Below, in pieces: positions 1 to 64,000 of a DNA stretch of 64,000 nt. Source of the stretch: a virus. Made by a program: the position numbers and the translations under genes. The stretch lies in the IMG/VR virus record IMGVR_UViG_3300025652_000032, positions 62,001 through 126,000 of that record, one strand, 5' to 3'. The notes beneath the pieces are model-generated. The model had not been told where the DNA came from, did not search any database, and saw only the letters and a program-made list of their open reading frames with translations. Position 1 is the first letter of the stretch, and every line of letters starts with the position of its first letter.

Positions 1-361
1 CGCCAGCAGAAACACCATCGGCATCCTTCTTAAACTTTAAGGTTGTGGTGACTGCTTCGTCTACCTCAACCTCTTCGCTCTTGACTGCCTTCTTAACGGT
101 CTTTCTTCTGTTGTGTAGATACTCATCGCTGCTATCTACATCACCATCGTTATCGATGTCTTTATCTTCACGATCATCGTGATCACCATCGAGTTCGTCG
201 TGATCAACTGGATCTAACTTTTTCTTTTCGTCGATCGCTTGTGCCAACTCGAACTTCTTTGCTTCGATAGCATCAGTAATCTTTTCTTGCATGATCTGCT
301 CAAATGCATCGGATGCTGCTTTGAGGTTGTCGATCATGATTGCTGGTACTAGTTTCTTCAT
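1..361 (-). CDS. Prohead-core-type protein, 5' part only (gp68/gp21 position)
   Basis: This open frame starts at an ATG ending at 361 and runs off the left edge, so only the first 120 residues are seen. An AAAGGACC ribosome site lies 6-10 bases upstream. The protein starts MKKLVPAIMIDNL and continues with a helical stretch (DAFEQIMQEKITDAIEAKKF), a highly acidic Asp-rich part and then a basic stretch (HNRRKTVKKAVK). Residues around 82-96 read DIDNDGDVDSSDEYL, which fits an EF-hand or dockerin-type calcium loop (DxDxDGxxDxxDE). It follows gp20 and a small gene, the place held by prohead core genes 67, 68 and 21 in T4, which suggests a capsid scaffold or core role. That role is inferred from position and composition; I do not recognise the family with certainty, and the C-terminal domain is outside the window. 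Confidence 0.6.
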   Translation of the reverse strand, partial: MKKLVPAIMIDNLKAASDAFEQIMQEKITDAIEAKKFELAQAIDEKKKLDPVDHDELDGDHDDREDKDIDNDGDVDSSDEYLHNRRKTVKKAVKSEEVEVDEAVTTTLKFKKDADGVSAG

Positions 362-402
362 TTGGTGGTCCTTTTCGTGTATTTAATCTACCTAGTATAT
401 AG

Positions 403-591
403 TTATTCTGATGCCTCAACCTCGGGTTGTGCTTCAACTTCGGGTTGAACATGCATAGAATCCACCGAGATTTCTAGTCGTTTTTGGTGCAGTGCGTTTG
501 ATGCCCTGTCATTCAGTCCATTTTCTATATGCTGCTTGAATGCATTTGCATTGTTTATCAGTGCAGCATCGATTGCTTTTCTAGAATCCAT
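403..591 (-). CDS. Small prohead-core-like protein (gp67 position), 62 aa
   Basis: The gene follows gp20 and overlaps its last codons by 11 bases. The longer open frame extends upstream inside gp20, but the ribosome site GAAGGAG sits directly before three consecutive ATG codons (591, 594, 597). The last of them (591) has the best spacing, giving MDSRKAIDAALINNANAF and a 62-residue product. The protein is a short amphipathic helix followed by an acidic tail with a duplicated QPEVEA unit. Its pattern AF..HIENGLNDRASNALHQKRLEI resembles DAFEQIMQEKITDAIEAKKFELA in the next gene downstream. T4 has the small core protein gp67 at this position. The coding call is good; the prohead-core function rests on synteny. 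Confidence 0.6.
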   Translation of the reverse strand: MDSRKAIDAALINNANAFKQHIENGLNDRASNALHQKRLEISVDSMHVQPEVEAQPEVEASE

Positions 592-2143
592 CATCATCTC
601 CTTCATCAGAATCAGAATCGATATCACCAGATGCCGTTTCTGATTTGATCTGTGTATCAATAAGTTTAATATCTTCTTCGCTTTGCTTGAGGATGTTCTT
701 GCGGACATATTCGATCGAGTAATACTTGCCAATGTAATCGTCTACTGTCTGTAAGAGATCAATACGCTCTTTAAGAAGTTCGTTTTCCTTAAGTTCAGTG
801 AAGTACGAGTCTTTGGTAAAGTCAAAGAAAATCACATCTTCATACTTTGCCCAATCATCCTCGGTAATAATACCTTTACTCATCAACTGAACTTTGAGAA
901 GTACAGAGAATAATTCACTAAACTTCTTACGAAGTCTCTCGATGAACTTGAAGAACTTAACTTCGTCTCTTGTAATCTCAGAAGAACGACCCATGTTGAA
1001 TCCGTTCTCTGCTTCTAGTCTAGAGATCGGAACATTCAAGGACTTGTATAGTTTCTTCTGGAAGTACATTACGTCTTCCATCTCGCCTAGATTCTGTCCA
1101 CCATCCAGAGTTGTGATTTCGGTTCCCCGACCACCTTCTCTTCGCGGCATCCAGTAATCTTCAAGCATGGACTGGTGCCTATGTTCATCTCGCATTGCAC
1201 CAGTTGATGCATCATAAACCATTTTATTCTTATAGCGGTTCATGACATCACGCAGATATTGTTCTGCTTTGTTCTTTGGTAAGTTACCTACGTCAACGTA
1301 AAAGATTCTACGTTCAGGGGCCCTAGAGATCCTGTAAATAACAACCGCGTCTTCGATCATGCGAAGTTGATTGAGTGGTTTTATTGCCTTCTGTAGATAT
1401 CCAAGAACACGTTTCTTTGATGAATCAAACAATCCAGAATGACAATATGCAATAGAGTCAGGGGATACTTTGATTCCTTGCTCAGACAAAAGTTTATCTG
1501 ATGTGGTCGCCGTGTTAGATGTTACATCGTCGTTGTCGAGGTAGACATAAAATTCTTCTACAGAATCAATCAGGGAGATTCCAGATTTAGGATCAACCTT
1601 CTTGTTTACCTTGCGAATCTTCTTGATCTTAATCGGATCAACAGGACGCAATTCATGAATACCCTTTTTAGTATTAGACGGATCAAGGATAATGTGGAAG
1701 AATAATTTACCATCCACATACCATCTACGAAATATTTCATATCCCTTATTATAGAAATCAGTTGTCTTGAGAATGAAATCAAACTCTTCTCTAATTTTAT
1801 TCTTGATAGTCTCTGGTGCATCCAGATCATCAAGGTAAATTTCTACTGGTTTCTTGAACCCATCAAAGACAATAGACTCGTTGACGATATCGTCAACGGC
1901 CATTTCGACTTCAGCATGTAATGCCATGTCTCTATATTTTTTAATGAGATCTACATCATTCCTAGATGCACCCTCAAAGTCAACATAGTGATTTCCGAAA
2001 AAACCACCTGCTACAGATATAGCACCATCATCTGACTCGGGAGTAATGAAGGATTTTACTGGTTCCTTCTCTACTAGATCCGACTCAGATGAGTTGGTGT
2101 CTATCTTTCCACTTCGGGATATATTAAACCCAAATACTTCCAT
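581..2143 (-). CDS. gp20: Portal vertex protein
   Basis: The 520-aa product is close to T4 gp20 (524 aa) and lies between the gp19 tail tube gene and the small core genes, exactly as in T4. The portal is the dodecameric ring at the unique capsid vertex; it nucleates head assembly, docks the terminase and conducts DNA. Typical features are the N-terminal stretch GNHYVDFEGASRNDVDLI, the segment AVDDIVNESIVFDG (residues near 80-95), the clip and wing region around MLEDYWMPRREGGRGTEI, and GQNLGEMEDVMYFQKKLYKS just after it, all as in T4-type portals. The C-terminus is strongly acidic (IDSDSDEGDDDGF). The ATG at 2143 is preceded by AAGGA with about 10 bases spacing. Assignment is confident from motifs and synteny. 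Confidence 0.95.
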   Translation of the reverse strand: MEVFGFNISRSGKIDTNSSESDLVEKEPVKSFITPESDDGAISVAGGFFGNHYVDFEGASRNDVDLIKKYRDMALHAEVEMAVDDIVNESIVFDGFKKPVEIYLDDLDAPETIKNKIREEFDFILKTTDFYNKGYEIFRRWYVDGKLFFHIILDPSNTKKGIHELRPVDPIKIKKIRKVNKKVDPKSGISLIDSVEEFYVYLDNDDVTSNTATTSDKLLSEQGIKVSPDSIAYCHSGLFDSSKKRVLGYLQKAIKPLNQLRMIEDAVVIYRISRAPERRIFYVDVGNLPKNKAEQYLRDVMNRYKNKMVYDASTGAMRDEHRHQSMLEDYWMPRREGGRGTEITTLDGGQNLGEMEDVMYFQKKLYKSLNVPISRLEAENGFNMGRSSEITRDEVKFFKFIERLRKKFSELFSVLLKVQLMSKGIITEDDWAKYEDVIFFDFTKDSYFTELKENELLKERIDLLQTVDDYIGKYYSIEYVRKNILKQSEEDIKLIDTQIKSETASGDIDSDSDEGDDDGF

Positions 2144-2167
2144 TATGTAATATCCTTACTTGAATTA

Positions 2168-2734
2168 TCAGGCAGTGAGTTCGCCAGCGTTGCCATCGGT
2201 TGTTTCCCTTGTAGTCCAATACTGATAAGTAAGTGTGACTGGGAATTCGCCGATACCTGTCGTTGGATCGTTGTTTAGATCAACCGTTCCAATTTCAGAT
2301 GGCCAGCAACCAACAAAGTTATAACCCTTGCGTCGAATACCCTGTCTGTCTAACGAATAGACTTGCCAGTTCTGGTAGATTCCTGCACCACCGATTGGTT
2401 GTACAGTGAATGCACTAGAGTTATCAACATGCTGATTGATGAGACTAGACCATCTCTCGAACGAATCTCGAAGAACGAAGTCTTGATCTAAAAGAACACT
2501 GATTGACCAATCAGCGAACGATCTATCGCCTGGAATCTTTACGTTTCTACCACGGAATGGTACTTCCACGACACCCACTGAGGATGCTGGAAGTTGTGCT
2601 GTTCTAACTAAGAAGTTGAGTTGTTCTAATTCACCGTCTACTGGACCTACATTACCAACAACTTCAAAGAGGTTTGTACGAACACCACCACCCGCAAATT
2701 TTTGGATGAAGTTTTCGATGTTCTGAAATGCCAT
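2168..2734 (-). CDS. gp19: Tail tube protein
   Basis: The 188-aa product is the major tail tube subunit, which stacks in hexameric rings inside the sheath. The start MAFQNIENFIQKF followed by GGGVRTNLFEV is typical of T4-type tube proteins, as are the strand motifs DRSFADWSISVL and FVGCWPSEIGTVDL. It is slightly longer than T4 gp19 (163 aa). It lies between gp18 and gp20, the invariant T4 order. A TTCAGGAGAAACAATAA leader gives a good ribosome site (AGGAG). A strong hairpin lies between gp18 and this gene, so its expression relative to the sheath could be set by RNA structure. Confident. Confidence 0.95.
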   Translation of the reverse strand: MAFQNIENFIQKFAGGGVRTNLFEVVGNVGPVDGELEQLNFLVRTAQLPASSVGVVEVPFRGRNVKIPGDRSFADWSISVLLDQDFVLRDSFERWSSLINQHVDNSSAFTVQPIGGAGIYQNWQVYSLDRQGIRRKGYNFVGCWPSEIGTVDLNNDPTTGIGEFPVTLTYQYWTTRETTDGNAGELTA

Positions 2735-2772
2735 TTATTGTTTCTCCTGAAAGTGTTTTTATTACTTTATAT

Positions 2773-2803
2773 GTAGTAGGGCCCCCGAAGGGGCCCATTC
2801 TAC
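2773..2803 (-). terminator. Stable C(UUCG)G hairpin between gp18 and gp19
   Basis: In the 75-base gap between the gp18 stop and the gp19 start, the minus-strand RNA reads GGGCCCC-UUCG-GGGGCCC. This is a perfect 7-bp G/C stem (2779-2785 with 2790-2796) closed by the extra-stable C(UUCG)G tetraloop often used in T4-type phages. An outer GUAG/CUAC pairing extends it. On the minus strand no clean U run follows, so it may act as an attenuator, RNA processing or stability element rather than a full terminator. On the plus strand a T5 run follows, so it could also stop antisense transcription. Confidence 0.7.
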
Positions 2804-2809
2804 TTTTTA

Positions 2810-4834
2810 TTATCCTAGACCAACTTCGTCGAAATCGATACCAGATCGAGTTGCAATGAAGTTCAACTGAATGTAGTTGATCGATCTTGCTGGTTTAACG
2901 AAGATGTCTGCAACAAATTCATTTCTATCAATCACTTCGCCAGTGTTGTTTGTTTCGTCACATACAACTCTGAAGTCAGTGATACCTCTTCTACCTTGAA
3001 CTGTTCTGAGGAACGGAACAACCAAGTTTCTGAACTGCGCCCTTGTGAACTCATCGTTGAGTTCGAAGAGTTGGAACTTAGATGCAGAAGCGATTGCTTT
3101 CTCAAGAACAATGAACAATCTACGAACATTGATTCTATCGAAGGCACTTGCCTTAGTCTGCATTGTCTTATCACCAAACAGGACTGTTCCCTGTCCGGGG
3201 AATGACACAACTGGGTTGATGTTATTCTTATACAGTTCATCTCTGTGTGTCTTCGATGGGTTGAACCCGAGTCGGACTACACCACGGAGTTGTCCACGGT
3301 TAAATCCTGCTGGAGAGAACCATGCATCTGCAATCTCTTCTGTTCGTGCTGCAAGTCCGGCAATATCACCGTTTAGCGGAACGTGTCGAAGAACATCGTT
3401 GTAACGGTCAAGCATGACTTTCACGTTACCATCAATTACTGCATAAGAACTGTCCTTGTTGAGAGTGTCTCTCTTGTAGTCAACAACTGATTTAGTTGCT
3501 TCCTCGGCAGTCTTGTTCTTAAGATCTGCAACCGGGGGTGAGATGAATGCAACACAGTCCTTTCTCTTATCACAGAGATCGACGAGAAGTCCGTCTTTGA
3601 CTGCATTACCAGGTCCACCAAGAATGAGAGAAACATCAACTGTTTCTGGATCCTCGAACTGATCGTAACCATCGGTGTATAGTGCAGCAGCAGAAACACC
3701 TGATACCTGTCCTGCACCACCTGAAAGTGCCTTGTAGAACATATTGTCGAAACCTGTTCTAGCATCACCATTGGAGAGGAGAGCGAAATCTGTAGTTAAT
3801 CCTCCAGCACTATCAATACCAGTGAAGTCTGCTTTTCCGTAAACGTAGTCTGATCTATCGTTGACAGCGTTCTTCCAGAAAATTGAGTTTCCGTCTCCGT
3901 CCTTAGCATCTCTTGCCTTAGAAACACCTTCGAACTTCTCAAGGATTGCGCCCTTGACTCCAGTAAACAAACCATCTTCATCGACGATTGCGATGTTTAG
4001 TTCGTCACCAGATCCACCACGGAAATCTACATTAGTAGATGTGGTTGGTGTATTAACAAAGTCCTTTGCATACTTGTTGAAGATCTTGAGCGATGTACCA
4101 CTCGAAGTTGCTTGTGTAATTGCTGCATTAAGTGGTGGGAAAATTTCAATGTGTGAAAGTTCACTAACACCACCTACGGCGGCACCAGATCCTAACGTAG
4201 ATCCAGTAGAACCGTATCGAACAGTAAACTCTTCTGCATCAGCAGCACCACTCACACCAACAACGGTGTGTTCTCTTCTGTCATTAAACTTTAAGATGTC
4301 GCCCTTGTGTAGTTTAATATCACCACAGACACCTGTTACCGCCGCACCACTTGCTTTGAGTACCACAAAGTTTGAGTTGAGTCCAGCAGTCAGTCCGTGA
4401 AGACCGTTCGTAGAACCATCTCCATCAAAAACGTGGACTGCAATCGAGTTACCTCGTATACCGGGATACTTAGCAATGAATTGTGCGCCGGCCTGACCTC
4501 CGCCAGCATCAAACTCTCTGCGGTTTGCAACCTGCACTTGTGAACTTGACTCGGTATCTGCGTTCAACCATGTGCTATCAACTGCTCGAACGATCTGAAG
4601 GTTATTTCCATAACCTAAAAAGTTGGCAGCAGTGAACCAATATTCGTAGTTATCCTCATCTGGATCACCGAAGATCCGACGAAGAGTGTTCTCGCTATCA
4701 ATTAAAATTCTTGTTTTGGCAGGGCCCCATGCGAATGGAGCAGCGAATCCAGCAGCGGTTGTTGAAACTGCTGGTACGATCTGCGAAAGATCTTTTTCTG
4801 TGACGTTAACGCCTGGACTTACTTGGAATCCCAT
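2810..4834 (-). CDS. gp18: Tail sheath protein
   Basis: The 674-aa product matches the contractile sheath subunit (T4 gp18, 659 aa). The N-terminus MGFQVSPGVNVTEKDLS and following VPAVSTTAAGFAAPFAWGPA are hallmark sheath sequence. The C-terminal part carries the conserved core that binds the tube (FDRINVRRLFIVLEKAI; FQLFELNDEFTRAQFRNLV; RNEFVADIFVKPARSINYI) and ends FIATRSGIDFDEVGLG. The variable middle region (about residues 100-400) is rich in Gly, Ala and Ser, as expected for the exposed domains. AAAGGAGAATAAACA precedes the ATG. A late promoter box lies 40 bases upstream, so gp18 probably heads its own late transcript with gp19 and gp20 downstream. Confidence 0.96.
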   Translation of the reverse strand: MGFQVSPGVNVTEKDLSQIVPAVSTTAAGFAAPFAWGPAKTRILIDSENTLRRIFGDPDEDNYEYWFTAANFLGYGNNLQIVRAVDSTWLNADTESSSQVQVANRREFDAGGGQAGAQFIAKYPGIRGNSIAVHVFDGDGSTNGLHGLTAGLNSNFVVLKASGAAVTGVCGDIKLHKGDILKFNDRREHTVVGVSGAADAEEFTVRYGSTGSTLGSGAAVGGVSELSHIEIFPPLNAAITQATSSGTSLKIFNKYAKDFVNTPTTSTNVDFRGGSGDELNIAIVDEDGLFTGVKGAILEKFEGVSKARDAKDGDGNSIFWKNAVNDRSDYVYGKADFTGIDSAGGLTTDFALLSNGDARTGFDNMFYKALSGGAGQVSGVSAAALYTDGYDQFEDPETVDVSLILGGPGNAVKDGLLVDLCDKRKDCVAFISPPVADLKNKTAEEATKSVVDYKRDTLNKDSSYAVIDGNVKVMLDRYNDVLRHVPLNGDIAGLAARTEEIADAWFSPAGFNRGQLRGVVRLGFNPSKTHRDELYKNNINPVVSFPGQGTVLFGDKTMQTKASAFDRINVRRLFIVLEKAIASASKFQLFELNDEFTRAQFRNLVVPFLRTVQGRRGITDFRVVCDETNNTGEVIDRNEFVADIFVKPARSINYIQLNFIATRSGIDFDEVGLG

Positions 4835-4873
4835 TGTTTATTCTCCTTTAACGGCTGTTATGCTTAACGATAA

Positions 4874-4881
4874 TATTTATG
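4874..4881 (-). promoter_or_regulatory. Late promoter box CATAAATA before gp18
   Basis: Minus-strand CATAAATA lies in the 101-base gap between gp17 and gp18. It is one base from the T4 late -10 box TATAAATA. A start site about six bases beyond the box would leave a leader of roughly 34 nt holding the gp18 ribosome site. No -35 element is expected for T4-type late promoters, which use a sliding-clamp-dependent sigma factor. The rest of the gap shows nothing else. Confidence 0.65.
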
Positions 4882-4935
4882 AAAATACTATTTTCGCACC
4901 ATCACAAAATTACTTCTATACCTCTTATGTAGGGA

Positions 4936-7003
<2,068 letters not shown>

Positions 7004-7018
7004 GATTAATTACTCCAT

Positions 7019-7867
7019 TCAATATGTATTACCTTGCGAGTCGATCGGTGGTCCAGCAGTCGATCCGGTTGCACCGAAGACATAGATGTTGGTTTCTGCT
7101 GTATACCCAGTGACAGTACCTGTTGCACCAGAAAGTCCGACATCAACGCGGGACAACGCACCTGTCGCGCCCTGAGAGGTTGCCCCAGTGGGTCCGTAAA
7201 TCCAATCGTTTAGTCCATCGTTGAAGAATACAGTCTTTGTTTGTCGGATAACCGAAGAGTTCTTCGTTGGACCAAAGCAGAAAGATTTTGCTGTGAAGTC
7301 GAAGTTTATCTGGATGTTTCTTCTCGAATCAAAATCACCCTCGTAGTCCTCGACAATAGACACATTATTGAGAATAATAGGAACATCTAATTTGTCATAT
7401 AAATCTGTGAAGTTGATTGAGACTGTAAACTCTGGAGTAAAGTAAGGCAGAATCTGTTCCATGATCTGCAAACCATCATCCATGTTTCGTGTAAACGCAG
7501 AGACAGCAAAGTTAAAGTTATATGGAACTTCCGCAAACGCATAATCGAGAGTAGATCCGGCACCAGTTTGAGTTGACTGTCTGCTCTTCGATAATGTGTT
7601 TCTTTTCCGTGTTGGATCATATGATACATCAGTGATCTCAAATCCAATTCTTGGTAAAGTGATTTCCGCCTTAGCAGAATCGCTCAAAGAATTGAAGTTG
7701 TTTAGTCGTGTGAGAAATTTTTCCTTTGGTCCGTATGATAAAGGAACCCGGATACGTTCTACTTCTGCACCTGAAGAATCACTCCGTGCAATAACAATGT
7801 CATTGAATAACGATCCGAACGCCACTACGGTTTTTCTTACGGAACTATTATAGAAATGTGTAAACAT
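7019..7867 (-). CDS. gp15: Tail sheath stabiliser and completion protein
   Basis: The 282-aa product is recognisable as gp15 (T4: 272 aa), which caps the finished tail and joins it to the neck. The N-terminus MFTHFYNSSVRKTVVAFGSL is followed by VPLSYGPKEKFLTRLN and ITLPRIGFEITDVSYDPTRKRNT, matching the family pattern; FNFAVSAFTRNMDDGLQIMEQILPYFTPEF is the conserved core. An oddity is the last 60 residues, where GPTG, GATG, GLSGATG and FGATGST units recur, a collagen-like or adhesin-like composition not expected at the end of gp15. The ATG is coupled to the gp14 stop by a TAATG overlap. Confidence 0.93.
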   Translation of the reverse strand: MFTHFYNSSVRKTVVAFGSLFNDIVIARSDSSGAEVERIRVPLSYGPKEKFLTRLNNFNSLSDSAKAEITLPRIGFEITDVSYDPTRKRNTLSKSRQSTQTGAGSTLDYAFAEVPYNFNFAVSAFTRNMDDGLQIMEQILPYFTPEFTVSINFTDLYDKLDVPIILNNVSIVEDYEGDFDSRRNIQINFDFTAKSFCFGPTKNSSVIRQTKTVFFNDGLNDWIYGPTGATSQGATGALSRVDVGLSGATGTVTGYTAETNIYVFGATGSTAGPPIDSQGNTY

Positions 7868-8760
7868 TAATAGTTACCCTCCGAGAACGGATCATTCTCT
7901 GTGAAGTCAAAGATAGAATCCTTATCTAATTCAAATTCTATCGACTCATTATCTCCGTCACTACCACCAGTAACACCTTGTGGAATCACTGTTGTCGTGG
8001 TTTCCTGTGAGTTCATTGTATAATTGGTTCCAGTTGTTCTTCCGATGACATTCTGTGAGTTGGAGAATGTTCCCGAGATACCCACAATAGAAAGCAACTT
8101 CGTGGATAGTGTCCAGTCCGTAACCTTGGCAAGTGCCGTCTCTGATCCAACAGAACCCTGATAAACTTCTTCTCCGATACGATAGTCTTGTCCTGCGTTA
8201 AGAGTACCCATTGTGAGTTCAATCTCAAAGTCCTGTCTATCATCTTCGAGGGCATCAATATCTGAATATCCAGTATCGATTTCTTCGTGACTGTAGACGA
8301 ACAGTTCGCATGAGACTTTATATGTGTGGAGTTTACCTAACTGATAGAATGGATTTTCGTGTTCAACAAACTTAATTTCAAACAAACCCTTCGAGAGTGG
8401 GAAGTAAATTAAATCACCTTCTCGGGGTTTCTGAATTGGTGCCTCGTTTACTGTGACGACTTGTTCAAATCGTTTCTTGGCAAAGACAAGACTTACACTG
8501 TCTCGTATTTCAAGTCCAAACTTAGAAACAAAGTCGCCGTCTCCTTCAAATCCATCTGCACTTTCAATATACATTTCGAGCGAGTACCCATCGTCAAACT
8601 TTGACTGGGTGTCTTCACCGAATAGTTTATCTTCGTTCATCAGAGTTCGGGGTATATACACCATATCCTCACCGTGCATTTTGATTGCCTCCACGGTGAG
8701 ATCTTCAATGAGTCTCTGCTCACTCCCGATGTTTCGTCTGAAATAAGAATTCTTTGCCAT
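7867..8760 (-). CDS. gp14: Neck protein gp14
   Basis: The 297-aa product begins MAKNSYFRRNIGSEQRLIEDL followed by MVYIPRTLMNED, a typical gp14 N-terminus, and continues with VSLVFAKKRFEQVV and REGDLIYFPLSKGLFEIKFVEHENPFYQLGK. In T4 gp14 (256 aa) joins gp13 to seal the filled head and present the tail-binding surface. The C-terminal region (TNYTMNSQETTTTVIPQG...) is longer and low in complexity compared with T4. It lies between gp13 and gp15 with no spacing. Confident. Confidence 0.93.
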   Translation of the reverse strand: MAKNSYFRRNIGSEQRLIEDLTVEAIKMHGEDMVYIPRTLMNEDKLFGEDTQSKFDDGYSLEMYIESADGFEGDGDFVSKFGLEIRDSVSLVFAKKRFEQVVTVNEAPIQKPREGDLIYFPLSKGLFEIKFVEHENPFYQLGKLHTYKVSCELFVYSHEEIDTGYSDIDALEDDRQDFEIELTMGTLNAGQDYRIGEEVYQGSVGSETALAKVTDWTLSTKLLSIVGISGTFSNSQNVIGRTTGTNYTMNSQETTTTVIPQGVTGGSDGDNESIEFELDKDSIFDFTENDPFSEGNY

Positions 8761-8761
8761 T

Positions 8762-9514
8762 TTATCCTACCATAAAATCTGGTGGTAACTCGTACTTGAG
8801 TTGAACTTCTTCTTCTATCTTTGTAATTTCTTCTTGTCCCTGAGAGTATAACTCTGCACCATTATATGAAAGACCACCGGGAAGTGTGATGTTCTGGAAC
8901 TTGGATAAGTTCATTCCCCACTGTCTTTTGATTAGTGATGTGACATACTCTTTCAGAAGTCTATCATTATAGATTTCTGTGTATGTGTTTGGATCTAGAA
9001 TGGAGTATGCTTCGATTACGACAAAATCACCAACAGAAAAATTCTCAGACCAGTCAGTATCGATCAGTAGTTTATTTGTAACTCTGGAGAATCGAACTGC
9101 CTTTTCTGGATCTAACATCTGCTGAATAAGTGCCAGGTGTCTCTTTGTAATATCATACTGTGCCAGATTTCCCATACCAGTACGCACTCCATAGAAATCG
9201 TTGAGTGCCATTTGATATCGAACATCAAACATGTTTACGCTGTTGTTTCCCTGTTCGAATATTCTTGTTACACTGATAACAGAGGAATCGACTTGATTCA
9301 TATCAATATATTCGTTTGTCATATCGTCTGATGTTAACTGATGCTTATAAAATTGTTTCTGCACACCATCAAAATGGTATTCTGCAAAGAATTGAAGTGC
9401 ATCGTCAAGTCTATCTTCTACCTGTGCGTCATCAACATTGATCTCGATCACAGGATCCCCGAGTCTCCTCAGAGCATAGTCCTTCAGTTGTTGTCTCGTT
9501 GCTGGTTGTGCCAT
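8762..9514 (-). CDS. gp13: Neck protein gp13
   Basis: The 250-aa product starts MAQPATRQQLKDYALRRLG and has the family stretch DRLDDALQFFAEYHFDGV plus QWGMNLSKFQNITLPGGLSYNGAELY near the C-terminus. gp13 binds the portal after packaging and, with gp14, closes the head (T4 gp13, 309 aa). The ribosome site GAGGAG lies nine bases upstream, inside the broken mini-gene that precedes it. It heads the 13-14-15-16-17 block. Confidence 0.92.
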   Translation of the reverse strand: MAQPATRQQLKDYALRRLGDPVIEINVDDAQVEDRLDDALQFFAEYHFDGVQKQFYKHQLTSDDMTNEYIDMNQVDSSVISVTRIFEQGNNSVNMFDVRYQMALNDFYGVRTGMGNLAQYDITKRHLALIQQMLDPEKAVRFSRVTNKLLIDTDWSENFSVGDFVVIEAYSILDPNTYTEIYNDRLLKEYVTSLIKRQWGMNLSKFQNITLPGGLSYNGAELYSQGQEEITKIEEEVQLKYELPPDFMVG

Positions 9515-9612
9515 CTAAAATGCTCCTCTTCTTTTTATATGTATGATTTCTAGTGCATTTTCTAATGGCAGTTCCTTCACCGCCTCTTGGTTTTCTAAAC
9601 TTTTTTGAACAT
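9515..9612 (-). pseudogene. Frame-broken mini-gene abutting gp13 (about 32 aa if repaired)
   Basis: This 98-base gap is one base short of 33 codons. An ATG (9610-9612) directly follows the stop of the previous gene and a TAG (9515-9517) directly precedes the gp13 ATG. The ATG frame stops after five codons (MFKKV), but a one-base slip at the A6 run gives MFKKSLENQEAVKELPLE and then NALEIIHIKRRGAF, protein-like sequence running exactly to that TAG. So it may be a small gene with an indel, a sequence error, or a frameshift-decoded peptide. It also contains the gp13 ribosome site. There is no strong ribosome site for its own ATG. Confidence 0.4.
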
Positions 9613-9933
9613 CTATTTTTGTTTACCAAGGAAATTTCGTACCTTTCTGATCCTTTCTGACTCGATCCGGGCCTCGTCGTCATAGATCTTTTTGTAATTT
9701 TTAAACTCGTTCAATCTCGAAATAAAACGATCCCCATCTTCCCAAGGAATAGGAAGGGGGATTATTGTAGAACCATTACTTTGGTAATGCTCTTGGTTCT
9801 GAATATAGACTCTGGTTCTTTGATCTTTTGGTGGATCATAGTCCGGTTCTAGTTTTTTAAAAAGTTGAAAATCTATCGATTCGTTGTTTATTATAATTCT
9901 ATCTTCATCTACATTATGAATAAATCTGTTCAT
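9613..9933 (-). CDS. Uncharacterised 106-aa protein between fibre genes and gp13
   Basis: I do not recognise this 106-residue protein (MNRFIHNVDEDRIIINNESI...). It is charged and has no membrane segment. The middle reads IIPLPIPWEDGDRFISRLNEF, followed by a likely helix rich in Lys, Arg and Glu ending at the C-terminus (RIRKVRNFLGKQK). It is encoded 11 bases after the fibre gene and directly before the broken mini-gene and gp13. The ribosome site is weak (GACGG, AAAAATAG spacer). Its place between tail fibres and neck suggests a virion or assembly role, but that is only inference. Confidence 0.7.
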   Translation of the reverse strand: MNRFIHNVDEDRIIINNESIDFQLFKKLEPDYDPPKDQRTRVYIQNQEHYQSNGSTIIPLPIPWEDGDRFISRLNEFKNYKKIYDDEARIESERIRKVRNFLGKQK

Positions 9934-9944
9934 CTATTTTTCCG

Positions 9945-12011
9945 TCATTTTGTACTAAATCCATAACCACTACCAGTAGAAGTTGCAGGTATAAGTGATA
10001 CATATGTGCCTTTACTCAGGACTAGTTCTGTTCCGTTTGCAAGGGTAGTTACTCTTGCATCAAGAATTGTTTTGCCGTCTGTAAGTGCTGTTATGATATT
10101 AATTTTGTCTACTCCTGACTTCTCTTCTGATTCGTTCCGTCTTTTATATTCTGTAAGATCTCCCCAGAGACGGATGACTTCTGTTCCTGTAAACTTAACG
10201 GGATCACCTTCTGCATTTTCGATAGAGTATGAACCACAAGATCCACTCGAAGTTCCTGCATTAATCGAAGTAACCAATTCACCCAATGGGCCCATTGCTT
10301 CTGGTCTAGGAACAAACGAGAATGAACCACCACCTGTTGATCCCGTGTGTGTTTCACCGGCGGGACCAAAGTATCCTGTCGTGCCACTAAATCCACCACA
10401 AGAACCATCCCCAAAGAATAATGTACAAAACCCATTATCCGAAGATCCGGTAGGACCTGGGTTGTGTGTCTGTCCATAAATTCTTGCGTATGTAAGATCT
10501 TCTGTATCAGACTCTAGTGTATTTCTAATGATACCTTGGTATGTGCTGATATCCACTATGTCAAGACCACCACTTCCTCCAGCACCAGAGTTTCCTCCTG
10601 TTGATTGTACTGCATAGTGAGCAGCACATGACATTCCCGTAATGAATCCACCGCCGATAGTTGGATAATCATAACCACCAGTTCCGGTTGTGTTTCTCAA
10701 GAACAATCTCTTCTTGGTAGTATTCCAGATAGTAACGATACCTTCATAGAACTCTCTATTGTTCAAATGTGGATTATTACCAGACTGAACATCAAACAAT
10801 GAACACCCAGATGTTCCTCTTGATGGAATGTAATATGCATATCCTGGTCGCCAAATTTCGTCACCAAGGCCTGTTGTCGCTCCCGTAAGAGCAGTACCCT
10901 TTTGGTATGTCGTATTGAGAATCGCAGCACTTGCTCCAGCAGTTAATACTGTTCCGGATGTACAACCAATCACAAATTCATCTATAAATCCACCCCAGTT
11001 GTCACGATGATCGTCTGATCCGTTTGGATCGAACTTACCACCAAACACAAACGGGTGTGGGTTTAACTTGATACCACCACCGTTTGTTGATTGGTTTACA
11101 GTTCGCACTCCGTTGACGTATGCTGTGACGGTTGATCCTGCGGCAGAGTTTCTGTACGCTACTGCAATATGATGCCACTTTTGAAATGGAATGTTCGCAC
11201 CACTTGTTGGTCCTGTTGCATTGTTTGTCACTGTGGTGATTGTTACATTATTCACCAATCCGGTGACTGATGTATCAGCAGCATCAGACCAATGGAATTT
11301 AACGGATGATCCTTCTTGATTGAGCAAGAAACAGTCACCACTACCACCAGTAAAACCTCCAGTTGGTCCTGTTGTTCCGCTTTCTGGTCCAGTGTATCCC
11401 TGAGTGGCCGAGGTATCAAGTTTTGCCAAGATCGTACCATTAGGTAAACTCGGGGATTGGAACCAAACCCACCCACTAAGTAACCAGTTGTCTAGGGTTG
11501 ATCCGTTATGACCACCTCTGGATGGAAGGACTATTTGTCCACCGTTTCCGGAAAAGTAAATACTTTCTTTTGCACAACTAAGTGTAACACCATTCCATTT
11601 GCCCTGCGATCCAGAAGATGGTTGACCATACTCCGGTTTGAATGTTCTTGGCGGAAATTCGAGGACTCTCGATCTGGTGTGGGCCCGAATCTTGTCAAGT
11701 TCTACTCGTTCGTCGTGAGAAAATTCACCACACCCAACTATTGCATTGTAATACCAACCATCGTCACCACAACCACCAGAGGAAGCAGATCGCTGTGCTG
11801 GAATTTTAACTGTTCCTCTGGGATCGAATCCTTGAACTTCCTCGTTGTTTGTGTTTAGTTTGTCGAACAACTCCTTATCCATAGTGAAAATCTCATACGC
11901 TCCTTTGGAACGATAGCGTGATGAATTATCATTTTCTTTTAATATGTCTACGATTCTACCATCTGTAGAATCGATGACTATTTGGATTTTGGTGTTGTTG
12001 GTTATCGACAT
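9945..12011 (-). CDS. Adhesin-like virion protein with LamG-type lectin domain, 688 aa
   Basis: The central part (about residues 140-345) has the marks of a concanavalin A-like/LamG jelly roll: a strand start NWLLSGWVWFQSPS, then KWHHIAVAYRNSA, TVTAYVNGVRTVN and GFIDEFVIGC. Such domains bind glycans. The first 130 residues (MSITNNTKIQIVIDSTDGRIVD...) carry the motif GGCGDDGWYYNAIVGCGEF, with a possible disulfide pair. The remaining C-terminal half is Gly/Ser/Thr-rich with TGPTGG-like units and a Cys-containing segment, and it ends STGSGYGFSTK. It is the last of five fibre-like genes before the neck genes. A role as a receptor-binding or decoration protein is inferred from the domain; the exact place on the virion is unknown. 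Confidence 0.72.
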   Translation of the reverse strand: MSITNNTKIQIVIDSTDGRIVDILKENDNSSRYRSKGAYEIFTMDKELFDKLNTNNEEVQGFDPRGTVKIPAQRSASSGGCGDDGWYYNAIVGCGEFSHDERVELDKIRAHTRSRVLEFPPRTFKPEYGQPSSGSQGKWNGVTLSCAKESIYFSGNGGQIVLPSRGGHNGSTLDNWLLSGWVWFQSPSLPNGTILAKLDTSATQGYTGPESGTTGPTGGFTGGSGDCFLLNQEGSSVKFHWSDAADTSVTGLVNNVTITTVTNNATGPTSGANIPFQKWHHIAVAYRNSAAGSTVTAYVNGVRTVNQSTNGGGIKLNPHPFVFGGKFDPNGSDDHRDNWGGFIDEFVIGCTSGTVLTAGASAAILNTTYQKGTALTGATTGLGDEIWRPGYAYYIPSRGTSGCSLFDVQSGNNPHLNNREFYEGIVTIWNTTKKRLFLRNTTGTGGYDYPTIGGGFITGMSCAAHYAVQSTGGNSGAGGSGGLDIVDISTYQGIIRNTLESDTEDLTYARIYGQTHNPGPTGSSDNGFCTLFFGDGSCGGFSGTTGYFGPAGETHTGSTGGGSFSFVPRPEAMGPLGELVTSINAGTSSGSCGSYSIENAEGDPVKFTGTEVIRLWGDLTEYKRRNESEEKSGVDKINIITALTDGKTILDARVTTLANGTELVLSKGTYVSLIPATSTGSGYGFSTK

Positions 12012-12025
12012 GTATTACCCTTAGT

Positions 12026-15000
12026 TTATGATGCGCCGCTTGTTGTTGGTGGTTCTATATGAGACGTTGAATCGACTGCCCAATCATCAGCATTATTGGG
12101 TGTGACATTACCAACTTCTAACTCAATGATTCCTGTCTTATTTATGAATGAACCCAAGTTAGATTGTCCATGTGCGGTTGACATTCCGGCATAAATTTGG
12201 TTTGCTGTTGTGATGGTTGCAACCGTTGTGCCTGATGAGATTGTTCTTGAGATTGCAGAGGTCGCTTTTTCACAGTTAATGATAGAATCATTTCGTGCGA
12301 TAAAGTTATACTCGGCATTGTCTGTTGCATACGCCATCTGTGCTTGGATATTTGAGTTTTGTCTAGCAGTGTATCCGCCTCGGGTTCTCTGTGCAGAGGA
12401 ATTCCTAGCATTGATACTACTGTTCTCTCTCGAAAGGAAACCTGGTCCTGCACATCCCCTAACAAACGATAGGTTGGCATCGATTAATGAGTTTTCCATT
12501 GCAACGAAACCGCCATTTCTCAGAAGAGAAACATAACATCTTGGAGCATCGATTGATGAGTTGTTATGTGATAAGAAACCAATTCCCATAGGATGATCGA
12601 CTAGTCTATACGTTGTCTCATCTGGTGGTTCTACGTTATTACATGGTCTTGTACAAGTGAATTCATTATCTGTACCGGGAGGACAGATACATTCTCCATC
12701 TGGACAGTTAGTACATTCTTGGAACAGACCTGGGATTCCTTCACACGGCGTTCCAAATCCCGAACATGTATTCTCATCATTCTTACAGAAACACGGTTTA
12801 CCATCTGTATCAGTTGCATCACAACAACATCCACTACCTTGACAGTCGATGGCCTGTGTACAATCTACACCACAACATGTTCCATCCTCTCCTGTACATT
12901 CGCAACCATCTGGATCTGCACAGCATGGGTCGCCTGGATTACAAGTACAGAAACAATCGTCTGGATTACCACACTGAACACACCACGAACAGAAATCGCC
13001 ATCGCCTGGATCCGGCGCACATCCTGATTGACATGGTTCGTCGTCGCATGGATCGTCTACTGGTGGATCGCCGTCGCCGGGATTGTCGGGCGGATCAACA
13101 TCATCCTCATCATCATCACAGTCACCTCCATCACACCCGTTCGCAGGATCACATGCATAATCCGAACAGTTGCTACAACAGAAGTTTTCACATATACCAC
13201 CACTGCTTGCACAACCATTTTCACAATCTGTGCAGTTTACGCAATTTGTACAAAAAAGATCTCCAGGTCCAAAGAATCCTCCATCACCCGTTGAAATGAA
13301 GTCGAATGGATCACCAAAGAATCCCGGAGGGTAACATACTCCACCTGCTAGATCCTCGTCAGCAGAATTACACTCACCATCTGGTTCATATGTACTGGCA
13401 AGACTATTTTCTGGTAAGACACCCTGTCCAACCCCGTAAAGAAATCCACCCGAAGATATAATTCTATTGGGTGAAGATTCGTTTGTTGATACATCTCTGA
13501 AACCTAAACCAACTACTGGCCAGATTGATTGGAGATAAATTTGATTTCCTGTGTTTAATGGGTAGTAATTATACAGATCAAAAACAGGATCTATCATCCT
13601 GTTATATGGATCTTTGAATGAGTTCCAAACACACTTTGTCGTTACTGATACACCATCATCTAGGTTAATCGACAGGTAATCTCCTGACATCAATTCAGAA
13701 GCATCAGAACCGACGTTATCAAGATCAATTGTTAGTGGACTATATCCACCAGATCCGACTGTAGTGTTTGTAGTTCTAATTATAGAATTGTTATTCGCAA
13801 CAATCCCCACAACATCACACCCAGTTATTGTGCCATTTTTACACGATACTGTAGAGTTGTTTTCTGCTACCACTCCGAATGAACAATCCGAAATTGCAAG
13901 TCCGTCCAGATTAATAGTTGAGTTTGTATGTGCTGCTACACCGGCATACCAACCAGATATTCCTATGTTATCACAGACTCCATTTCCTATTGATGAATTT
14001 TTAAATGCAAGAATTGCTTCACCATTAGATGCCGCAGGATCCATCTCATTGAAGTGCTTGAACCTAACATCTCCTTGAAAAACAAGATTGCTAATTCCAT
14101 GAAGACTACTATTTGGTTTAAGAACCAATCCCTTAGTAGCGTGTCTTCTTCCGTGTGCATCAGATCTTTTAAATCTGAAAATACTCTTCATAACTTTAGC
14201 AGAAATTGCATGATCAGAAACTACAGTTCCTATGGAAGTATCGATTCCTGTGGTTGCCAGTGTTCCATATTTTCCGGTAGGATCGCCAGTCTCTGAATTA
14301 TTAAAAGATTTATATCCACCAACATAGATGTCATCGTTTACGGAAATATCACCGCTGTTTGTGATTTGAGACTTTGCTACTTTGTGTAGGAAATTTTTTC
14401 CACGCGATCTAAATGTTACTGTATTATCTGTTGTGTTTACTGCGATAATCTCATAACATCCAAGAACATTTGTTCTAGCATCACCGGGATTTGGTCCAGT
14501 GAGTCCTTCCGAACCTAATGAACCATCTTTACCTGTAGGATAATACCTTTGCGATCCACTCGTCTGATCTCGGAAGAGGATATAATCGCCAACCTCAACA
14601 CCAGCAGTGGTAGGCAAAATGGGAGACGTTGGGGGAGAAGACAGATTTTCTGTGCTTGCTAGTTTTACGGTGATCCTGTTGTCTACAAGAGAACCAACAC
14701 CATATCCGTTACCTTCGATGTTTTCTTGTGCATCGTACTTGTATGAAGTTACTTCTTGTAGTTTGAAACTGACACCGGAAGAACCTTTAATAGAAATCTT
14801 TTTCTTGGTTTGATTATCAATAATTATGGGATACTCATAGTTATAAGTTCCCGAGGCACATTCAATTATTGCGTTTCCTGTTTCGGTAAAGAATAATCTC
14901 TTTAGATCTTCGAGGGCCCTACTTGGGTGGAAATATGGATTTGTAATACTACCATCTCCGGTGGTGTCACTTCCATTCGGAGAGCAGTACAGATACATGG

Positions 15001-15064
15001 TAGTATCCACCAAGTTAATTGGTAGTTGTCCCTGCGGTATTCTAATTGCACTTTGATCAGCCAT
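12026..15064 (-). CDS. Beta-helix virion protein with cysteine-rich insertion, 1012 aa
   Basis: The N-terminal half looks like a right-handed parallel beta-helix of the pectate-lyase-like type: YCSPNGSDTTGDGSITNPY is the usual entry motif, and rungs such as NSTINLDGLAISDCSFGV, NNSTVSCKNGTITGCDVVG and NNSIIRTTNTTV follow. Residues about 565-808 are a different module with roughly 44 Cys in 245 residues, many as CC, CxC or CxxC, separated by Asp/Gly/Pro linkers. Beta-helix rungs then resume (GFLSHNNSSIDA; GFVAMENSLIDA; GFLSRENSSINA; GYTARQNSNIQA). Such helices are common in tailspikes and fibre tips that bind or cut polysaccharides; no catalytic set is evident. The gene lies in the fibre block. 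The insertion resembles the cysteine-rich gene at 52884-55616. Confidence 0.75.
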   Translation of the reverse strand: MADQSAIRIPQGQLPINLVDTTMYLYCSPNGSDTTGDGSITNPYFHPSRALEDLKRLFFTETGNAIIECASGTYNYEYPIIIDNQTKKKISIKGSSGVSFKLQEVTSYKYDAQENIEGNGYGVGSLVDNRITVKLASTENLSSPPTSPILPTTAGVEVGDYILFRDQTSGSQRYYPTGKDGSLGSEGLTGPNPGDARTNVLGCYEIIAVNTTDNTVTFRSRGKNFLHKVAKSQITNSGDISVNDDIYVGGYKSFNNSETGDPTGKYGTLATTGIDTSIGTVVSDHAISAKVMKSIFRFKRSDAHGRRHATKGLVLKPNSSLHGISNLVFQGDVRFKHFNEMDPAASNGEAILAFKNSSIGNGVCDNIGISGWYAGVAAHTNSTINLDGLAISDCSFGVVAENNSTVSCKNGTITGCDVVGIVANNNSIIRTTNTTVGSGGYSPLTIDLDNVGSDASELMSGDYLSINLDDGVSVTTKCVWNSFKDPYNRMIDPVFDLYNYYPLNTGNQIYLQSIWPVVGLGFRDVSTNESSPNRIISSGGFLYGVGQGVLPENSLASTYEPDGECNSADEDLAGGVCYPPGFFGDPFDFISTGDGGFFGPGDLFCTNCVNCTDCENGCASSGGICENFCCSNCSDYACDPANGCDGGDCDDDEDDVDPPDNPGDGDPPVDDPCDDEPCQSGCAPDPGDGDFCSWCVQCGNPDDCFCTCNPGDPCCADPDGCECTGEDGTCCGVDCTQAIDCQGSGCCCDATDTDGKPCFCKNDENTCSGFGTPCEGIPGLFQECTNCPDGECICPPGTDNEFTCTRPCNNVEPPDETTYRLVDHPMGIGFLSHNNSSIDAPRCYVSLLRNGGFVAMENSLIDANLSFVRGCAGPGFLSRENSSINARNSSAQRTRGGYTARQNSNIQAQMAYATDNAEYNFIARNDSIINCEKATSAISRTISSGTTVATITTANQIYAGMSTAHGQSNLGSFINKTGIIELEVGNVTPNNADDWAVDSTSHIEPPTTSGAS

Positions 15065-15081
15065 TTTGTTTTATTACTCTC

Positions 15082-16299
15082 CTAAAGTTCAGAATCTACT
15101 GTAACCCATACTCTACCTTGAACATGTCCGTTATTTGCATCAGCACCAAGTGCGCCTCCGCCAGGGTTGTGACCACTATTTAGGTTTGCAATAAGGTTGC
15201 CAGTACCACTACTAACAGTTACCTGTAAAACAAAACCATCAATGTCAGCATGTAGCAAATCTACACCTCTGTTCGTGTCTCTATTAGACCAGTCTCCATA
15301 AACATGTTTACTTGCCCAATATTTATTTCTTTTTTCATCCATCTTGATTACGGTTGAACTTGTTTGTGCAGTTCCCTGTGCGCCATCCGAAGTTACGAAC
15401 GATCTAATAGTTTCAAAGTATCGTTTACAATCTCTAATCTCATCACCGATGCTTCTCTGTTCGAAGTCAGTGCTTTGTTCACCTGCTTCGAGTTGCACCT
15501 GTGATAGATCGATTTCTTCGGTTGCTCCTGTGTTCCAACCAAATACTGCCGGTGCGATCGGAAGTCCAGAACCAGTTCCACCAGTTCCTGCTTGGAGATA
15601 AATTCTTGCAGCAAGATAACTCCCTGCTGTATCACCCATACCAGTGGGTGTTGGATTGCCAGCAAACCCAAGTGTTTCTCCTGCAAGATCGGGGATGCTG
15701 AACGTGTGTGAATATTTTGCCCAAGCAGTTCCGAGTGCAAACGTCACTCCTTCTATGACTACATCAGAAGAATGATTTGCGGCACCTGTTCCAAACACCT
15801 GAACCATTGAAGCACCGATTACTCTAGATGATCCACTCACCGTAGAGAACTTTCCTTTGAATGAAAGTGTCGCACTCTTTCCTGCGAGTGTCTTTACGTT
15901 TTCGATTCTTTGTTCTAAATATGCCTCTGTGGTTTCGCCACTTGCAATATTTGTTGGGTTGTATAGGTGAGAAAGAGAAGCACCAGTTCCGCTCGTTTGT
16001 ACGCGAAGGAAGTGATTACTTAAAGGCGTAAATCCAACGGGTCCATCTGATTCGTGTTCTATTCTTTGGACTTTTACCTCTGGTTGGAATCCTTGGGTAG
16101 AACCGATTTGATAATATCGCCATCGATCCAGTGTATAATCGAAAGTAGATCCGAGTGTCACTTCACCGAAACCAAATTCATATGTCACTCCGGTAAACTC
16201 ACCACGCTGACAGATATTGAAATCGCCATTGATGATAGCATTTCTTCTTTCTTGTGGACCTTGATGTCCTCTTAGATTTATTGCACTACTTGCGTACAT
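15082..16299 (-). CDS. Fibre or receptor-binding protein with NxQRG-type module, 405 aa
   Basis: The protein begins MYASSAINLRGHQGPQERRN and continues AIINGDFNICQRGEF, the phage fibre module whose core reads N-(A/L)-I-I-N-x-x-F-x-x-x-Q-R-G, then LDRWRYYQIG. The module ends with IDLSQVQLEAGEQSTDFEQR and EIRDCKRYFETI, which also occur (as VQVEHGQQATNFQ and EACQKYYQIA) at the end of the fibre at 19369-22749. The C-terminal region VSSGTGNLIANLNSGHNPGG... VTVDSEL may form the tip. Modules of this kind occur in tail fibres and are thought to bind carbohydrate. It is a stand-alone copy of what is a C-terminal domain in its neighbour. Confidence 0.72.
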   Translation of the reverse strand: MYASSAINLRGHQGPQERRNAIINGDFNICQRGEFTGVTYEFGFGEVTLGSTFDYTLDRWRYYQIGSTQGFQPEVKVQRIEHESDGPVGFTPLSNHFLRVQTSGTGASLSHLYNPTNIASGETTEAYLEQRIENVKTLAGKSATLSFKGKFSTVSGSSRVIGASMVQVFGTGAANHSSDVVIEGVTFALGTAWAKYSHTFSIPDLAGETLGFAGNPTPTGMGDTAGSYLAARIYLQAGTGGTGSGLPIAPAVFGWNTGATEEIDLSQVQLEAGEQSTDFEQRSIGDEIRDCKRYFETIRSFVTSDGAQGTAQTSSTVIKMDEKRNKYWASKHVYGDWSNRDTNRGVDLLHADIDGFVLQVTVSSGTGNLIANLNSGHNPGGGALGADANNGHVQGRVWVTVDSEL

Positions 16300-16319
16300 T
16301 TAGTTTGATTCCTTTTCTA

Positions 16320-19300
16320 TCAGAAAGTCGAAAGTGCTACTCGTTTCCATGTGTCGCCTTCTACACAAACATAGAGATGTGTTGTACTCCATGCAATGTC
16401 TCCCGTATTACCCGAAGCAGAGGAAGAAGCAGGAACAAGAGGTCCGGTTCCACCGGATCCTTCATCAGAACCCAAACGGAATCGTCCGAGATTATCTATA
16501 CTTGCTCTTTCAATACCATCTGTGGTGAAAGACATTTTGTTTGTGCTATGTTCGTATTTAATCTGTCCTTCGTCTACGTCACCCGCAGAGTTATGGAATC
16601 GAACAGCACCAGTCTTGTTACCGAGTGATCTAATTTCAACAACAGGATCACCCGTACCATGACATACGATCTTAGTATCCGAACCATAAACGTAGAGGTT
16701 CGAGGCAACAGATGCATCCGTGTCCATACAACCAGAACCGATTGCAAGTCTACCTTCGAACGAACCCGTGCCACCGAAACTAATTCCGGTTGAGGTTGCT
16801 GTGATTCCGTGTGACTTCAGTGAACCTGAAACATCAAGTGATGCTCCGGGTGCTGCGATACCGATACCAACATCACCGTCCATGTATGCGATATCTGGTG
16901 CAGATGTTTGCCATTGGGAGAATGTCACACCGTGGAATGTTGTACCAGATGCACTATCATTTACCAGTGCTACCGTTGCAGTCGTTCCTGCAACTGGTCT
17001 ACCAGCGGGAAGTGTGTATCCATTTGTTCCGTTGTTTGTTACTTCTACAGAAACACTCTTGAAAGATCCCCGGACATCAAGAGAAGCACCGGGTGCCGTT
17101 GTACCAATGCCGACCATGTGATCAGCAGATGCACCCATCGAGGTTCCAACTGTAAGAACGGGCAGGTTATCATTACCAGTAAAGACAAATCCTTCACCGG
17201 AAACTCCCTTAATTCTCATGAAGTTTTGTGTTGTGGTATCTTCGTAAATTCTAACTTGTGCTGTGATCCCGTCGAGGCGAATACCTTCCGAATCACCACC
17301 AGCAGTTCCGCCGATGTGTAATCTGGACTGGGGATCTGCGTTATTGATTCCGAGGTGTCCACCAGTACCGAGACGCATTCTTTCTGTTCCGGTTACGTCC
17401 AACGTACTCTGGGAAGCAGCAAAGATAAGATCTTCACCGCTATTTGGTCTGAGATCTCGAATCAGTGGTTTGTAATCGTAGTATCCATCGTCGGAGTCTG
17501 TGTCGTAGATGAGAATATCACCATCAGAAACTCCAGTGTCGTACACGTTTGTAAGTTCACCGGCAGTCAGTGCTACATCAAGTCCATTGATGAGCGATGC
17601 TTTTGCTGCTGATGTGAGTTTGATGATGTAGTTCACAACACCGTATGGTTGCATGTTGTTGTGACTGATACTCTCTCCTGTGTTATCCAATCCAAGATTA
17701 TCGAAGGATGATGTGATTGATCCTTCGATTGGAATACTGCCAGTTCCGTCTTCAGTTTGAAGATTCAGAGATCCTGCACTGAATGATGCATTACCGATGA
17801 TATCGAGTTCACCTATATCTGAATTCAGTGGGGTCTCGTTACCATTACTGAAAAGATCCTGAATGGGCGCGTTCGGGATTGGGACACTGGAAGTAAATCT
17901 ATATCCACTTCGATCTTCTCCAGAGAAACGAGTTCTCGCCATATTCCGTTGATTACCGCTACCACATTCACCACACACGACATAGTTATCGATCACGCCG
18001 CTGGGGGTATTGGGTCTACCAACAAAGATACCATCTGTCTGTCCGTATTGTGGAGTGAAAAATTGACTATCATCATTACTAGACGAAAGCGAATGTCCAA
18101 CAACGTGAATGTGCTGCGGAACTCTCAGTCCGGTTGAGTTTACTTGCCCAGTTCCTGCAATCAAAATATCTCCAATATTCATTGCAAGATTTGCTTCGAT
18201 GTTTAATGAAGATGTGTCTGAAATTGCATGGGTGTGAACTGGAAGTTCTTGTACAGTAAGTTGGTGAATCTCTTCTCCACCTTCCTGTCCCAAGTTATAG
18301 TCGTAAAGTGTATTTGTAGAACCGGCCCTCGTTCCGATGATGGTCCTACCACGAAGATCTGGTTTGTTAAACTCTGTTACTTCTTGACTAGCAGCATAGA
18401 AAACTGTGCTGATATCAGAACCAATGTTTATGTTGTTTGCTGAAATGATAGAGAGACTTGCGTGTTCAACACCTGTGCTATCTGTATCTTCTAGTGCTGG
18501 AAATCTAAGAACTGGTTCGTGAGGAATCAATACCGTTCCACCAGCACCTTGAATCTGTTTAGTAAGATGATCAACTTCTACTGTTAGAATATTTTGTGAA
18601 TCGTCCCAGGCCCTAATCGTTCCAGTAACTGTAACCGATTCCCCAAGATCACCACCGATGGAGTCGTAGATAAACGATGAAGATACTCTACCACCCACTA
18701 CTGAGTAGGCAGATAAATCTACACCAATTCCATCTCTTCTACCAATTCGAATTCTTTGTACGAATCCGTATCGTTGTCCTATTCGGGAAAATAGTTCTGG
18801 ATATGATGATGTGACTAATGAATCACCATCACACAAACTCCACCCATCTGGAACATCACTCTGTGTTCCTGCGTATGGTGCAATCACACCGGCCGGTTGA
18901 ATACCTTCGAGACTTACTGTTGCTTCACCACCAATAAGTGTACCGATATAATTTGTTACCAATCCTTTACCCTGCTCAGTTCTTGTGAGCATCGGTTTGA
19001 TGACCGTACCACCGGCGGTTGGTGGTGATTCGATCAATTCACCGGCAGTCGTATCCGAAAGGAAGTAGACTACCTTCGACTCATCATCCATATTCGCCAT
19101 ACTTGATAGATCAATTTCACCCTGATATACAAGAGTAAACTGACTCGTACTGATTACCTTTTCTACAACACCAGATACTTCTGCGTTGACAGCAGAATTT
19201 GCTTGTGCGCCTGTAAACCCAGAGGTGGCAGTATCCCAACGAACAACACTACCTGCAACAAATCCGTGTGTTGCTTGGGTTATATTGTTCCGGATGGACT

Positions 19301-19346
19301 TTCCATCTGCGGATGCTGTTTGTAATTTGAATGCACTATATGCCAC
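16320..19346 (-). CDS. Tail fibre with phage tail collar domain, 1008 aa
   Basis: The start codon is GTG (19346) with CGGAG upstream; no ATG fits. Residues 1-150 form a module also found twice in the neighbouring fibre (ATHGFVAGSVVRWD ... GLVTNYIGTLIGG). Then comes a tail collar domain: GVIAPYAGTQSDVPDGWSLC, with DLRGRTIIGTRAGS and the metal-binding-type sequence LPVHTHAI further on, and closing NNMQPYGVVNYIIKLT, as in T4 gp12. The C-terminal third carries fibre repeats (GIGTTAPGASLDVRGSFKS; GIGIAAPGASLDVSGSLKS) and ends WSTTHLYVCVEGDTWKRVA. It is likely a short-tail-fibre or side-fibre subunit that contacts the host. The exact T4 equivalent is unclear. Confidence 0.8.
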   Translation of the reverse strand: MAYSAFKLQTASADGKSIRNNITQATHGFVAGSVVRWDTATSGFTGAQANSAVNAEVSGVVEKVISTSQFTLVYQGEIDLSSMANMDDESKVVYFLSDTTAGELIESPPTAGGTVIKPMLTRTEQGKGLVTNYIGTLIGGEATVSLEGIQPAGVIAPYAGTQSDVPDGWSLCDGDSLVTSSYPELFSRIGQRYGFVQRIRIGRRDGIGVDLSAYSVVGGRVSSSFIYDSIGGDLGESVTVTGTIRAWDDSQNILTVEVDHLTKQIQGAGGTVLIPHEPVLRFPALEDTDSTGVEHASLSIISANNINIGSDISTVFYAASQEVTEFNKPDLRGRTIIGTRAGSTNTLYDYNLGQEGGEEIHQLTVQELPVHTHAISDTSSLNIEANLAMNIGDILIAGTGQVNSTGLRVPQHIHVVGHSLSSSNDDSQFFTPQYGQTDGIFVGRPNTPSGVIDNYVVCGECGSGNQRNMARTRFSGEDRSGYRFTSSVPIPNAPIQDLFSNGNETPLNSDIGELDIIGNASFSAGSLNLQTEDGTGSIPIEGSITSSFDNLGLDNTGESISHNNMQPYGVVNYIIKLTSAAKASLINGLDVALTAGELTNVYDTGVSDGDILIYDTDSDDGYYDYKPLIRDLRPNSGEDLIFAASQSTLDVTGTERMRLGTGGHLGINNADPQSRLHIGGTAGGDSEGIRLDGITAQVRIYEDTTTQNFMRIKGVSGEGFVFTGNDNLPVLTVGTSMGASADHMVGIGTTAPGASLDVRGSFKSVSVEVTNNGTNGYTLPAGRPVAGTTATVALVNDSASGTTFHGVTFSQWQTSAPDIAYMDGDVGIGIAAPGASLDVSGSLKSHGITATSTGISFGGTGSFEGRLAIGSGCMDTDASVASNLYVYGSDTKIVCHGTGDPVVEIRSLGNKTGAVRFHNSAGDVDEGQIKYEHSTNKMSFTTDGIERASIDNLGRFRLGSDEGSGGTGPLVPASSSASGNTGDIAWSTTHLYVCVEGDTWKRVALSTF

Positions 19347-19368
19347 TTGGTATTATCTCCGTGTTATA

Positions 19369-22300
19369 CTATTTAGTAATATCATTCTTGAGTTCTGCAT
19401 CGAATTCGTATTCAGCAAGGTATGCTCGATCTCCAATACCATTCGAGATAGTTCCACTGAATTGTCTAGAAGGCATAAAACCCCTCTTTGTCAGGACTTG
19501 AGTACCACCATAGGCGAATGTCATGTCATCAACACTGGCGGAACCGAATCCGTTATCCTCGCCGCCGAACAGGATTTCGGTTGCTTTGACACAAGTTGGG
19601 TTGATTCTCATTGGAACAGGGAAACTTGTATATGTTCCGTATGTACCGGCAGCAGATCCATTGGAATTGAATTCGGAACCGATCGCTCCATTCCATCCAC
19701 CCTGTGCAATCTGATAATACTTCTGACATGCTTCGAGATCGATTTCAGAAATTGGTGTCTGGAAGTTGGTTGCTTGCTGTCCGTGTTCTACCTGAACCTG
19801 TGCGAGTGATAAGATACCATCATATGTCAGTCCGGTGGCAAATCCTGCGAGCGTTGCTCCATTTGAATCTGTAAACGATGCATTATTGTCATTCGAGAAC
19901 GTAGTCCATCGAACATCAAGGAAGGATGAATCACCCAACGTGGTTCCTTGTGGGAATGCTGGAAGTGAAACAGTATGAACATACTTGTTCCAATCCGTAC
20001 TCACCGAAATATCATCCACATGAATCGTGTGTGCGTCTGCACTGTTTCCGAGTGCTTGATAATCCTGCGAAACCGACAGTCGGACTGTATCCCCGACCGT
20101 TCCCTTAGCAAAGTAACTAATGGTTATATCTTTGTTTGCAAATCTACGGACGTTTTCAATTCTTTGTCCAACGGAAACAGTAGACTTGTTTGAATTTCCG
20201 TAGTTTGCATCTATCTTTCCTTGGAAGTTTAGATAGTGTTTTGGATATCCCGGAACTGTGGTTTGTGAGTGATTAAATGTTCCTTGAGACATTCCACCAA
20301 TAATATTAGAAGAAGATCCCGATGATGTTAAATCTGGAATTACTTCTGCATTAAATCTATCTGCATGGAATGTATCATACTTAGATCCGTCAGATAAGAA
20401 GTCCGTGCTTAAAGTTGTTGGAGCAGTACCTCTCTGCCAGTGATCGAAGTTACTGTTGATGATGAGGTTTCTTCCCTGTCGTCCAACAACAGGAGGAAGA
20501 ACTTGACCTGGATCATCGATGAAGTATCCGAGGACTTCGACTTGCAAACTAATCACTGAAGTATATGATGGTACACCATTGTCAGTATTATGTGGGTTTC
20601 CGAAGGAGACCGCCAATTGTCCGTTTGGATTTGAATTTTCAATTGGGATAATCTTTGTAAAGGTTTGTCCTTCTACATTAAAATCGGCCATACCCGCATC
20701 ACGAACTGACATGGTTGATACGTTATCAGTCGTTTCAAAATTGTTTGGGAAGTTTGCGTTGGGTACACCACAATAAATTTCTTCTTGACGACCAGCACCT
20801 CTGTGCTTGGCATTAACTTTCACCATCATGTGCGTAGCATTTGTCGGTGGTGTTATCTTTGTGAAGTAGTCGCTGATGCTTGTCCATGCGGCCGTATTGT
20901 TTGTGTATGAGTATGCAACTCGGTTCGCTTCCGCTGCGTTATCGCTAGATTCTGTTGATTGACTGAAGAACAATCTGAATTTTTCATATCCCGTGATATT
21001 TGAATCATACGGAGATGGATTTGTTCCTGATGCTCGGAATGGCAGAGGAGCAGTTTGTGTTGCCTGTTTAATCATCACCTTAGTGGTTCTTTGTCCCTCG
21101 GTTGGGAAGAACGTCTTACCAGTTAAGACTGCGGGTTCGACCCCATCATCGTTACTACCTCCACCAGTTGGAGGTGCAACATTTTCGGTAATTCGTCTAC
21201 CGACATAACTGAGAACCAAACCCTTTGAAGGACTGGTGGCAATGAACATCGGTTTCTTAACCATGTTAATTGTTCTTGGATATTCAAGTCCCAGACTACT
21301 GTTTGAACTTCCAGCAGTATTTGGTGTCAGGAAGTAAACCCGTCCAGTTTCGAAGGGGGTTCGATCAACCGAAGTCATATCAATGTCAATCCAACCGGAG
21401 TTCGTTATGTAGAATGCATCAGATGAACCAGATGCGGGTGTAACAACCTCGCTGATAATTCCCTGAGTTTCTGCACTTACTTCAGTGTTTGCCTGTGCTT
21501 TTTGATAAGTACCAAATGGTTGTGCTGAGTTTGTTGTTCCAGCATCAAACCTCACGACATCACCAATAGTTAATCCGTGATTCTCTTGGTTGACTAGGAG
21601 TCTGTTTCCTTGTGCAACCACACCAGTCTCAATCGACTCTGCGATCTCACCACCGATGTAACTCACAACGAATCCTGTGTCACCAGTGATACCAATCATC
21701 ATTGGTTTTCTTACGAAACCAACCTGAGAATCTACTGGTGCATTTTGTGAAAGCATACCCGTGCTACCAGATGATAGGAAGTATGCTTTACCAATTTCTA
21801 AGGTAAACCCAGCAGTAACATTATCAATAATGTTGCTGAAGTCTCCTTTGACTTCACCTTGGAAAGTAATATCGAATGTTGTGTCGTTAATAACCTCAGA
21901 AACAATACCAACTGCTTCTGCTTGTTCTTTATTTGCGGCGAATGCAGCAGTAAACCCATTTGCAGTAGGTCTTACCGGCATACCAAAAGAAAGGCCGTGT
22001 GCGGATGATGTAACTACTCTCTTCTTGTTTATTCCGTGATGGAAGTTGGCAAAACCATCTTCTGAAATTTCTGCAACTTCGACTGGTGTTGACAATGTTG
22101 TATTGTCGTAACGAAGAGTTACGCTTCTGTGGTCTCTTGTTACACCACCTGCGGTAGTGTATCCGGGATTGGCAGTGAATCCCATAAGTAACGATTCGCA
22201 AGATGATCCGCCAGCAAAGTGAATATTACCGGCGGTTCCTGTTACAAGACCCCATCCATCACCGAACTGAATGTTCGCGTTTGTTGTCCATGCTCCAGTC

Positions 22301-22749
22301 TTACCACAGACACCAATCTGTTGTGGTTTCCACAACCAACCAGCACTCGGTCCATCTGTTCTAGCAATTACAATACCACCACCACCAGATGCCAAGATTC
22401 CGCTGTCTCCACAGACACCGTTCAATCCATCTTCGTTTGTTCCACCCAGAATTAAGTTATAGTCTGCAACCGTTACGTTTGTTGAATGTAAGGTTGTCAT
22501 TTGACCTAAGACAGTTACATCAGAACCAAACGTAACACCCTTAAGAACATGACCAGAGTGTTCAATTTGAAATTCACCGGCAGTGTTAACACCGACAGAA
22601 ATACCATCACCAGAGATTCCGGTGTATAGTTTTAGTCTGTTGAGTTTATCGATGATATCTTCATTGGTGATTCGTCTCCACTCTTGGAAGGTATCACCCA
22701 GAGAAACATCTGCAATTTCGTATGTATTAAACTGTGGTCCGGTAGACAT
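19369..22749 (-). CDS. Large tail fibre protein, 1126 aa
   Basis: The N-terminus MSTGPQFNTYEIADVSLGDT followed by FQEWRRITNEDIIDKLNRLK is a baseplate-attachment-type start seen in fibres of T4-like marine phages (family knowledge). After a shaft segment come two copies of a roughly 130-residue module (about residues 240-380 and 385-545) with the pattern HGL..G..VR, GIVSEV, YFL, KPMxI and VxSYxGxxI; a third copy starts the gene at 16320-19346. The C-terminal part (from about residue 770) holds the RNLIINSNFDHWQRGTAP module and ends with a VQVEHGQQATNFQ/EACQKYYQIA segment plus a variable tip. It probably forms part of the host-recognition fibres, placed directly after the wedge genes. Confidence 0.78.
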   Translation of the reverse strand: MSTGPQFNTYEIADVSLGDTFQEWRRITNEDIIDKLNRLKLYTGISGDGISVGVNTAGEFQIEHSGHVLKGVTFGSDVTVLGQMTTLHSTNVTVADYNLILGGTNEDGLNGVCGDSGILASGGGGIVIARTDGPSAGWLWKPQQIGVCGKTGAWTTNANIQFGDGWGLVTGTAGNIHFAGGSSCESLLMGFTANPGYTTAGGVTRDHRSVTLRYDNTTLSTPVEVAEISEDGFANFHHGINKKRVVTSSAHGLSFGMPVRPTANGFTAAFAANKEQAEAVGIVSEVINDTTFDITFQGEVKGDFSNIIDNVTAGFTLEIGKAYFLSSGSTGMLSQNAPVDSQVGFVRKPMMIGITGDTGFVVSYIGGEIAESIETGVVAQGNRLLVNQENHGLTIGDVVRFDAGTTNSAQPFGTYQKAQANTEVSAETQGIISEVVTPASGSSDAFYITNSGWIDIDMTSVDRTPFETGRVYFLTPNTAGSSNSSLGLEYPRTINMVKKPMFIATSPSKGLVLSYVGRRITENVAPPTGGGSNDDGVEPAVLTGKTFFPTEGQRTTKVMIKQATQTAPLPFRASGTNPSPYDSNITGYEKFRLFFSQSTESSDNAAEANRVAYSYTNNTAAWTSISDYFTKITPPTNATHMMVKVNAKHRGAGRQEEIYCGVPNANFPNNFETTDNVSTMSVRDAGMADFNVEGQTFTKIIPIENSNPNGQLAVSFGNPHNTDNGVPSYTSVISLQVEVLGYFIDDPGQVLPPVVGRQGRNLIINSNFDHWQRGTAPTTLSTDFLSDGSKYDTFHADRFNAEVIPDLTSSGSSSNIIGGMSQGTFNHSQTTVPGYPKHYLNFQGKIDANYGNSNKSTVSVGQRIENVRRFANKDITISYFAKGTVGDTVRLSVSQDYQALGNSADAHTIHVDDISVSTDWNKYVHTVSLPAFPQGTTLGDSSFLDVRWTTFSNDNNASFTDSNGATLAGFATGLTYDGILSLAQVQVEHGQQATNFQTPISEIDLEACQKYYQIAQGGWNGAIGSEFNSNGSAAGTYGTYTSFPVPMRINPTCVKATEILFGGEDNGFGSASVDDMTFAYGGTQVLTKRGFMPSRQFSGTISNGIGDRAYLAEYEFDAELKNDITK

Positions 22750-22752
22750 CTA

Positions 22753-22941
22753 TTATTTTTCCTCTTTGATTAAATCGCAGATCATTGTCTTAAGATTTTC
22801 TATCTCTTGCCTTAGATTATGTATGTCATTTATCTGATCTCTTTTTTTGAGATCGTCTTTTAATTTTTTCTTGTTGACCAAGATCAAAGCACCAGTTTCC
22901 AAATCTCTCTCATAATTTTTGTTATCCGTTTTTGCCCTCAT
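22753..22941 (-). CDS. Small coiled-coil protein, 62 aa
   Basis: The product has the pattern NYERDLETGALILVNKKKL followed by a charged helix with heptad spacing (INDIHNLRQEIENLKTMICD). Similar small proteins with a DxxTGALIxxD-type start and a coiled coil occur next to baseplate genes in T4-like phages (family knowledge); their function is unknown. It overlaps the DUF4815 gene by four bases (ATGA) and precedes the large fibre by three bases, so it is translated as part of the wedge-fibre operon. A role as an assembly or attachment adaptor is only a guess. Confidence 0.75.
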   Translation of the reverse strand: MRAKTDNKNYERDLETGALILVNKKKLKDDLKKRDQINDIHNLRQEIENLKTMICDLIKEEK

Positions 22942-25900
22942 ATCATTGCCACCACTCGAAGATCCTTGATCTGTGGGACAAGACTGCTGTCGGCAGAGAA
23001 CATCAATACCTTAACTTGTAAAGTGGTGAACGACTCTGGAGTTCTTCCTAATTTGAAACTGGTTTCTGCGAACTCAAACGGATTGTCTGTTTCTAATACA
23101 GGTTCTACTTGCTCAAGTCTATAGAATGGTTCTTCTTCGATTTCTTTATATGTCGAGGGAGGAAGAGTCCTACAGTAAACTTCAATTGATGTTCCAGTAG
23201 GTCGGTTCATATCCAACAACACACGAATATCGTCACCAAACTCTTGGAGTTTGATTGATCGAGTTAGATACCTAGCAACCGCACCATCTGTTCTAATTGG
23301 ATCATTATAGTCTGGGGTAGGAGATCCCGCGTTGTTAACTACATTCTCTACCGTGACAACGGAAAGATTCTTCGTGTCAATAACTGGAGTGATCGTTGTA
23401 GAAGATGGATTTGTAAATTCTACAGTGTGTGTCGTCTTCTCTTGTTCTGATGGTGTTGCAGAAATAACTTGGTTTGTTGAGAAGGTATAGTTTTGGTTTT
23501 GTGGTAACTGGAATATCGTTTGAGAAGTTCCGAAGTTTAATTTGTGAACAATTGATGTGCTTGGTAAAATTAATTCGTTAGAAAGAATCTTGGCAAGGTT
23601 TACATTTGTAGTAACTCCCGGATCTGTAATATTAACTTGTAGATTTCCGGGTGCAGTGGTAAACAAACACCTTTTAATATCACACATAAAGACAGTACCC
23701 GAATCTTCCTCTGCGACATTCGTATTCTGTGGTAAAAAGATACTACCCACGTTTGGATGCTTAGTAATTACATTGCCAGTAAGTGAATCTTCTAATCCAA
23801 CATTACCCGTGTATAATTTGTAGTCATCTGTATTAGAAATTACACTTAATGAGTAGTTACCCGGTTGAAGATATACTGGTGATGTAAACTTAAAATTAGT
23901 TGCTGTAGGAAGGTCTGTATTTGCAGTGACTTCACTTGGGTATAAGGTAACTTCCGAGAACGGTATGATCGAAGATGCAGATGGATAACCACTCACCGTC
24001 GGCCGAATCTGAATTGTTACAGGAAGAGTTTCAGACTTTTGTGCAAAGTAAAGATCAATATCATTCAAGAATACGCCGTTAGCATGTGTATTGGATGACA
24101 CCGAAAAGATTTGCGATAGAGGATCTACCCATTGAGTTTCAAGTGAAAGATTCAATGAGTCCTCTCTAGTGTATACGTCCCGAACAATTTTCTCGCTTGT
24201 TACCGTTTGTCGTCGAAGTACGAGAGGACGAGTAGAACTGAATGTAGTATCATTCGTATTCTGGACACCTTGTGCATAGAAGATTCCTTCTGCTGAAGTT
24301 TCTGCATCGGCGGCAGTATTTGTTGATGAGTCTGTTAGTCTAAAGACCTTCTCACCAGTCAGATACTTTTTCGCTGGAATAGAAAATTTCAGGTTAGAGA
24401 TTCGACCAAAAGAATCTGTTTGGATCACATCACCCAGAGAACCACCATCGGGTGTACAGAATTGACCAACATCATCTCCATCAAAGAATGGTACTACGAT
24501 AGTGTTTGGTTTTAAGTTTTCTGATTTGATAGTCACAGTTTGTGATCTGATGAATGGAACAACACTCACATCAATGACCTTATCATTGACTCTCTTCTTT
24601 AGAGTATCGGGAACATTACCTAGTCTAATGTTCAGTCTAGATTTTCTCTGATCAATTGTGTTTGCAACATTTGATACAGAAGATACATTTTTCTCGATTC
24701 GTGATGCAATAAAGATGTCGGAGTTCTGGACTCTTGCTTGTTCGAGGAATCTTTCACCAACGACATTCTGAAGATTATCTTCGATGTTTTCGATTCCGGA
24801 CCAAATACTAGACCATTCGTTCCATTGGGTTCCGAACCCTCTGTTATCATTGAAGTTGTTTACCTTCCAGTTGTCATTAGAACCAAGATCATTGATCTTG
24901 ACTACAGGACGAACCGAAGTAGCAAACCACTGATCTGACGGGGGATCTAATTCTAATCGACCAATCCAGTTTATCAAATCAAACGGGTTGACGGAAACTG
25001 AACCGTTACTAAGAGGTTGTGAAACCAAAGACTGAGTTCCGGTGATCTTTGAGTGAATGAGTCCATCCGATGATGCTTCTAGGTTATCACCAATCACAAG
25101 TGTAGTTGTATCTAATGCGTGACTTGTTTCATTAAACGGAGGCCTAAGTGTTGAGTTTTCATAATCGATAGAACATGCATAGTTAGAGTTTGATACATCA
25201 CCCAATCCGTGTCCTGCAAAAGTATCAACAACGATTCCGACTTTACTTCCGACACCACCACCGTTACTCTTTTCAATGTCCATCGCTTCAATTTCATTTT
25301 CAATAAGAGATAGTTTGGTGTACAGTTCAAGATCATCGACTCTCTTTTCGACCCTACCAATGTCTGACATTGTGTATCGATTGTTTTCGATGTACTTAAC
25401 TGCAACATCAGATGCATTGTGTGTGTATGGTGGTAGAGCAACAGTATACAGAGTCATAGAATCTGGTCTATCTGCCGGTGCTACTGGTTTGAGATCAGGA
25501 ACACCTTCGATAACCTCAAAATTGATGTCATCACCAAATGATTGTCTTGCTACGATCTTATCAATTCTAGATTCGTAGTATGTGTGTGATTGTTCGATAC
25601 TGATAATATTGTCAGATGGAATTACATGTCCACGAATTTCTTCGCCAACAGGTCCACTGTGTCTGAAGTCGATACAACTTGCTAGTGAAGTTGTTTTACC
25701 TAAACTTGAACTTGCAAACAATGGGATGTTGTCATATGTAATTCCTGCGTATGACTCGACTGTAAATGGTCCAATTGATCCGCTATGTTCGAAGTAATCA
25801 TATGTCACCCCGAATGGAGTATCTAATGTTGATGAACCCGTTTCTGGATCTGTTGTGACATATTTACTAAACTTCTCTGGTTTGATATATAATCTTCCGT

Positions 25901-28160
25901 TGAGGTATCGCGTATCTCGTTGCCCATCATCGAACAAGAAGTCACCCGGTTCACCACCACTAATTTCTGTCATCTGATAAGCATCAAACTTATCAAGATT
26001 GAAGTACCAGACAGGTTCTTGATCTGGTCGACCGTCGTTTTCGTTTAAAAGATTTGTTGTAGTAAATTCCTGATGGTTTTTTGTCAGGGTTTTACTTCTG
26101 ATTGTGGGTGCAGTGATGACTGCATCCGATGCTCCCTTATCTTGTGCAACAATTGGGGCAACTAGAATATATTCGTTTCCTTCTTCCGCGCCTGGTATAG
26201 TAACTGTCAAAGTTTTGCCATCAGGTGATCGTGTATATACTGGTGCTTGAGAATTGTTGTTATAGTAAGTATCCACTACCTGTAGTGATGCCTCACCTTC
26301 CGGAATTGCGAATAGAACATAATCATTCTCGTTTGTAATAATTTCATCACCAGACTCATTGAAGAATTGGTGAACTCCAGTAGGATCTGTTGCGACACTA
26401 AGATTCCAAATTGCGACACCAGAACTATCGACAACAATCTTGTTAAATCTTTTGTACACATATCGAAGTTGATCTATTGACTTGACAATTTTTCCTTGGG
26501 GAACTTCAAATACGAGACCAGAGTTTGGAATATCCCGCAGTGTTTGATTTGCATTGCTTGTATTACTAAGATCCGGAATCAATCGAAGAACAGGATTATC
26601 ATCTGTTCCAATATTGTCGCTACTTTGAACAGAAAGCGGTGTCATGTAAGTTGCAGTTCCAATGTTACCCAGTCCCTCGAAAGAATCGACGTATAATCTA
26701 TAAATGTAATTTGGATCTACAGATCCACCTCGATTATTTTGTGGTAGGTTAATAGAGTTAAGGATCTCTGGATCATGCTCTCTTTCAAAATTATGAATCG
26801 TGGCGGTTCCAAGTGGAGCGCCATTGTTATCCCAGAGTCGAACCGAAACTGCGCCAGTTATGATGTTGTTTCCTGCTTCACTAATCAGACTGTTAAAGAA
26901 TCCTCTATCACCCGACCAATCATTAGAACCTGTGTCTGGTGAGGGTGATGCACCATTCTCATCAATTTCAACACCAACATAGAAGTTTCCAACTTTTGCA
27001 CCCGGCAGTTTTGTTAAAGTTGAACTTGCAGTTGTTCGTGCTTTATTAATGTTAATGAACTGAGGTGATTGGGTTTCGTATTCGTATCCGTAGAGATATG
27101 CCTTGCCTGGTTGTAATACAGAAACAAGTTTGGTGGAGTCACCACCTCGATCTGATGTGTATACACCACGGTTAGTTCCGCTATTCAGGTGTTCTCGTAA
27201 ATCAATCTCAAATGGTCGTACAGTATATGATCCAGACTCATCGTATGTTCGTCTTGCGAGAGTCTTCTCCAACTCTGCATAGTCTGTATATAAAGTCTTG
27301 AAGATTACACTACCTTCATCGAAACGAACAAGTTCGATAAAGTTCTTTGTAGTTGCAATGTTAGACACGAAACCGAGATTCAAATCAATCTTGTATCGAT
27401 CTGCACCCGGAGCGTTGTAGTTGTATGATCCAGAAGCAGGATCTCTTAATGTGGCATCATCCCCTTCTGTTGCAACACTTCTACGAACACTGAATCCAAC
27501 ACTTCCGCTTGGTTGATCGAAGAATCTAACTCCATCACCAGTGAAACCATAAATGGAGGATGATTGCTTGTCTGTCTTCACAAAGAAACCATCAGTGTAG
27601 AAAATACCGGGACTCGTTGTGATTACCTTAGATCTTCCCTGAACACCATTAACCACAGTCGCGTCGGTCGATTCGGTAGCAAGAGATGCAATTTCTCCTG
27701 CTGCTGTTCCTCCTGTATATGAAGAAGCAAACGTACCACCGGGTTGGAAGGTATTTCCTTGGAGGAAGTTGACATACAGAAGATCGTAGTTATCAACTGT
27801 GGATGTCGCAGTCCGTTCAAAGTGAACTACTCTGGCACTAACATTTTCTGTTGTACCACCGTCAGTCTTGATCTGACTGATATCATATCCACCAATTTGA
27901 TCTAGACTGGCACCCTTAACGACTCGGATATAAGAGCAGTTCTGTACGGACTGATCACCACCGATGATCTTTGCTCCATCTTCGAAGATGTGATCACCCA
28001 TTCTAGAAACTTGGTTCTGGAGGATGCTCTGGAGTTGGGTTAGTTCTCTTGCTTGAACTGCATATCCAGGTCTAAAGAGGACTCTAAGAAACTTCTTGTC
28101 TTCGTCGTAGTCGTCATAGTATGGATCTATGTTCAGTAATGTCGGATCGTATGATGCCAT
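22938..28160 (-). CDS. DUF4815-type baseplate structural protein (gp10 position), 1740 aa
   Basis: The start MASYDPTLLNIDPYYDDYDE followed by KFLRVLFRPGYAVQARELTQ and LQSILQNQVSRMGDHIFEDG is the signature of DUF4815 virion proteins of T4-like marine phages. The gene lies after gp8, where T4 has gp9 and gp10. The long middle part is beta-rich with repeated domains; LTKNHQEFTTTNLLNENDG, SRIDKIVARQSFGDD and IGRVEKRVDDLELYTKLSLIENEIEAMD (a likely coiled coil near residue 940) are visible. The C-terminus is SFKLGRTPESFTTLQVKVLM and RVVAMI. It probably forms the outer wedge or fibre-attachment part of the baseplate. The DUF family call is strong; the gp10-like role is inferred from synteny and family annotation. 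Confidence 0.85.
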   Translation of the reverse strand: MASYDPTLLNIDPYYDDYDEDKKFLRVLFRPGYAVQARELTQLQSILQNQVSRMGDHIFEDGAKIIGGDQSVQNCSYIRVVKGASLDQIGGYDISQIKTDGGTTENVSARVVHFERTATSTVDNYDLLYVNFLQGNTFQPGGTFASSYTGGTAAGEIASLATESTDATVVNGVQGRSKVITTSPGIFYTDGFFVKTDKQSSSIYGFTGDGVRFFDQPSGSVGFSVRRSVATEGDDATLRDPASGSYNYNAPGADRYKIDLNLGFVSNIATTKNFIELVRFDEGSVIFKTLYTDYAELEKTLARRTYDESGSYTVRPFEIDLREHLNSGTNRGVYTSDRGGDSTKLVSVLQPGKAYLYGYEYETQSPQFININKARTTASSTLTKLPGAKVGNFYVGVEIDENGASPSPDTGSNDWSGDRGFFNSLISEAGNNIITGAVSVRLWDNNGAPLGTATIHNFEREHDPEILNSINLPQNNRGGSVDPNYIYRLYVDSFEGLGNIGTATYMTPLSVQSSDNIGTDDNPVLRLIPDLSNTSNANQTLRDIPNSGLVFEVPQGKIVKSIDQLRYVYKRFNKIVVDSSGVAIWNLSVATDPTGVHQFFNESGDEIITNENDYVLFAIPEGEASLQVVDTYYNNNSQAPVYTRSPDGKTLTVTIPGAEEGNEYILVAPIVAQDKGASDAVITAPTIRSKTLTKNHQEFTTTNLLNENDGRPDQEPVWYFNLDKFDAYQMTEISGGEPGDFLFDDGQRDTRYLNGRLYIKPEKFSKYVTTDPETGSSTLDTPFGVTYDYFEHSGSIGPFTVESYAGITYDNIPLFASSSLGKTTSLASCIDFRHSGPVGEEIRGHVIPSDNIISIEQSHTYYESRIDKIVARQSFGDDINFEVIEGVPDLKPVAPADRPDSMTLYTVALPPYTHNASDVAVKYIENNRYTMSDIGRVEKRVDDLELYTKLSLIENEIEAMDIEKSNGGGVGSKVGIVVDTFAGHGLGDVSNSNYACSIDYENSTLRPPFNETSHALDTTTLVIGDNLEASSDGLIHSKITGTQSLVSQPLSNGSVSVNPFDLINWIGRLELDPPSDQWFATSVRPVVKINDLGSNDNWKVNNFNDNRGFGTQWNEWSSIWSGIENIEDNLQNVVGERFLEQARVQNSDIFIASRIEKNVSSVSNVANTIDQRKSRLNIRLGNVPDTLKKRVNDKVIDVSVVPFIRSQTVTIKSENLKPNTIVVPFFDGDDVGQFCTPDGGSLGDVIQTDSFGRISNLKFSIPAKKYLTGEKVFRLTDSSTNTAADAETSAEGIFYAQGVQNTNDTTFSSTRPLVLRRQTVTSEKIVRDVYTREDSLNLSLETQWVDPLSQIFSVSSNTHANGVFLNDIDLYFAQKSETLPVTIQIRPTVSGYPSASSIIPFSEVTLYPSEVTANTDLPTATNFKFTSPVYLQPGNYSLSVISNTDDYKLYTGNVGLEDSLTGNVITKHPNVGSIFLPQNTNVAEEDSGTVFMCDIKRCLFTTAPGNLQVNITDPGVTTNVNLAKILSNELILPSTSIVHKLNFGTSQTIFQLPQNQNYTFSTNQVISATPSEQEKTTHTVEFTNPSSTTITPVIDTKNLSVVTVENVVNNAGSPTPDYNDPIRTDGAVARYLTRSIKLQEFGDDIRVLLDMNRPTGTSIEVYCRTLPPSTYKEIEEEPFYRLEQVEPVLETDNPFEFAETSFKLGRTPESFTTLQVKVLMFSADSSLVPQIKDLRVVAMI

Positions 28161-28173
28161 TTATTTGTCCACC

Positions 28174-30522
28174 TTAAAAACCAAGAATAATCTTGAAGTC
28201 TTCTGCTTGTTCGATATTGCGATCAATTTGTTTTATATTCTCTATGTATAATACATCACCAGATGATAGTTTCAATTCTGGTTCGGATACACTAGTAATC
28301 CACTTATTACTTGGAGCATTGGGGGTTCCACCAGATAGTCCAAAACTGTCTGTGCCTTCTCCGCCTCTAAATGTTCCAATCACATTAGTCAGGATCAATT
28401 CACCTGTCGCACCGGATTCATACTTCCATTCCACAACACTACCCTGTGCATAATTTGAAGTCTCTTTTGCTCCCTGCACTACTACATCATCTGAGGAGAA
28501 TGCATTTTCTGTTAACTTAAATCCAGTGGCAGATGTTGCGTCTGCTCTACCCTGAACAATGACGTTGGTCGTAGTTCTGTATAGTTTGTTAAGAACAGTG
28601 GTTGATGTCTTATCATCAACCGAAACTATTCTGGCAATATCTTGCTCACCTGAAATTGTCTGGAACGAGATAGTATCTGTAGTTGTACCTTGCACAAACG
28701 TCTTTATCAGTTCCCCGCCCTTTGCTTCTACTCTCGAAATGTTTGGGTAGAATGCATCACTGCTGGTGCCACGAACTTCTGCTGCGAGAGTTGATCCAGA
28801 AAAAGATCCAATGATGGGATCTACCAAAAGTTCTTGTCGAACATTATCCCAATCGACTACCGTACCTTCAGCAGTTCCTGTTCCAATTCCTGTATATTGA
28901 GTTACTCGTTCTCCCAAATCAAATTCATCTACATTGTCACTTGTAACACCAAACACAATTCGTTTAGTGTTATTATTTAAATCTTGCGTCTTAAACACAC
29001 CATTCGGATCTTCTACTAGAATATCAACGTATTCCGAATTTCTAGAATGGAATGATTCAATTTTGGCAGTTGCTTTACTCTCAACACCCATGATATACTT
29101 ACCATCGAGAAACGTACCAGATCCAAATGTATAATCATAATTACCATTAATAAATACTGGTTTTCGTAAAACAAGTTGGGTCAATTGAGCGAGTTCGCTA
29201 CCTGCAATTCTTTCTGTTCCATCATTCAGCAATGGATTTTTTATGATACCAAACTGTCTGAAATCATTCTTAGTAGAAATCGATTCGTTTTCATCACGAC
29301 TAATTTTTATATTGATCATCGTCCTCGATGCTTCTAGATCTTCTACAATATGACCAGCATGTCCCTTCTTTGGACTGATGATCGGTCGCCATGAATCGGC
29401 AGTTCCTGATGTTGGTATCGTAAGAATATCAACAAGTGCTGTGCTGTAGTCTTTGCCCTGTGTAATCGGAACAATGTCAGAAACCCTGTTCGATGTATTA
29501 AGTTTAGTTCTTACTGTACATTCAGAACCATTGCCCGTTACAACTGCGTGTGGTATAATGATGTATGATGATGGTTTCTTTTCTGAGTCCAGATTACCTA
29601 ATGTTTCGTCTGGATACAGTTCAAAGTCGAACGGTTGATCAACGACAACATATGGATCAGAGTTAAATTTAGCATTATTGTCACCATCTTGGTATACATA
29701 ATTCGATATTCGTCTATACTGCCCGACTTCTGGACCTCTACCATCTACAATGTAGATCGCATAACCAGAGTAGTATGAACTGATTTCATTCGGAGAAGAG
29801 TCTCTGTCTAGATATACACGATTCAAGTCTCCAGTATTTCCATGCTGACAAGATCGCCGTGTTCCCTCAGAGAACCCAGCGGAGTAAACGGCACTACCTG
29901 TGATATCTCTCTTGAAGTATTCGATTGCCCCCGGTACTGCTTTTTGCTGTGCTTCATATTGGTGGATACTATTCGTATTAGTTATGTCTGTGACTACACG
30001 AACCGGCATATAATCATCAGTCATGAACGGTCTGATGTCCTCGGTTACTTTACCCAAGAACTTCCACTTATATCCATCATCACCAACTAGTGTAACATCA
30101 GTCCCAGTAAATTCTGGTTTAATTGTGGATGCACCACCATTATTGTTGTCAATGACTTTGTAGATTTTAGATTCATCGACGAGTGCGTAGAAACTATTTC
30201 CAACTACACCAGTTGATGGCAGATCGAATAAAGACAACGTATCGTCGTATACATCAAATGTCGTTCCCGACACCCAATTTTTTCTGGGTACAATATGAAT
30301 AGCGTTATTCTTATCAATACGTTTTGCTGCAATTGCAGTTCTGAACGCATCGTTTTGTGCATCGGCCGAACTAGTAACGCCTGGCGCCACTGACTCATTC
30401 GGCCATTCATCCACATTACCAATGAACAAGTAATACTGATCTTCGCTAGACTTAGCAAAGTCATTGATCAATGAAGTCGCAAAATGACGACCAAAAGGTT
30501 TTTGAAAGTTTTCTGTTGCCAT
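28174..30522 (-). CDS. gp8: Baseplate wedge protein gp8-like, 782 aa
   Basis: The open frame reaches 30564, but I place the start at the ATG ending 30522 (MATENFQKPFGRHFATSL), because a GGAG lies upstream of it and no ribosome site precedes the earlier ATG, which would overlap the previous gene by 41 bases. The opening part matches gp8 in layout: DQYYLFIGNVDEWPNE, then VPRKNWVSGTTFDVYDD, FYALVDESKIYKVI and GYKWKFLGKVTEDIRPF. The last line GDVLYIENIKQIDRNIEQAE plus DFKIILGF parallels the T4 gp8 ending (ENRPPI...EEINILF). It is more than twice the length of T4 gp8 (334 aa) because of an inserted beta-rich region (about residues 380-720). It belongs to the gp6-7-8 wedge. Confidence 0.85.
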   Translation of the reverse strand: MATENFQKPFGRHFATSLINDFAKSSEDQYYLFIGNVDEWPNESVAPGVTSSADAQNDAFRTAIAAKRIDKNNAIHIVPRKNWVSGTTFDVYDDTLSLFDLPSTGVVGNSFYALVDESKIYKVIDNNNGGASTIKPEFTGTDVTLVGDDGYKWKFLGKVTEDIRPFMTDDYMPVRVVTDITNTNSIHQYEAQQKAVPGAIEYFKRDITGSAVYSAGFSEGTRRSCQHGNTGDLNRVYLDRDSSPNEISSYYSGYAIYIVDGRGPEVGQYRRISNYVYQDGDNNAKFNSDPYVVVDQPFDFELYPDETLGNLDSEKKPSSYIIIPHAVVTGNGSECTVRTKLNTSNRVSDIVPITQGKDYSTALVDILTIPTSGTADSWRPIISPKKGHAGHIVEDLEASRTMINIKISRDENESISTKNDFRQFGIIKNPLLNDGTERIAGSELAQLTQLVLRKPVFINGNYDYTFGSGTFLDGKYIMGVESKATAKIESFHSRNSEYVDILVEDPNGVFKTQDLNNNTKRIVFGVTSDNVDEFDLGERVTQYTGIGTGTAEGTVVDWDNVRQELLVDPIIGSFSGSTLAAEVRGTSSDAFYPNISRVEAKGGELIKTFVQGTTTDTISFQTISGEQDIARIVSVDDKTSTTVLNKLYRTTTNVIVQGRADATSATGFKLTENAFSSDDVVVQGAKETSNYAQGSVVEWKYESGATGELILTNVIGTFRGGEGTDSFGLSGGTPNAPSNKWITSVSEPELKLSSGDVLYIENIKQIDRNIEQAEDFKIILGF

Positions 30523-30523
30523 A

Positions 30524-32383
30524 CTAGTATATATCTCCGCCGGTCGGTCCAACATTGTTGACATCGAGTAGCATAAAGTTATGCAGTGTTATTCCATCGA
30601 ATGAAATACCAGCAGGTATTGTGGTTATACCACGCACATTCGGATGGAAGTAGATCGAGAAATATGTAATACCCAAATACTTGGCAGCAGTATATCCACC
30701 ATCAATCGGAGTTCCATATCCGTGAGTTGCTCCACTGCTACCAAGAGGTCGCTCTAGAGGATCGTGACTTGTAATTCCACCCTCTGGCATGGTTACAAAA
30801 GTAATTCCATGCACTCCCGGATTAAATACACTCCCATCCGGTCCTGTTGCTGCGAAGGGATTATATCCAAGCGGATACACATCTCCAGTGGCACCTCGGG
30901 TTGATTTATAAACAACCCCATTGTTTCTTAAGTTCAATGTCGTGCCAGGAGTGTATGGTGTGTAATGTCCAATGATTGGATACTCTTGGATCTTGCTTAT
31001 GTTAAGATCTTGAGATTCGTTTCTTTGAAGAACACGGGTGAGAGCAATTTCACCAAACACTTTCATGCCTGCTGGGTGAATAAGTTTCTTGATGGTTTCT
31101 TTAAATTTGCTTAGTGTGACTTCTGATCTTAACACATATGAATGCACCTGATAATAATCATTATCCTGCATCACTTTATTAGAACTGACTTTACCTTTGT
31201 TCCCATCATAGTAACCCGGTTTTCGATTGACTGCCTTTGGGATAAGAGATCCGTATGCAGAACCATCTCCGGTTTTACTTCTCACGGTAAATGGAACTGG
31301 TTCGCTGTAAAAAATACCACCATCCGTAATGTGTATCTCTAAGATCTCGCCCTGTAATCCAACCTGAGAAACATATCCTGCCGCACCGGCGCCGGGTGTT
31401 CCCCAAATTTCACCGATGGGAATAGATGGGTCTTGTTCGTAAATACCGAATGAACAACAAGGCGCACAACCGAAATCGATCTGTGGATATACCAAGACAT
31501 CATCACTTCCTGTTCTATACCGATTCAGTACAATTGGATCGCCGATTCGGTAGTTGAATCCGGGACTGGTGATACGAACTTCGGATAAAATACCATATGT
31601 GTTTTCATAAACTTCGCCAGTCGTACCACCGACATCGCAAAATGCAGGTCGGCCGGGGACAAATGTTCCATTGATTTCTTTGAGAGAAAACTCTGCTATA
31701 GAAGCACCACGAACACTGTATTGTATTGCAGAATCTACTGTGGCGTATGCCGTGATTGTCTTGTTATATGGATCTTTCTGTCTCAGTTTCTTATTAACAA
31801 AATTGAATATATCATTACCACAAAATGCTGATGTTTTAATTACATCTGGACTATTCCACCTACCATCAGATAGACGAAGCATGTCTTCTTCTGGATAATA
31901 GAATTCAAGAACACTGTTATAAATTATTCGGAACAAAAACTCAAACGCCTTTTCAGTTCCTTTGAGTTTGTAAAATTCTTTTATATTTTTTATTACGGAT
32001 TGTACATTCAGTGGAGTTACACCGTCGTCTGCTATTGCTAGTTCTGTTGGGAAATTCAGAAGATATGTGTTTCTAAATTGCGACACAAAACTGTCGATCG
32101 TTGTATCTACATCCGACACACTAGTCAGTCTACTGACAGCACCGACAGAATTATCATTCTGTTCCACCCATTCATAATATGCTTCGAGAAACGAAACAAA
32201 CATAGGGTAGTCAGAACGAACAAAATCTGGTAATTGGGATTCAATGAAGGGCGAGATACGAAAAAGAATCGACTCTTGTTCGGGAGTCAATTCAGCAAGA
32301 ACCTGAGAGATATCCGATGGTTGAATATCAATGAAGGACTTTAACTTGAATAATAGGGGTAAACTATTATAGTCGTTAGACAT
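30524..32383 (-). CDS. Baseplate wedge protein at gp7 position, 619 aa
   Basis: The gene lies between gp6 (TAATG overlap) and gp8, where T4 has gp7. It is shorter than T4 gp7 (1032 aa) and I see no clear sequence match to it, so the name rests on order. The N-terminal 220 residues are conserved in marine T4-like phages: YPMFVSFLEAYYEWVEQ, DIDSTIDSF-type stretch (VDTTIDSFVSQFRNTYLLNF) and YKLKGTEKAFEFLFRIIYNS with YYPEEDMLRLSDGRW. A middle domain has SEVRITSPGFNYRIGDPIVL and EIHITDGGIFYSEPV. The C-terminal 120 residues are Gly-rich with ATGPDGS, GSSGATHGYG and VGPTGGDIY. It would be the backbone linking wedge to sheath baseplate. Confidence 0.7.
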   Translation of the reverse strand: MSNDYNSLPLLFKLKSFIDIQPSDISQVLAELTPEQESILFRISPFIESQLPDFVRSDYPMFVSFLEAYYEWVEQNDNSVGAVSRLTSVSDVDTTIDSFVSQFRNTYLLNFPTELAIADDGVTPLNVQSVIKNIKEFYKLKGTEKAFEFLFRIIYNSVLEFYYPEEDMLRLSDGRWNSPDVIKTSAFCGNDIFNFVNKKLRQKDPYNKTITAYATVDSAIQYSVRGASIAEFSLKEINGTFVPGRPAFCDVGGTTGEVYENTYGILSEVRITSPGFNYRIGDPIVLNRYRTGSDDVLVYPQIDFGCAPCCSFGIYEQDPSIPIGEIWGTPGAGAAGYVSQVGLQGEILEIHITDGGIFYSEPVPFTVRSKTGDGSAYGSLIPKAVNRKPGYYDGNKGKVSSNKVMQDNDYYQVHSYVLRSEVTLSKFKETIKKLIHPAGMKVFGEIALTRVLQRNESQDLNISKIQEYPIIGHYTPYTPGTTLNLRNNGVVYKSTRGATGDVYPLGYNPFAATGPDGSVFNPGVHGITFVTMPEGGITSHDPLERPLGSSGATHGYGTPIDGGYTAAKYLGITYFSIYFHPNVRGITTIPAGISFDGITLHNFMLLDVNNVGPTGGDIY

Positions 32384-34617
32384 TAATACCCTCCACCCGG
32401 CACATCAATCGGATTACCACCACCACCACCACTGCCACTACCTGAATCATTTTGTCCACCACCGCCTGCACCGCCACCGCCTCCACCGCTACCGGGTGGA
32501 TCTGAGTCTGGACCATCGGTTCCGCCTCCGCCGCCTCCGTCACCACCTCCACCGCTACCGGGTGGATCAGTTGGTGGTTCTACTGGATCGGAAATTACAG
32601 TTCCTTCTACAACATCTTCTCCGCCTTGACCACTATCTGCGTTCGAACTACTACCATCACCACTAACGAATACAGATGACGGTAATGTGTTTACTATTGT
32701 GCTGTCTGCACCAGTCGGTACTTGATACCCATCTAATCCAACCGCGAGAGAAGACGGAACACGATCAAAGCGTTCCTTGCGGAGTGCCTTTGTCGTTATA
32801 TTGACTTTGATTGCGTCAGTATCATCTTCGTCGTAAGTTAAAATGAGATTGTTGGTTGAAAGAATATCCTGATCATCTGGAATTGCTGTAAAGCGAATGA
32901 CTTCACTTTCATCATCAATCGACACAGGAACAAAGTTGGATGATAGAGTTATTCTACCTTTACCGTAGTTTACCGTACCGACATTCGAGTTAAGGATCTT
33001 CTTGGTTCCCTTCTCAAAGTAAAGGAGACGAATGAACCCGCGACCATCATCCTCTGCAAATGCAGTCTGCATCTTACCATTTAGATCTACATGCTGAAAG
33101 AAAGTAGAAGTGATTACTGGCATATGTCCATCATGTGGATGGAAGAGTGGATTCTTGAAGTTGATTGTGTATCCTGTAGAGGCACCCAGTGTTGGATATA
33201 GCCATTTTTGAATTCGTATGGTTGTCTGGTTTCCTAGAATAGAATCTTCTGTGTTGTCAATTCTTTCTAGCAATTTAGAGAACACCATGTCCTGTTCGAA
33301 TTTTTCTAGATTGGTGTCGATGTATGAAATGATATTCGACTTTGCGAGAATGTTTAGTGCTTGTGGAGACAGTAAAGTTTTATCTGGATTGTAAAGAAGT
33401 TCTGTGTCAATCAACAGATAAAGATATTCTGGATCAATAACTTCTGGTATTATACTAACTAGATTTTTACTCTTAATGATGTCACGAACAATAGTTCTCT
33501 TGGCACTTGCATTCAGATACTTACCACTTTCTGGTTTTATAGAAATGAATACTTTGCCATATTGGGGCGGAGTTTCTTGCTCACCACCATATACATTAAT
33601 AGTTTCAACATCCGCATATTCTTTTGCAACAAGAGTTTCATAGTCGTTTGCAGTGACTGCTCGATCCTGTGCTTGATATGTTCGAGGCGCAAAATATTTG
33701 ATATCTTTAATTGTTTCTGGATCTGAACCACCAGAAGAAAAGTCTACTGTTTCAATATAGGCATTACCTGAGATAGAAAACCCTCGATTTGAGGTGGACT
33801 CATTTCTTCCGATTCCATTTGCAGCAGATCCTGAAGTAGAAAGATATGTAACAGTAATTAAATTGCCATCTGTAAGTTCTTGTCCGACAATTCCATCACC
33901 AAAATATATTTCAAAAAAGTTGTCTTTTGATTCCTGTAAAAACCATACTTTATCTGTTGACTTGTAGTCTGTGAAGTTTGTTCCCTCTGACCATACATCA
34001 AAGTATCCAGTCCGATCTGTTGATGATGTCTGTACATTGATTACAACATGGTTGGTGTCCACATTGACATCCGGAATTGTAAACATCTTGTTTGTAACAG
34101 TGGAATCGTAAACAAAAGATATCGTTCTTCTTGTACCTTCATAGATTGATACATTGGGTGCAATACCGTTGCCAGAATTGTCTGAGTTAGTATCTTCCTC
34201 AATCAACACTGGTGTTTCATTTTGGAAGGTATAATCTACTCCGTTTTCTCCCTTGGCAGAAAACGTAGTGAATGCAGGCAAATAAGTGCCGGATACATAA
34301 GTCGTGTTATATTTTACATTTACAGTCGCAAATGATGCCTTCTTTGATGTTGGTGTGTATCCAAGATGCTTTGCGAGAGAGACAACAGAGTCTCGCATGA
34401 CTGCACTATCCAAGAACATTTCATTCGCAACCATGTTTGCGTAGAAACCCATGTAGTGGGTATTGTATGAAAGCACGTCAAGAAGAACTGATAATCCAGA
34501 TCCCTCGAAGTCATAATCTTTGAATACGTTCTGAGACTTCAAATACGTCTTAAGAGATTCTTTGATATCCAGAAAGTCTAATTCTGTTAATTCAAGATTT
34601 CTATCGTTGGTTGCCAT
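32383..34617 (-). CDS. gp6: Baseplate wedge protein gp6
   Basis: The 744-aa product shows the gp6 N-terminus: ELDFLDIKESLKTYLKSQNV, GSGLSVLLDVLSYNTHYMGF and NEMFLDSAVMRDSVVSLAKHLGY. A baseplate-J-like middle (AQDRAVTANDYETLVAKEYADVETINVYGG) and VFSKLLERIDNTEDSILGNQ follow. gp6 dimers form the inner iris ring of the baseplate that opens on contraction. The last roughly 85 residues are an unusual Gly/Asp/Pro-rich tail with two DPPGSGGGG units, absent from T4 gp6 (660 aa). The ATG overlaps the gp25 stop (TAATG), and its own stop overlaps the next ATG the same way. Confidence 0.94.
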   Translation of the reverse strand: MATNDRNLELTELDFLDIKESLKTYLKSQNVFKDYDFEGSGLSVLLDVLSYNTHYMGFYANMVANEMFLDSAVMRDSVVSLAKHLGYTPTSKKASFATVNVKYNTTYVSGTYLPAFTTFSAKGENGVDYTFQNETPVLIEEDTNSDNSGNGIAPNVSIYEGTRRTISFVYDSTVTNKMFTIPDVNVDTNHVVINVQTSSTDRTGYFDVWSEGTNFTDYKSTDKVWFLQESKDNFFEIYFGDGIVGQELTDGNLITVTYLSTSGSAANGIGRNESTSNRGFSISGNAYIETVDFSSGGSDPETIKDIKYFAPRTYQAQDRAVTANDYETLVAKEYADVETINVYGGEQETPPQYGKVFISIKPESGKYLNASAKRTIVRDIIKSKNLVSIIPEVIDPEYLYLLIDTELLYNPDKTLLSPQALNILAKSNIISYIDTNLEKFEQDMVFSKLLERIDNTEDSILGNQTTIRIQKWLYPTLGASTGYTINFKNPLFHPHDGHMPVITSTFFQHVDLNGKMQTAFAEDDGRGFIRLLYFEKGTKKILNSNVGTVNYGKGRITLSSNFVPVSIDDESEVIRFTAIPDDQDILSTNNLILTYDEDDTDAIKVNITTKALRKERFDRVPSSLAVGLDGYQVPTGADSTIVNTLPSSVFVSGDGSSSNADSGQGGEDVVEGTVISDPVEPPTDPPGSGGGGDGGGGGGTDGPDSDPPGSGGGGGGAGGGGQNDSGSGSGGGGGNPIDVPGGGY
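32480..32568 (-). repeat. Direct repeat encoding the gp6 Gly-rich tail
   Basis: A 23-base unit (32480-32502) recurs exactly at 32546-32568 with 66 bases between unit starts, that is 22 codons. It encodes the repeated DPPGSGGGG in the gp6 tail, and the sequence between and around is CCNCC-type Gly-codon repeats. Such repeats can expand or contract by slippage. Confidence 0.85.
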
Positions 34618-35009
34618 TATCGTAATCTCTCCAGTGCAAGATTCAAGGTTTCGATTCTGTCGTCGTTGGCCAACCTAAAGGTTATAGTACAAAGCATATT
34701 TTGCGTTTCTGCTACTATTGCCACAGTAACATCTTGTACTACTGCTCTGGGTTCAAAATCTTGAATGACTTGTTTTATTCTGTCTTTTGTTTCGATGACC
34801 GCAAATGGTCCTGCTAATTCAAATAGTTGATCTGTTATTCCACCGAAGATTCCCGGTTGAAATGGTCTTTCGTATTTGTTTGTGAGAACTAAATTTCGTA
34901 TTGATCTTTTTACTGCTTCGTAATTAGTTTTACGCGGAACATCTCCTGTAATGGGGTTCCGAGTAAACGAAAGATCTAGATCTGAAAATTTGTATTTTTT
35001 ATCTCTCAT
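34617..35009 (-). CDS. gp25: Baseplate wedge protein gp25 (lysozyme-like fold, structural)
   Basis: The 130-aa product is the size of T4 gp25 (132 aa), a conserved component of contractile injection baseplates that joins the gp6 core and primes sheath assembly. The sequence FSDLDLSFTRNPITGDV, NYEAVKRSIRNLVLTNKYER and PFQPGIFGGITDQLFELAG is highly typical, with the EFRPxxG-like part as ERPFQPGIFG. The end is a beta-strand pair (DVTVAIVAETQNMLCTITF). It begins four bases after the GAF-like gene and is coupled to gp6. Confidence 0.95.
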   Translation of the reverse strand: MRDKKYKFSDLDLSFTRNPITGDVPRKTNYEAVKRSIRNLVLTNKYERPFQPGIFGGITDQLFELAGPFAVIETKDRIKQVIQDFEPRAVVQDVTVAIVAETQNMLCTITFRLANDDRIETLNLALERLR

Positions 35010-35013
35010 ATGT

Positions 35014-35661
35014 CTATTTATCTGCCTGAAGTGTAAGATGTGTAGAAATCTTACGAACTGACTCGTCGATTATATTCTCAACAACTCTCTCATCAATAGC
35101 ATCTACTTTATCGGTTGCACACCACTGGAACATGACAAAACCAGTGATGAGTCCGTGGTGCTTCAATGGTTGTACAGAGAATGCCAGAACATTGTGTAAC
35201 TCTAGAAAGTTCTTACAATACGAACTTTCATCTTCTTCACGCCAATCCCTATCCAGATAAACTACGGACGGTGTGTCTTTCTTTATCTGCCGAAGCAAAG
35301 AAACGCACATGGAGATTAGGATGTTTTGAAGTTTCTCACCACAACTAGAAATACCATAACGAAGCGACTCATGTGAGGTAGACATTTTTTTCACACCAGA
35401 ACCGTCGAGAAAATATTCCCCGTTGTGGAACTGAATAATCATTGCCCTTGCGGCATCTACTTTCGTTCGTGCCTCCGTGAGTGCTTCATGTACTTCGCTG
35501 TGCATATCCCATAGTTGATCGTTTGCCCGGCGGTTTGTTTTGCCGGTTAGTAATCTTTTGAGTGTCTGCTTTAACGTCCATGTTATACCCATACCGATCA
35601 GAGCAATCACGATTCCAAGTTCAACATAAAAACCGAGATCAACTGATTTTAATAAGTCCAT
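35014..35661 (-). CDS. Membrane-anchored GAF-like protein of unknown role, 215 aa
   Basis: Residues about 11-30 (FYVELGIVIALIGMGITWTL) form one transmembrane segment, followed by a basic stretch (KQTLKRLLTGKTNRRAN), so the rest should be cytoplasmic. Then a helix (SEVHEALTEARTKVDAARAM) leads into a GAF-like alpha/beta domain: IIQFHNGEYFLDGSGVKKMS, LLRQIKKDTPSVVYLD, NVLAFSVQPLKHHGLITGFVMFQW and a C-terminal helix. GAF domains bind small ligands or mediate dimerisation; no catalytic output domain is present. It sits inside the baseplate operon between the accessory island and gp25, after its own late promoter box. AAGGA precedes the ATG. The coding call is firm; the GAF call is from fold pattern and the function is unknown. 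Confidence 0.72.
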   Translation of the reverse strand: MDLLKSVDLGFYVELGIVIALIGMGITWTLKQTLKRLLTGKTNRRANDQLWDMHSEVHEALTEARTKVDAARAMIIQFHNGEYFLDGSGVKKMSTSHESLRYGISSCGEKLQNILISMCVSLLRQIKKDTPSVVYLDRDWREEDESSYCKNFLELHNVLAFSVQPLKHHGLITGFVMFQWCATDKVDAIDERVVENIIDESVRKISTHLTLQADK

Positions 35662-35704
35662 ATGTACAACAATCCTTAACTTATATTATTTTGAGATGTA
35701 GTAG

Positions 35705-35712
35705 TATTTATA
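35705..35712 (-). promoter_or_regulatory. Late promoter TATAAATA before the GAF-like gene
   Basis: Minus-strand TATAAATA, the exact T4 late -10 box, lies in the 76-base gap between the 1653-aa gene and the GAF-like gene. The implied leader is about 38 nt and includes the AAGGA ribosome site. It would drive the GAF-like gene with gp25, gp6, gp7 and gp8. It separates the core wedge operon from the accessory island upstream. Confidence 0.75.
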
Positions 35713-35737
35713 CATCCGGCACATCGTGTTTTATACT

Positions 35738-38700
35738 TTAGTCGTCAAAATCGATTCTAATTACGATATTAGAGAGTATGCCACTTCCGGGACGGAACTC
35801 GCCATTCTGATCCATGAATGATGCCTGCATGTCTTCATGCAGGTGTAGGAAGAAATCATTCTTACCACCGGCCTGATCTTCGAATGGTATTTCTAGATGG
35901 ATTGATTCATTGAACGGAGTTACAGCATGTATTCCCTTATCACAGTTATCTGGGAAACCCATGTTTCCGTTGGTTGAAGACAACATTGTCAGCGCCATGT
36001 GCCAACCAAAATCGATCGAGGGTCGCCCTGGAATCAATGAACATCCAGCGATACCAGGTCCATTTTGTCCTCGAACATAAGGACTAGATCCGTCTTCGGG
36101 TGGAGTTCCGGCCGGATCAAGACGCAAATCTCCAAATATGTGGATTGTTCCGCTGCCCTGTATGAATTGTCCGTTTGGGTTTCCAAAGACTCGACCGGGC
36201 ATCAATCCCTCATTGAAAACAGGTGAGGTGAATGCGTCCGGATTGTCGAAGAGATCTTCTGTTATGAACACATGTGAGTGATCCATAGTAGGATTGGCAC
36301 CATCTTCTGTACCCCAACCATTCATCATACCACCGGGAAGTTTTTCTAGATCCGGGTAATTTGTTATTGTTATACTTCGTTCGGTGGACTGACTTTGTTC
36401 CTCTGCCAGATCTAAATCTTTGCCCGGAGTCATGGTGAATGAAAATGATATTGGTACATTTGCAGTCCAATTTTTCACGGTATCATTCAAATGTACACGC
36501 AGTGCATCATCTGTAGTCTTTCCTGCCGTTGTTTTTGTGTGATAACCAGAAGGTGCCGGGACAGACCAACCAACAGGAAGATCATTTTGATCTCGTCCAC
36601 CATTGCAATACGTTAACAGATCATCAACATCTCCGAATTTACCAAGTTGTGGTTGATCTATTAATGTTTGTTCGCTGGGAGGCCAAAAGAAATTACCATT
36701 TTGTGTTGGAGTTTGTCCTGTCTGTGGATATAAAGGATCGGTCCCTGGTCCAGAAACGAGTCTATCAATGTAATCCACTTTGTTCGAACTGAAAGATATT
36801 TCAGTTCCTAGTGGATTAAAATGTCTATGTCCTATTGTTACTTTATCTCCGGAAATGAAAACTTCTCTTTTCCAAGAACCATTTTTATCCGTCTCAAAAA
36901 GATCTCCATATGAAGTATTACGAATTGGGATATTACCATCGCCATTATATCTGTTTGTATTTTTTCTGGCCTGGTCGTTCTGAACATATTGAGAATCGCC
37001 ACTATAATACCCACGACCCATGATTGTTATTGGTAACGTCATATAGATGTCATCCCACACAACTGTTCTCTTAGGAACTATTGTAACTGTACATTCAACA
37101 TTATCCTCAGTAAAAACATACCGTCTTTCGATATATCCTATTCCCCCTTGCTGTGCTACTTCATCGAAAGTGGGGTTTGTTGAAGAATTCCATGCTAAAA
37201 GTGATGGTTGTGTTAAGAAATTTCTATTGAAGTGTTGTTTGTGTATGAATGTTCCGATCAAATCACCAGAACCTTCAATCCACTGTGCAGTTGCATTATC
37301 TGAACCGGGTTCTGCCCAAGCATAACCACATCCATCTGCATCTATTGCATCATTCCACACTTGACCTAGATTTGGATCGGTGATATCGGTATCTCGTTTG
37401 TACCGTTTCATATAAATTTGATTAGAACCCAACCATCCTTTTCGACGGCCACACAAAACAGATCCATTTTCCGGTGTTGTGAAGAGACTAAATCCACCAC
37501 CAGCAGATGCAGTCAATGCCCACATATACTCTGGATCGTGATCATTGTTTCTGCGGTTGTTCCAATCTGTATTTTGGTTAGCCAGATTCCAACCATCAGC
37601 ATGAATATGACAGTAATACTTATTTGTCTTTACAGATATCGAACCGATGTCCTGTCGTGTTTCTGGATTTGGTGCAACATTTTTCTGATTTGTATAAACA
37701 GTAGAATCATTATTCCAATATCGCCGGAACGTCGGCCATAATTTTACAAATGGAGTTTCGGAGTGGGCAGGTAAAGGTTCGGGTAGTTCATCAGAAATAT
37801 TTTCTGGGGAAATTCCTGAAATGGCGTATGATGCACCTTGGGAAAATGACAATGTATCATCATCTTTATCGAACCATTGCATTCCCGCTGCTCTCGGGAC
37901 TGCTATTGTAGAAGATGGATTAGTTCCAGTTCCATCTAATCCAACCAAAGCACCTCCATTGGTTGTAAATGGTTCTCTGAATCTAGTCGGAGAATATGGG
38001 TTATCATTCGATGGTAACATTTTTTCTTGAACCCATATTCTCTTTTCATCAAATGAAGTTCCGTCGCCCGCGTTCACATCAAGATCGAACGAGACACCAT
38101 ATGGATCTGGAATATTGTTTTGCCACTTGCGGTATATGTCATTCCAATTCTCATAGTTTCTTCCAGTGACCCACGCAACCAAAGTCTGACATGCGTTCAT
38201 CTCTGGTATCTCTATTGTGTCACCATACGCGGAACCAATGAACTCCAAAAATCGCCGGGGTGAAGTTCCCCATTGTGCGCCATCAACTCTTGAATTAAAG
38301 TCGTGGGATCCATTAAGAGAACCATCTGGTTCGATAACTATTGTGTGGTTCCAATAATCAGTAAGATCGTTTATCTGACTTTCAAGATCACGAAGAGATA
38401 ATTCAGTTATACCAAGAACATCTGAACCTTCATTATTTTCTATAATGGTATCTCGTCTTCTTAGTAAATATCCTCGAACCTCAGTCAAAGAATAGATTGC
38501 AAATGCACAGTAAATATTATCGTATCCACCGGACTCTTGCCAGGTTGGATGATTGTGGTTGTATCGATTGTCTGATATCTTTATGTTTCGTAACATTAAG
38601 TAATCTATCGAACTATCGTTAAAACATGCGGATGCCTTGGCCATAGCAATCCATGCATGTACCCATTGATTATGAGCAGAACATATGAGATATCCCGCAT

Positions 38701-40699
38701 ATCGTTCGAGGTGATGCATGATACCAGTTTTTATAATCTCTTTAACTCGAACCGCATCTTCACCAACAAAGATATCATCCTCTGTTGTGCCAATATCTGC
38801 CCATACATCCAAAAGAGGAATGATTGTATTTGTAGTGAATGCGATTGCTCCGCCTCTGTAATCATCATTCCAGTAGACGCTATCACCATTTTGATCGAAT
38901 GTCATCAACTGGTGTATTAGTGCAAGCACAACTCTGTTGCGAATTCCTACATTCTTGTATAACGGATTAGCATCTCGAAGGAAACCAAGTCCAAGATCTT
39001 CTCGACCCTCGCCGAGTGAGTACATTCTTGTTAAGTGTCTAGCGAGATTAGATGAAACAAGTAATCTTGGGAACTCCTGATCTTTCCAGTATGAGTAGAT
39101 GTTTCCTGAAGAATCATGAAGATATCTAAACACACTAGAGTATGGGTTTCCTAGTTGATTTGGATCAGTTCCACCTTCCTCCTTGATTTCTTCATGTGTA
39201 TTTTTATGCCAATTCCAAAATGTTCCAAACCACGGAGAAGTTGGATCCATGTTTTGTTCATATATGTGACATGGTAAAAATTCAAACAGTCCCGCCTTTA
39301 CTACAGCGTTACTGAGTCTGTTTATCTTGTCCTCGCCCCAATACTTTGTATTTTCCCATTCGATTACCCCGGCGTCGGGGTTGAAATTATCGGTAATATC
39401 TTGAAGAATATTGCTGCGTATAGATTCCTGCATCGCTCCTGCATAGTCCCAGTCATCACCTTCCGGATCTATGCCTGGTCTACCAATCCAATAAGGATCA
39501 TCTTGTGTGTTTACTAGACCCTGATCAAGAACATTCAACTTGTAGGATCGTCTTGCCTGTTGTAAAAACGACCATGCTGTCTTCTGGTTAGAATTTAAGA
39601 AGGTGATTCTCTTTGAGTCCCACGGGTAGACCTCCAGTTCTTCGTCCCAGATATAACTGATACCATTGTTCAGTCGTATTGCAGTATTTCTATCAGAGCA
39701 AAGAATTAAGGGAACATCAGTCGCACCTTGTCTATTATAATTTGTTGGTAAGTTGTAGTCACTCGTTACTTCATTCACATTTTCTGTTGCTTCGTGTGTT
39801 TCCAGTAACAGACCGTGTGCATGATCTGCATCTGATGTATCTCCATCATCAAGATTAATCCAATCTATCCTGTACACTTGCCTAAACAGTGAAGGATCGT
39901 TCTTGAGATATTCTGGTCCAGAAATAGAATAGTCGAGATTCAATGATGGGGTATTATTTACTTCATGTATTTTCCATGAACGTCTTCTATCTCCGTCTGG
40001 TTCTGTCTCCCGTTCCATCGTAATTTCTTTTAAAAGGACATCATCACCACCGACCACATCTTTAAATATCTTCACGTTAAATCCAGCAGAACCGTCAGAG
40101 AACCCTCTTCCCTGAATCCATTGTTTGAGTCCTGCATTGGGATCGGTATCATCAATGATTCCCGGTGGCAAAGAACAGAAATAAACAGATCCACTTTTTG
40201 CAAAAACATCATTCAACAGGCATAGATCGGTAAATCCCATGTCACCTTTCCACCCGTATGGTAAAGGTGGATCTAAACTTAGATCCACCGAAGACATTCT
40301 ACCTTCGCTGTTTATCGTTGTGTATGATGTGATTATTCTTATTTGATACACACCACCAGTTTCAGACGCAGGAACAGAAATTGAAATTATACCCGGTTCG
40401 TTCGCGTCTGGATAAATTAATTCGTGATTAGGATAAATCAATGGGCCACTATCGGTTGCGTTTGGAGCAGACGCACCATGAAACACATTCGGATCCTTAT
40501 AGTCTACACTCTCAAAGTATTCTTTGTATAGGATTTTCCCATCAGGGTCTAAAACTTCAACATTAAATGAAGGTGCAGTGTTCCACCAGTTTGGTTCAAA
40601 TGTTAGGGCAGCATCAAAGGCATATCCACTTTCATTGTCAACGAAGAATGAATAACCATATGAAGGTATAGAATGTCGTGTTTCTGTTCTTTCTGCCAT
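35738..40699 (-). CDS. Giant virion protein, candidate polysaccharide-lyase-like enzyme, 1653 aa
   Basis: I do not recognise a named family with certainty. Residues 1-350 contain two beta-sandwich-like parts (FNVEVLDPDGKILYKEYFES; GGVYQIRIITSYT). Residues about 370-760 are mainly helical with many aromatic and His residues, including AHNQWVHAWIAMAKAS and SGGYDNIYCAFAIYSLTEVRG, reminiscent of the (alpha/alpha) toroid of heparinase/alginate-type polysaccharide lyases, where Asn, His and Tyr act. Residues about 950-1400 are beta-rich (GGGFSLFTTPENGSVLCG; YYSGDSQYVQNDQARKN), as in the large C-terminal sandwich of such lyases. The end resembles an added beta domain. A capsule-degrading virion enzyme is inferred; the catalytic set is not proven. 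It is coupled to the 1371-aa gene seven bases upstream. Confidence 0.6.
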   Translation of the reverse strand: MAERTETRHSIPSYGYSFFVDNESGYAFDAALTFEPNWWNTAPSFNVEVLDPDGKILYKEYFESVDYKDPNVFHGASAPNATDSGPLIYPNHELIYPDANEPGIISISVPASETGGVYQIRIITSYTTINSEGRMSSVDLSLDPPLPYGWKGDMGFTDLCLLNDVFAKSGSVYFCSLPPGIIDDTDPNAGLKQWIQGRGFSDGSAGFNVKIFKDVVGGDDVLLKEITMERETEPDGDRRRSWKIHEVNNTPSLNLDYSISGPEYLKNDPSLFRQVYRIDWINLDDGDTSDADHAHGLLLETHEATENVNEVTSDYNLPTNYNRQGATDVPLILCSDRNTAIRLNNGISYIWDEELEVYPWDSKRITFLNSNQKTAWSFLQQARRSYKLNVLDQGLVNTQDDPYWIGRPGIDPEGDDWDYAGAMQESIRSNILQDITDNFNPDAGVIEWENTKYWGEDKINRLSNAVVKAGLFEFLPCHIYEQNMDPTSPWFGTFWNWHKNTHEEIKEEGGTDPNQLGNPYSSVFRYLHDSSGNIYSYWKDQEFPRLLVSSNLARHLTRMYSLGEGREDLGLGFLRDANPLYKNVGIRNRVVLALIHQLMTFDQNGDSVYWNDDYRGGAIAFTTNTIIPLLDVWADIGTTEDDIFVGEDAVRVKEIIKTGIMHHLERYAGYLICSAHNQWVHAWIAMAKASACFNDSSIDYLMLRNIKISDNRYNHNHPTWQESGGYDNIYCAFAIYSLTEVRGYLLRRRDTIIENNEGSDVLGITELSLRDLESQINDLTDYWNHTIVIEPDGSLNGSHDFNSRVDGAQWGTSPRRFLEFIGSAYGDTIEIPEMNACQTLVAWVTGRNYENWNDIYRKWQNNIPDPYGVSFDLDVNAGDGTSFDEKRIWVQEKMLPSNDNPYSPTRFREPFTTNGGALVGLDGTGTNPSSTIAVPRAAGMQWFDKDDDTLSFSQGASYAISGISPENISDELPEPLPAHSETPFVKLWPTFRRYWNNDSTVYTNQKNVAPNPETRQDIGSISVKTNKYYCHIHADGWNLANQNTDWNNRRNNDHDPEYMWALTASAGGGFSLFTTPENGSVLCGRRKGWLGSNQIYMKRYKRDTDITDPNLGQVWNDAIDADGCGYAWAEPGSDNATAQWIEGSGDLIGTFIHKQHFNRNFLTQPSLLAWNSSTNPTFDEVAQQGGIGYIERRYVFTEDNVECTVTIVPKRTVVWDDIYMTLPITIMGRGYYSGDSQYVQNDQARKNTNRYNGDGNIPIRNTSYGDLFETDKNGSWKREVFISGDKVTIGHRHFNPLGTEISFSSNKVDYIDRLVSGPGTDPLYPQTGQTPTQNGNFFWPPSEQTLIDQPQLGKFGDVDDLLTYCNGGRDQNDLPVGWSVPAPSGYHTKTTAGKTTDDALRVHLNDTVKNWTANVPISFSFTMTPGKDLDLAEEQSQSTERSITITNYPDLEKLPGGMMNGWGTEDGANPTMDHSHVFITEDLFDNPDAFTSPVFNEGLMPGRVFGNPNGQFIQGSGTIHIFGDLRLDPAGTPPEDGSSPYVRGQNGPGIAGCSLIPGRPSIDFGWHMALTMLSSTNGNMGFPDNCDKGIHAVTPFNESIHLEIPFEDQAGGKNDFFLHLHEDMQASFMDQNGEFRPGSGILSNIVIRIDFDD

Positions 40700-40706
40700 A
40701 CTCTAT

Positions 40707-43700
40707 TTATCCTTGTTCTACTAATTCTATTTCGTTCATGAGAGTGTCTAATTTACCTTCGAACAGATCTAGTTCCCCACTCAAGGCGTGCCAAACTATG
40801 AAGTTATCTGCATAGTCTCGTAGATTATTAACCTCGATGGCATTAAGTTCGACTGCCGACTCGTTCACATGAGGACCGCCTTCGTATTCAAACGCTATGA
40901 TTGGAATAACAGGTTTCACTTCACCGTGTAACTCAAACAAAGCATCGCACGCTTCTTTTACCATATCTGTCCGAACACCATCGACTGTTCTTGTATGAAC
41001 CGACGATTCTCTGTCATTTCGGTGGTATAGAGTAGGACACAAGTAATCTACTGCATCGTATAAACTTTGACCATTCCATTCAACTTGTGAACAGAATTTT
41101 TGGATATCCAGAGATCGTTCTTGTTCTCCGGGGATCGCTGCTCTCTGTGCATCTGAGAATCTCCAGATTCCTATGTTTATGTTTGGGCAGTGTTGCTTGA
41201 AGATTTGAATTCTTCGGACAAGTCCTTCGCAAAATGTAGTCAGTTTAGCAGCAAAATCTGGTTCAGTAATAGGATCAAAAGATGTATCTTCCAGTCGTGG
41301 AGGATCCATAAGAAAACCGAAGTTCAGGGGGTGTTCTATGTCTAACTGAACATATCCGGTGCTGGCGGCGTTAAGGTAAGTATTCCTGACAACATTGTGT
41401 CTACCGTCTATCGAATTTAACGTAGTGTTCCTAAATCTATCAAATATTTCTTGATCCGTTTTGTTTGCGTATATAGCAAGATCCTCATCATCACATACTG
41501 GTAAGTTCCTACAAGTGGCCTCTGCTGCCCAATCACTAAGGAAGAACATGGAGTGTGGATCACCATTCAAAATTTCATCTGGAACAAATGCGGCCTGGTT
41601 TGTCCCTGCACCAATTCTATCACGCAAAGTGTGTGGTCTTGGTCTTTCGGTGATCAGGTTATTAGAAAGATCCTGAACAAATCCAAAGAACATATCTGAC
41701 GTAACTCTTTGATTGGTGGTTCCATCGAGGTATCCACCACTCTCCATGAAGAACCTACCACCAACGCTAACAACTATACCGGCCTGATGATAGTCGTACA
41801 TAATCTGTTTCATCACAGTCCATCCACGCTGTCTGATAACCTTTGCGGTAGCATAACTTGTGATTCCGTCGTTCCACTGAAACACACAGTGTACTTCGCT
41901 GGTTGCAGGATTAAACGAAGAACCGAATTCTCCAATTTGCTGGTTGCCATCATTAAACCAAACTTTACCACCAACAGGTTCTCCAATAATTCCGTTCGTA
42001 CCACTAGTTCCATAGGTATCGAGATTGTTATCAGCACCAACATAACCCCACCATGAACCAAAGTAGGCCCACATAGCACCCGCAGTATATGATTGATCGT
42101 TGTTCTGATCAGCAGATGTCCACGGTACAGGATCCTTTGGATTTATACCGTAGTTTAAAGCGACTGCTTCGGTGAAAGTCCGCACACCATAATTTTCCTT
42201 AAACAGATTATGAAGATCTGTGTTGCCCTGTCTTATGCCTACTTCCTTATCTCCAACACCTGTATTATACATCCCACCAGAGTTCATATACATCAATGTG
42301 CCTGTATCGAGTCCAATGCTGTCAAAACCTAGAGTCTTACAACCCGCAACTTCTAGGCCCCACCAATCATCAAATCCCTCAACAGAATATGAGTATCCAG
42401 GTCTTTCTCCATCAAATCCAACATCAGGAGTATACGCCGGAGAATCTCCTTCACCAGACCACCGATCTCCACCGCTACCTCGATTGCTTTGCTTAGAAAC
42501 ACCAAGAAGACTACGATCAACTTGCGTCATTGATTTATCAGTGTATGTGGGACGATAACCAGTATAAGCAACAACCTGTTGATCTTGGAGGGGAACTGAA
42601 TTCGCTGCAAGTTCGTTTCGAAGGAAACTGATTGCTGCCGTCCATGAGGCCTTATTATCTCCGGGTGTACCGGCCGGGATTGAATTTGGATCACTAAAAC
42701 CATTACTGCCATTATTAGTGAATGGTGTCGGTGATATATGAAAATCTGTTCCTAGTTGATTTAGGTATACCTTTGCTTCTGTGAGTTCTAGTCCAGAAAA
42801 TGGATTCGATGGAAAGTGTGGTTGGAATACAGCAGGAGAATTGCCACCACCTGCATCATATGTTGTCCAACCCTGAATATTTGTAAAACTGTATCGTTTA
42901 TAACCTAGTGGAATAAGATCTCTAGTTTGATTTCTGACCCACAAGAGACGACCATTTTTCTGTACATTATTGAAATCTGCTTCTGGAGATCCGGCAAGAG
43001 GTGTTCTTCTATATCCGATTGATGCAACACCCCAACGCTCTCTATCGCCTCTTTCTGATCTTGCAGCACCATACGCTTCTGCATACAACGGCCGGCGATC
43101 TGGTGTGAAAAATTGTTCTGTACCCCCGCCTCGGGGAATGTTTGTGTAGTCTTTGTTTTTGTTATATTGTCCATACGCCCTATACTCAGCATAATTTTGT
43201 TTATCAGATTCTGTTGGGGGTGTGCTGTAAGGTGTACCAAACCCATCAACAACAGAACTTAGTGCATTTATTCTGTTGATATCATTATCAGATCCACTGT
43301 AGTTAAATATTGCACTGTCGATTCCGAACTGATAGAACCTTTGTAAGTTGATATTTGTGTTGTTTGTGATGTACTCTTGTATATACAACCACACACACAA
43401 TGGAATAGTTGAAACTACTCCCTGCTCTGGGGGTGTTGTAATTAGGGAAAAATCACTTTCGTTGTAGTATGGTTTGCTCACCAAGTCTGGTTCAGACTTC
43501 CAGTCTTCACATGCAACATTAAACAGATCATATGATGTGTTGAACTGCCCACTCGCCATTATAGTATTTTTTCCGGGAGTTCCAAATGCTTCAATAGCAT
43601 CTATCAAGGCCATCCAAGAATCAATTTCATCTGCGAAGTGTGGAGGATAAAAATCAACAAAGGTTCCACACAAGTTATATACAGACTGAAGAATTTCATG

Positions 43701-44822
43701 TTCAAGGCCTATGATCTCATTTATTCCATCACCGGCCATTGTTTTGAATACGTTCAGTAAAAACTGAGTTCTTTGTGTGCGGTTTAATTCACCGAGGGTT
43801 TCTGAACTATTAAATGCATTTAGTGAAGATGAAGGGAACCTGTATGGCAGATTATAGTGTACAAATTTCCCTTCGAGTTCTAGATCTTGAAATTCTTCTT
43901 GCAGTAGTCGGAAATACATCCCTTCACACCAAACACTAGCAAATATATTTGCCTTAGATGTTGCAGTTGCTCTACCTGTGCTTATATCAAAATCAAAGTA
44001 GGGATTCGTGTCGAGTTGATCTGGATCATTTGGCGTATATAGGTTTGAATCACTTCCATGTTGATACAATGCGGCAATCGCTAATCCAAATTCAAATGCT
44101 CTATCTGCTTGCTTAATTTCTGGATCTGAACAGTACGAATCAATCTCACTCATCACCAGTTTACCATCAGCAACCTTAGTTCGAATGTTATCTGCCATGT
44201 AGTTGACCCAATTCTCTCTCAACAAGAACAAGTGTTGAGTAAAGTCTGCATCATTCAAAGCAATTATAGAAGAAGAATCAGTATCACGCCAATTTATAGT
44301 CGTGCCGTTAAATACAGTTATAGCATCAAAAGTAGTTGAGAAAGTTGCGTCATATTTTCCAGATGAATTTTCGATACTCCAGTCACTTCTAGAAGATAAT
44401 TCTTCGTTAACGTCTATATCTCCACCAGTAAAGTATGACACCTTCTCATACATGCCAGGAGTTCTATTTGCAGGATCAGGGTCTGTTGTCTGATCATCTT
44501 TCCCAGAAACACCAGTAGTATAGTATCCATCTGCAATTACCGGGATAGACTTTGTAACCGTTACTTTGTATTCGATGTCAATCGGATCTCGTTCACTGCT
44601 CCATGCAAAAGCATCAACAAAAGGACTCAGCGTACCAGTCCCATCCTGTTGATCTACTTGAATCCACTGAGAAGTACCAATGGGTCGGACAAACAAAGTA
44701 TATTCGATTGCATTTGGAACTTCTCGAAAGGTTATCCTGTTACTCGCCCCAAGATCTACAACAGTCAATGCACCGTTGTTGGATGATAGTGTATCTGCAA
44801 AAATATTTCTAAACCATGTCAT
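40707..44822 (-). CDS. Giant virion protein, candidate TIM-barrel glycosidase, 1371 aa
   Basis: The N-terminus (MTWFRNIFADTLSSNNGALT) is followed by a fibronectin-like segment (NAIEYTLFVRPIGTSQWIQV). The C-terminal region from about residue 1157 looks like a TIM-barrel glycoside hydrolase half: YVQLDIEHPLNFGF has a D-x-E pair at 1161-1163 at a strand end, then NINIGIWRFSD, VDYLCPTLYHRND and PVIPIIAFEYEGG, recalling hyaluronidase-type (GH56) barrels in layout. A middle region (WWGLEVAGCKTLGFDSIGLD; GIVVSVGGRFFMESGG) may be another barrel or part of the same one. The start overlaps the preceding stop (ATGA). A depolymerase carried on the tail is inferred; no family match can be claimed without a profile search. 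Confidence 0.6.
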   Translation of the reverse strand: MTWFRNIFADTLSSNNGALTVVDLGASNRITFREVPNAIEYTLFVRPIGTSQWIQVDQQDGTGTLSPFVDAFAWSSERDPIDIEYKVTVTKSIPVIADGYYTTGVSGKDDQTTDPDPANRTPGMYEKVSYFTGGDIDVNEELSSRSDWSIENSSGKYDATFSTTFDAITVFNGTTINWRDTDSSSIIALNDADFTQHLFLLRENWVNYMADNIRTKVADGKLVMSEIDSYCSDPEIKQADRAFEFGLAIAALYQHGSDSNLYTPNDPDQLDTNPYFDFDISTGRATATSKANIFASVWCEGMYFRLLQEEFQDLELEGKFVHYNLPYRFPSSSLNAFNSSETLGELNRTQRTQFLLNVFKTMAGDGINEIIGLEHEILQSVYNLCGTFVDFYPPHFADEIDSWMALIDAIEAFGTPGKNTIMASGQFNTSYDLFNVACEDWKSEPDLVSKPYYNESDFSLITTPPEQGVVSTIPLCVWLYIQEYITNNTNINLQRFYQFGIDSAIFNYSGSDNDINRINALSSVVDGFGTPYSTPPTESDKQNYAEYRAYGQYNKNKDYTNIPRGGGTEQFFTPDRRPLYAEAYGAARSERGDRERWGVASIGYRRTPLAGSPEADFNNVQKNGRLLWVRNQTRDLIPLGYKRYSFTNIQGWTTYDAGGGNSPAVFQPHFPSNPFSGLELTEAKVYLNQLGTDFHISPTPFTNNGSNGFSDPNSIPAGTPGDNKASWTAAISFLRNELAANSVPLQDQQVVAYTGYRPTYTDKSMTQVDRSLLGVSKQSNRGSGGDRWSGEGDSPAYTPDVGFDGERPGYSYSVEGFDDWWGLEVAGCKTLGFDSIGLDTGTLMYMNSGGMYNTGVGDKEVGIRQGNTDLHNLFKENYGVRTFTEAVALNYGINPKDPVPWTSADQNNDQSYTAGAMWAYFGSWWGYVGADNNLDTYGTSGTNGIIGEPVGGKVWFNDGNQQIGEFGSSFNPATSEVHCVFQWNDGITSYATAKVIRQRGWTVMKQIMYDYHQAGIVVSVGGRFFMESGGYLDGTTNQRVTSDMFFGFVQDLSNNLITERPRPHTLRDRIGAGTNQAAFVPDEILNGDPHSMFFLSDWAAEATCRNLPVCDDEDLAIYANKTDQEIFDRFRNTTLNSIDGRHNVVRNTYLNAASTGYVQLDIEHPLNFGFLMDPPRLEDTSFDPITEPDFAAKLTTFCEGLVRRIQIFKQHCPNINIGIWRFSDAQRAAIPGEQERSLDIQKFCSQVEWNGQSLYDAVDYLCPTLYHRNDRESSVHTRTVDGVRTDMVKEACDALFELHGEVKPVIPIIAFEYEGGPHVNESAVELNAIEVNNLRDYADNFIVWHALSGELDLFEGKLDTLMNEIELVEQG

Positions 44823-47656
44823 GGAAGTATTATCTCGTCATCTTTGTCTATATCGGGATCGTCGGTTCCTTCGTCGGCAGAATCCCCACATTCTGGTTCC
44901 GGATTTCCTCCGCCACCCTCAGTGGATCCAGGTCCGGATTCTGTGTCTTGCGTTATATTTATCAGTTCCTCCGAAGAGAATGGTGGATCCGGATCGAGTG
45001 GTCGATCGAAATCCCCACCACCACGTTCTTCTATTAGGGGAAGGGTCAAAGGAGGCATAACTGCCGCAGACATTTCGGATTCATAGTAAGAACAAGAATC
45101 AACAATACCGCTTTGGAATACAGCATTGATATTGTCTCCCTGTCCCGACCACCAAACGACAGGATCTGTTGTGAATGGTTCAAACGGACTACCCTCGCCA
45201 GCGTGCCAAACCTGTATAATAGAAGATCCTTTTTTGAAATTTGGATCTGTAAATATGGTTTCTCCAACAATATCTTTCCCGGACCACATGTATACTAACG
45301 AATCTTGATTCCAATAATTCGATTCATATTCATAACCAACGTGTTCTGTCCAAGCAAAATAATGAATCGCCCATGCGGGCCTTCCTGCAAAGGCACTCAT
45401 ATCTGTAAATGGTTTATCATACAACCCCGGAATGGATCCAATTGGACCCCGTTGATTAGTCTGTCGTCTGGGCATATTTCCAAATCCAAACCTACCATTG
45501 TTCTCTGGTTTAGGTCCGCTGATGTCATGAGGACCGTGTGTAGGATCCGCTCCATCATCTGAAAAGATGTTAACACCCCACTGTGGTATAGCACCATGCC
45601 GAAGATAAGCATTTATATTATTTTCTTCGAGTATCACCGGATCTCCGAAATTCTCACCGATTGGGGGATCGTAATTGTAAAACCAGTTACCAAACTCCTC
45701 GCTAGACTGCTTACCATTTATATCCAACATCAATTTAATTTGATCTGGGTTATCAGGATCTATTTCATAATTTACAAGTGGTGCAATAGTTGGACCATTA
45801 AGAGCATCGCCCGTTTCGTTTACACCACCCCCACCCTGAAACGATGCAACCATACCAGTATTAGACATAATAGTAAAGTTTCTTCTTGAGGAAGAGATTC
45901 TTCTTGGTGGGATATATGCTCCGGTTGTATTATCTTTGTAAAGTAAATCAAACAATTCCTGATCGAATTCATAACCAACAGGATCGGGCGTTTCTGATAT
46001 ATTTGAAATTGTTTGCCAATCAAGTCCATTTTTTACAACTCTATATCTTTTTATTTTATGGAGTTGTTCGTACATATGTTTGTGAACATTCGGAACCCAA
46101 CTATTCAACAACACAGGTTCTACCATTTGATCTGGATGCCCGAGTGCCACTGGATCTCCAATTGGTTCATCGGGATCAACACATACACATCCTCCACCAT
46201 GACCATACCCATCAAACAAACTAATAACCTTGAATCTGTTGCCATTGCTATTAACTGGAATCTGATTCAGAGAGTTCCTTCCTGCTTCGTATACCCAACC
46301 CGGATGAACTGAATTCGGTCCGTATACTGGATCGTTTATTGCACTAACAGAAAAATCAAAGTATGTTTCAATTTGATCTTGGTGTACGGTACTTCCTCTT
46401 CTTGTTTGTCTTACAGAACGATAATTGTTTAGATCTCGAACCAACGGATGGCCGTTTTCATCGTTCTGTGGGAGAGTTCCGGTAATTTTTGCACCATGAT
46501 ATGGATTGATTACAAGTGGTCCTTTGGGCAACCATGTTCCGGGTACAGACGGATCATCTTCTTCCTCAGGCGGTTCCAGTTTCTGTATACGAAATGGTTC
46601 ACTTCTATATTTTCCCTTTTCTCTGACGGTCGGTTGAACATCTTCCCCACCAAGTGTTCCGCTCGCGTCAAAACCACCATTAAACGTATCGCGTTTCCAA
46701 TAGTCTGGATCAAACCAAACCATATTGTGTAAGTCCTGATAGTATAGAGTTCCATCTCGTTTCAGTCCCCATACACATATCCCTTGTGCGGTCGTGCCTC
46801 CACCAGATGCCCAACATTGGACAAAATCAACATTGGGTACAGAAACAGTATTTCCATTTTCGTCAATCCAAAAATTATCCTCTAGATCTTCTTTATTGAA
46901 GTACACAATATGATGATAATCAAGTTCACCCATCAACGAAGTCAACTCAACACCAGATGTTCCTGCCTGAACAATACGGATCGTACCAAAGGTGTCTAGA
47001 GTTATTATACACTCATCAGAGGCGACACATATGTGCTTTAAATTGATGTCTGGATTGTATCCAAAGTTGTCTGGGTTTTCTTCCCACAATTCTAACATTC
47101 GCCAATCTAAACCTAAACTGACCAGTCCACCGATGTTTCTAAATGCATTTGCGATTGCCGGTTTTGTGTTATACCGCGTTCCCATATTCCGCAGTTTTCC
47201 GGTAGGAGTAATATAATAAACTTCATGGAATGCAGCAGAAAATGTATAAAGGTTTGAACCCTGCACCCCCTCGATCCCCTCCTCGTTTTCCGTGGGATCA
47301 TACCAAGCATACTCGAAAAATGTAGGTTGTTTCACATTGTTGAGACCAGTCTCAGTTTTCGCATCCATGATATCTTGGAGTTCGAGTGGTGAAGACAACT
47401 TAGTAACATTGGAGTCTACACTGTCCTTGTTTCCACCAACAGCACCAACACCAATTATTTGTCCGCGAGTATTGTTTCTTGTATTATGTCCAGCAGTTAC
47501 TCCACCATTTGAATCTTGTCCATCAGACCAGTGAGGGAAGACTGGAAAATTGTCGTCTAGACCTCCGGGTTCATTGTTTAGTAAGACACTAAACCCATAG
47601 ATATCACCATCGGCGTATCTTGGTAAAAATAATCTTGGTGCAGAAAATGATGACAT
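44819..47656 (-). CDS. Uncharacterised large virion protein, 945 aa
   Basis: The open frame extends to 47782, but the start is best placed at the ATG ending 47656 (MSSFSAPRLFLPRYADGDIY), one base after the previous stop; the earlier part lies within the upstream gene. The N-terminal half has repeated units that alternate a value and a label, such as ICVASDECIITLDTFGTIRIVQ, GICVWGLKRDGTLYYQDL and YYITPTGKLRNMG, suggesting a beta-propeller or RCC1-like layout. The last 55 residues are acidic and low in complexity (STEGGGGNPEPECGDSADEG...). It overlaps the next gene by four bases. I do not recognise the family; its place among tail adhesin genes suggests a virion protein. Confidence 0.65.
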   Translation of the reverse strand: MSSFSAPRLFLPRYADGDIYGFSVLLNNEPGGLDDNFPVFPHWSDGQDSNGGVTAGHNTRNNTRGQIIGVGAVGGNKDSVDSNVTKLSSPLELQDIMDAKTETGLNNVKQPTFFEYAWYDPTENEEGIEGVQGSNLYTFSAAFHEVYYITPTGKLRNMGTRYNTKPAIANAFRNIGGLVSLGLDWRMLELWEENPDNFGYNPDINLKHICVASDECIITLDTFGTIRIVQAGTSGVELTSLMGELDYHHIVYFNKEDLEDNFWIDENGNTVSVPNVDFVQCWASGGGTTAQGICVWGLKRDGTLYYQDLHNMVWFDPDYWKRDTFNGGFDASGTLGGEDVQPTVREKGKYRSEPFRIQKLEPPEEEDDPSVPGTWLPKGPLVINPYHGAKITGTLPQNDENGHPLVRDLNNYRSVRQTRRGSTVHQDQIETYFDFSVSAINDPVYGPNSVHPGWVYEAGRNSLNQIPVNSNGNRFKVISLFDGYGHGGGCVCVDPDEPIGDPVALGHPDQMVEPVLLNSWVPNVHKHMYEQLHKIKRYRVVKNGLDWQTISNISETPDPVGYEFDQELFDLLYKDNTTGAYIPPRRISSSRRNFTIMSNTGMVASFQGGGGVNETGDALNGPTIAPLVNYEIDPDNPDQIKLMLDINGKQSSEEFGNWFYNYDPPIGENFGDPVILEENNINAYLRHGAIPQWGVNIFSDDGADPTHGPHDISGPKPENNGRFGFGNMPRRQTNQRGPIGSIPGLYDKPFTDMSAFAGRPAWAIHYFAWTEHVGYEYESNYWNQDSLVYMWSGKDIVGETIFTDPNFKKGSSIIQVWHAGEGSPFEPFTTDPVVWWSGQGDNINAVFQSGIVDSCSYYESEMSAAVMPPLTLPLIEERGGGDFDRPLDPDPPFSSEELINITQDTESGPGSTEGGGGNPEPECGDSADEGTDDPDIDKDDEIILP

Positions 47657-47657
47657 A

Positions 47658-48857
47658 TTATCCGAGTCTTCCGATGACGTTTTGTGCTTCTGATGCTCGT
47701 TGTTCTGTTGTGGATGCTTCACTTGCTGACATGGCGAGGAGTCCCTCACTACCCAACGATTCCTGAATACCTGCAATCGCATTCTTTGCTGAAGCAGATA
47801 CAGTATCTATTGCACCCTGAGCAAACTCCGTGATGCCCGACTGCACTGATCTAACAGCGTTTCCTACTTCTCCGGCGAGTTCATTTGCCTTTTCCTTTGC
47901 TTGATTGATTGCATCTGCACCTGCTGCAACAAACGGAGGTGCTTCTGGTAACTCTGGAGTTGGGATCGAGAATGTTCCTGACGGGATTGACGTTCCTTGC
48001 TCAAATGCCTGTAGTGCATCGAGTTTACCCTGAAGATCAGGATTTGCAAACTCCTTCATTAACTGACCAGTCCAACACGGATTCGATCGTACTGCCGCAA
48101 TCAAAGTGTTTGCAGTTCCATACTTCTGTACCATGTCTCTCATGTTAGAGAGATTAGAAACTGTTTGGTTGTAACTGTCCAACGCATTGTTTTTTGTTTC
48201 GGTTAGGTTAAGTGTGAGATCAGTTACTTGTTGAACAAGTTCATTTTCTTGGATGTCACCACCAAGGAATGAACCAATTGTTTGTTGAAGTATATTGTTA
48301 GACGCACCGACCGATTGCATCAGTGTAAGTCCACCGTCTTCAAGAATTAAATTGAAGTTTGGTCCAAAGTTATCTTCGATCACATCCTGTCCGGGAAGTC
48401 GAAGGTTTGCCTTCATGCTGTTGAATGTATCAGACAGACTCACAATATTATTCTGGTTGAAGGCATTGGCATCAAGTGTGTTGACAGCACCAGACATTCT
48501 GTCCGTTGCGTCTTTGATGTTGTTGAGAATTCCTGCGTTTGGACTTCCGATTTGTGCGCCGGGTTGTCCGTTCAATTCACCGAGCAAATTGTTCATACTC
48601 TGTAGTGCATCAATAGTTGACTGTTGTAGACCACCTGCCTCACCGGCGGGTGGTTGGTTATCTAAGATATTTGTGATAGACAGTTCGTTATCCTGTGCAA
48701 CTGCCTTCGCTGTGTTGACGATCGTGCCAACGGGGTTCTGAAAGGCGTTGCCAGTCATCACATCGTTGATGATGTCTAGTGAAGTTTGACCAAGATCTTG
48801 TGTCTGGGGATCGCACTGTGGATCGAGTGGGTTGAAATCTTCTAGACTTAATGGCAT
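47658..48857 (-). CDS. Helical structural protein following PAAR gene, 399 aa
   Basis: The start is the ATG at 48857 (MPLSLEDFNPLDPQ), coupled to the PAAR stop by a TAATG overlap; a longer frame would run into the PAAR gene. The protein is rich in Asn, Gln, Ala and Leu and largely helical (DALQSMNNLLGELNG; LVQQVTDLTLNLTETKNNAL; EKANELAGEVGNAVRSVQSG), with a Pro-rich link (GTFSIPTPELPEAPPF). A lone conserved-looking segment is RSNPCWTGQLMKEFANPDLQ. No membrane segment or enzyme motif is evident. I do not recognise it. Strict coupling to the spike tip suggests a hub, spike-associated or delivered protein, but this is inference. Confidence 0.7.
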   Translation of the reverse strand: MPLSLEDFNPLDPQCDPQTQDLGQTSLDIINDVMTGNAFQNPVGTIVNTAKAVAQDNELSITNILDNQPPAGEAGGLQQSTIDALQSMNNLLGELNGQPGAQIGSPNAGILNNIKDATDRMSGAVNTLDANAFNQNNIVSLSDTFNSMKANLRLPGQDVIEDNFGPNFNLILEDGGLTLMQSVGASNNILQQTIGSFLGGDIQENELVQQVTDLTLNLTETKNNALDSYNQTVSNLSNMRDMVQKYGTANTLIAAVRSNPCWTGQLMKEFANPDLQGKLDALQAFEQGTSIPSGTFSIPTPELPEAPPFVAAGADAINQAKEKANELAGEVGNAVRSVQSGITEFAQGAIDTVSASAKNAIAGIQESLGSEGLLAMSASEASTTEQRASEAQNVIGRLG

Positions 48858-49129
48858 TATCCGGCCCTCACATTTCCTGAACCTGTTGCTGAGTGTCCAC
48901 ATGATGCGGCATCACCTGCACGACATACTGGTATTCCGCCGACTCTAACCATACCAGATCCCGTCACTATAACGGGGGCAGTGTGTTGGTTAGGACAATC
49001 TCCGCCGCAGTGATTTGCAATCAAACTCCCAATGTGTGCAACAGGCATTCCGTTCACCTTGACGTTTGAGTTTCCTGTTAAGATTGTATTTCCGGCCGTG
49101 TCCATTCCGACTCTTGATATTCCTGGCAT
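48857..49129 (-). CDS. PAAR-domain spike tip protein (gp5.4-like)
   Basis: The 90-aa product is a full PAAR protein, the sharp metal-bearing cone that caps the central spike of contractile tails (T4 gp5.4, T6SS PAAR). The two repeats are visible: NTILTGNSNVKVNGMPVAHI with the following GSLIANHCGGDC, and PVIVTGSGMVRVGGIPVCRA with GDAASCGHSATG. The His and Cys residues (HIG, NHC, GDC, VCRAG, SCGH) are candidate metal ligands. A GGAGGAG ribosome site lies just upstream and a TATAAATA box directly before it. It is separated from gp5 by about 6.5 kb of accessory genes. Confidence 0.93.
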   Translation of the reverse strand: MPGISRVGMDTAGNTILTGNSNVKVNGMPVAHIGSLIANHCGGDCPNQHTAPVIVTGSGMVRVGGIPVCRAGDAASCGHSATGSGNVRAG

Positions 49130-49145
49130 GATATCTCCTCCAGTT

Positions 49146-49153
49146 TATTTATA
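49146..49153 (-). promoter_or_regulatory. Late promoter TATAAATA before PAAR gene
   Basis: Minus-strand TATAAATA lies 17 bases from the PAAR start codon in a 26-base gap. Transcription starting about six bases beyond the box would give a very short leader of around 11 nt that still contains GAGGAG. So the PAAR gene and the 399-, 945-, 1371- and 1653-aa genes behind it may form one late transcript. Confidence 0.7.
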
Positions 49154-49155
49154 CG

Positions 49156-49893
49156 TCAACCAAACGCCTTTACGATTACTTTTCCAGCACCACCATCATT
49201 GGCCGCAGTGTTGTTTTCTGAAGCACCACCTCCACCACCACCACCGGGAACCTGTCCTACCGCAGCAGCAGAACCAAGTGCGCCTTCAGTTCCAGCACCA
49301 CCACCATTACCACCATCGGGATTTGCACCATCACCACCATCAGTTCCTGCTATGGCAGTACCAGAACCAAAAGTTCTATTTGTAGCATCTCCACCGTCCG
49401 TGTTTACTAAATTTCCATTTTGTGCAACACCGCCTTCACCTCGAAGACCACCACCGAAGGCAGTTGCACTTCTTCCACCCTCACCACCACCTGCTATGAT
49501 ATCACTGAATGTGGTGATTGTGCTACTACTTCTTTTGTGTAAAGTGAGTTGTGTGTCTCCTCCATCACTTCCCATAGACGATGCATTTGCGCCCTTTGCA
49601 CCACCTGCACCTACCGTAAAAGTTAAAGTGTCATCTTTACGAAGATCTGTTATTCGAATTTGGTGTTTGACATATGCACCACCACCACCGCCTTGACCGT
49701 TGGTGTGTGACGATCCACCTCTACCACCGGCGACTGACCCAACTCCACCGCCGCCTCCACCACCATACATCTCGACTTCGATGAAAACAACTCCGGAAGG
49801 TATGGTATATGTTTGAGTGCCTGTCGAAGTGATGTTCGTGGTACTCAATACTTGATATGCTCTTCCGCTTGCTGCTCTACTTGCACCAATCAT
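49156..49893 (-). CDS. Glycine-rich adhesin-like protein, 245 aa
   Basis: After a short start (MIGASRAASGRAYQVLSTTN) comes TYTIPSGVVFIEVEMYGGGG, the entry of the glycine-rich fibre-tip domain, then long Gly runs (GGGGGGGVGSVAGGRGGSS; GGGGGAYVKHQIRITDL) and the strand LTFTVGAGGAKGAN. It ends GGGGGGGASENNTAANDGGA followed by GKVIVKAFG, a typical closing strand. Such Gly-rich domains form polyglycine sandwiches in phage adhesins such as gp38 of T2-like phages. The gene overlaps the preceding fibre by four bases (ATGA), so it is probably the tip adhesin of that fibre. The family is clear; receptor specificity is unknown. Confidence 0.8.
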   Translation of the reverse strand: MIGASRAASGRAYQVLSTTNITSTGTQTYTIPSGVVFIEVEMYGGGGGGGVGSVAGGRGGSSHTNGQGGGGGAYVKHQIRITDLRKDDTLTFTVGAGGAKGANASSMGSDGGDTQLTLHKRSSSTITTFSDIIAGGGEGGRSATAFGGGLRGEGGVAQNGNLVNTDGGDATNRTFGSGTAIAGTDGGDGANPDGGNGGGAGTEGALGSAAAVGQVPGGGGGGGASENNTAANDGGAGKVIVKAFG

Positions 49894-51950
49894 GAGAAGT
49901 TAATTCCACCTACAAATCCATAGATGTTTGATCCGGCGTCTATTGTGACGAACGATAGAATGTCGATACCGGATGCCGTGAGTGTTGGTGCAACATTACC
50001 GGGCCACTTGACTGCTGATGCCCAAGTTGTTGTGTTTGCACCACCGTTTGTGATCAGGAGTGTGAGGGTTCCTGCATTGCCAGTTGCTGGTGGATTCGTG
50101 AAACTAAATTCACAGTTTCCGTTTCCGGTTACAGTCTGCACATTACCGGCAGAGAAATCAATCGCAGTATTACCAGTGATTGTTCCGATTGCATTTACAG
50201 TTTCTGCGTAGTCCTTGAACTTGGGTCTTTCGAGTTGGTTATCTTGGAAGTTTATCGCACTTCCGAAAGTAGATCCACCAGTAACGTGAAGTCCTGCGTT
50301 TAAAGTAACACCACTACCAGCAGAAATGCCACCAAGCGAAAGTAGATCGGTGCCGGGATTGTAGATCAACCCATCAGCACCAGTGCCGCTGTCTACCTTT
50401 GCTGCAAGATTTGCTGTTGCCGCCCCCTGAGCATGATCTGCAAAAATGATATTATAATCATTATCATCACTTTTCCCTTGCAATTGCACTTGAGCAGCAG
50501 TCGTCGCCGTTGCGGCCGCACCAGAACATGCAAGTGAGTTGGTTGCGGTTCCTACCATCACACCACCACTCATGATAACTCCACCCACAGTTGAGGTGCC
50601 GTCTGATGTCAGTGTTGCACAATGAACATGCCCACCACTGATACCACCGTCCGCTGAGATTCCTCCGTCTGTGTGTATGTTACCATCTACCTGAAGTGCG
50701 CCGGCGGAGTTGATTGATCCGAATGTTACACCACCATCAGCAGATAATCCTGCTGGAGCATAAAGACCAGTCGCGGTTCCGTGTGCGAACGTAACACCAC
50801 CCGCCATCAGAACTAAATTATCTGCACTCGGGAATGAAAGTTTTGTGTCTTCATCACCGCTGTGTTGTAATTCATCCGGGAGTTTCACCGTGGCCGCGTT
50901 GAGAGAGACGATATCCGCATTGGTACTGATGGTGGTGCTGTTCAATGTAATTACATCATGGCTATCTCTAACAAAAATAGTGTTACTATTTCCTACACCG
51001 TCCAAATCTCCAATCCTTACGTTTGTGCCGACATCTGCCTTAAAAATAGAATCACCAGACGAATTTAAAATACTATGATTACCACCAAATTGTATGTCAC
51101 TACCGACAGTAATACCGCCGTCTGATGAAAGTCCTGCAACGTGTAGGATAAGGTTGCTACTTGTTATTCCGCCTGTTGCTCCGTTGAATGTAGCGACACC
51201 AACAAGATCAGTAAGTGTAACATCACCCGTTGCTCCGTTGACAGTTGATACACCTTGGACATCTCCAGCAGCACCATTGAATGTAGCGACACCAACGAGA
51301 TCGGTTAGTGTAACATCACCAGATACGCCATTCACCGTAGTAACGACGGACGCAGCAGTCATACCATTAGGAAATTTTATTTGATCTGCGACATGTAATA
51401 TATCAGCAGTGATCGAACCAACAGAAATTCCGGCAACTGCAACGATCGCGTCTGGATCTATACCTAACGTCAACCCATATAAGGTAAGTCCCGTGTCATC
51501 TACATTAAGATCTGGTCCAGTACAACACGGTCCCATTTCACCCTGTCTACCTTGTGGGCCGCGAGGACCCTGTGAACCTGCTGGGCCCCGAGATCCGGTT
51601 GCACCAGATCTGAGTGGGACTTCTGCATCTTCTTGAGTTATAACTGGTCGGGAATCTTCGGGTATATCAACAGCGAACGACTTGAGATCAAAAGACTCTG
51701 TTTGCTTTTTACCTATTGATTCAGTTTTCGAAAACTTCCGGGGACCACCCTTTGGTTTATTATTTACGTTTCCCCCATCGATCGAAGTGCTAGATATAGA
51801 TAAACCAGATCCAGTCGGTAATTCTATATTACCCTGTCTGTCTTCGATAGATTTTTCCGGTGCATCTTCCTGAGTATCTTGATACAGATCTTCTTCGTTA
51901 TCAACATCCGGATCTGTCGCTCGTTGGTAGTCATTTAATTCATCGGACAT
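49890..51950 (-). CDS. Tail fibre with collagen-like segment, 686 aa
   Basis: The first 110 residues are acidic and hydrophilic (MSDELNDYQRATDPDVDNEE...). Residues about 115-140 are a collagen-like triplet run (GATGSRGPAGSQGPRGPQG...), a trimeric rod. A beta-repeat shaft follows, with a 31-residue unit present twice (GDVTLTDLVGVATFNGA), then fibre repeats such as GLSADGGVTFGSI and GGISADGGISGGH, all fitting a trimeric beta-structured fibre. The C-terminus (DNQLERPKFKDYAETVNAIG; GNAGTLTLLITNGGANTTTW; IYGFVGGINFS) is a known type of fibre end domain. It precedes the Gly-rich adhesin. Confidence 0.82.
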   Translation of the reverse strand: MSDELNDYQRATDPDVDNEEDLYQDTQEDAPEKSIEDRQGNIELPTGSGLSISSTSIDGGNVNNKPKGGPRKFSKTESIGKKQTESFDLKSFAVDIPEDSRPVITQEDAEVPLRSGATGSRGPAGSQGPRGPQGRQGEMGPCCTGPDLNVDDTGLTLYGLTLGIDPDAIVAVAGISVGSITADILHVADQIKFPNGMTAASVVTTVNGVSGDVTLTDLVGVATFNGAAGDVQGVSTVNGATGDVTLTDLVGVATFNGATGGITSSNLILHVAGLSSDGGITVGSDIQFGGNHSILNSSGDSIFKADVGTNVRIGDLDGVGNSNTIFVRDSHDVITLNSTTISTNADIVSLNAATVKLPDELQHSGDEDTKLSFPSADNLVLMAGGVTFAHGTATGLYAPAGLSADGGVTFGSINSAGALQVDGNIHTDGGISADGGISGGHVHCATLTSDGTSTVGGVIMSGGVMVGTATNSLACSGAAATATTAAQVQLQGKSDDNDYNIIFADHAQGAATANLAAKVDSGTGADGLIYNPGTDLLSLGGISAGSGVTLNAGLHVTGGSTFGSAINFQDNQLERPKFKDYAETVNAIGTITGNTAIDFSAGNVQTVTGNGNCEFSFTNPPATGNAGTLTLLITNGGANTTTWASAVKWPGNVAPTLTASGIDILSFVTIDAGSNIYGFVGGINFS
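51184..51320 (-). repeat. Near-perfect 44-base direct repeat in fibre gene
   Basis: A 44-base unit at 51184-51227 recurs at 51277-51320 with three mismatches. The 93-base period equals 31 codons, so the reading frame is kept. It encodes the GDVTLTDLVGVATFN shaft unit. This points to recent duplication of a shaft repeat and a possible means to vary fibre length. Confidence 0.85.
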
Positions 51951-51965
51951 AGTTCACCACCATTC

Positions 51966-52826
51966 TCAGTATGATCCACCACCCGAAGTCGATCTTGTAG
52001 AAACGGATCGTGATGGTTGTGTACCCTGAGTAGATATGGTTGTTCTTCCAGAAAGGGTGTTTGTCATTGAAGATTCTAATGAACTTACGTTACCTACAGG
52101 TTTAGTTGGAGGTGTTTCTTCGCATCCACAATTAGTTTCAAATTGTAAACCACCAGAGTTTACAAACCCAAGGAGGGCCTCCCTAAAAATCCAAGATGTG
52201 TCATATCCACCGGACCGAAACTCCTGAATTTCCGGGGAAACATTTGGAAAATTTGGACCAGGAGATGACGATATTTTTCCGATTCTATTTTGACACACTT
52301 TATGTGTTTGGGTATAGGATCTATTCTTTGTTGATGTGCATAATTTATTTGCGTGAAGACAATAGTCACACGATCCTGCATCACGAATAATAAATGATTC
52401 TCCCGACAAGGTAACTGAATCAGTCGAATTAGTAGAAGGAACAAGTGCAAACGCACGATAAGGATTTCCATCTCCTAACCCGTATCGATCTAACGCGGAT
52501 GCATAGTCAGCAGCAGTAAAACACTCGCTAGTTTCTTCTTCATTAATAGTAGAAGTTACAACCGCATTGAGACATCTTTTATATTCTTGTAGTGATGTTG
52601 TTTCGTCACCAAACGAATCTTCCGTAAATTTAATTGTAATGTCAATCTTAGACAATTTAGTTTGTAAACATTTACCAGAACAACTAACCGGTCCTTTTGT
52701 CGCAGATTTCTTTGAAAATACAGATAGATTCGGTAATTCAGAAGGTTTGACTACTGGAGGTGCATACAGGGCATTATAAAATCTAAGTGTCAACAGATTT
52801 GCGTAGTTTTGATTTATACTGGCCAT
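51966..52826 (-). CDS. Uncharacterised 286-aa protein with paired cysteines
   Basis: I do not recognise this protein. It opens MASINQNYANLLTLRFYNAL and has about a dozen Cys, several as likely pairs (SCSGKC; GSCDYCLHANKLC; TNCGCEETPP). The stretch EIQEFRSGGYDTSWIFREAL is hydrophilic with aromatic residues. The tail is Ser/Thr/Gly-rich (TISTQGTQPSRSVSTRST). No signal peptide or membrane segment is seen. It lies directly after the 910-aa cysteine-rich gene with GAGGAAACC before its ATG, and precedes the collagen fibre. The company suggests a structural role linked to these adhesins. Confidence 0.65.
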   Translation of the reverse strand: MASINQNYANLLTLRFYNALYAPPVVKPSELPNLSVFSKKSATKGPVSCSGKCLQTKLSKIDITIKFTEDSFGDETTSLQEYKRCLNAVVTSTINEEETSECFTAADYASALDRYGLGDGNPYRAFALVPSTNSTDSVTLSGESFIIRDAGSCDYCLHANKLCTSTKNRSYTQTHKVCQNRIGKISSSPGPNFPNVSPEIQEFRSGGYDTSWIFREALLGFVNSGGLQFETNCGCEETPPTKPVGNVSSLESSMTNTLSGRTTISTQGTQPSRSVSTRSTSGGGSY

Positions 52827-52883
52827 GGTTTCCTCGTTTAAATTTTCTTAATATCGTACACATCTATTTAGTAAAATCAATGA

Positions 52884-55616
52884 TCAACCACTACCGGGGA
52901 GAGAACAAGGATTGGGGTTACATCGGCCGCCTCTGAAGGTGTGCCCGATCCGGGCACAATCCTCTGGTGTCCTTTGGGAACACAGACCAAACGGTGAACA
53001 ACATGCACCGGGTGTTTCCTCTGGTGGATCCTCACCACAGATACAATCCATCAACGCGAAGAGCGGTGCGCCTTGAAAGCATGTGCATGGTTCATTACTC
53101 TGTCCCGAACATTGACACTCCGACTCACACGATGGGGCAGGTGTACAATTATTTTCGTCACACCAGTTGAATGGACAAGTCGGATCACATAATCTAGTCG
53201 GATCCGGTACGCAATCTCCACCCTGACAGAATTTACAGTCCGGACATCCACCCACACAGGATCCACCCACACAACTACCACACGGAGTGTCAGCACATTC
53301 TACACAACCAACTCCCGGTACACAACTTTCACACGCGGCAGGATCACAGCAACTTCCTTCGCAGCATATTTGTCCGTTCGGACAACAGGTTCCATCTCCA
53401 CAACATACTTCGTCCTCGACGCAACAATAAATTGAGTTGTCGGTAAAGTCATCACAGCACTTGTTTCCTGCCGAGCAACACGATCCATCATCACAACAGT
53501 CTCCGTCACAAGTCGAGTTCCCACATTGACCAATACCATTAAGAAAGTCTAAGAATTCACACTCTTGACATGTACCATTACATGGATCTGGTAATCCCAT
53601 GTTCTGGGGTGTATTACAAAACCCGACTCCAGTTCCTTGTGAAAGATCACACACCAGACAACCAGTACAAGCAACCGGACATCCGGGATCTTGACATTGA
53701 CAATCTACACAAAATTGTCCGTTAGGGCAGTTATTATTGTTGGAAGATGTACATTCAGAAAACACAGTTCCGGGGATTGGAAGACAAGTATCACAACAAC
53801 CACATATAGTTTCGTCAGTCTCACACACTAAACCATTCCAGATTTGACAATCCTCACAGTTATCATCACATAGACATGTGGATGGGTTTAGCGTTGTTCC
53901 GGTCGGACAAAAAGGTGGATCTGAACAATTACCATCTCCATCACAACTAGAACATACTGGACAATTTTCAACGCAAAAATGATTATCCCCAGAACTGGTA
54001 CACTCTTCACAGTTTCGGCAAACCGGAATGTTACATTCACAATCAGGTTCTTCGCGGGTAAAACAAGGATCACAGTCAGTTACCGTACACCTATTTCCGC
54101 CTGGTATTTGACTACATTCTTCACACGGTGGACAATCGCCGTCTGAATCACACTGATCACAACCACTACCCTCACCACATCCGAATTCTGAAGGACAGCA
54201 GAACCCACCGGGACAACAGTCAAATCCGGGATCACATTCCTGTCCGGGACAATTACAGTTATCAGTTGTGGGGTTGTCTACACACTCCCCATTTTGACAC
54301 CATGTGCAATTTAACCCATCAGTTCCACATGAAGTTTCGTTGTCTTTCGGTGTGCATGTACCCACACCATTTTCGTTTAGACTGCATTCTGTGCATTCAT
54401 TGCCACAATCTGCATCCACCTCACAAGCAGATTGGGCACAACCAAATCCATCAATACACCTTTGTACTATGTTCCCTGGCCCGTTGGCACCGAATTCCTG
54501 TGCATTGCAGCAGTTAAAGGAGTCACTAACTCCGTTAATAAAGTTTTCACAACAAACATGACCTACCTTGCAATCACAATTAGTCCCATCCTCTTGATCC
54601 CTTGCCAGTCGGCATATACCACCATCGATCGCCGCCAGACAATTACAGAAGACGGACCCGAACACTGGATGGACACAATCTACACAATTTTCTTGATCAC
54701 CGTCAATAAGTTCTCGTACTCCAATGGTTTGACTGGGGACCCCCGCCATATCCACATCAAGACACACACTGTTACAAGGGCAGTCTTCACATATACAAGT
54801 CCCTGAGATACATTTAGAATTACATGAAGTACAATCTCCGTCATTATTACATTCTGGTGGAGCAACTGGATCACATGGATTTATGTTTTGGGTATCACAT
54901 GTTCCCATGATATCAATAACGTCAGTCGCATTTATAAATTCAATATCAATGATTGTTGATACTTGTGGAACAAGTCGAAGATCAACTGTATCTGAAATAA
55001 TAGTCGGTGTTGGTGGATTCGTCTCGATCTCGGCGGGAGCATCCTTCCAAGACAACATGTAAAAAGTCTGTTCTCCCCATGTAGTAGTATTACTTTCCAT
55101 TTGAGAGTCGGATCGATTGATTGTATATTGTCTCTCCTCGAAGATGATGATTGGATTGTCGGGATCTGTAGAATCCTTTCCTGTCCTTGTCATTTTTACG
55201 TCAGTTCCAAAAACCTCAATGAAAGATTGTCTTGCTTCTGGAGTATCAAATAACAGTTCAAAGTAATCCCCGAACGAGAGGCGATCTTCCTGCTGGGCCT
55301 TTCCGAACCAAGCAGCACGAACACCCCAATCATAGAATGGTACTAGGAAGTTTGGAATATTGGTTCCGTCAAGTGGTTCAAAACGAACACCAGTCATCTG
55401 TGTAATCGGTTGAATAAAATTATTGGGTGGACCAGTTGTGCGAGGAGACCATGGCAATTCTCCTAGTTCACCAACAAGTGGAACAGAATCTTGTCTTGTA
55501 TTGTCTTCACATCCCACACCAAAGCGAGTGTCCCAACCCGCCGATCCTTCAGGAAACCACTCAGAATCGTTGGAGTTTAAGTGTATTGTAATTGTATTTG
55601 GTCTGTCTGCTGGCAT
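52884..55616 (-). CDS. Cysteine-rich virion-type protein, 910 aa, about 128 Cys
   Basis: Residues 1-240 are ordinary protein (MPADRPNTITIHLNSNDSEW; FLVPFYDWGVRAAWFGKAQQ) with no clear family. From about residue 240 to the end nearly one residue in five is Cys, mostly as CC, CxC, CxxC and CNNDGDC-like units, with Gly, Asp, Asn and Pro between (NCPNGQFCVDCQCQDPGC; VCCGDGTCCPNGQICCEGS). The layout resembles tandem EGF-, granulin- or variable-surface-protein-like knots. The last 40 residues show the pattern GACC...G.C....P.DC...G....G..C...PC known from bacterial secreted Cys-rich repeats. The ATG overlaps the gp5 stop (TAATG). A virion role is inferred from position; disulfides cannot form in the cytoplasm, so folding after lysis or metal binding should be considered. 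Confidence 0.72.
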   Translation of the reverse strand: MPADRPNTITIHLNSNDSEWFPEGSAGWDTRFGVGCEDNTRQDSVPLVGELGELPWSPRTTGPPNNFIQPITQMTGVRFEPLDGTNIPNFLVPFYDWGVRAAWFGKAQQEDRLSFGDYFELLFDTPEARQSFIEVFGTDVKMTRTGKDSTDPDNPIIIFEERQYTINRSDSQMESNTTTWGEQTFYMLSWKDAPAEIETNPPTPTIISDTVDLRLVPQVSTIIDIEFINATDVIDIMGTCDTQNINPCDPVAPPECNNDGDCTSCNSKCISGTCICEDCPCNSVCLDVDMAGVPSQTIGVRELIDGDQENCVDCVHPVFGSVFCNCLAAIDGGICRLARDQEDGTNCDCKVGHVCCENFINGVSDSFNCCNAQEFGANGPGNIVQRCIDGFGCAQSACEVDADCGNECTECSLNENGVGTCTPKDNETSCGTDGLNCTWCQNGECVDNPTTDNCNCPGQECDPGFDCCPGGFCCPSEFGCGEGSGCDQCDSDGDCPPCEECSQIPGGNRCTVTDCDPCFTREEPDCECNIPVCRNCEECTSSGDNHFCVENCPVCSSCDGDGNCSDPPFCPTGTTLNPSTCLCDDNCEDCQIWNGLVCETDETICGCCDTCLPIPGTVFSECTSSNNNNCPNGQFCVDCQCQDPGCPVACTGCLVCDLSQGTGVGFCNTPQNMGLPDPCNGTCQECEFLDFLNGIGQCGNSTCDGDCCDDGSCCSAGNKCCDDFTDNSIYCCVEDEVCCGDGTCCPNGQICCEGSCCDPAACESCVPGVGCVECADTPCGSCVGGSCVGGCPDCKFCQGGDCVPDPTRLCDPTCPFNWCDENNCTPAPSCESECQCSGQSNEPCTCFQGAPLFALMDCICGEDPPEETPGACCSPFGLCSQRTPEDCARIGHTFRGGRCNPNPCSLPGSG

Positions 55617-56821
55617 TAGTTTAGATCAATCGATGCTGCGTTAAATTTAATTCCACTTGCGTCCCACTTCCCCGTTGAAGCAGCGCCCTGCGCCATAATT
55701 TCAATACCACCACTGATCGTCTGGAACATTGCCGTCGTTGCTGCTGTAATATTTACAGATGCAGTTGCCGAGTTCATGTTTACTTCGCCCATTGATGATG
55801 TCAGTTCCACACCTGCATCACCGGAGAGTTTAAGTTTACCCTTCGATGTTATCTCGGTGTCACCAGCAGTATTTATCACAGTAGAACCCTTTACGCCGAT
55901 AGTCATGTTGCTCTTGACTTCTGCATTTAGACTCTTTTCTATCTGAAGAGTTGCGTCTCCCTTGATGTTACCGAAGACGTTTCCACCCACTTCAAGTCCT
56001 GCGTTTCCGCGAACGAGTATGGTGATGTTGCTGTCCTTTTCACCTTCACCTTTACCACCAACGATTAGGTTTACGTTTCCTTGAACATGAACATATTCAT
56101 CTCCCGCAATCAGTTCGTACTTATCAGAAACAACCTTATGCACTTCTGTGCCTTCTGGGTGGATCTCATTGAAGGTTCCTGATTTGTGGTAGGTGTGGAT
56201 TCTCTCTGCGCCGGGAGTGTCATCGAATTCTTGGATGTGTCCTGATAGAGTTTCCTTGACATGATTGAACGGATAGATTGCGAAGTATGGTGATTGTGGT
56301 TCGTTCCAATTGCCACCAGAACTATTCGCAGTCGGAACACCTTGATAATAAGTGTCTTGCGCCTTCTTACCAATCGCAGTATCGTTTACGTTCTCATTTC
56401 TTGCAAGTCTACTTACGTCCTGCTCTCCAACCTGAGAGTGTCCGTGCTTCGACGTTTCGAATGGAAGGATACCACTCGGATCACTAAATCCTTCATTTGG
56501 ATTTGATGGATTTTGTGGTATTCCGGGAATCGAACCCAACATGATAGGTTGCTGGGCGTCATCGCCGTCACGGAAGAAACCGAAAACGTGGGATCCCGGT
56601 AACAACCCAGTGGGGGACTCACCTATGCCACATAAAGCAGCACTAGTGATGGGTTGTACCGGGTATGCCCACGGTAAATCTTCGGTCTTGATTTTGTTTT
56701 TATCTGGAACATGGAAACCAAAAATACGCACGCGACATCTACCGAGTTTTAAAGGATCACCAATATCCTCTACAACACCTTGCCACCAAACGAATCCCTG
56801 TTTTCCAAAAAATGTTTCCAT
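55616..56821 (-). CDS. gp5: Baseplate hub spike protein gp5-like, without lysozyme domain
   Basis: The 401-aa product has an N-terminal OB fold (QGFVWWQGVVEDIGDPLKLG, RCRVRIFGFH and PIMLGSIPGIP, residues about 8-100) and a C-terminal triple-stranded beta-helix needle of short repeats (NVNLIVGGKGEG; NAGLEVGGNVFGNIKGDATL; GVELTSSMGEVNMNSATAS) from about residue 235. This is the gp5/VgrG layout. The segment between (YPFNHVKETLSGHIQEFDDT) carries the VgrG-like link but no lysozyme domain, and there is no E-D-T catalytic set, unlike T4 gp5 (575 aa). Peptidoglycan digestion would need another virion enzyme. It is preceded by gp27-like and a 52-aa gene. Confidence 0.9.
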   Translation of the reverse strand: METFFGKQGFVWWQGVVEDIGDPLKLGRCRVRIFGFHVPDKNKIKTEDLPWAYPVQPITSAALCGIGESPTGLLPGSHVFGFFRDGDDAQQPIMLGSIPGIPQNPSNPNEGFSDPSGILPFETSKHGHSQVGEQDVSRLARNENVNDTAIGKKAQDTYYQGVPTANSSGGNWNEPQSPYFAIYPFNHVKETLSGHIQEFDDTPGAERIHTYHKSGTFNEIHPEGTEVHKVVSDKYELIAGDEYVHVQGNVNLIVGGKGEGEKDSNITILVRGNAGLEVGGNVFGNIKGDATLQIEKSLNAEVKSNMTIGVKGSTVINTAGDTEITSKGKLKLSGDAGVELTSSMGEVNMNSATASVNITAATTAMFQTISGGIEIMAQGAASTGKWDASGIKFNAASIDLN

Positions 56822-56823
56822 TA

Positions 56824-56982
56824 TTACTCGCTAACTGGTGATTGCCAATTTCGGGCGGCCCATTTCTCCGCCCACTGCTTCCATTCCTGTAACTCTTCGT
56901 TGCTATAATCCTTCTTTCGTTCCCACGCCTTAAATCGTTCCTCGAAAGAATCAAACTCTTGCTTCTCATTGAAATTTAACAT
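56824..56982 (-). CDS. Small charged Trp-rich protein between gp27 and gp5, 52 aa
   Basis: The ATG at 56982 has AGGAG seven bases upstream, inside the end of the gp27-like gene, and the stop is two bases before the gp5 ATG. The product is MLNFNEKQEFDSFEERFKAW followed by ERKKDYSNEELQEWKQWAEK and WAARNWQSPVSE. It is a charged amphipathic helix with five Trp. It is too neatly packed between hub genes to be chance. It may be an assembly chaperone or hub-bound peptide. No family is recognised. Confidence 0.75.
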   Translation of the reverse strand: MLNFNEKQEFDSFEERFKAWERKKDYSNEELQEWKQWAEKWAARNWQSPVSE

Positions 56983-56983
56983 T

Positions 56984-58321
56984 TTAATCTCCTGCATTCA
57001 TAAATTCAAATGGTAGCGAATCCCGTGACAATTCTAGTCTTGTTGTGTAACCTTTTTCTTTATTTATCACATGCTGAAGACTAGTTACGAGATATCTACC
57101 GGACAACATTCTATCCTTTGGATCTAATGATCCATCTTCTATAGGTTCCAATTTTGGAACATCCAAACTTACCACATCGCCAACTCTCCTATTTGAGTCA
57201 CCCGAAACAATGATGGAAAGGGAAGACGATCTTGCCCTTAAAATTGATGATCTTCTCTTTAGAGTAAAATCGGAATACCGAAAATTATCATCAATCCCAT
57301 CTTGAGATAACGAACTAGTACCAACGAAGTTAAAATTGGACTGTACGTTTTTATTCACATTCAAGTTAGAATCCCTCGCAATGAGTGGGTGGGTTTCTAC
57401 TGAATCAGTTTTATCGAAATGTTCGAGGTAATCGAACTGCCGCGAAGAATATTCTTTAGTCACCAAATCCAACGAAACAATCTCACTAGCATAAACACCA
57501 TTATCAATTTCTTTCACTTTATCAAAATGTCTGTTAAACCTCAAGTCTTCTATCTGACAAAATTTCTTTACCAACCCTTCATCGGTAGAAATATCTACAG
57601 GAAGATTTGATTGGTTGTAATTATACTCGACAAGTGGACTACCCGATGCCAACTCGTGTAAACTTCGAAAGTGGTATCCATCCATATTTTCATATAACAG
57701 GAAACTGCAATCTTCTATATTTGATGACGACACCGCCCTTTTCGCCAACCAATTCATAGTTTTATATGTTCCCCAATTTGGAATGATGAATGAATGTGTA
57801 TTCGTAGTGGGTTGTGTAGTGACAAGTGGATTTGATAATTTAGACTCTGCAATTTTGCTAACAATCTCAGATATAGTTCCCTTGTACGATCCTTGAACTT
57901 TACTCTGCATCGAAAGATATGCATCTTCTGATATGAAACCCAATGTAACTTCTTTACCTTTACCAGTATATGCCAATTGCAATTGATTATAGTTTGTAAC
58001 GTAAAATTTCTTCTTTACCATTATACCCGACATCCCCGGAGTAGTAAAGGAAATTTGTATGTAATCCTGTCCGTTCAATTCTAGTCTATCAGTTAAATTG
58101 GCAAAGTCCAGAAACTTCACTTCGCCGTACATGAAGTTTTGGTATAGACTCTCTGATACTACGAGATTGATAAGACCTGTTTGGTTCACTATGTCGATAG
58201 CAAGTTTATTTGGACCAAAGAGAACAAGTTCTTCCATGGCATAATCACCAAACCCAGTCCATCTAGTCAGGTCTTTTGGTTTTACAAATTCTGCTCTGTG
58301 TTTGGACTCATAATCAGGCAT
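56984..58321 (-). CDS. gp27: Baseplate hub protein gp27-like
   Basis: The 445-aa product precedes gp5 and has the layout of gp27 (T4: 391 aa), the trimeric hub cup that binds gp5 and connects to the tube. Visible features are DYAMEELVLFGPNKLAIDIVN, LYQNFMYGEVKFLDFANLTD, NGQDYIQISFTTPGMSGI, and THSFIIPNWGTYKTMNWLAK with SSSNIEDCSFLLYENMDGY, the VgrG-type tube-like domain sequence. The C-terminus (RYLVTSLQHVINKEKGYTTR) is typical of hub proteins. It overlaps gp53 by eight bases. The hub role is well supported by pattern and synteny. Confidence 0.85.
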   Translation of the reverse strand: MPDYESKHRAEFVKPKDLTRWTGFGDYAMEELVLFGPNKLAIDIVNQTGLINLVVSESLYQNFMYGEVKFLDFANLTDRLELNGQDYIQISFTTPGMSGIMVKKKFYVTNYNQLQLAYTGKGKEVTLGFISEDAYLSMQSKVQGSYKGTISEIVSKIAESKLSNPLVTTQPTTNTHSFIIPNWGTYKTMNWLAKRAVSSSNIEDCSFLLYENMDGYHFRSLHELASGSPLVEYNYNQSNLPVDISTDEGLVKKFCQIEDLRFNRHFDKVKEIDNGVYASEIVSLDLVTKEYSSRQFDYLEHFDKTDSVETHPLIARDSNLNVNKNVQSNFNFVGTSSLSQDGIDDNFRYSDFTLKRRSSILRARSSSLSIIVSGDSNRRVGDVVSLDVPKLEPIEDGSLDPKDRMLSGRYLVTSLQHVINKEKGYTTRLELSRDSLPFEFMNAGD

Positions 58322-59246
58322 TTAATAAATTATCCAATGATGTATCAATTGTGTTTAAGTATTTTGGATGAAGGAGTTTTATATTTTTCTTGTCATCATT
58401 CAACTCTTCTTCGTAATTTTGTATCGTGATTACATTGTTGTTTGAGTTGTCGCCACATATTCCCATATAAGCACCAAGATTCGTCGCATAAAATTTTACT
58501 ATGCTTTCAACAACTCCGCCGGTGCTTCCCAATACTGCCGTTTCATTGTTTACTTCAGCGAGGGGATTTAGATATTCGAAATCCCCGGTAATTCCACTTC
58601 TACCATCAAAATGGTGAACTGCACTCGGTGTAGTTGTAACTCGCTGAACTGTTGCGATTTTCCTACTTCCCGCCGTGGCGCCAGTTGCAATTCTATCACC
58701 CTCTTGGAATGTTCGTGTGTAATACTTCAGAGTTAGTTTACTGAGATCAGGATCCCAAGAGTGGACAAGTGCTTCTCCATCTAGACTGAAATACGCACCT
58801 TCTTTGTTTGTTTCTCCGTCTGTGTGATAGATCGTTTCGTTCTTAATAAACTTTCCAGTGAACATATTCTTGACATCAACTCCATCACCATCGCCCCCTG
58901 TTCCACCAGAACCACCACCAGAAAGGAAAAGAGAAATTCCGGGGTATGTCTTCTCTATCCAGTTTTCGAACGTCAAGTTATCGAGAGTCCAATCATAGTA
59001 CGGATGAATTATATCATTGAAGAGGAGAACCAACCAGTGAAATTCTGGGTTGCCATATAATTTATCTGCTATGATCTCGGGAGTATCACCGTCCTGTACT
59101 GTATACTCAAGAAACATTTCGGTTTGATCCTTTAACTCAGGAGAAAACCCAATACGTTTCATGATATTGACAACGGCCTTTTGCTTTACTTCCGAATTTT
59201 GAAGGAACGGATACCTTGTTAGGGGAAACTTACTAAAAAATGCCAT
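58314..59246 (-). CDS. gp53: Baseplate wedge protein gp53 with inserted domain
   Basis: The start is the ATG at 59246 (MAFFSKFPLTRYPFLQNSEV), coupled to the gp48 stop by a TGATG overlap, with GGAGG upstream. The first 100 residues match gp53, including a LysM-like stretch TVQDGDTPEIIADKLYGNPE followed by FHWLVLLFNDIIHPYYDW, which in T4 joins wedges around the hub. At 310 aa it is much longer than T4 gp53 (196 aa). The extra part begins with a Gly linker (GGGSGGTGGDGDG, about residues 104-117) and a beta-type domain up to about residue 235, and the gp53-type end (NVITIQNYEEELNDDKKNIK) closes the protein. Confidence 0.88.
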   Translation of the reverse strand: MAFFSKFPLTRYPFLQNSEVKQKAVVNIMKRIGFSPELKDQTEMFLEYTVQDGDTPEIIADKLYGNPEFHWLVLLFNDIIHPYYDWTLDNLTFENWIEKTYPGISLFLSGGGSGGTGGDGDGVDVKNMFTGKFIKNETIYHTDGETNKEGAYFSLDGEALVHSWDPDLSKLTLKYYTRTFQEGDRIATGATAGSRKIATVQRVTTTPSAVHHFDGRSGITGDFEYLNPLAEVNNETAVLGSTGGVVESIVKFYATNLGAYMGICGDNSNNNVITIQNYEEELNDDKKNIKLLHPKYLNTIDTSLDNLLNA

Positions 59247-60679
59247 CAATAACCCTCCAAGATGTCATCCTTAACATTGATGTCGAGTTCTTTGAATGTC
59301 AGAGACATGGTTGTTGCGACTGGCGCACCACTACCGAAAGCACTGAAGTTCCCGTTCGGCGTGAAATCTACGTTGACTTCTGTTAATGCACAATCACGCA
59401 TTTTTAGGAGAAACGGATTTTCCACAACGCTGTTCATGTTTCTCTTATAGAATTTTATTGCGAATATGGATGGTGGCACAAGGAAGTTTCCGCCAGTTGC
59501 TAATGCTGGTGCAGAATGGAAGCGGAACATCTTAATGATTGCTTCTACCATCTGTGATTCTTTCAGGTTTCTAGGATAAAACTCATAAGAAAACTCGAAT
59601 GTTCTGAGTTCGGGTGAGTTGTATACAAGTTCTTTTCTCGGGTTGATCGCTTTACCAAGAAGTTGGGTCGCTGCGGACTCTAACTCTGTGTCCATTCCGA
59701 TGACACTAGCAACACTGTCTAACGCACCGATTGCTTTTCTCATCGCTATTGGGCCTGCTGCTTGAATCATATTCATGGCCTCTTTGCCCGCATCTCCGAA
59801 GTTACCAGACATCAATGCTTTTCCTGCGGCCGCAAGAGCAGTTGTTGATTGTCCCAAAATAGAGGCAAACAATAAACTGGGTGTATCATAACTCTGCAAA
59901 GAAAGATTATTGATTTTGTGTGGCATGTAAAGGAAGCAAGTATCTTTTGACTTATACTTCTTCTGTCGCAGAGTTCTGGTTGGGTTTGGAGTTCGTACTC
60001 GTTTGTTTACCCCACCTCTGTAGTTTTGATTGCCCATAAAATCAACTCTTTGTTGAATTATTTCATCACTCGAAAGTCTAACTGACTGCACAGTATCAAT
60101 TCGTTCTGTTATGACACCTGTCGTATTTGCACCAGTTCCTGCATTTCGATTCGTAATTGCTCTCTGTCTATAGATGGGATCGCCCGGGACCTCTTTGCTG
60201 CGGGTTGGTTGATACCCAATTGGTGTCAACCCCATATTTGCTATATCCTCATCGCTCATCTGAGCAACGCGATCCTTCCATGAATTGTCCTCTTCATTTA
60301 GTGGATTTTCTTTAAGGAGTGTACTGAGTCTATCAGCATTTCGTAATTGGGCACTCTGTGTTTCATACATGTTGAACTGCATGAAGTGTGTAGTATCTGC
60401 ATCGGGACTCGTCGCAAGATCAATAGGGAAAGCAAAAACAGATGAGTTTGATGGGTTATTTGTCGTCTTGTATAAATTTGCAAGCGGACCTTCGGCCTTG
60501 TTCAACTCATTTTCATATCTACGAGAAGGATCTAACCGATTTGCCTCATAATCACCAGTATAAATTTCAACAGCATTTTGATTACTATAGAAAGAATTCC
60601 TGTTTTGGGAGATATCCTTTGCTCCCTCTATAATATTGGAAACCATCCCGTTATCTTGTTGTCCGTCGAATGCGGTCAT
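59246..60679 (-). CDS. gp48: Baseplate tail tube cap protein gp48-like
   Basis: The 477-aa product carries the gp48 C-terminal domain (T4: 364 aa): FEFSYEFYPRNLKESQMVEA, IIKMFRFHSAPAL, PSIFAIKFYKRN, then VNVDFTPNGNFSAFGSGAPV and TTMSLTFKELDINVKDDILE. The middle is hydrophobic and Ala/Gly-rich (LLFASILGQSTTALAAAGKA), as in this family. gp48 sits on the hub and begins the tail tube with gp54. AGGAG lies upstream of the ATG at 60679. It is the first gene of the long minus-strand unit, back to back with gp4. Confidence 0.88.
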   Translation of the reverse strand: MTAFDGQQDNGMVSNIIEGAKDISQNRNSFYSNQNAVEIYTGDYEANRLDPSRRYENELNKAEGPLANLYKTTNNPSNSSVFAFPIDLATSPDADTTHFMQFNMYETQSAQLRNADRLSTLLKENPLNEEDNSWKDRVAQMSDEDIANMGLTPIGYQPTRSKEVPGDPIYRQRAITNRNAGTGANTTGVITERIDTVQSVRLSSDEIIQQRVDFMGNQNYRGGVNKRVRTPNPTRTLRQKKYKSKDTCFLYMPHKINNLSLQSYDTPSLLFASILGQSTTALAAAGKALMSGNFGDAGKEAMNMIQAAGPIAMRKAIGALDSVASVIGMDTELESAATQLLGKAINPRKELVYNSPELRTFEFSYEFYPRNLKESQMVEAIIKMFRFHSAPALATGGNFLVPPSIFAIKFYKRNMNSVVENPFLLKMRDCALTEVNVDFTPNGNFSAFGSGAPVATTMSLTFKELDINVKDDILEGY

Positions 60680-60715
60680 GCAATTTTTCTCCTATGGTTC
60701 TACTACATACTATAT
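60680..60715. other. 36-base divergent intergenic region
   Basis: The gap separates the two transcription directions (gp48 leftward, gp4 rightward). It holds the gp48 ribosome site (AGGAGAAAA on the minus strand). No ribosome site is evident for gp4, and no exact TATAAATA box for either strand is present in the gap. Two plus-strand TATAAATT look-alikes lie inside gp48 at 60471-60478 and 60559-60566, either of which could serve gp4. Confidence 0.5.
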
Positions 60716-61150
60716 ATGGCATACAAAGGAAAGTATAAACCAAAGTATCCAGAGAAATACGACGGTGATCCCACCAAAATTGTGTATAGAAGTCTCTGGG
60801 AACGAAGGTTCATGGTTTACTGTGATAAGAACAAGTCTATCTTGTCATGGGGATCTGAGACTGTGGTTGTCCCATATAAATCCCCTGTCGATAATAAATT
60901 ACACCGTTACTATGTAGATTTTATAGTGACTTCAATCAATAGAAATGGTCACAAAGAAACCACATTGATTGAGATCAAACCAAAAAAACAATGCAAACCC
61001 CCAGAGAAGAAGAAGCGAGTCTCTAGATCATACATCAATGAGGTGAAGCGATGGGGTGTGAATTCTGCTAAATGGAAGTACGCGATGGATTATGCAGAAA
61101 ATCGCGGATGGAAATTTAAAATCCTAACAGAAGAGGTATTGTTTAAGTGA
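60716..61150 (+). CDS. gp4: Head completion protein gp4 (PD-(D/E)XK nuclease fold)
   Basis: The start is the ATG at 60716 (MAYKGKYKPKYPEKYDG), giving 144 aa, the size of T4 gp4 (150 aa); the longer open frame upstream is antisense to gp48. The sequence holds a PD-(D/E)XK nuclease layout: Glu29 in YRSLWERRF, Asp68 in YYVDFIV and the pair Glu86/Lys88 in TLIEIKPKK, similar to TnsA-type nucleases. gp4 acts after packaging in head completion, perhaps trimming or sealing DNA at the neck. A GTGA overlap couples it to the next gene. No ribosome site is obvious before the ATG, so it may be weakly translated. Confidence 0.9.
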   Translation: MAYKGKYKPKYPEKYDGDPTKIVYRSLWERRFMVYCDKNKSILSWGSETVVVPYKSPVDNKLHRYYVDFIVTSINRNGHKETTLIEIKPKKQCKPPEKKKRVSRSYINEVKRWGVNSAKWKYAMDYAENRGWKFKILTEEVLFK

Positions 61151-61998
61151 GCGAAAATAGAAAAAATCGAAGATCGGAGATGTTCAAATCTATTGCAAAA
61201 GACCTTAGAGAAATAAGTTCTGCACTCAGATCCGAACCCGATGTTCCTGCACCAAAAAACAGAATGCTGTATGAGGCCGCAGAGTTCACTAGACCAAAGT
61301 CAGAAAAAGAAGTAGAAGAAAAAATAAATCAACGAGATCTAATCAAAGGAATTTCTAAATTAGACTACACTGATCTAAAACTGAACGTATTCGATGCGAT
61401 TAAAGAAGTTCGTGACGCTGTAAACGCACCAACCGATGGCGAAGCAGCATTGAAGTGGATGGAACTTGCAATCAGTCAATTATATGAGGATGCAGATCTA
61501 TCAGTGGAAGAGAGATTCCTTCGAGATGAAAAGCGTCTCATATCTACATCAGGTTTCAAGCGTCCCGGTGAGATGTTCATGTTCAACTACGAACCCAGAA
61601 CCAGATCAAAACTAGAATTCTATGATACTTTCCCTCTGATTTATTTGGTAAAGGTTGAACCGGGTAAGTTACATGGACTAAATCTGCACTATCTGCCACC
61701 CAAAATCAGGACTATATTTTTCATGAACCTACAACAACTCAGAACTGGTATCGGAACAGAAGCACGCCTGGGTAAACTTGATATTAGTATATTAAAGGCA
61801 TCGAATCGGTATAAATACTTTAGACCATGTTATAGAGTTTATTCTATGAAGAGAATCAACTCCAGAATGTTGAAGATACCAGCAGAGGATTGGCCAATTG
61901 CAATACAACTTCCTCTGGAGAGATTTAAGAAAACGTCGAAGTATAATGTTTGGACCGACAGTAGAAGAACAATCGCACAACGAAGAGGAGAAATCTGA
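61147..61998 (+). CDS. Conserved virion-type protein following gp4, 283 aa
   Basis: The start is a GTG at 61147 overlapping the gp4 stop. Residues 1-120 are charged and helical. From about residue 135 comes a well-conserved myovirus signature: MFMFNYEPRTRSKLEFYDTF, PLIYLVKVEPGKLHGLNLHY and LPPKIRTIFF, followed by SILKASNRYKYFRPCYRVY and a closing LERFKKTSKYNVWTDSRR. I recognise the family as widespread in T4-like and related phages but not its experimental role. Its size and place next to gp4 allow a comparison with T4 gp2 (DNA end protector), but the signature does not prove it. Confidence 0.72.
   Translation: MSENRKNRRSEMFKSIAKDLREISSALRSEPDVPAPKNRMLYEAAEFTRPKSEKEVEEKINQRDLIKGISKLDYTDLKLNVFDAIKEVRDAVNAPTDGEAALKWMELAISQLYEDADLSVEERFLRDEKRLISTSGFKRPGEMFMFNYEPRTRSKLEFYDTFPLIYLVKVEPGKLHGLNLHYLPPKIRTIFFMNLQQLRTGIGTEARLGKLDISILKASNRYKYFRPCYRVYSMKRINSRMLKIPAEDWPIAIQLPLERFKKTSKYNVWTDSRRTIAQRRGEI
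61810..61817 (+). promoter_or_regulatory. Possible late promoter TATAAATA inside the gene upstream of the tube-fold gene
   Basis: An exact plus-strand TATAAATA lies 180 bases before the gp54-like start. It falls on the codons of RYKYF, part of a conserved protein signature, so coding constraint alone could explain it. It is listed as a candidate only. Confidence 0.3.
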
Positions 61999-62891
61999 TG
62001 TCTGCTAGATCAGAAGCAAAACAATTAAACCACGCACTTCCTGTAAGTCCAATCGACTCCACCACTGGTTCTTCTTCGGAAGATGTTGTTATTGAGATGT
62101 TGAAAAGATCTGAAAAGGAAATGTCTAATCGGAATCAAATCAGCAAAAGTGCATTCAATCAATCAAAATCAATTCAGGATTTCTTCCAGAAAATAAACAG
62201 TACAGGATTATACTCACCATCAAGATATGATGTCTCCTTTGATAAACAAATCATAAGTAGAGAAGCACAAGATATGCTGACGTTCCAGTGTATCGACATA
62301 TCATTCCCCGGCAAAAACTTTAGAACAGCAGATGTTCGGACATATGGACCAGTAAGAAGACCTGTTATTGATGCAGAATTCAACGGTGAATTAACAATGA
62401 CGTTCCGGGTAAGTCGTGACTTTGCCGAGACAAAATATATCGATGAGTGGATGGATTTTATCTCTTCACCAAGGACTCGATATGATGTGCAATACTACGA
62501 TGACTACGTTTGCAACTTATACATTGATGCACTAGACAAGGGAATAGATGTAGACGCCGTTCCCGGTGTATCTACCTACAAATCAAGCAACGTGCTATAC
62601 AGATGCGAGGTTCGTGAGGTATATCCAAAATCAATGGACAGTATCCCACTCGGATTTGCAAAGGCAAATGAGATTGCCACGTTCAGTGTCACATTTGCAT
62701 ATCGAGATTGGATAATCATTCCAATTCCTGTTGGAAATAATGATGATCTACAAAACCAAGCAATACTAAGACAATTTGACAGACGACAGGTTGGAAGAGA
62801 ACAACCTAATGAAGCAGATATCGGGAGAGAAGTCGGTCCATTACGCGGCGTGGATTTCCAGATACCCGGTGGTGATTTCGGACTTGCATAA
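61998..62891 (+). CDS. Tail-tube-fold baseplate protein, gp54-like
   Basis: The 297-aa protein starts at a TGATG overlap. After a hydrophilic N-terminus it has a tail-tube-type domain: LYSPSRYDVSFDKQI, DMLTFQCIDISFPGKNFRTA, TYGPVRRPVIDAEFNGELTM, FIDEWMDF-type stretch (TKYIDEWMDFISSP) and a closing NEIATFSVTFAYRDWIIIPI. This is the pattern of gp19-like tube proteins and of gp54, the protein that starts tube polymerisation at the baseplate (T4 gp54, 320 aa). With gp19 and gp48 recognised elsewhere, gp54 is the best fit. The C-terminal tail is charged (QPNEADIGREVGPLRG). Confidence 0.72.
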   Translation: MSARSEAKQLNHALPVSPIDSTTGSSSEDVVIEMLKRSEKEMSNRNQISKSAFNQSKSIQDFFQKINSTGLYSPSRYDVSFDKQIISREAQDMLTFQCIDISFPGKNFRTADVRTYGPVRRPVIDAEFNGELTMTFRVSRDFAETKYIDEWMDFISSPRTRYDVQYYDDYVCNLYIDALDKGIDVDAVPGVSTYKSSNVLYRCEVREVYPKSMDSIPLGFAKANEIATFSVTFAYRDWIIIPIPVGNNDDLQNQAILRQFDRRQVGREQPNEADIGREVGPLRGVDFQIPGGDFGLA

Positions 62892-62911
62892 AGTGAAAGG
62901 AACAATACAAT

Positions 62912-63616
62912 ATGCCATTACCAACAGTAGAGACACCCACATATAGTTTTACACTTCCAGATTCTAAAAGAAAGATCAATTACAGACCCTTTCGAGTAAA
63001 GGAAGAGAAAGTTTTGCTTCTTGCATCAGAATCTGGTGATGTGAATACGATTTACCAAGCAGTTCATGATATAGTTCTTTCTTGCACAGACGGAAAGTTG
63101 GATATTTTTAAATCAACGTCCATCGATTCTGAATATGCATTGATCAAACTACGAGCATCGTCTGTTGGTGAAACGATGAAACCAGAGTTGCAGTGTATTC
63201 ATTGCGAAAGCAGTTGTTCTGTTAACATAAAAACAGATGATCTCGTAATAGACGACAGCATGAAAAAAGATAATCGGATCAAAGTAAATAAATCAATAAT
63301 CATTGATCTTAAATTCCCTTCGTTTGCAGATGAACTGAGAAACAGCACCATGCAGGATCAGGTTGATATGGTATTTGATTCTGTTTGTTCTTCGATTGAT
63401 AAGATCTATTCGGATGATGAAGTTTTCGACGCAACAGACTATCAGAAAGAAGAAATTGAAGAGTTTGTTAACAACCTCGAAAGTGATACCTTTACACAAA
63501 TCCTAGAGTTCATCAAATCAAAACCAAGGGTGAAGATTCCAGTAAAATTTATATGTCCTAACTGCAAAAAGGAAAACGAATTTAAGATTGAAGGTGTAGA
63601 CGGTTTTTTCGTCTAA
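62912..63616 (+). CDS. gp26: Baseplate hub assembly protein gp26
   Basis: The 234-aa product fits the T4 base plate protein family of gp26 (T4: 208 aa): YSFTLPDSKRKINYRPFRVK, EEKVLLLASESGD and IDSEYALIKLRASSVGETMK are the hallmark. Cys95, Cys98 and Cys102 (CIHCESSC) with Cys215 and Cys218 (CPNC) suggest a zinc ribbon. AAAGGA lies upstream of the ATG. gp26 and its partner are now seen as assembly factors acting on the tape-measure and hub (family knowledge). Near its end the codons GGT TTT TTC GTC TAA form a T TTT TTC slippery site; a -1 shift would extend it into the next gene to about 293 aa. Confidence 0.92.
   Translation: MPLPTVETPTYSFTLPDSKRKINYRPFRVKEEKVLLLASESGDVNTIYQAVHDIVLSCTDGKLDIFKSTSIDSEYALIKLRASSVGETMKPELQCIHCESSCSVNIKTDDLVIDDSMKKDNRIKVNKSIIIDLKFPSFADELRNSTMQDQVDMVFDSVCSSIDKIYSDDEVFDATDYQKEEIEEFVNNLESDTFTQILEFIKSKPRVKIPVKFICPNCKKENEFKIEGVDGFFV
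63604..63610 (+). promoter_or_regulatory. Candidate programmed -1 frameshift site (T TTT TTC) at gp26 end
   Basis: The heptamer T TTT TTC is in the correct phase for a simultaneous -1 slip (codons TTT and TTC of gp26). The shifted frame reads CGT CTA ATG and continues without stop into the 58-aa gene. The site is two codons before the gp26 stop, and the partner start codon overlaps the stop (TAATG). A stem-loop lies 25 bases downstream. The arrangement parallels lambda G/GT. Confidence 0.6.
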
Positions 63617-63792
63617 TGCTCTGCCATGAATCACTTGAAAATTACTACAAAACTAATTTTCAATTAATGCATCACCATAAATACTCATTGGCAGAGTTAG
63701 AAAACATGTTTCCGTTTGAACGAGAGATTTACATACAACTACTTGTTGCTTTAATAAAGGAACAAGAGAAAGAACAAACAAGAGGATACTAG
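63616..63792 (+). CDS. Small gp26 partner protein with HHxYS motif, 58 aa
   Basis: The ATG at 63616 overlaps the gp26 stop. The product is MLCHESLENYYKTNFQLMHH followed by HKYSLAELENMFPFEREIYI and QLLVALIKEQEKEQTRGY. The pattern HH.YSL.ELE.M.P.ER.IY..LL...I.E is recurrent next to gp26 in T4-like and related myoviruses (family knowledge). Position and size recall the second tail-assembly chaperone of long-tailed phages, and possibly the T4 gp51 role. It can be made by coupled re-initiation, or as a C-terminal extension of gp26 through the frameshift site. The function is inferred. Confidence 0.82.
   Translation: MLCHESLENYYKTNFQLMHHHKYSLAELENMFPFEREIYIQLLVALIKEQEKEQTRGY
63635..63663 (+). other. 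Inverted repeat downstream of the slippery site
   Basis: TTGAAAATTA (63635-63644) pairs perfectly with TAATTTTCAA (63654-63663), giving a 10-bp stem with a 9-base loop, 25 bases after the T TTT TTC heptamer. It could stimulate frameshifting, although it is A/T-rich and further away than the usual 5-9 bases. Confidence 0.45.
63676..63683 (+). promoter_or_regulatory. Possible late promoter box CATAAATA inside the 58-aa gene
   Basis: Plus-strand CATAAATA, the same octamer as before gp18, lies 111 bases before the last gene. It falls on the codons for HHKYS, a conserved motif, so it may be chance. Confidence 0.25.
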
Positions 63793-63793
63793 A

Positions 63794-64000
63794 GTGGCCC
63801 AGGCAGCAACACTAAAAGACGTAGTAACACAACTAAAATCGATGCACAAGGATCAGAAGCAAAGTGCATCAATACGTCAAATGGTTAGACAGGAATCGAC
63901 GGCACAGAACGTAGGTAGTTCATATGCCACTGGTGTTCTTGCAGGCAGCATGTTGGGTCCCACCGCAACCAAAGTTGCAGATCGAACCAAAAAGATCGCT
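63794..64000 (+). CDS. 5' part of a following tail or hub gene (possible tape measure)
   Basis: A GTG start (63794) follows the previous stop by one base, with GAGGAT upstream, and the frame stays open for 69 codons to the window edge. The residues seen are (M)AQAATLKDVVTQLKSMHKD followed by QKQSASIRQMVRQESTAQNV and a Gly/Ala segment (YATGVLAGSMLGPTATKVAD). The charged helix followed by a small hydrophobic stretch would suit the start of a tape-measure or hub protein (gp29-like), and assembly-chaperone genes usually come directly before the tape measure. Too little is present to name it. Confidence 0.55.
   Translation, partial: MAQAATLKDVVTQLKSMHKDQKQSASIRQMVRQESTAQNVGSSYATGVLAGSMLGPTATKVADRTKKIA

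Follow-up and report, generated by a model that had tools for sequence, protein, structure and literature searches.

Ribosomes that translate gene 26 of this marine, T4-like phage very probably slip back by one base near its stop codon, and on the sequence evidence presented here we are highly confident that gp26 encodes a tail assembly chaperone and undergoes programmed −1 ribosomal frameshifting. The locus has the coding potential for a short form and a C-terminally extended long form. The frameshift signal, its conservation in phase, the −1 relation of the two reading frames, and the homology to both T4 gp26 and T4 gp51 were observed directly. The window, that is, the whole 64,000-nucleotide stretch of DNA that was analyzed, is located close to the end of a virus record 128 kb long, and its region gave no match to isolate phages by megablast. 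The features of the locus are as follows:

61998-62891, + strand: tail tube or gp54-like gene, upstream of gp26 (phrog_45 tail tube, E = 2e-34)
62912-63616, + strand: gp26 short form, 234 aa, T4_baseplate family (PF12322, phrog_150, predicted fold)
63589-63597, + strand: Shine-Dalgarno (SD)-like stretch GAAGGTG, a possible upstream stimulator, about 8-9 nt 5′ of the heptamer
63604-63610, + strand: slippery heptamer T_TTT_TTC, in phase, followed by one codon (GTC) and the gp26 stop
63610-63792, + strand: −1-frame extension (RL + 58 aa + stop), gp51-like C-terminal domain of the long form (phrog_634, −1 frame)
63614-63618, + strand: TAATG, the gp26 TAA and the ATG of the 58-aa open reading frame (ORF), with base 63616 common to both
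63618-63697, + strand: predicted mRNA stem, 63618-63629 with 63685-63697, enclosing the hairpin 63635-63644/63654-63663 (−20.2 kcal/mol)
63794-64000, + strand: start of the downstream gene, a candidate tape measure protein (626 aa in locus L003)

The gp26 protein matches PF12322 in Pfam (E = 3.8e-52) and phrog_150, baseplate hub, in PHROG (E = 9e-56), and the −1-frame part matches phrog_634, baseplate hub assembly catalyst (E = 1.9e-25). The genes on the + strand run in the order gp4-like head closure, gp2-like DNA end protector, gp54/tail-tube-like, gp26, small ORF, and large protein, and the annotations of P-SSM4, phiN3, and Vibrio phage CZ01 show a similar arrangement. In locus L003, whose gp26 is identical to that of the window, the gene 3′ of the chaperone locus encodes 626 aa with a long hydrophobic stretch (L003:4883-6763), and an ORF on the opposite strand follows it. 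The 626-aa protein has no PHROG match, and the syntenic phiN3 protein weakly matches tape-measure families; we treat the 626-aa protein as the candidate tape measure of this lineage.

The codons closing gp26 are GGT TTT TTC GTC TAA, and the −1 frame after the heptamer reads FF-RL-MLCHESLENYYKTN... and runs into the 58-aa ORF at 63616-63792, which gives a predicted fusion of 233 + 60 = 293 aa. A preliminary description of this DNA had pointed to T_TTT_TTC in the right phase just before the gp26 stop, to a −1 frame leading into the 58-aa protein with a fusion of about 293 aa, to the TAATG overlap, and to a 10-bp inverted repeat 25 bases 3′ of the heptamer, and the sequence bears out all of these. 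In a two-strand scan of open frames of at least 150 aa, T_TTT_TTN was found in phase at the gp26 site and in one antisense frame, with no others. TTTTTTC as such occurs 13 times on the two strands of the window (1-64000), compared with 21.4 expected from shuffles, as if slippery runs were avoided elsewhere.

We collected relatives from IMG/VR and from isolate genomes and located both domains by HMM. IMG/VR was queried with the gp26 of the window, of a Vibrio phage, and of a member of the Ackermannviridae, with T4 gp51, and with one alignment each of gp26 and the C domain; the best 80 loci of each of the two alignment scans were retained, so the sampling leans to nearer relatives. Among the matches listed, 226 loci have gp26 and the C domain in separate frames, and all 226 place the C domain in frame −1 relative to gp26; the gp26-like domain and the C domain share one ORF in 10 loci of the T4 branch, and no C domain was found in 6 loci, which comprise contig ends, T4 gp26 itself, a broken T4-type gene, and Vibrio phage D506. 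Representatives with less than 80% nucleotide identity to each other numbered 145, and among the matches listed an in-phase T_TTT_TTN is present in 142 of them, as TTTTTTC (125), TTTTTTT (10), or TTTTTTA (7), usually one codon from the stop, with no exception outside the Ackermannviridae.

The codon preceding the two Phe codons in these 142 representatives encodes Ser, Asp, Asn, Ala, Gly, Thr, His, or Phe. It ends in T in 142 of 142, where codon use within each gene would predict 85.4, and TTT serves as the first of the Phe codons, again in 142 of 142 (99.5 expected). The naive joint log10 p for the two fixed sites is −59.8, which overstates independence because the sequences are related, and the true value is less extreme. 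Conservation of the heptamer at synonymous sites in relatives had been suggested as a check, and its outcome is strongly in favor of a functional site. As all 226 loci have the C domain in the −1 frame and T_TTT_TTN is kept in 142 of 145 representatives, sequence comparison indicates that the arrangement of heptamer and −1 frame at the end of gp26 is not due to chance. The synonymous-site conservation supports the original proposal that a −1 frameshift cassette joins gp26 to its small partner.

The upstream SD-like stretch probably aids frameshifting. In the 12 nt before the heptamer, the anti-SD pairing energy has a mean of about −6 kcal/mol over the 142 representatives, compared with 0 to −3 kcal/mol for most of the surrounding sequence, and the pairing before the heptamer exceeds that of synonymous shuffles (Wilcoxon p = 3e-11). 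The key Glu codon is GAG in 64 of 96 cases versus 28 expected. At about 9 nt, the spacing is similar to the one at the Escherichia coli dnaX site. Downstream, the fold in the window (−20.2 kcal/mol, z −4.96) has an outer stem that begins 7 nt 3′ of the heptamer, where stimulators are usually placed, and the 10-bp inverted repeat at 63635-63644 and 63654-63663 is the inner hairpin of this larger predicted fold. In L005 and L006 the same fold is less strong (z −2.0 and −1.7, respectively). Pairing is kept in 96% of cells among the four clade sequences, and covariation is uninformative for the stem because there are only these four sequences and zero compensatory changes. In the clade of the window, the downstream stem may also help slippage.

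Stems of at least 7 bp starting 4-10 nt after the heptamer are found in 32% of the representatives (37% with the search window shifted by −30). Most of the control offsets gave about 18%, but +120 gave about 31%, and the stems are enriched about two-fold over most control offsets without being universal. A downstream stem as a family-wide signal was ruled out, since it is present in about a third of the representatives and at +120 in about 31% too. An Rfam search gave no match.

We infer slippage in vivo, its efficiency, and chaperone action along the following lines. Most ribosomes would terminate at the TAA and release the 234-aa short form, and a minority would shift by one base on T_TTT_TTC and add 60 codons to make the 293-aa long form. 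The shift would probably be stimulated by the upstream SD-like stretch and, in the clade of the window, perhaps by the stem 7 nt downstream. The short form would probably coat the tape measure or hub proteins, and the C-terminal domain of the long form would probably recruit the tail tube or a hub partner, as in lambda G/GT. Lambda G/GT likewise consists of a short form and a rare −1 fusion, encoded between the genes for the tail tube and the tape measure (here a candidate), and the order in the window, a tail-tube-like gene, gp26 with the small ORF, and the 626-aa protein, resembles lambda V - G/GT - H. The slippery sequence of lambda differs from that of the window, no sequence relation was detected between the two systems, and gp26 of the window, unlike lambda G/GT, is a member of the T4_baseplate family with Cys pairs. 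The AlphaFold models are confident (mean pLDDT of 89.9 for gp26 and 88.3 for T4-type gp51). Fold searches of the PDB with the gp26 model and the fused gp51 model gave no significant match; the highest-probability match of gp26 was the HK97 chaperone 2ob9, at a probability of only 0.25 (E = 1.7, TM about 0.2/0.4), and no relevant solved structure was found by sequence. By analogy, the gp26 pair would work like a lambda-type chaperone pair, and common descent with the lambda family is a separate matter.

The 58-aa ORF has its own ATG in the window, so re-initiation at the overlapping TAATG could make the 58-aa protein separately, with the T-run incidental, and gp51 is listed as a separate small gene in the public annotations of P-SSM4, phiN3, and CZ01. 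We consider such translational coupling very unlikely. The second ORF has no ATG before the conserved core in 77 of the 142 representatives and none of ATG, GTG, or TTG in 47 of the 142, and in every one of them the heptamer and the open −1 frame are still present. Furthermore, the one SD-like stretch present is about 20 nt 5′ of the ATG, too far for ordinary initiation, and the heptamer is fixed at synonymous sites.

The run of six T's in the window, and of seven in some relatives, could also invite slippage of the RNA polymerase, by which mRNAs with one base more or less would arise and the long form would come from altered transcripts. Polymerase slippage usually takes runs of about 8 or more, however, and the run here is short for it; in 125 of 145 representatives it is six T's followed by C, and the X_XXY_YYZ phase, which polymerase slippage does not need, is kept in all 142, so that we give this explanation hardly any credence. 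Homopolymers are prone to indels, and an ordinary broken or split gene or a sequencing error might leave a T-run, but the same arrangement recurs in 226 loci and in 145 divergent representatives, isolate genomes included. This conservation has already refuted such a reading, and we assign it practically no chance.

T4 gp26 (PF12322, E = 8.8e-64) is the short form; its gene lies on the strand opposite to that of gp51, and it ends ..RGLKEFFELL with TTC TTT, which is not slippery. T4 gp51 (249 aa) matches PF12322 over residues 1-201 (E = 3.9e-52), and, at the junction, its final ~50 residues can be aligned with the −1-frame domain (VFKLLVNPDEIFTFYQINH.. versus FFRLMLCHESLENYYKTNF..). A comparison of the gp51 C domain with the −1-frame part by hhalign gave 94% probability and an E value of 1.2e-7 at the same junction, and phrog_634 matches both. 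T4 gp26 thus matches the short form and T4 gp51, with its gp26-like residues 1-201 and C domain, the whole long form. The preliminary description was right that gp26 and gp51 are separate genes in T4 and mistaken in taking gp51 as the counterpart of the small partner: gp51 carries a gp26-like domain and the partner domain in one frame, and T4 therefore makes the two forms from paralogous genes. These are on opposite strands, and, unlike in the window, no slippery site ends gene 26. T4 gp51 has been reported to be required but absent from the particle (PMC3004832).

In the tree, the N-domains of T4-type gp26 and gp51 form one clade each, and the frameshifting genes are on one side of a branch. 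Because the branches leading to the T4 copies are long and the root is arbitrary, the tree makes descent of the T4 pair from a single duplication no more than plausible. At one locus (L064:3001-3746), a T4-type gp51 is interrupted: unlike its relatives, it has the gp26-like part in one frame and the C domain in another, owing to either a mutation or a sequencing error.

The three exceptions to T_TTT_TTN among the 145 representatives are Ackermannviridae, in which gp26 ends with (G/A)_ATT_TTC or G_GTT_TTC and the C domain again follows in the −1 frame. In T7 gene 10 (G_GUU_UUC), X_XX is G_GU (PMC5009743); the G_GTT_TTC and G_ATT_TTC of the Ackermannviridae resemble this partial site, whereas the window and the representatives outside the Ackermannviridae have the full T_TTT_TTN instead. 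By analogy, the partial sites would shift as well. Unannotated stretches after gp26 in PM10 and MAM1 (L047:3741-4248 and L055:3762-4266) hold the C domain in the −1 frame. Vibrio phage D506 has A_CTT_TTC and groups with the Ackermannviridae in the tree; its C-domain region was read by eye only, because the HMM missed it.

G-T frameshifting was described in 2016 as widely conserved in long-tailed phages "except T4" (PMC5009743). According to two later papers (PMC10885494 and PMC12846349), Vladimirov, Gautam & Davidson (2022, Virology 566:9-15) identified T4-like tail assembly chaperones; citing that study, the former describes T4-like phages with a short gene and a fused long gene, and the latter poly-T −1 signals in T4-like TAC-N genes. 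Judging by the title and the citing papers, these are the same genes as ours. The first ~200 residues are missing from gp51 of cyanophages and vibriophages, and Aeh1 is without gp51, as Sullivan et al. (2010) had pointed out (PMC3037559). Because of Vladimirov 2022, as represented in the citing papers, and Sullivan et al. 2010, the core finding is to be taken as already known for T4-like phages, and the window is a further instance, real and well supported. The "gp51" that is listed separately or missed in many T4-like phages is probably the −1-frame tail of gp26, which fits both remarks of Sullivan et al., on truncated cyanophage gp51 and on gp51-less Aeh1. Aeromonas phage Ah1 (L048:3714-3881) has no annotated gp51, and the domain is found in the −1 frame of gp26, with no ATG before the conserved core. 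An unannotated −1-frame domain of this kind may be the reason why Aeh1 was reported to be without gp51.

We lean slightly towards seeing three decoding solutions for one protein pair, namely, a composite signal of a dnaX-like SD element, T_TTT_TTN, and, in some clades, a stem; a T7-like site in Ackermannviridae; and duplication in the T4 branch. In the last of these, the T4 branch, a subset of Straboviridae, would have replaced the frameshift by gene duplication. Of the whole picture, the composite signal and the variant in Ackermannviridae most deserve to be followed up. T4 gp26 and gp51, long called hub catalysts of unclear function, become directly testable as a short/long chaperone pair. 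In Pfam, the −1-frame domain has weak matches only, e.g., to DUF6760; two members of the C-domain alignment (window positions 63604-63789) weakly match this family, with a best E value of 0.025, and the match might tie the C domain to other tail-like systems.
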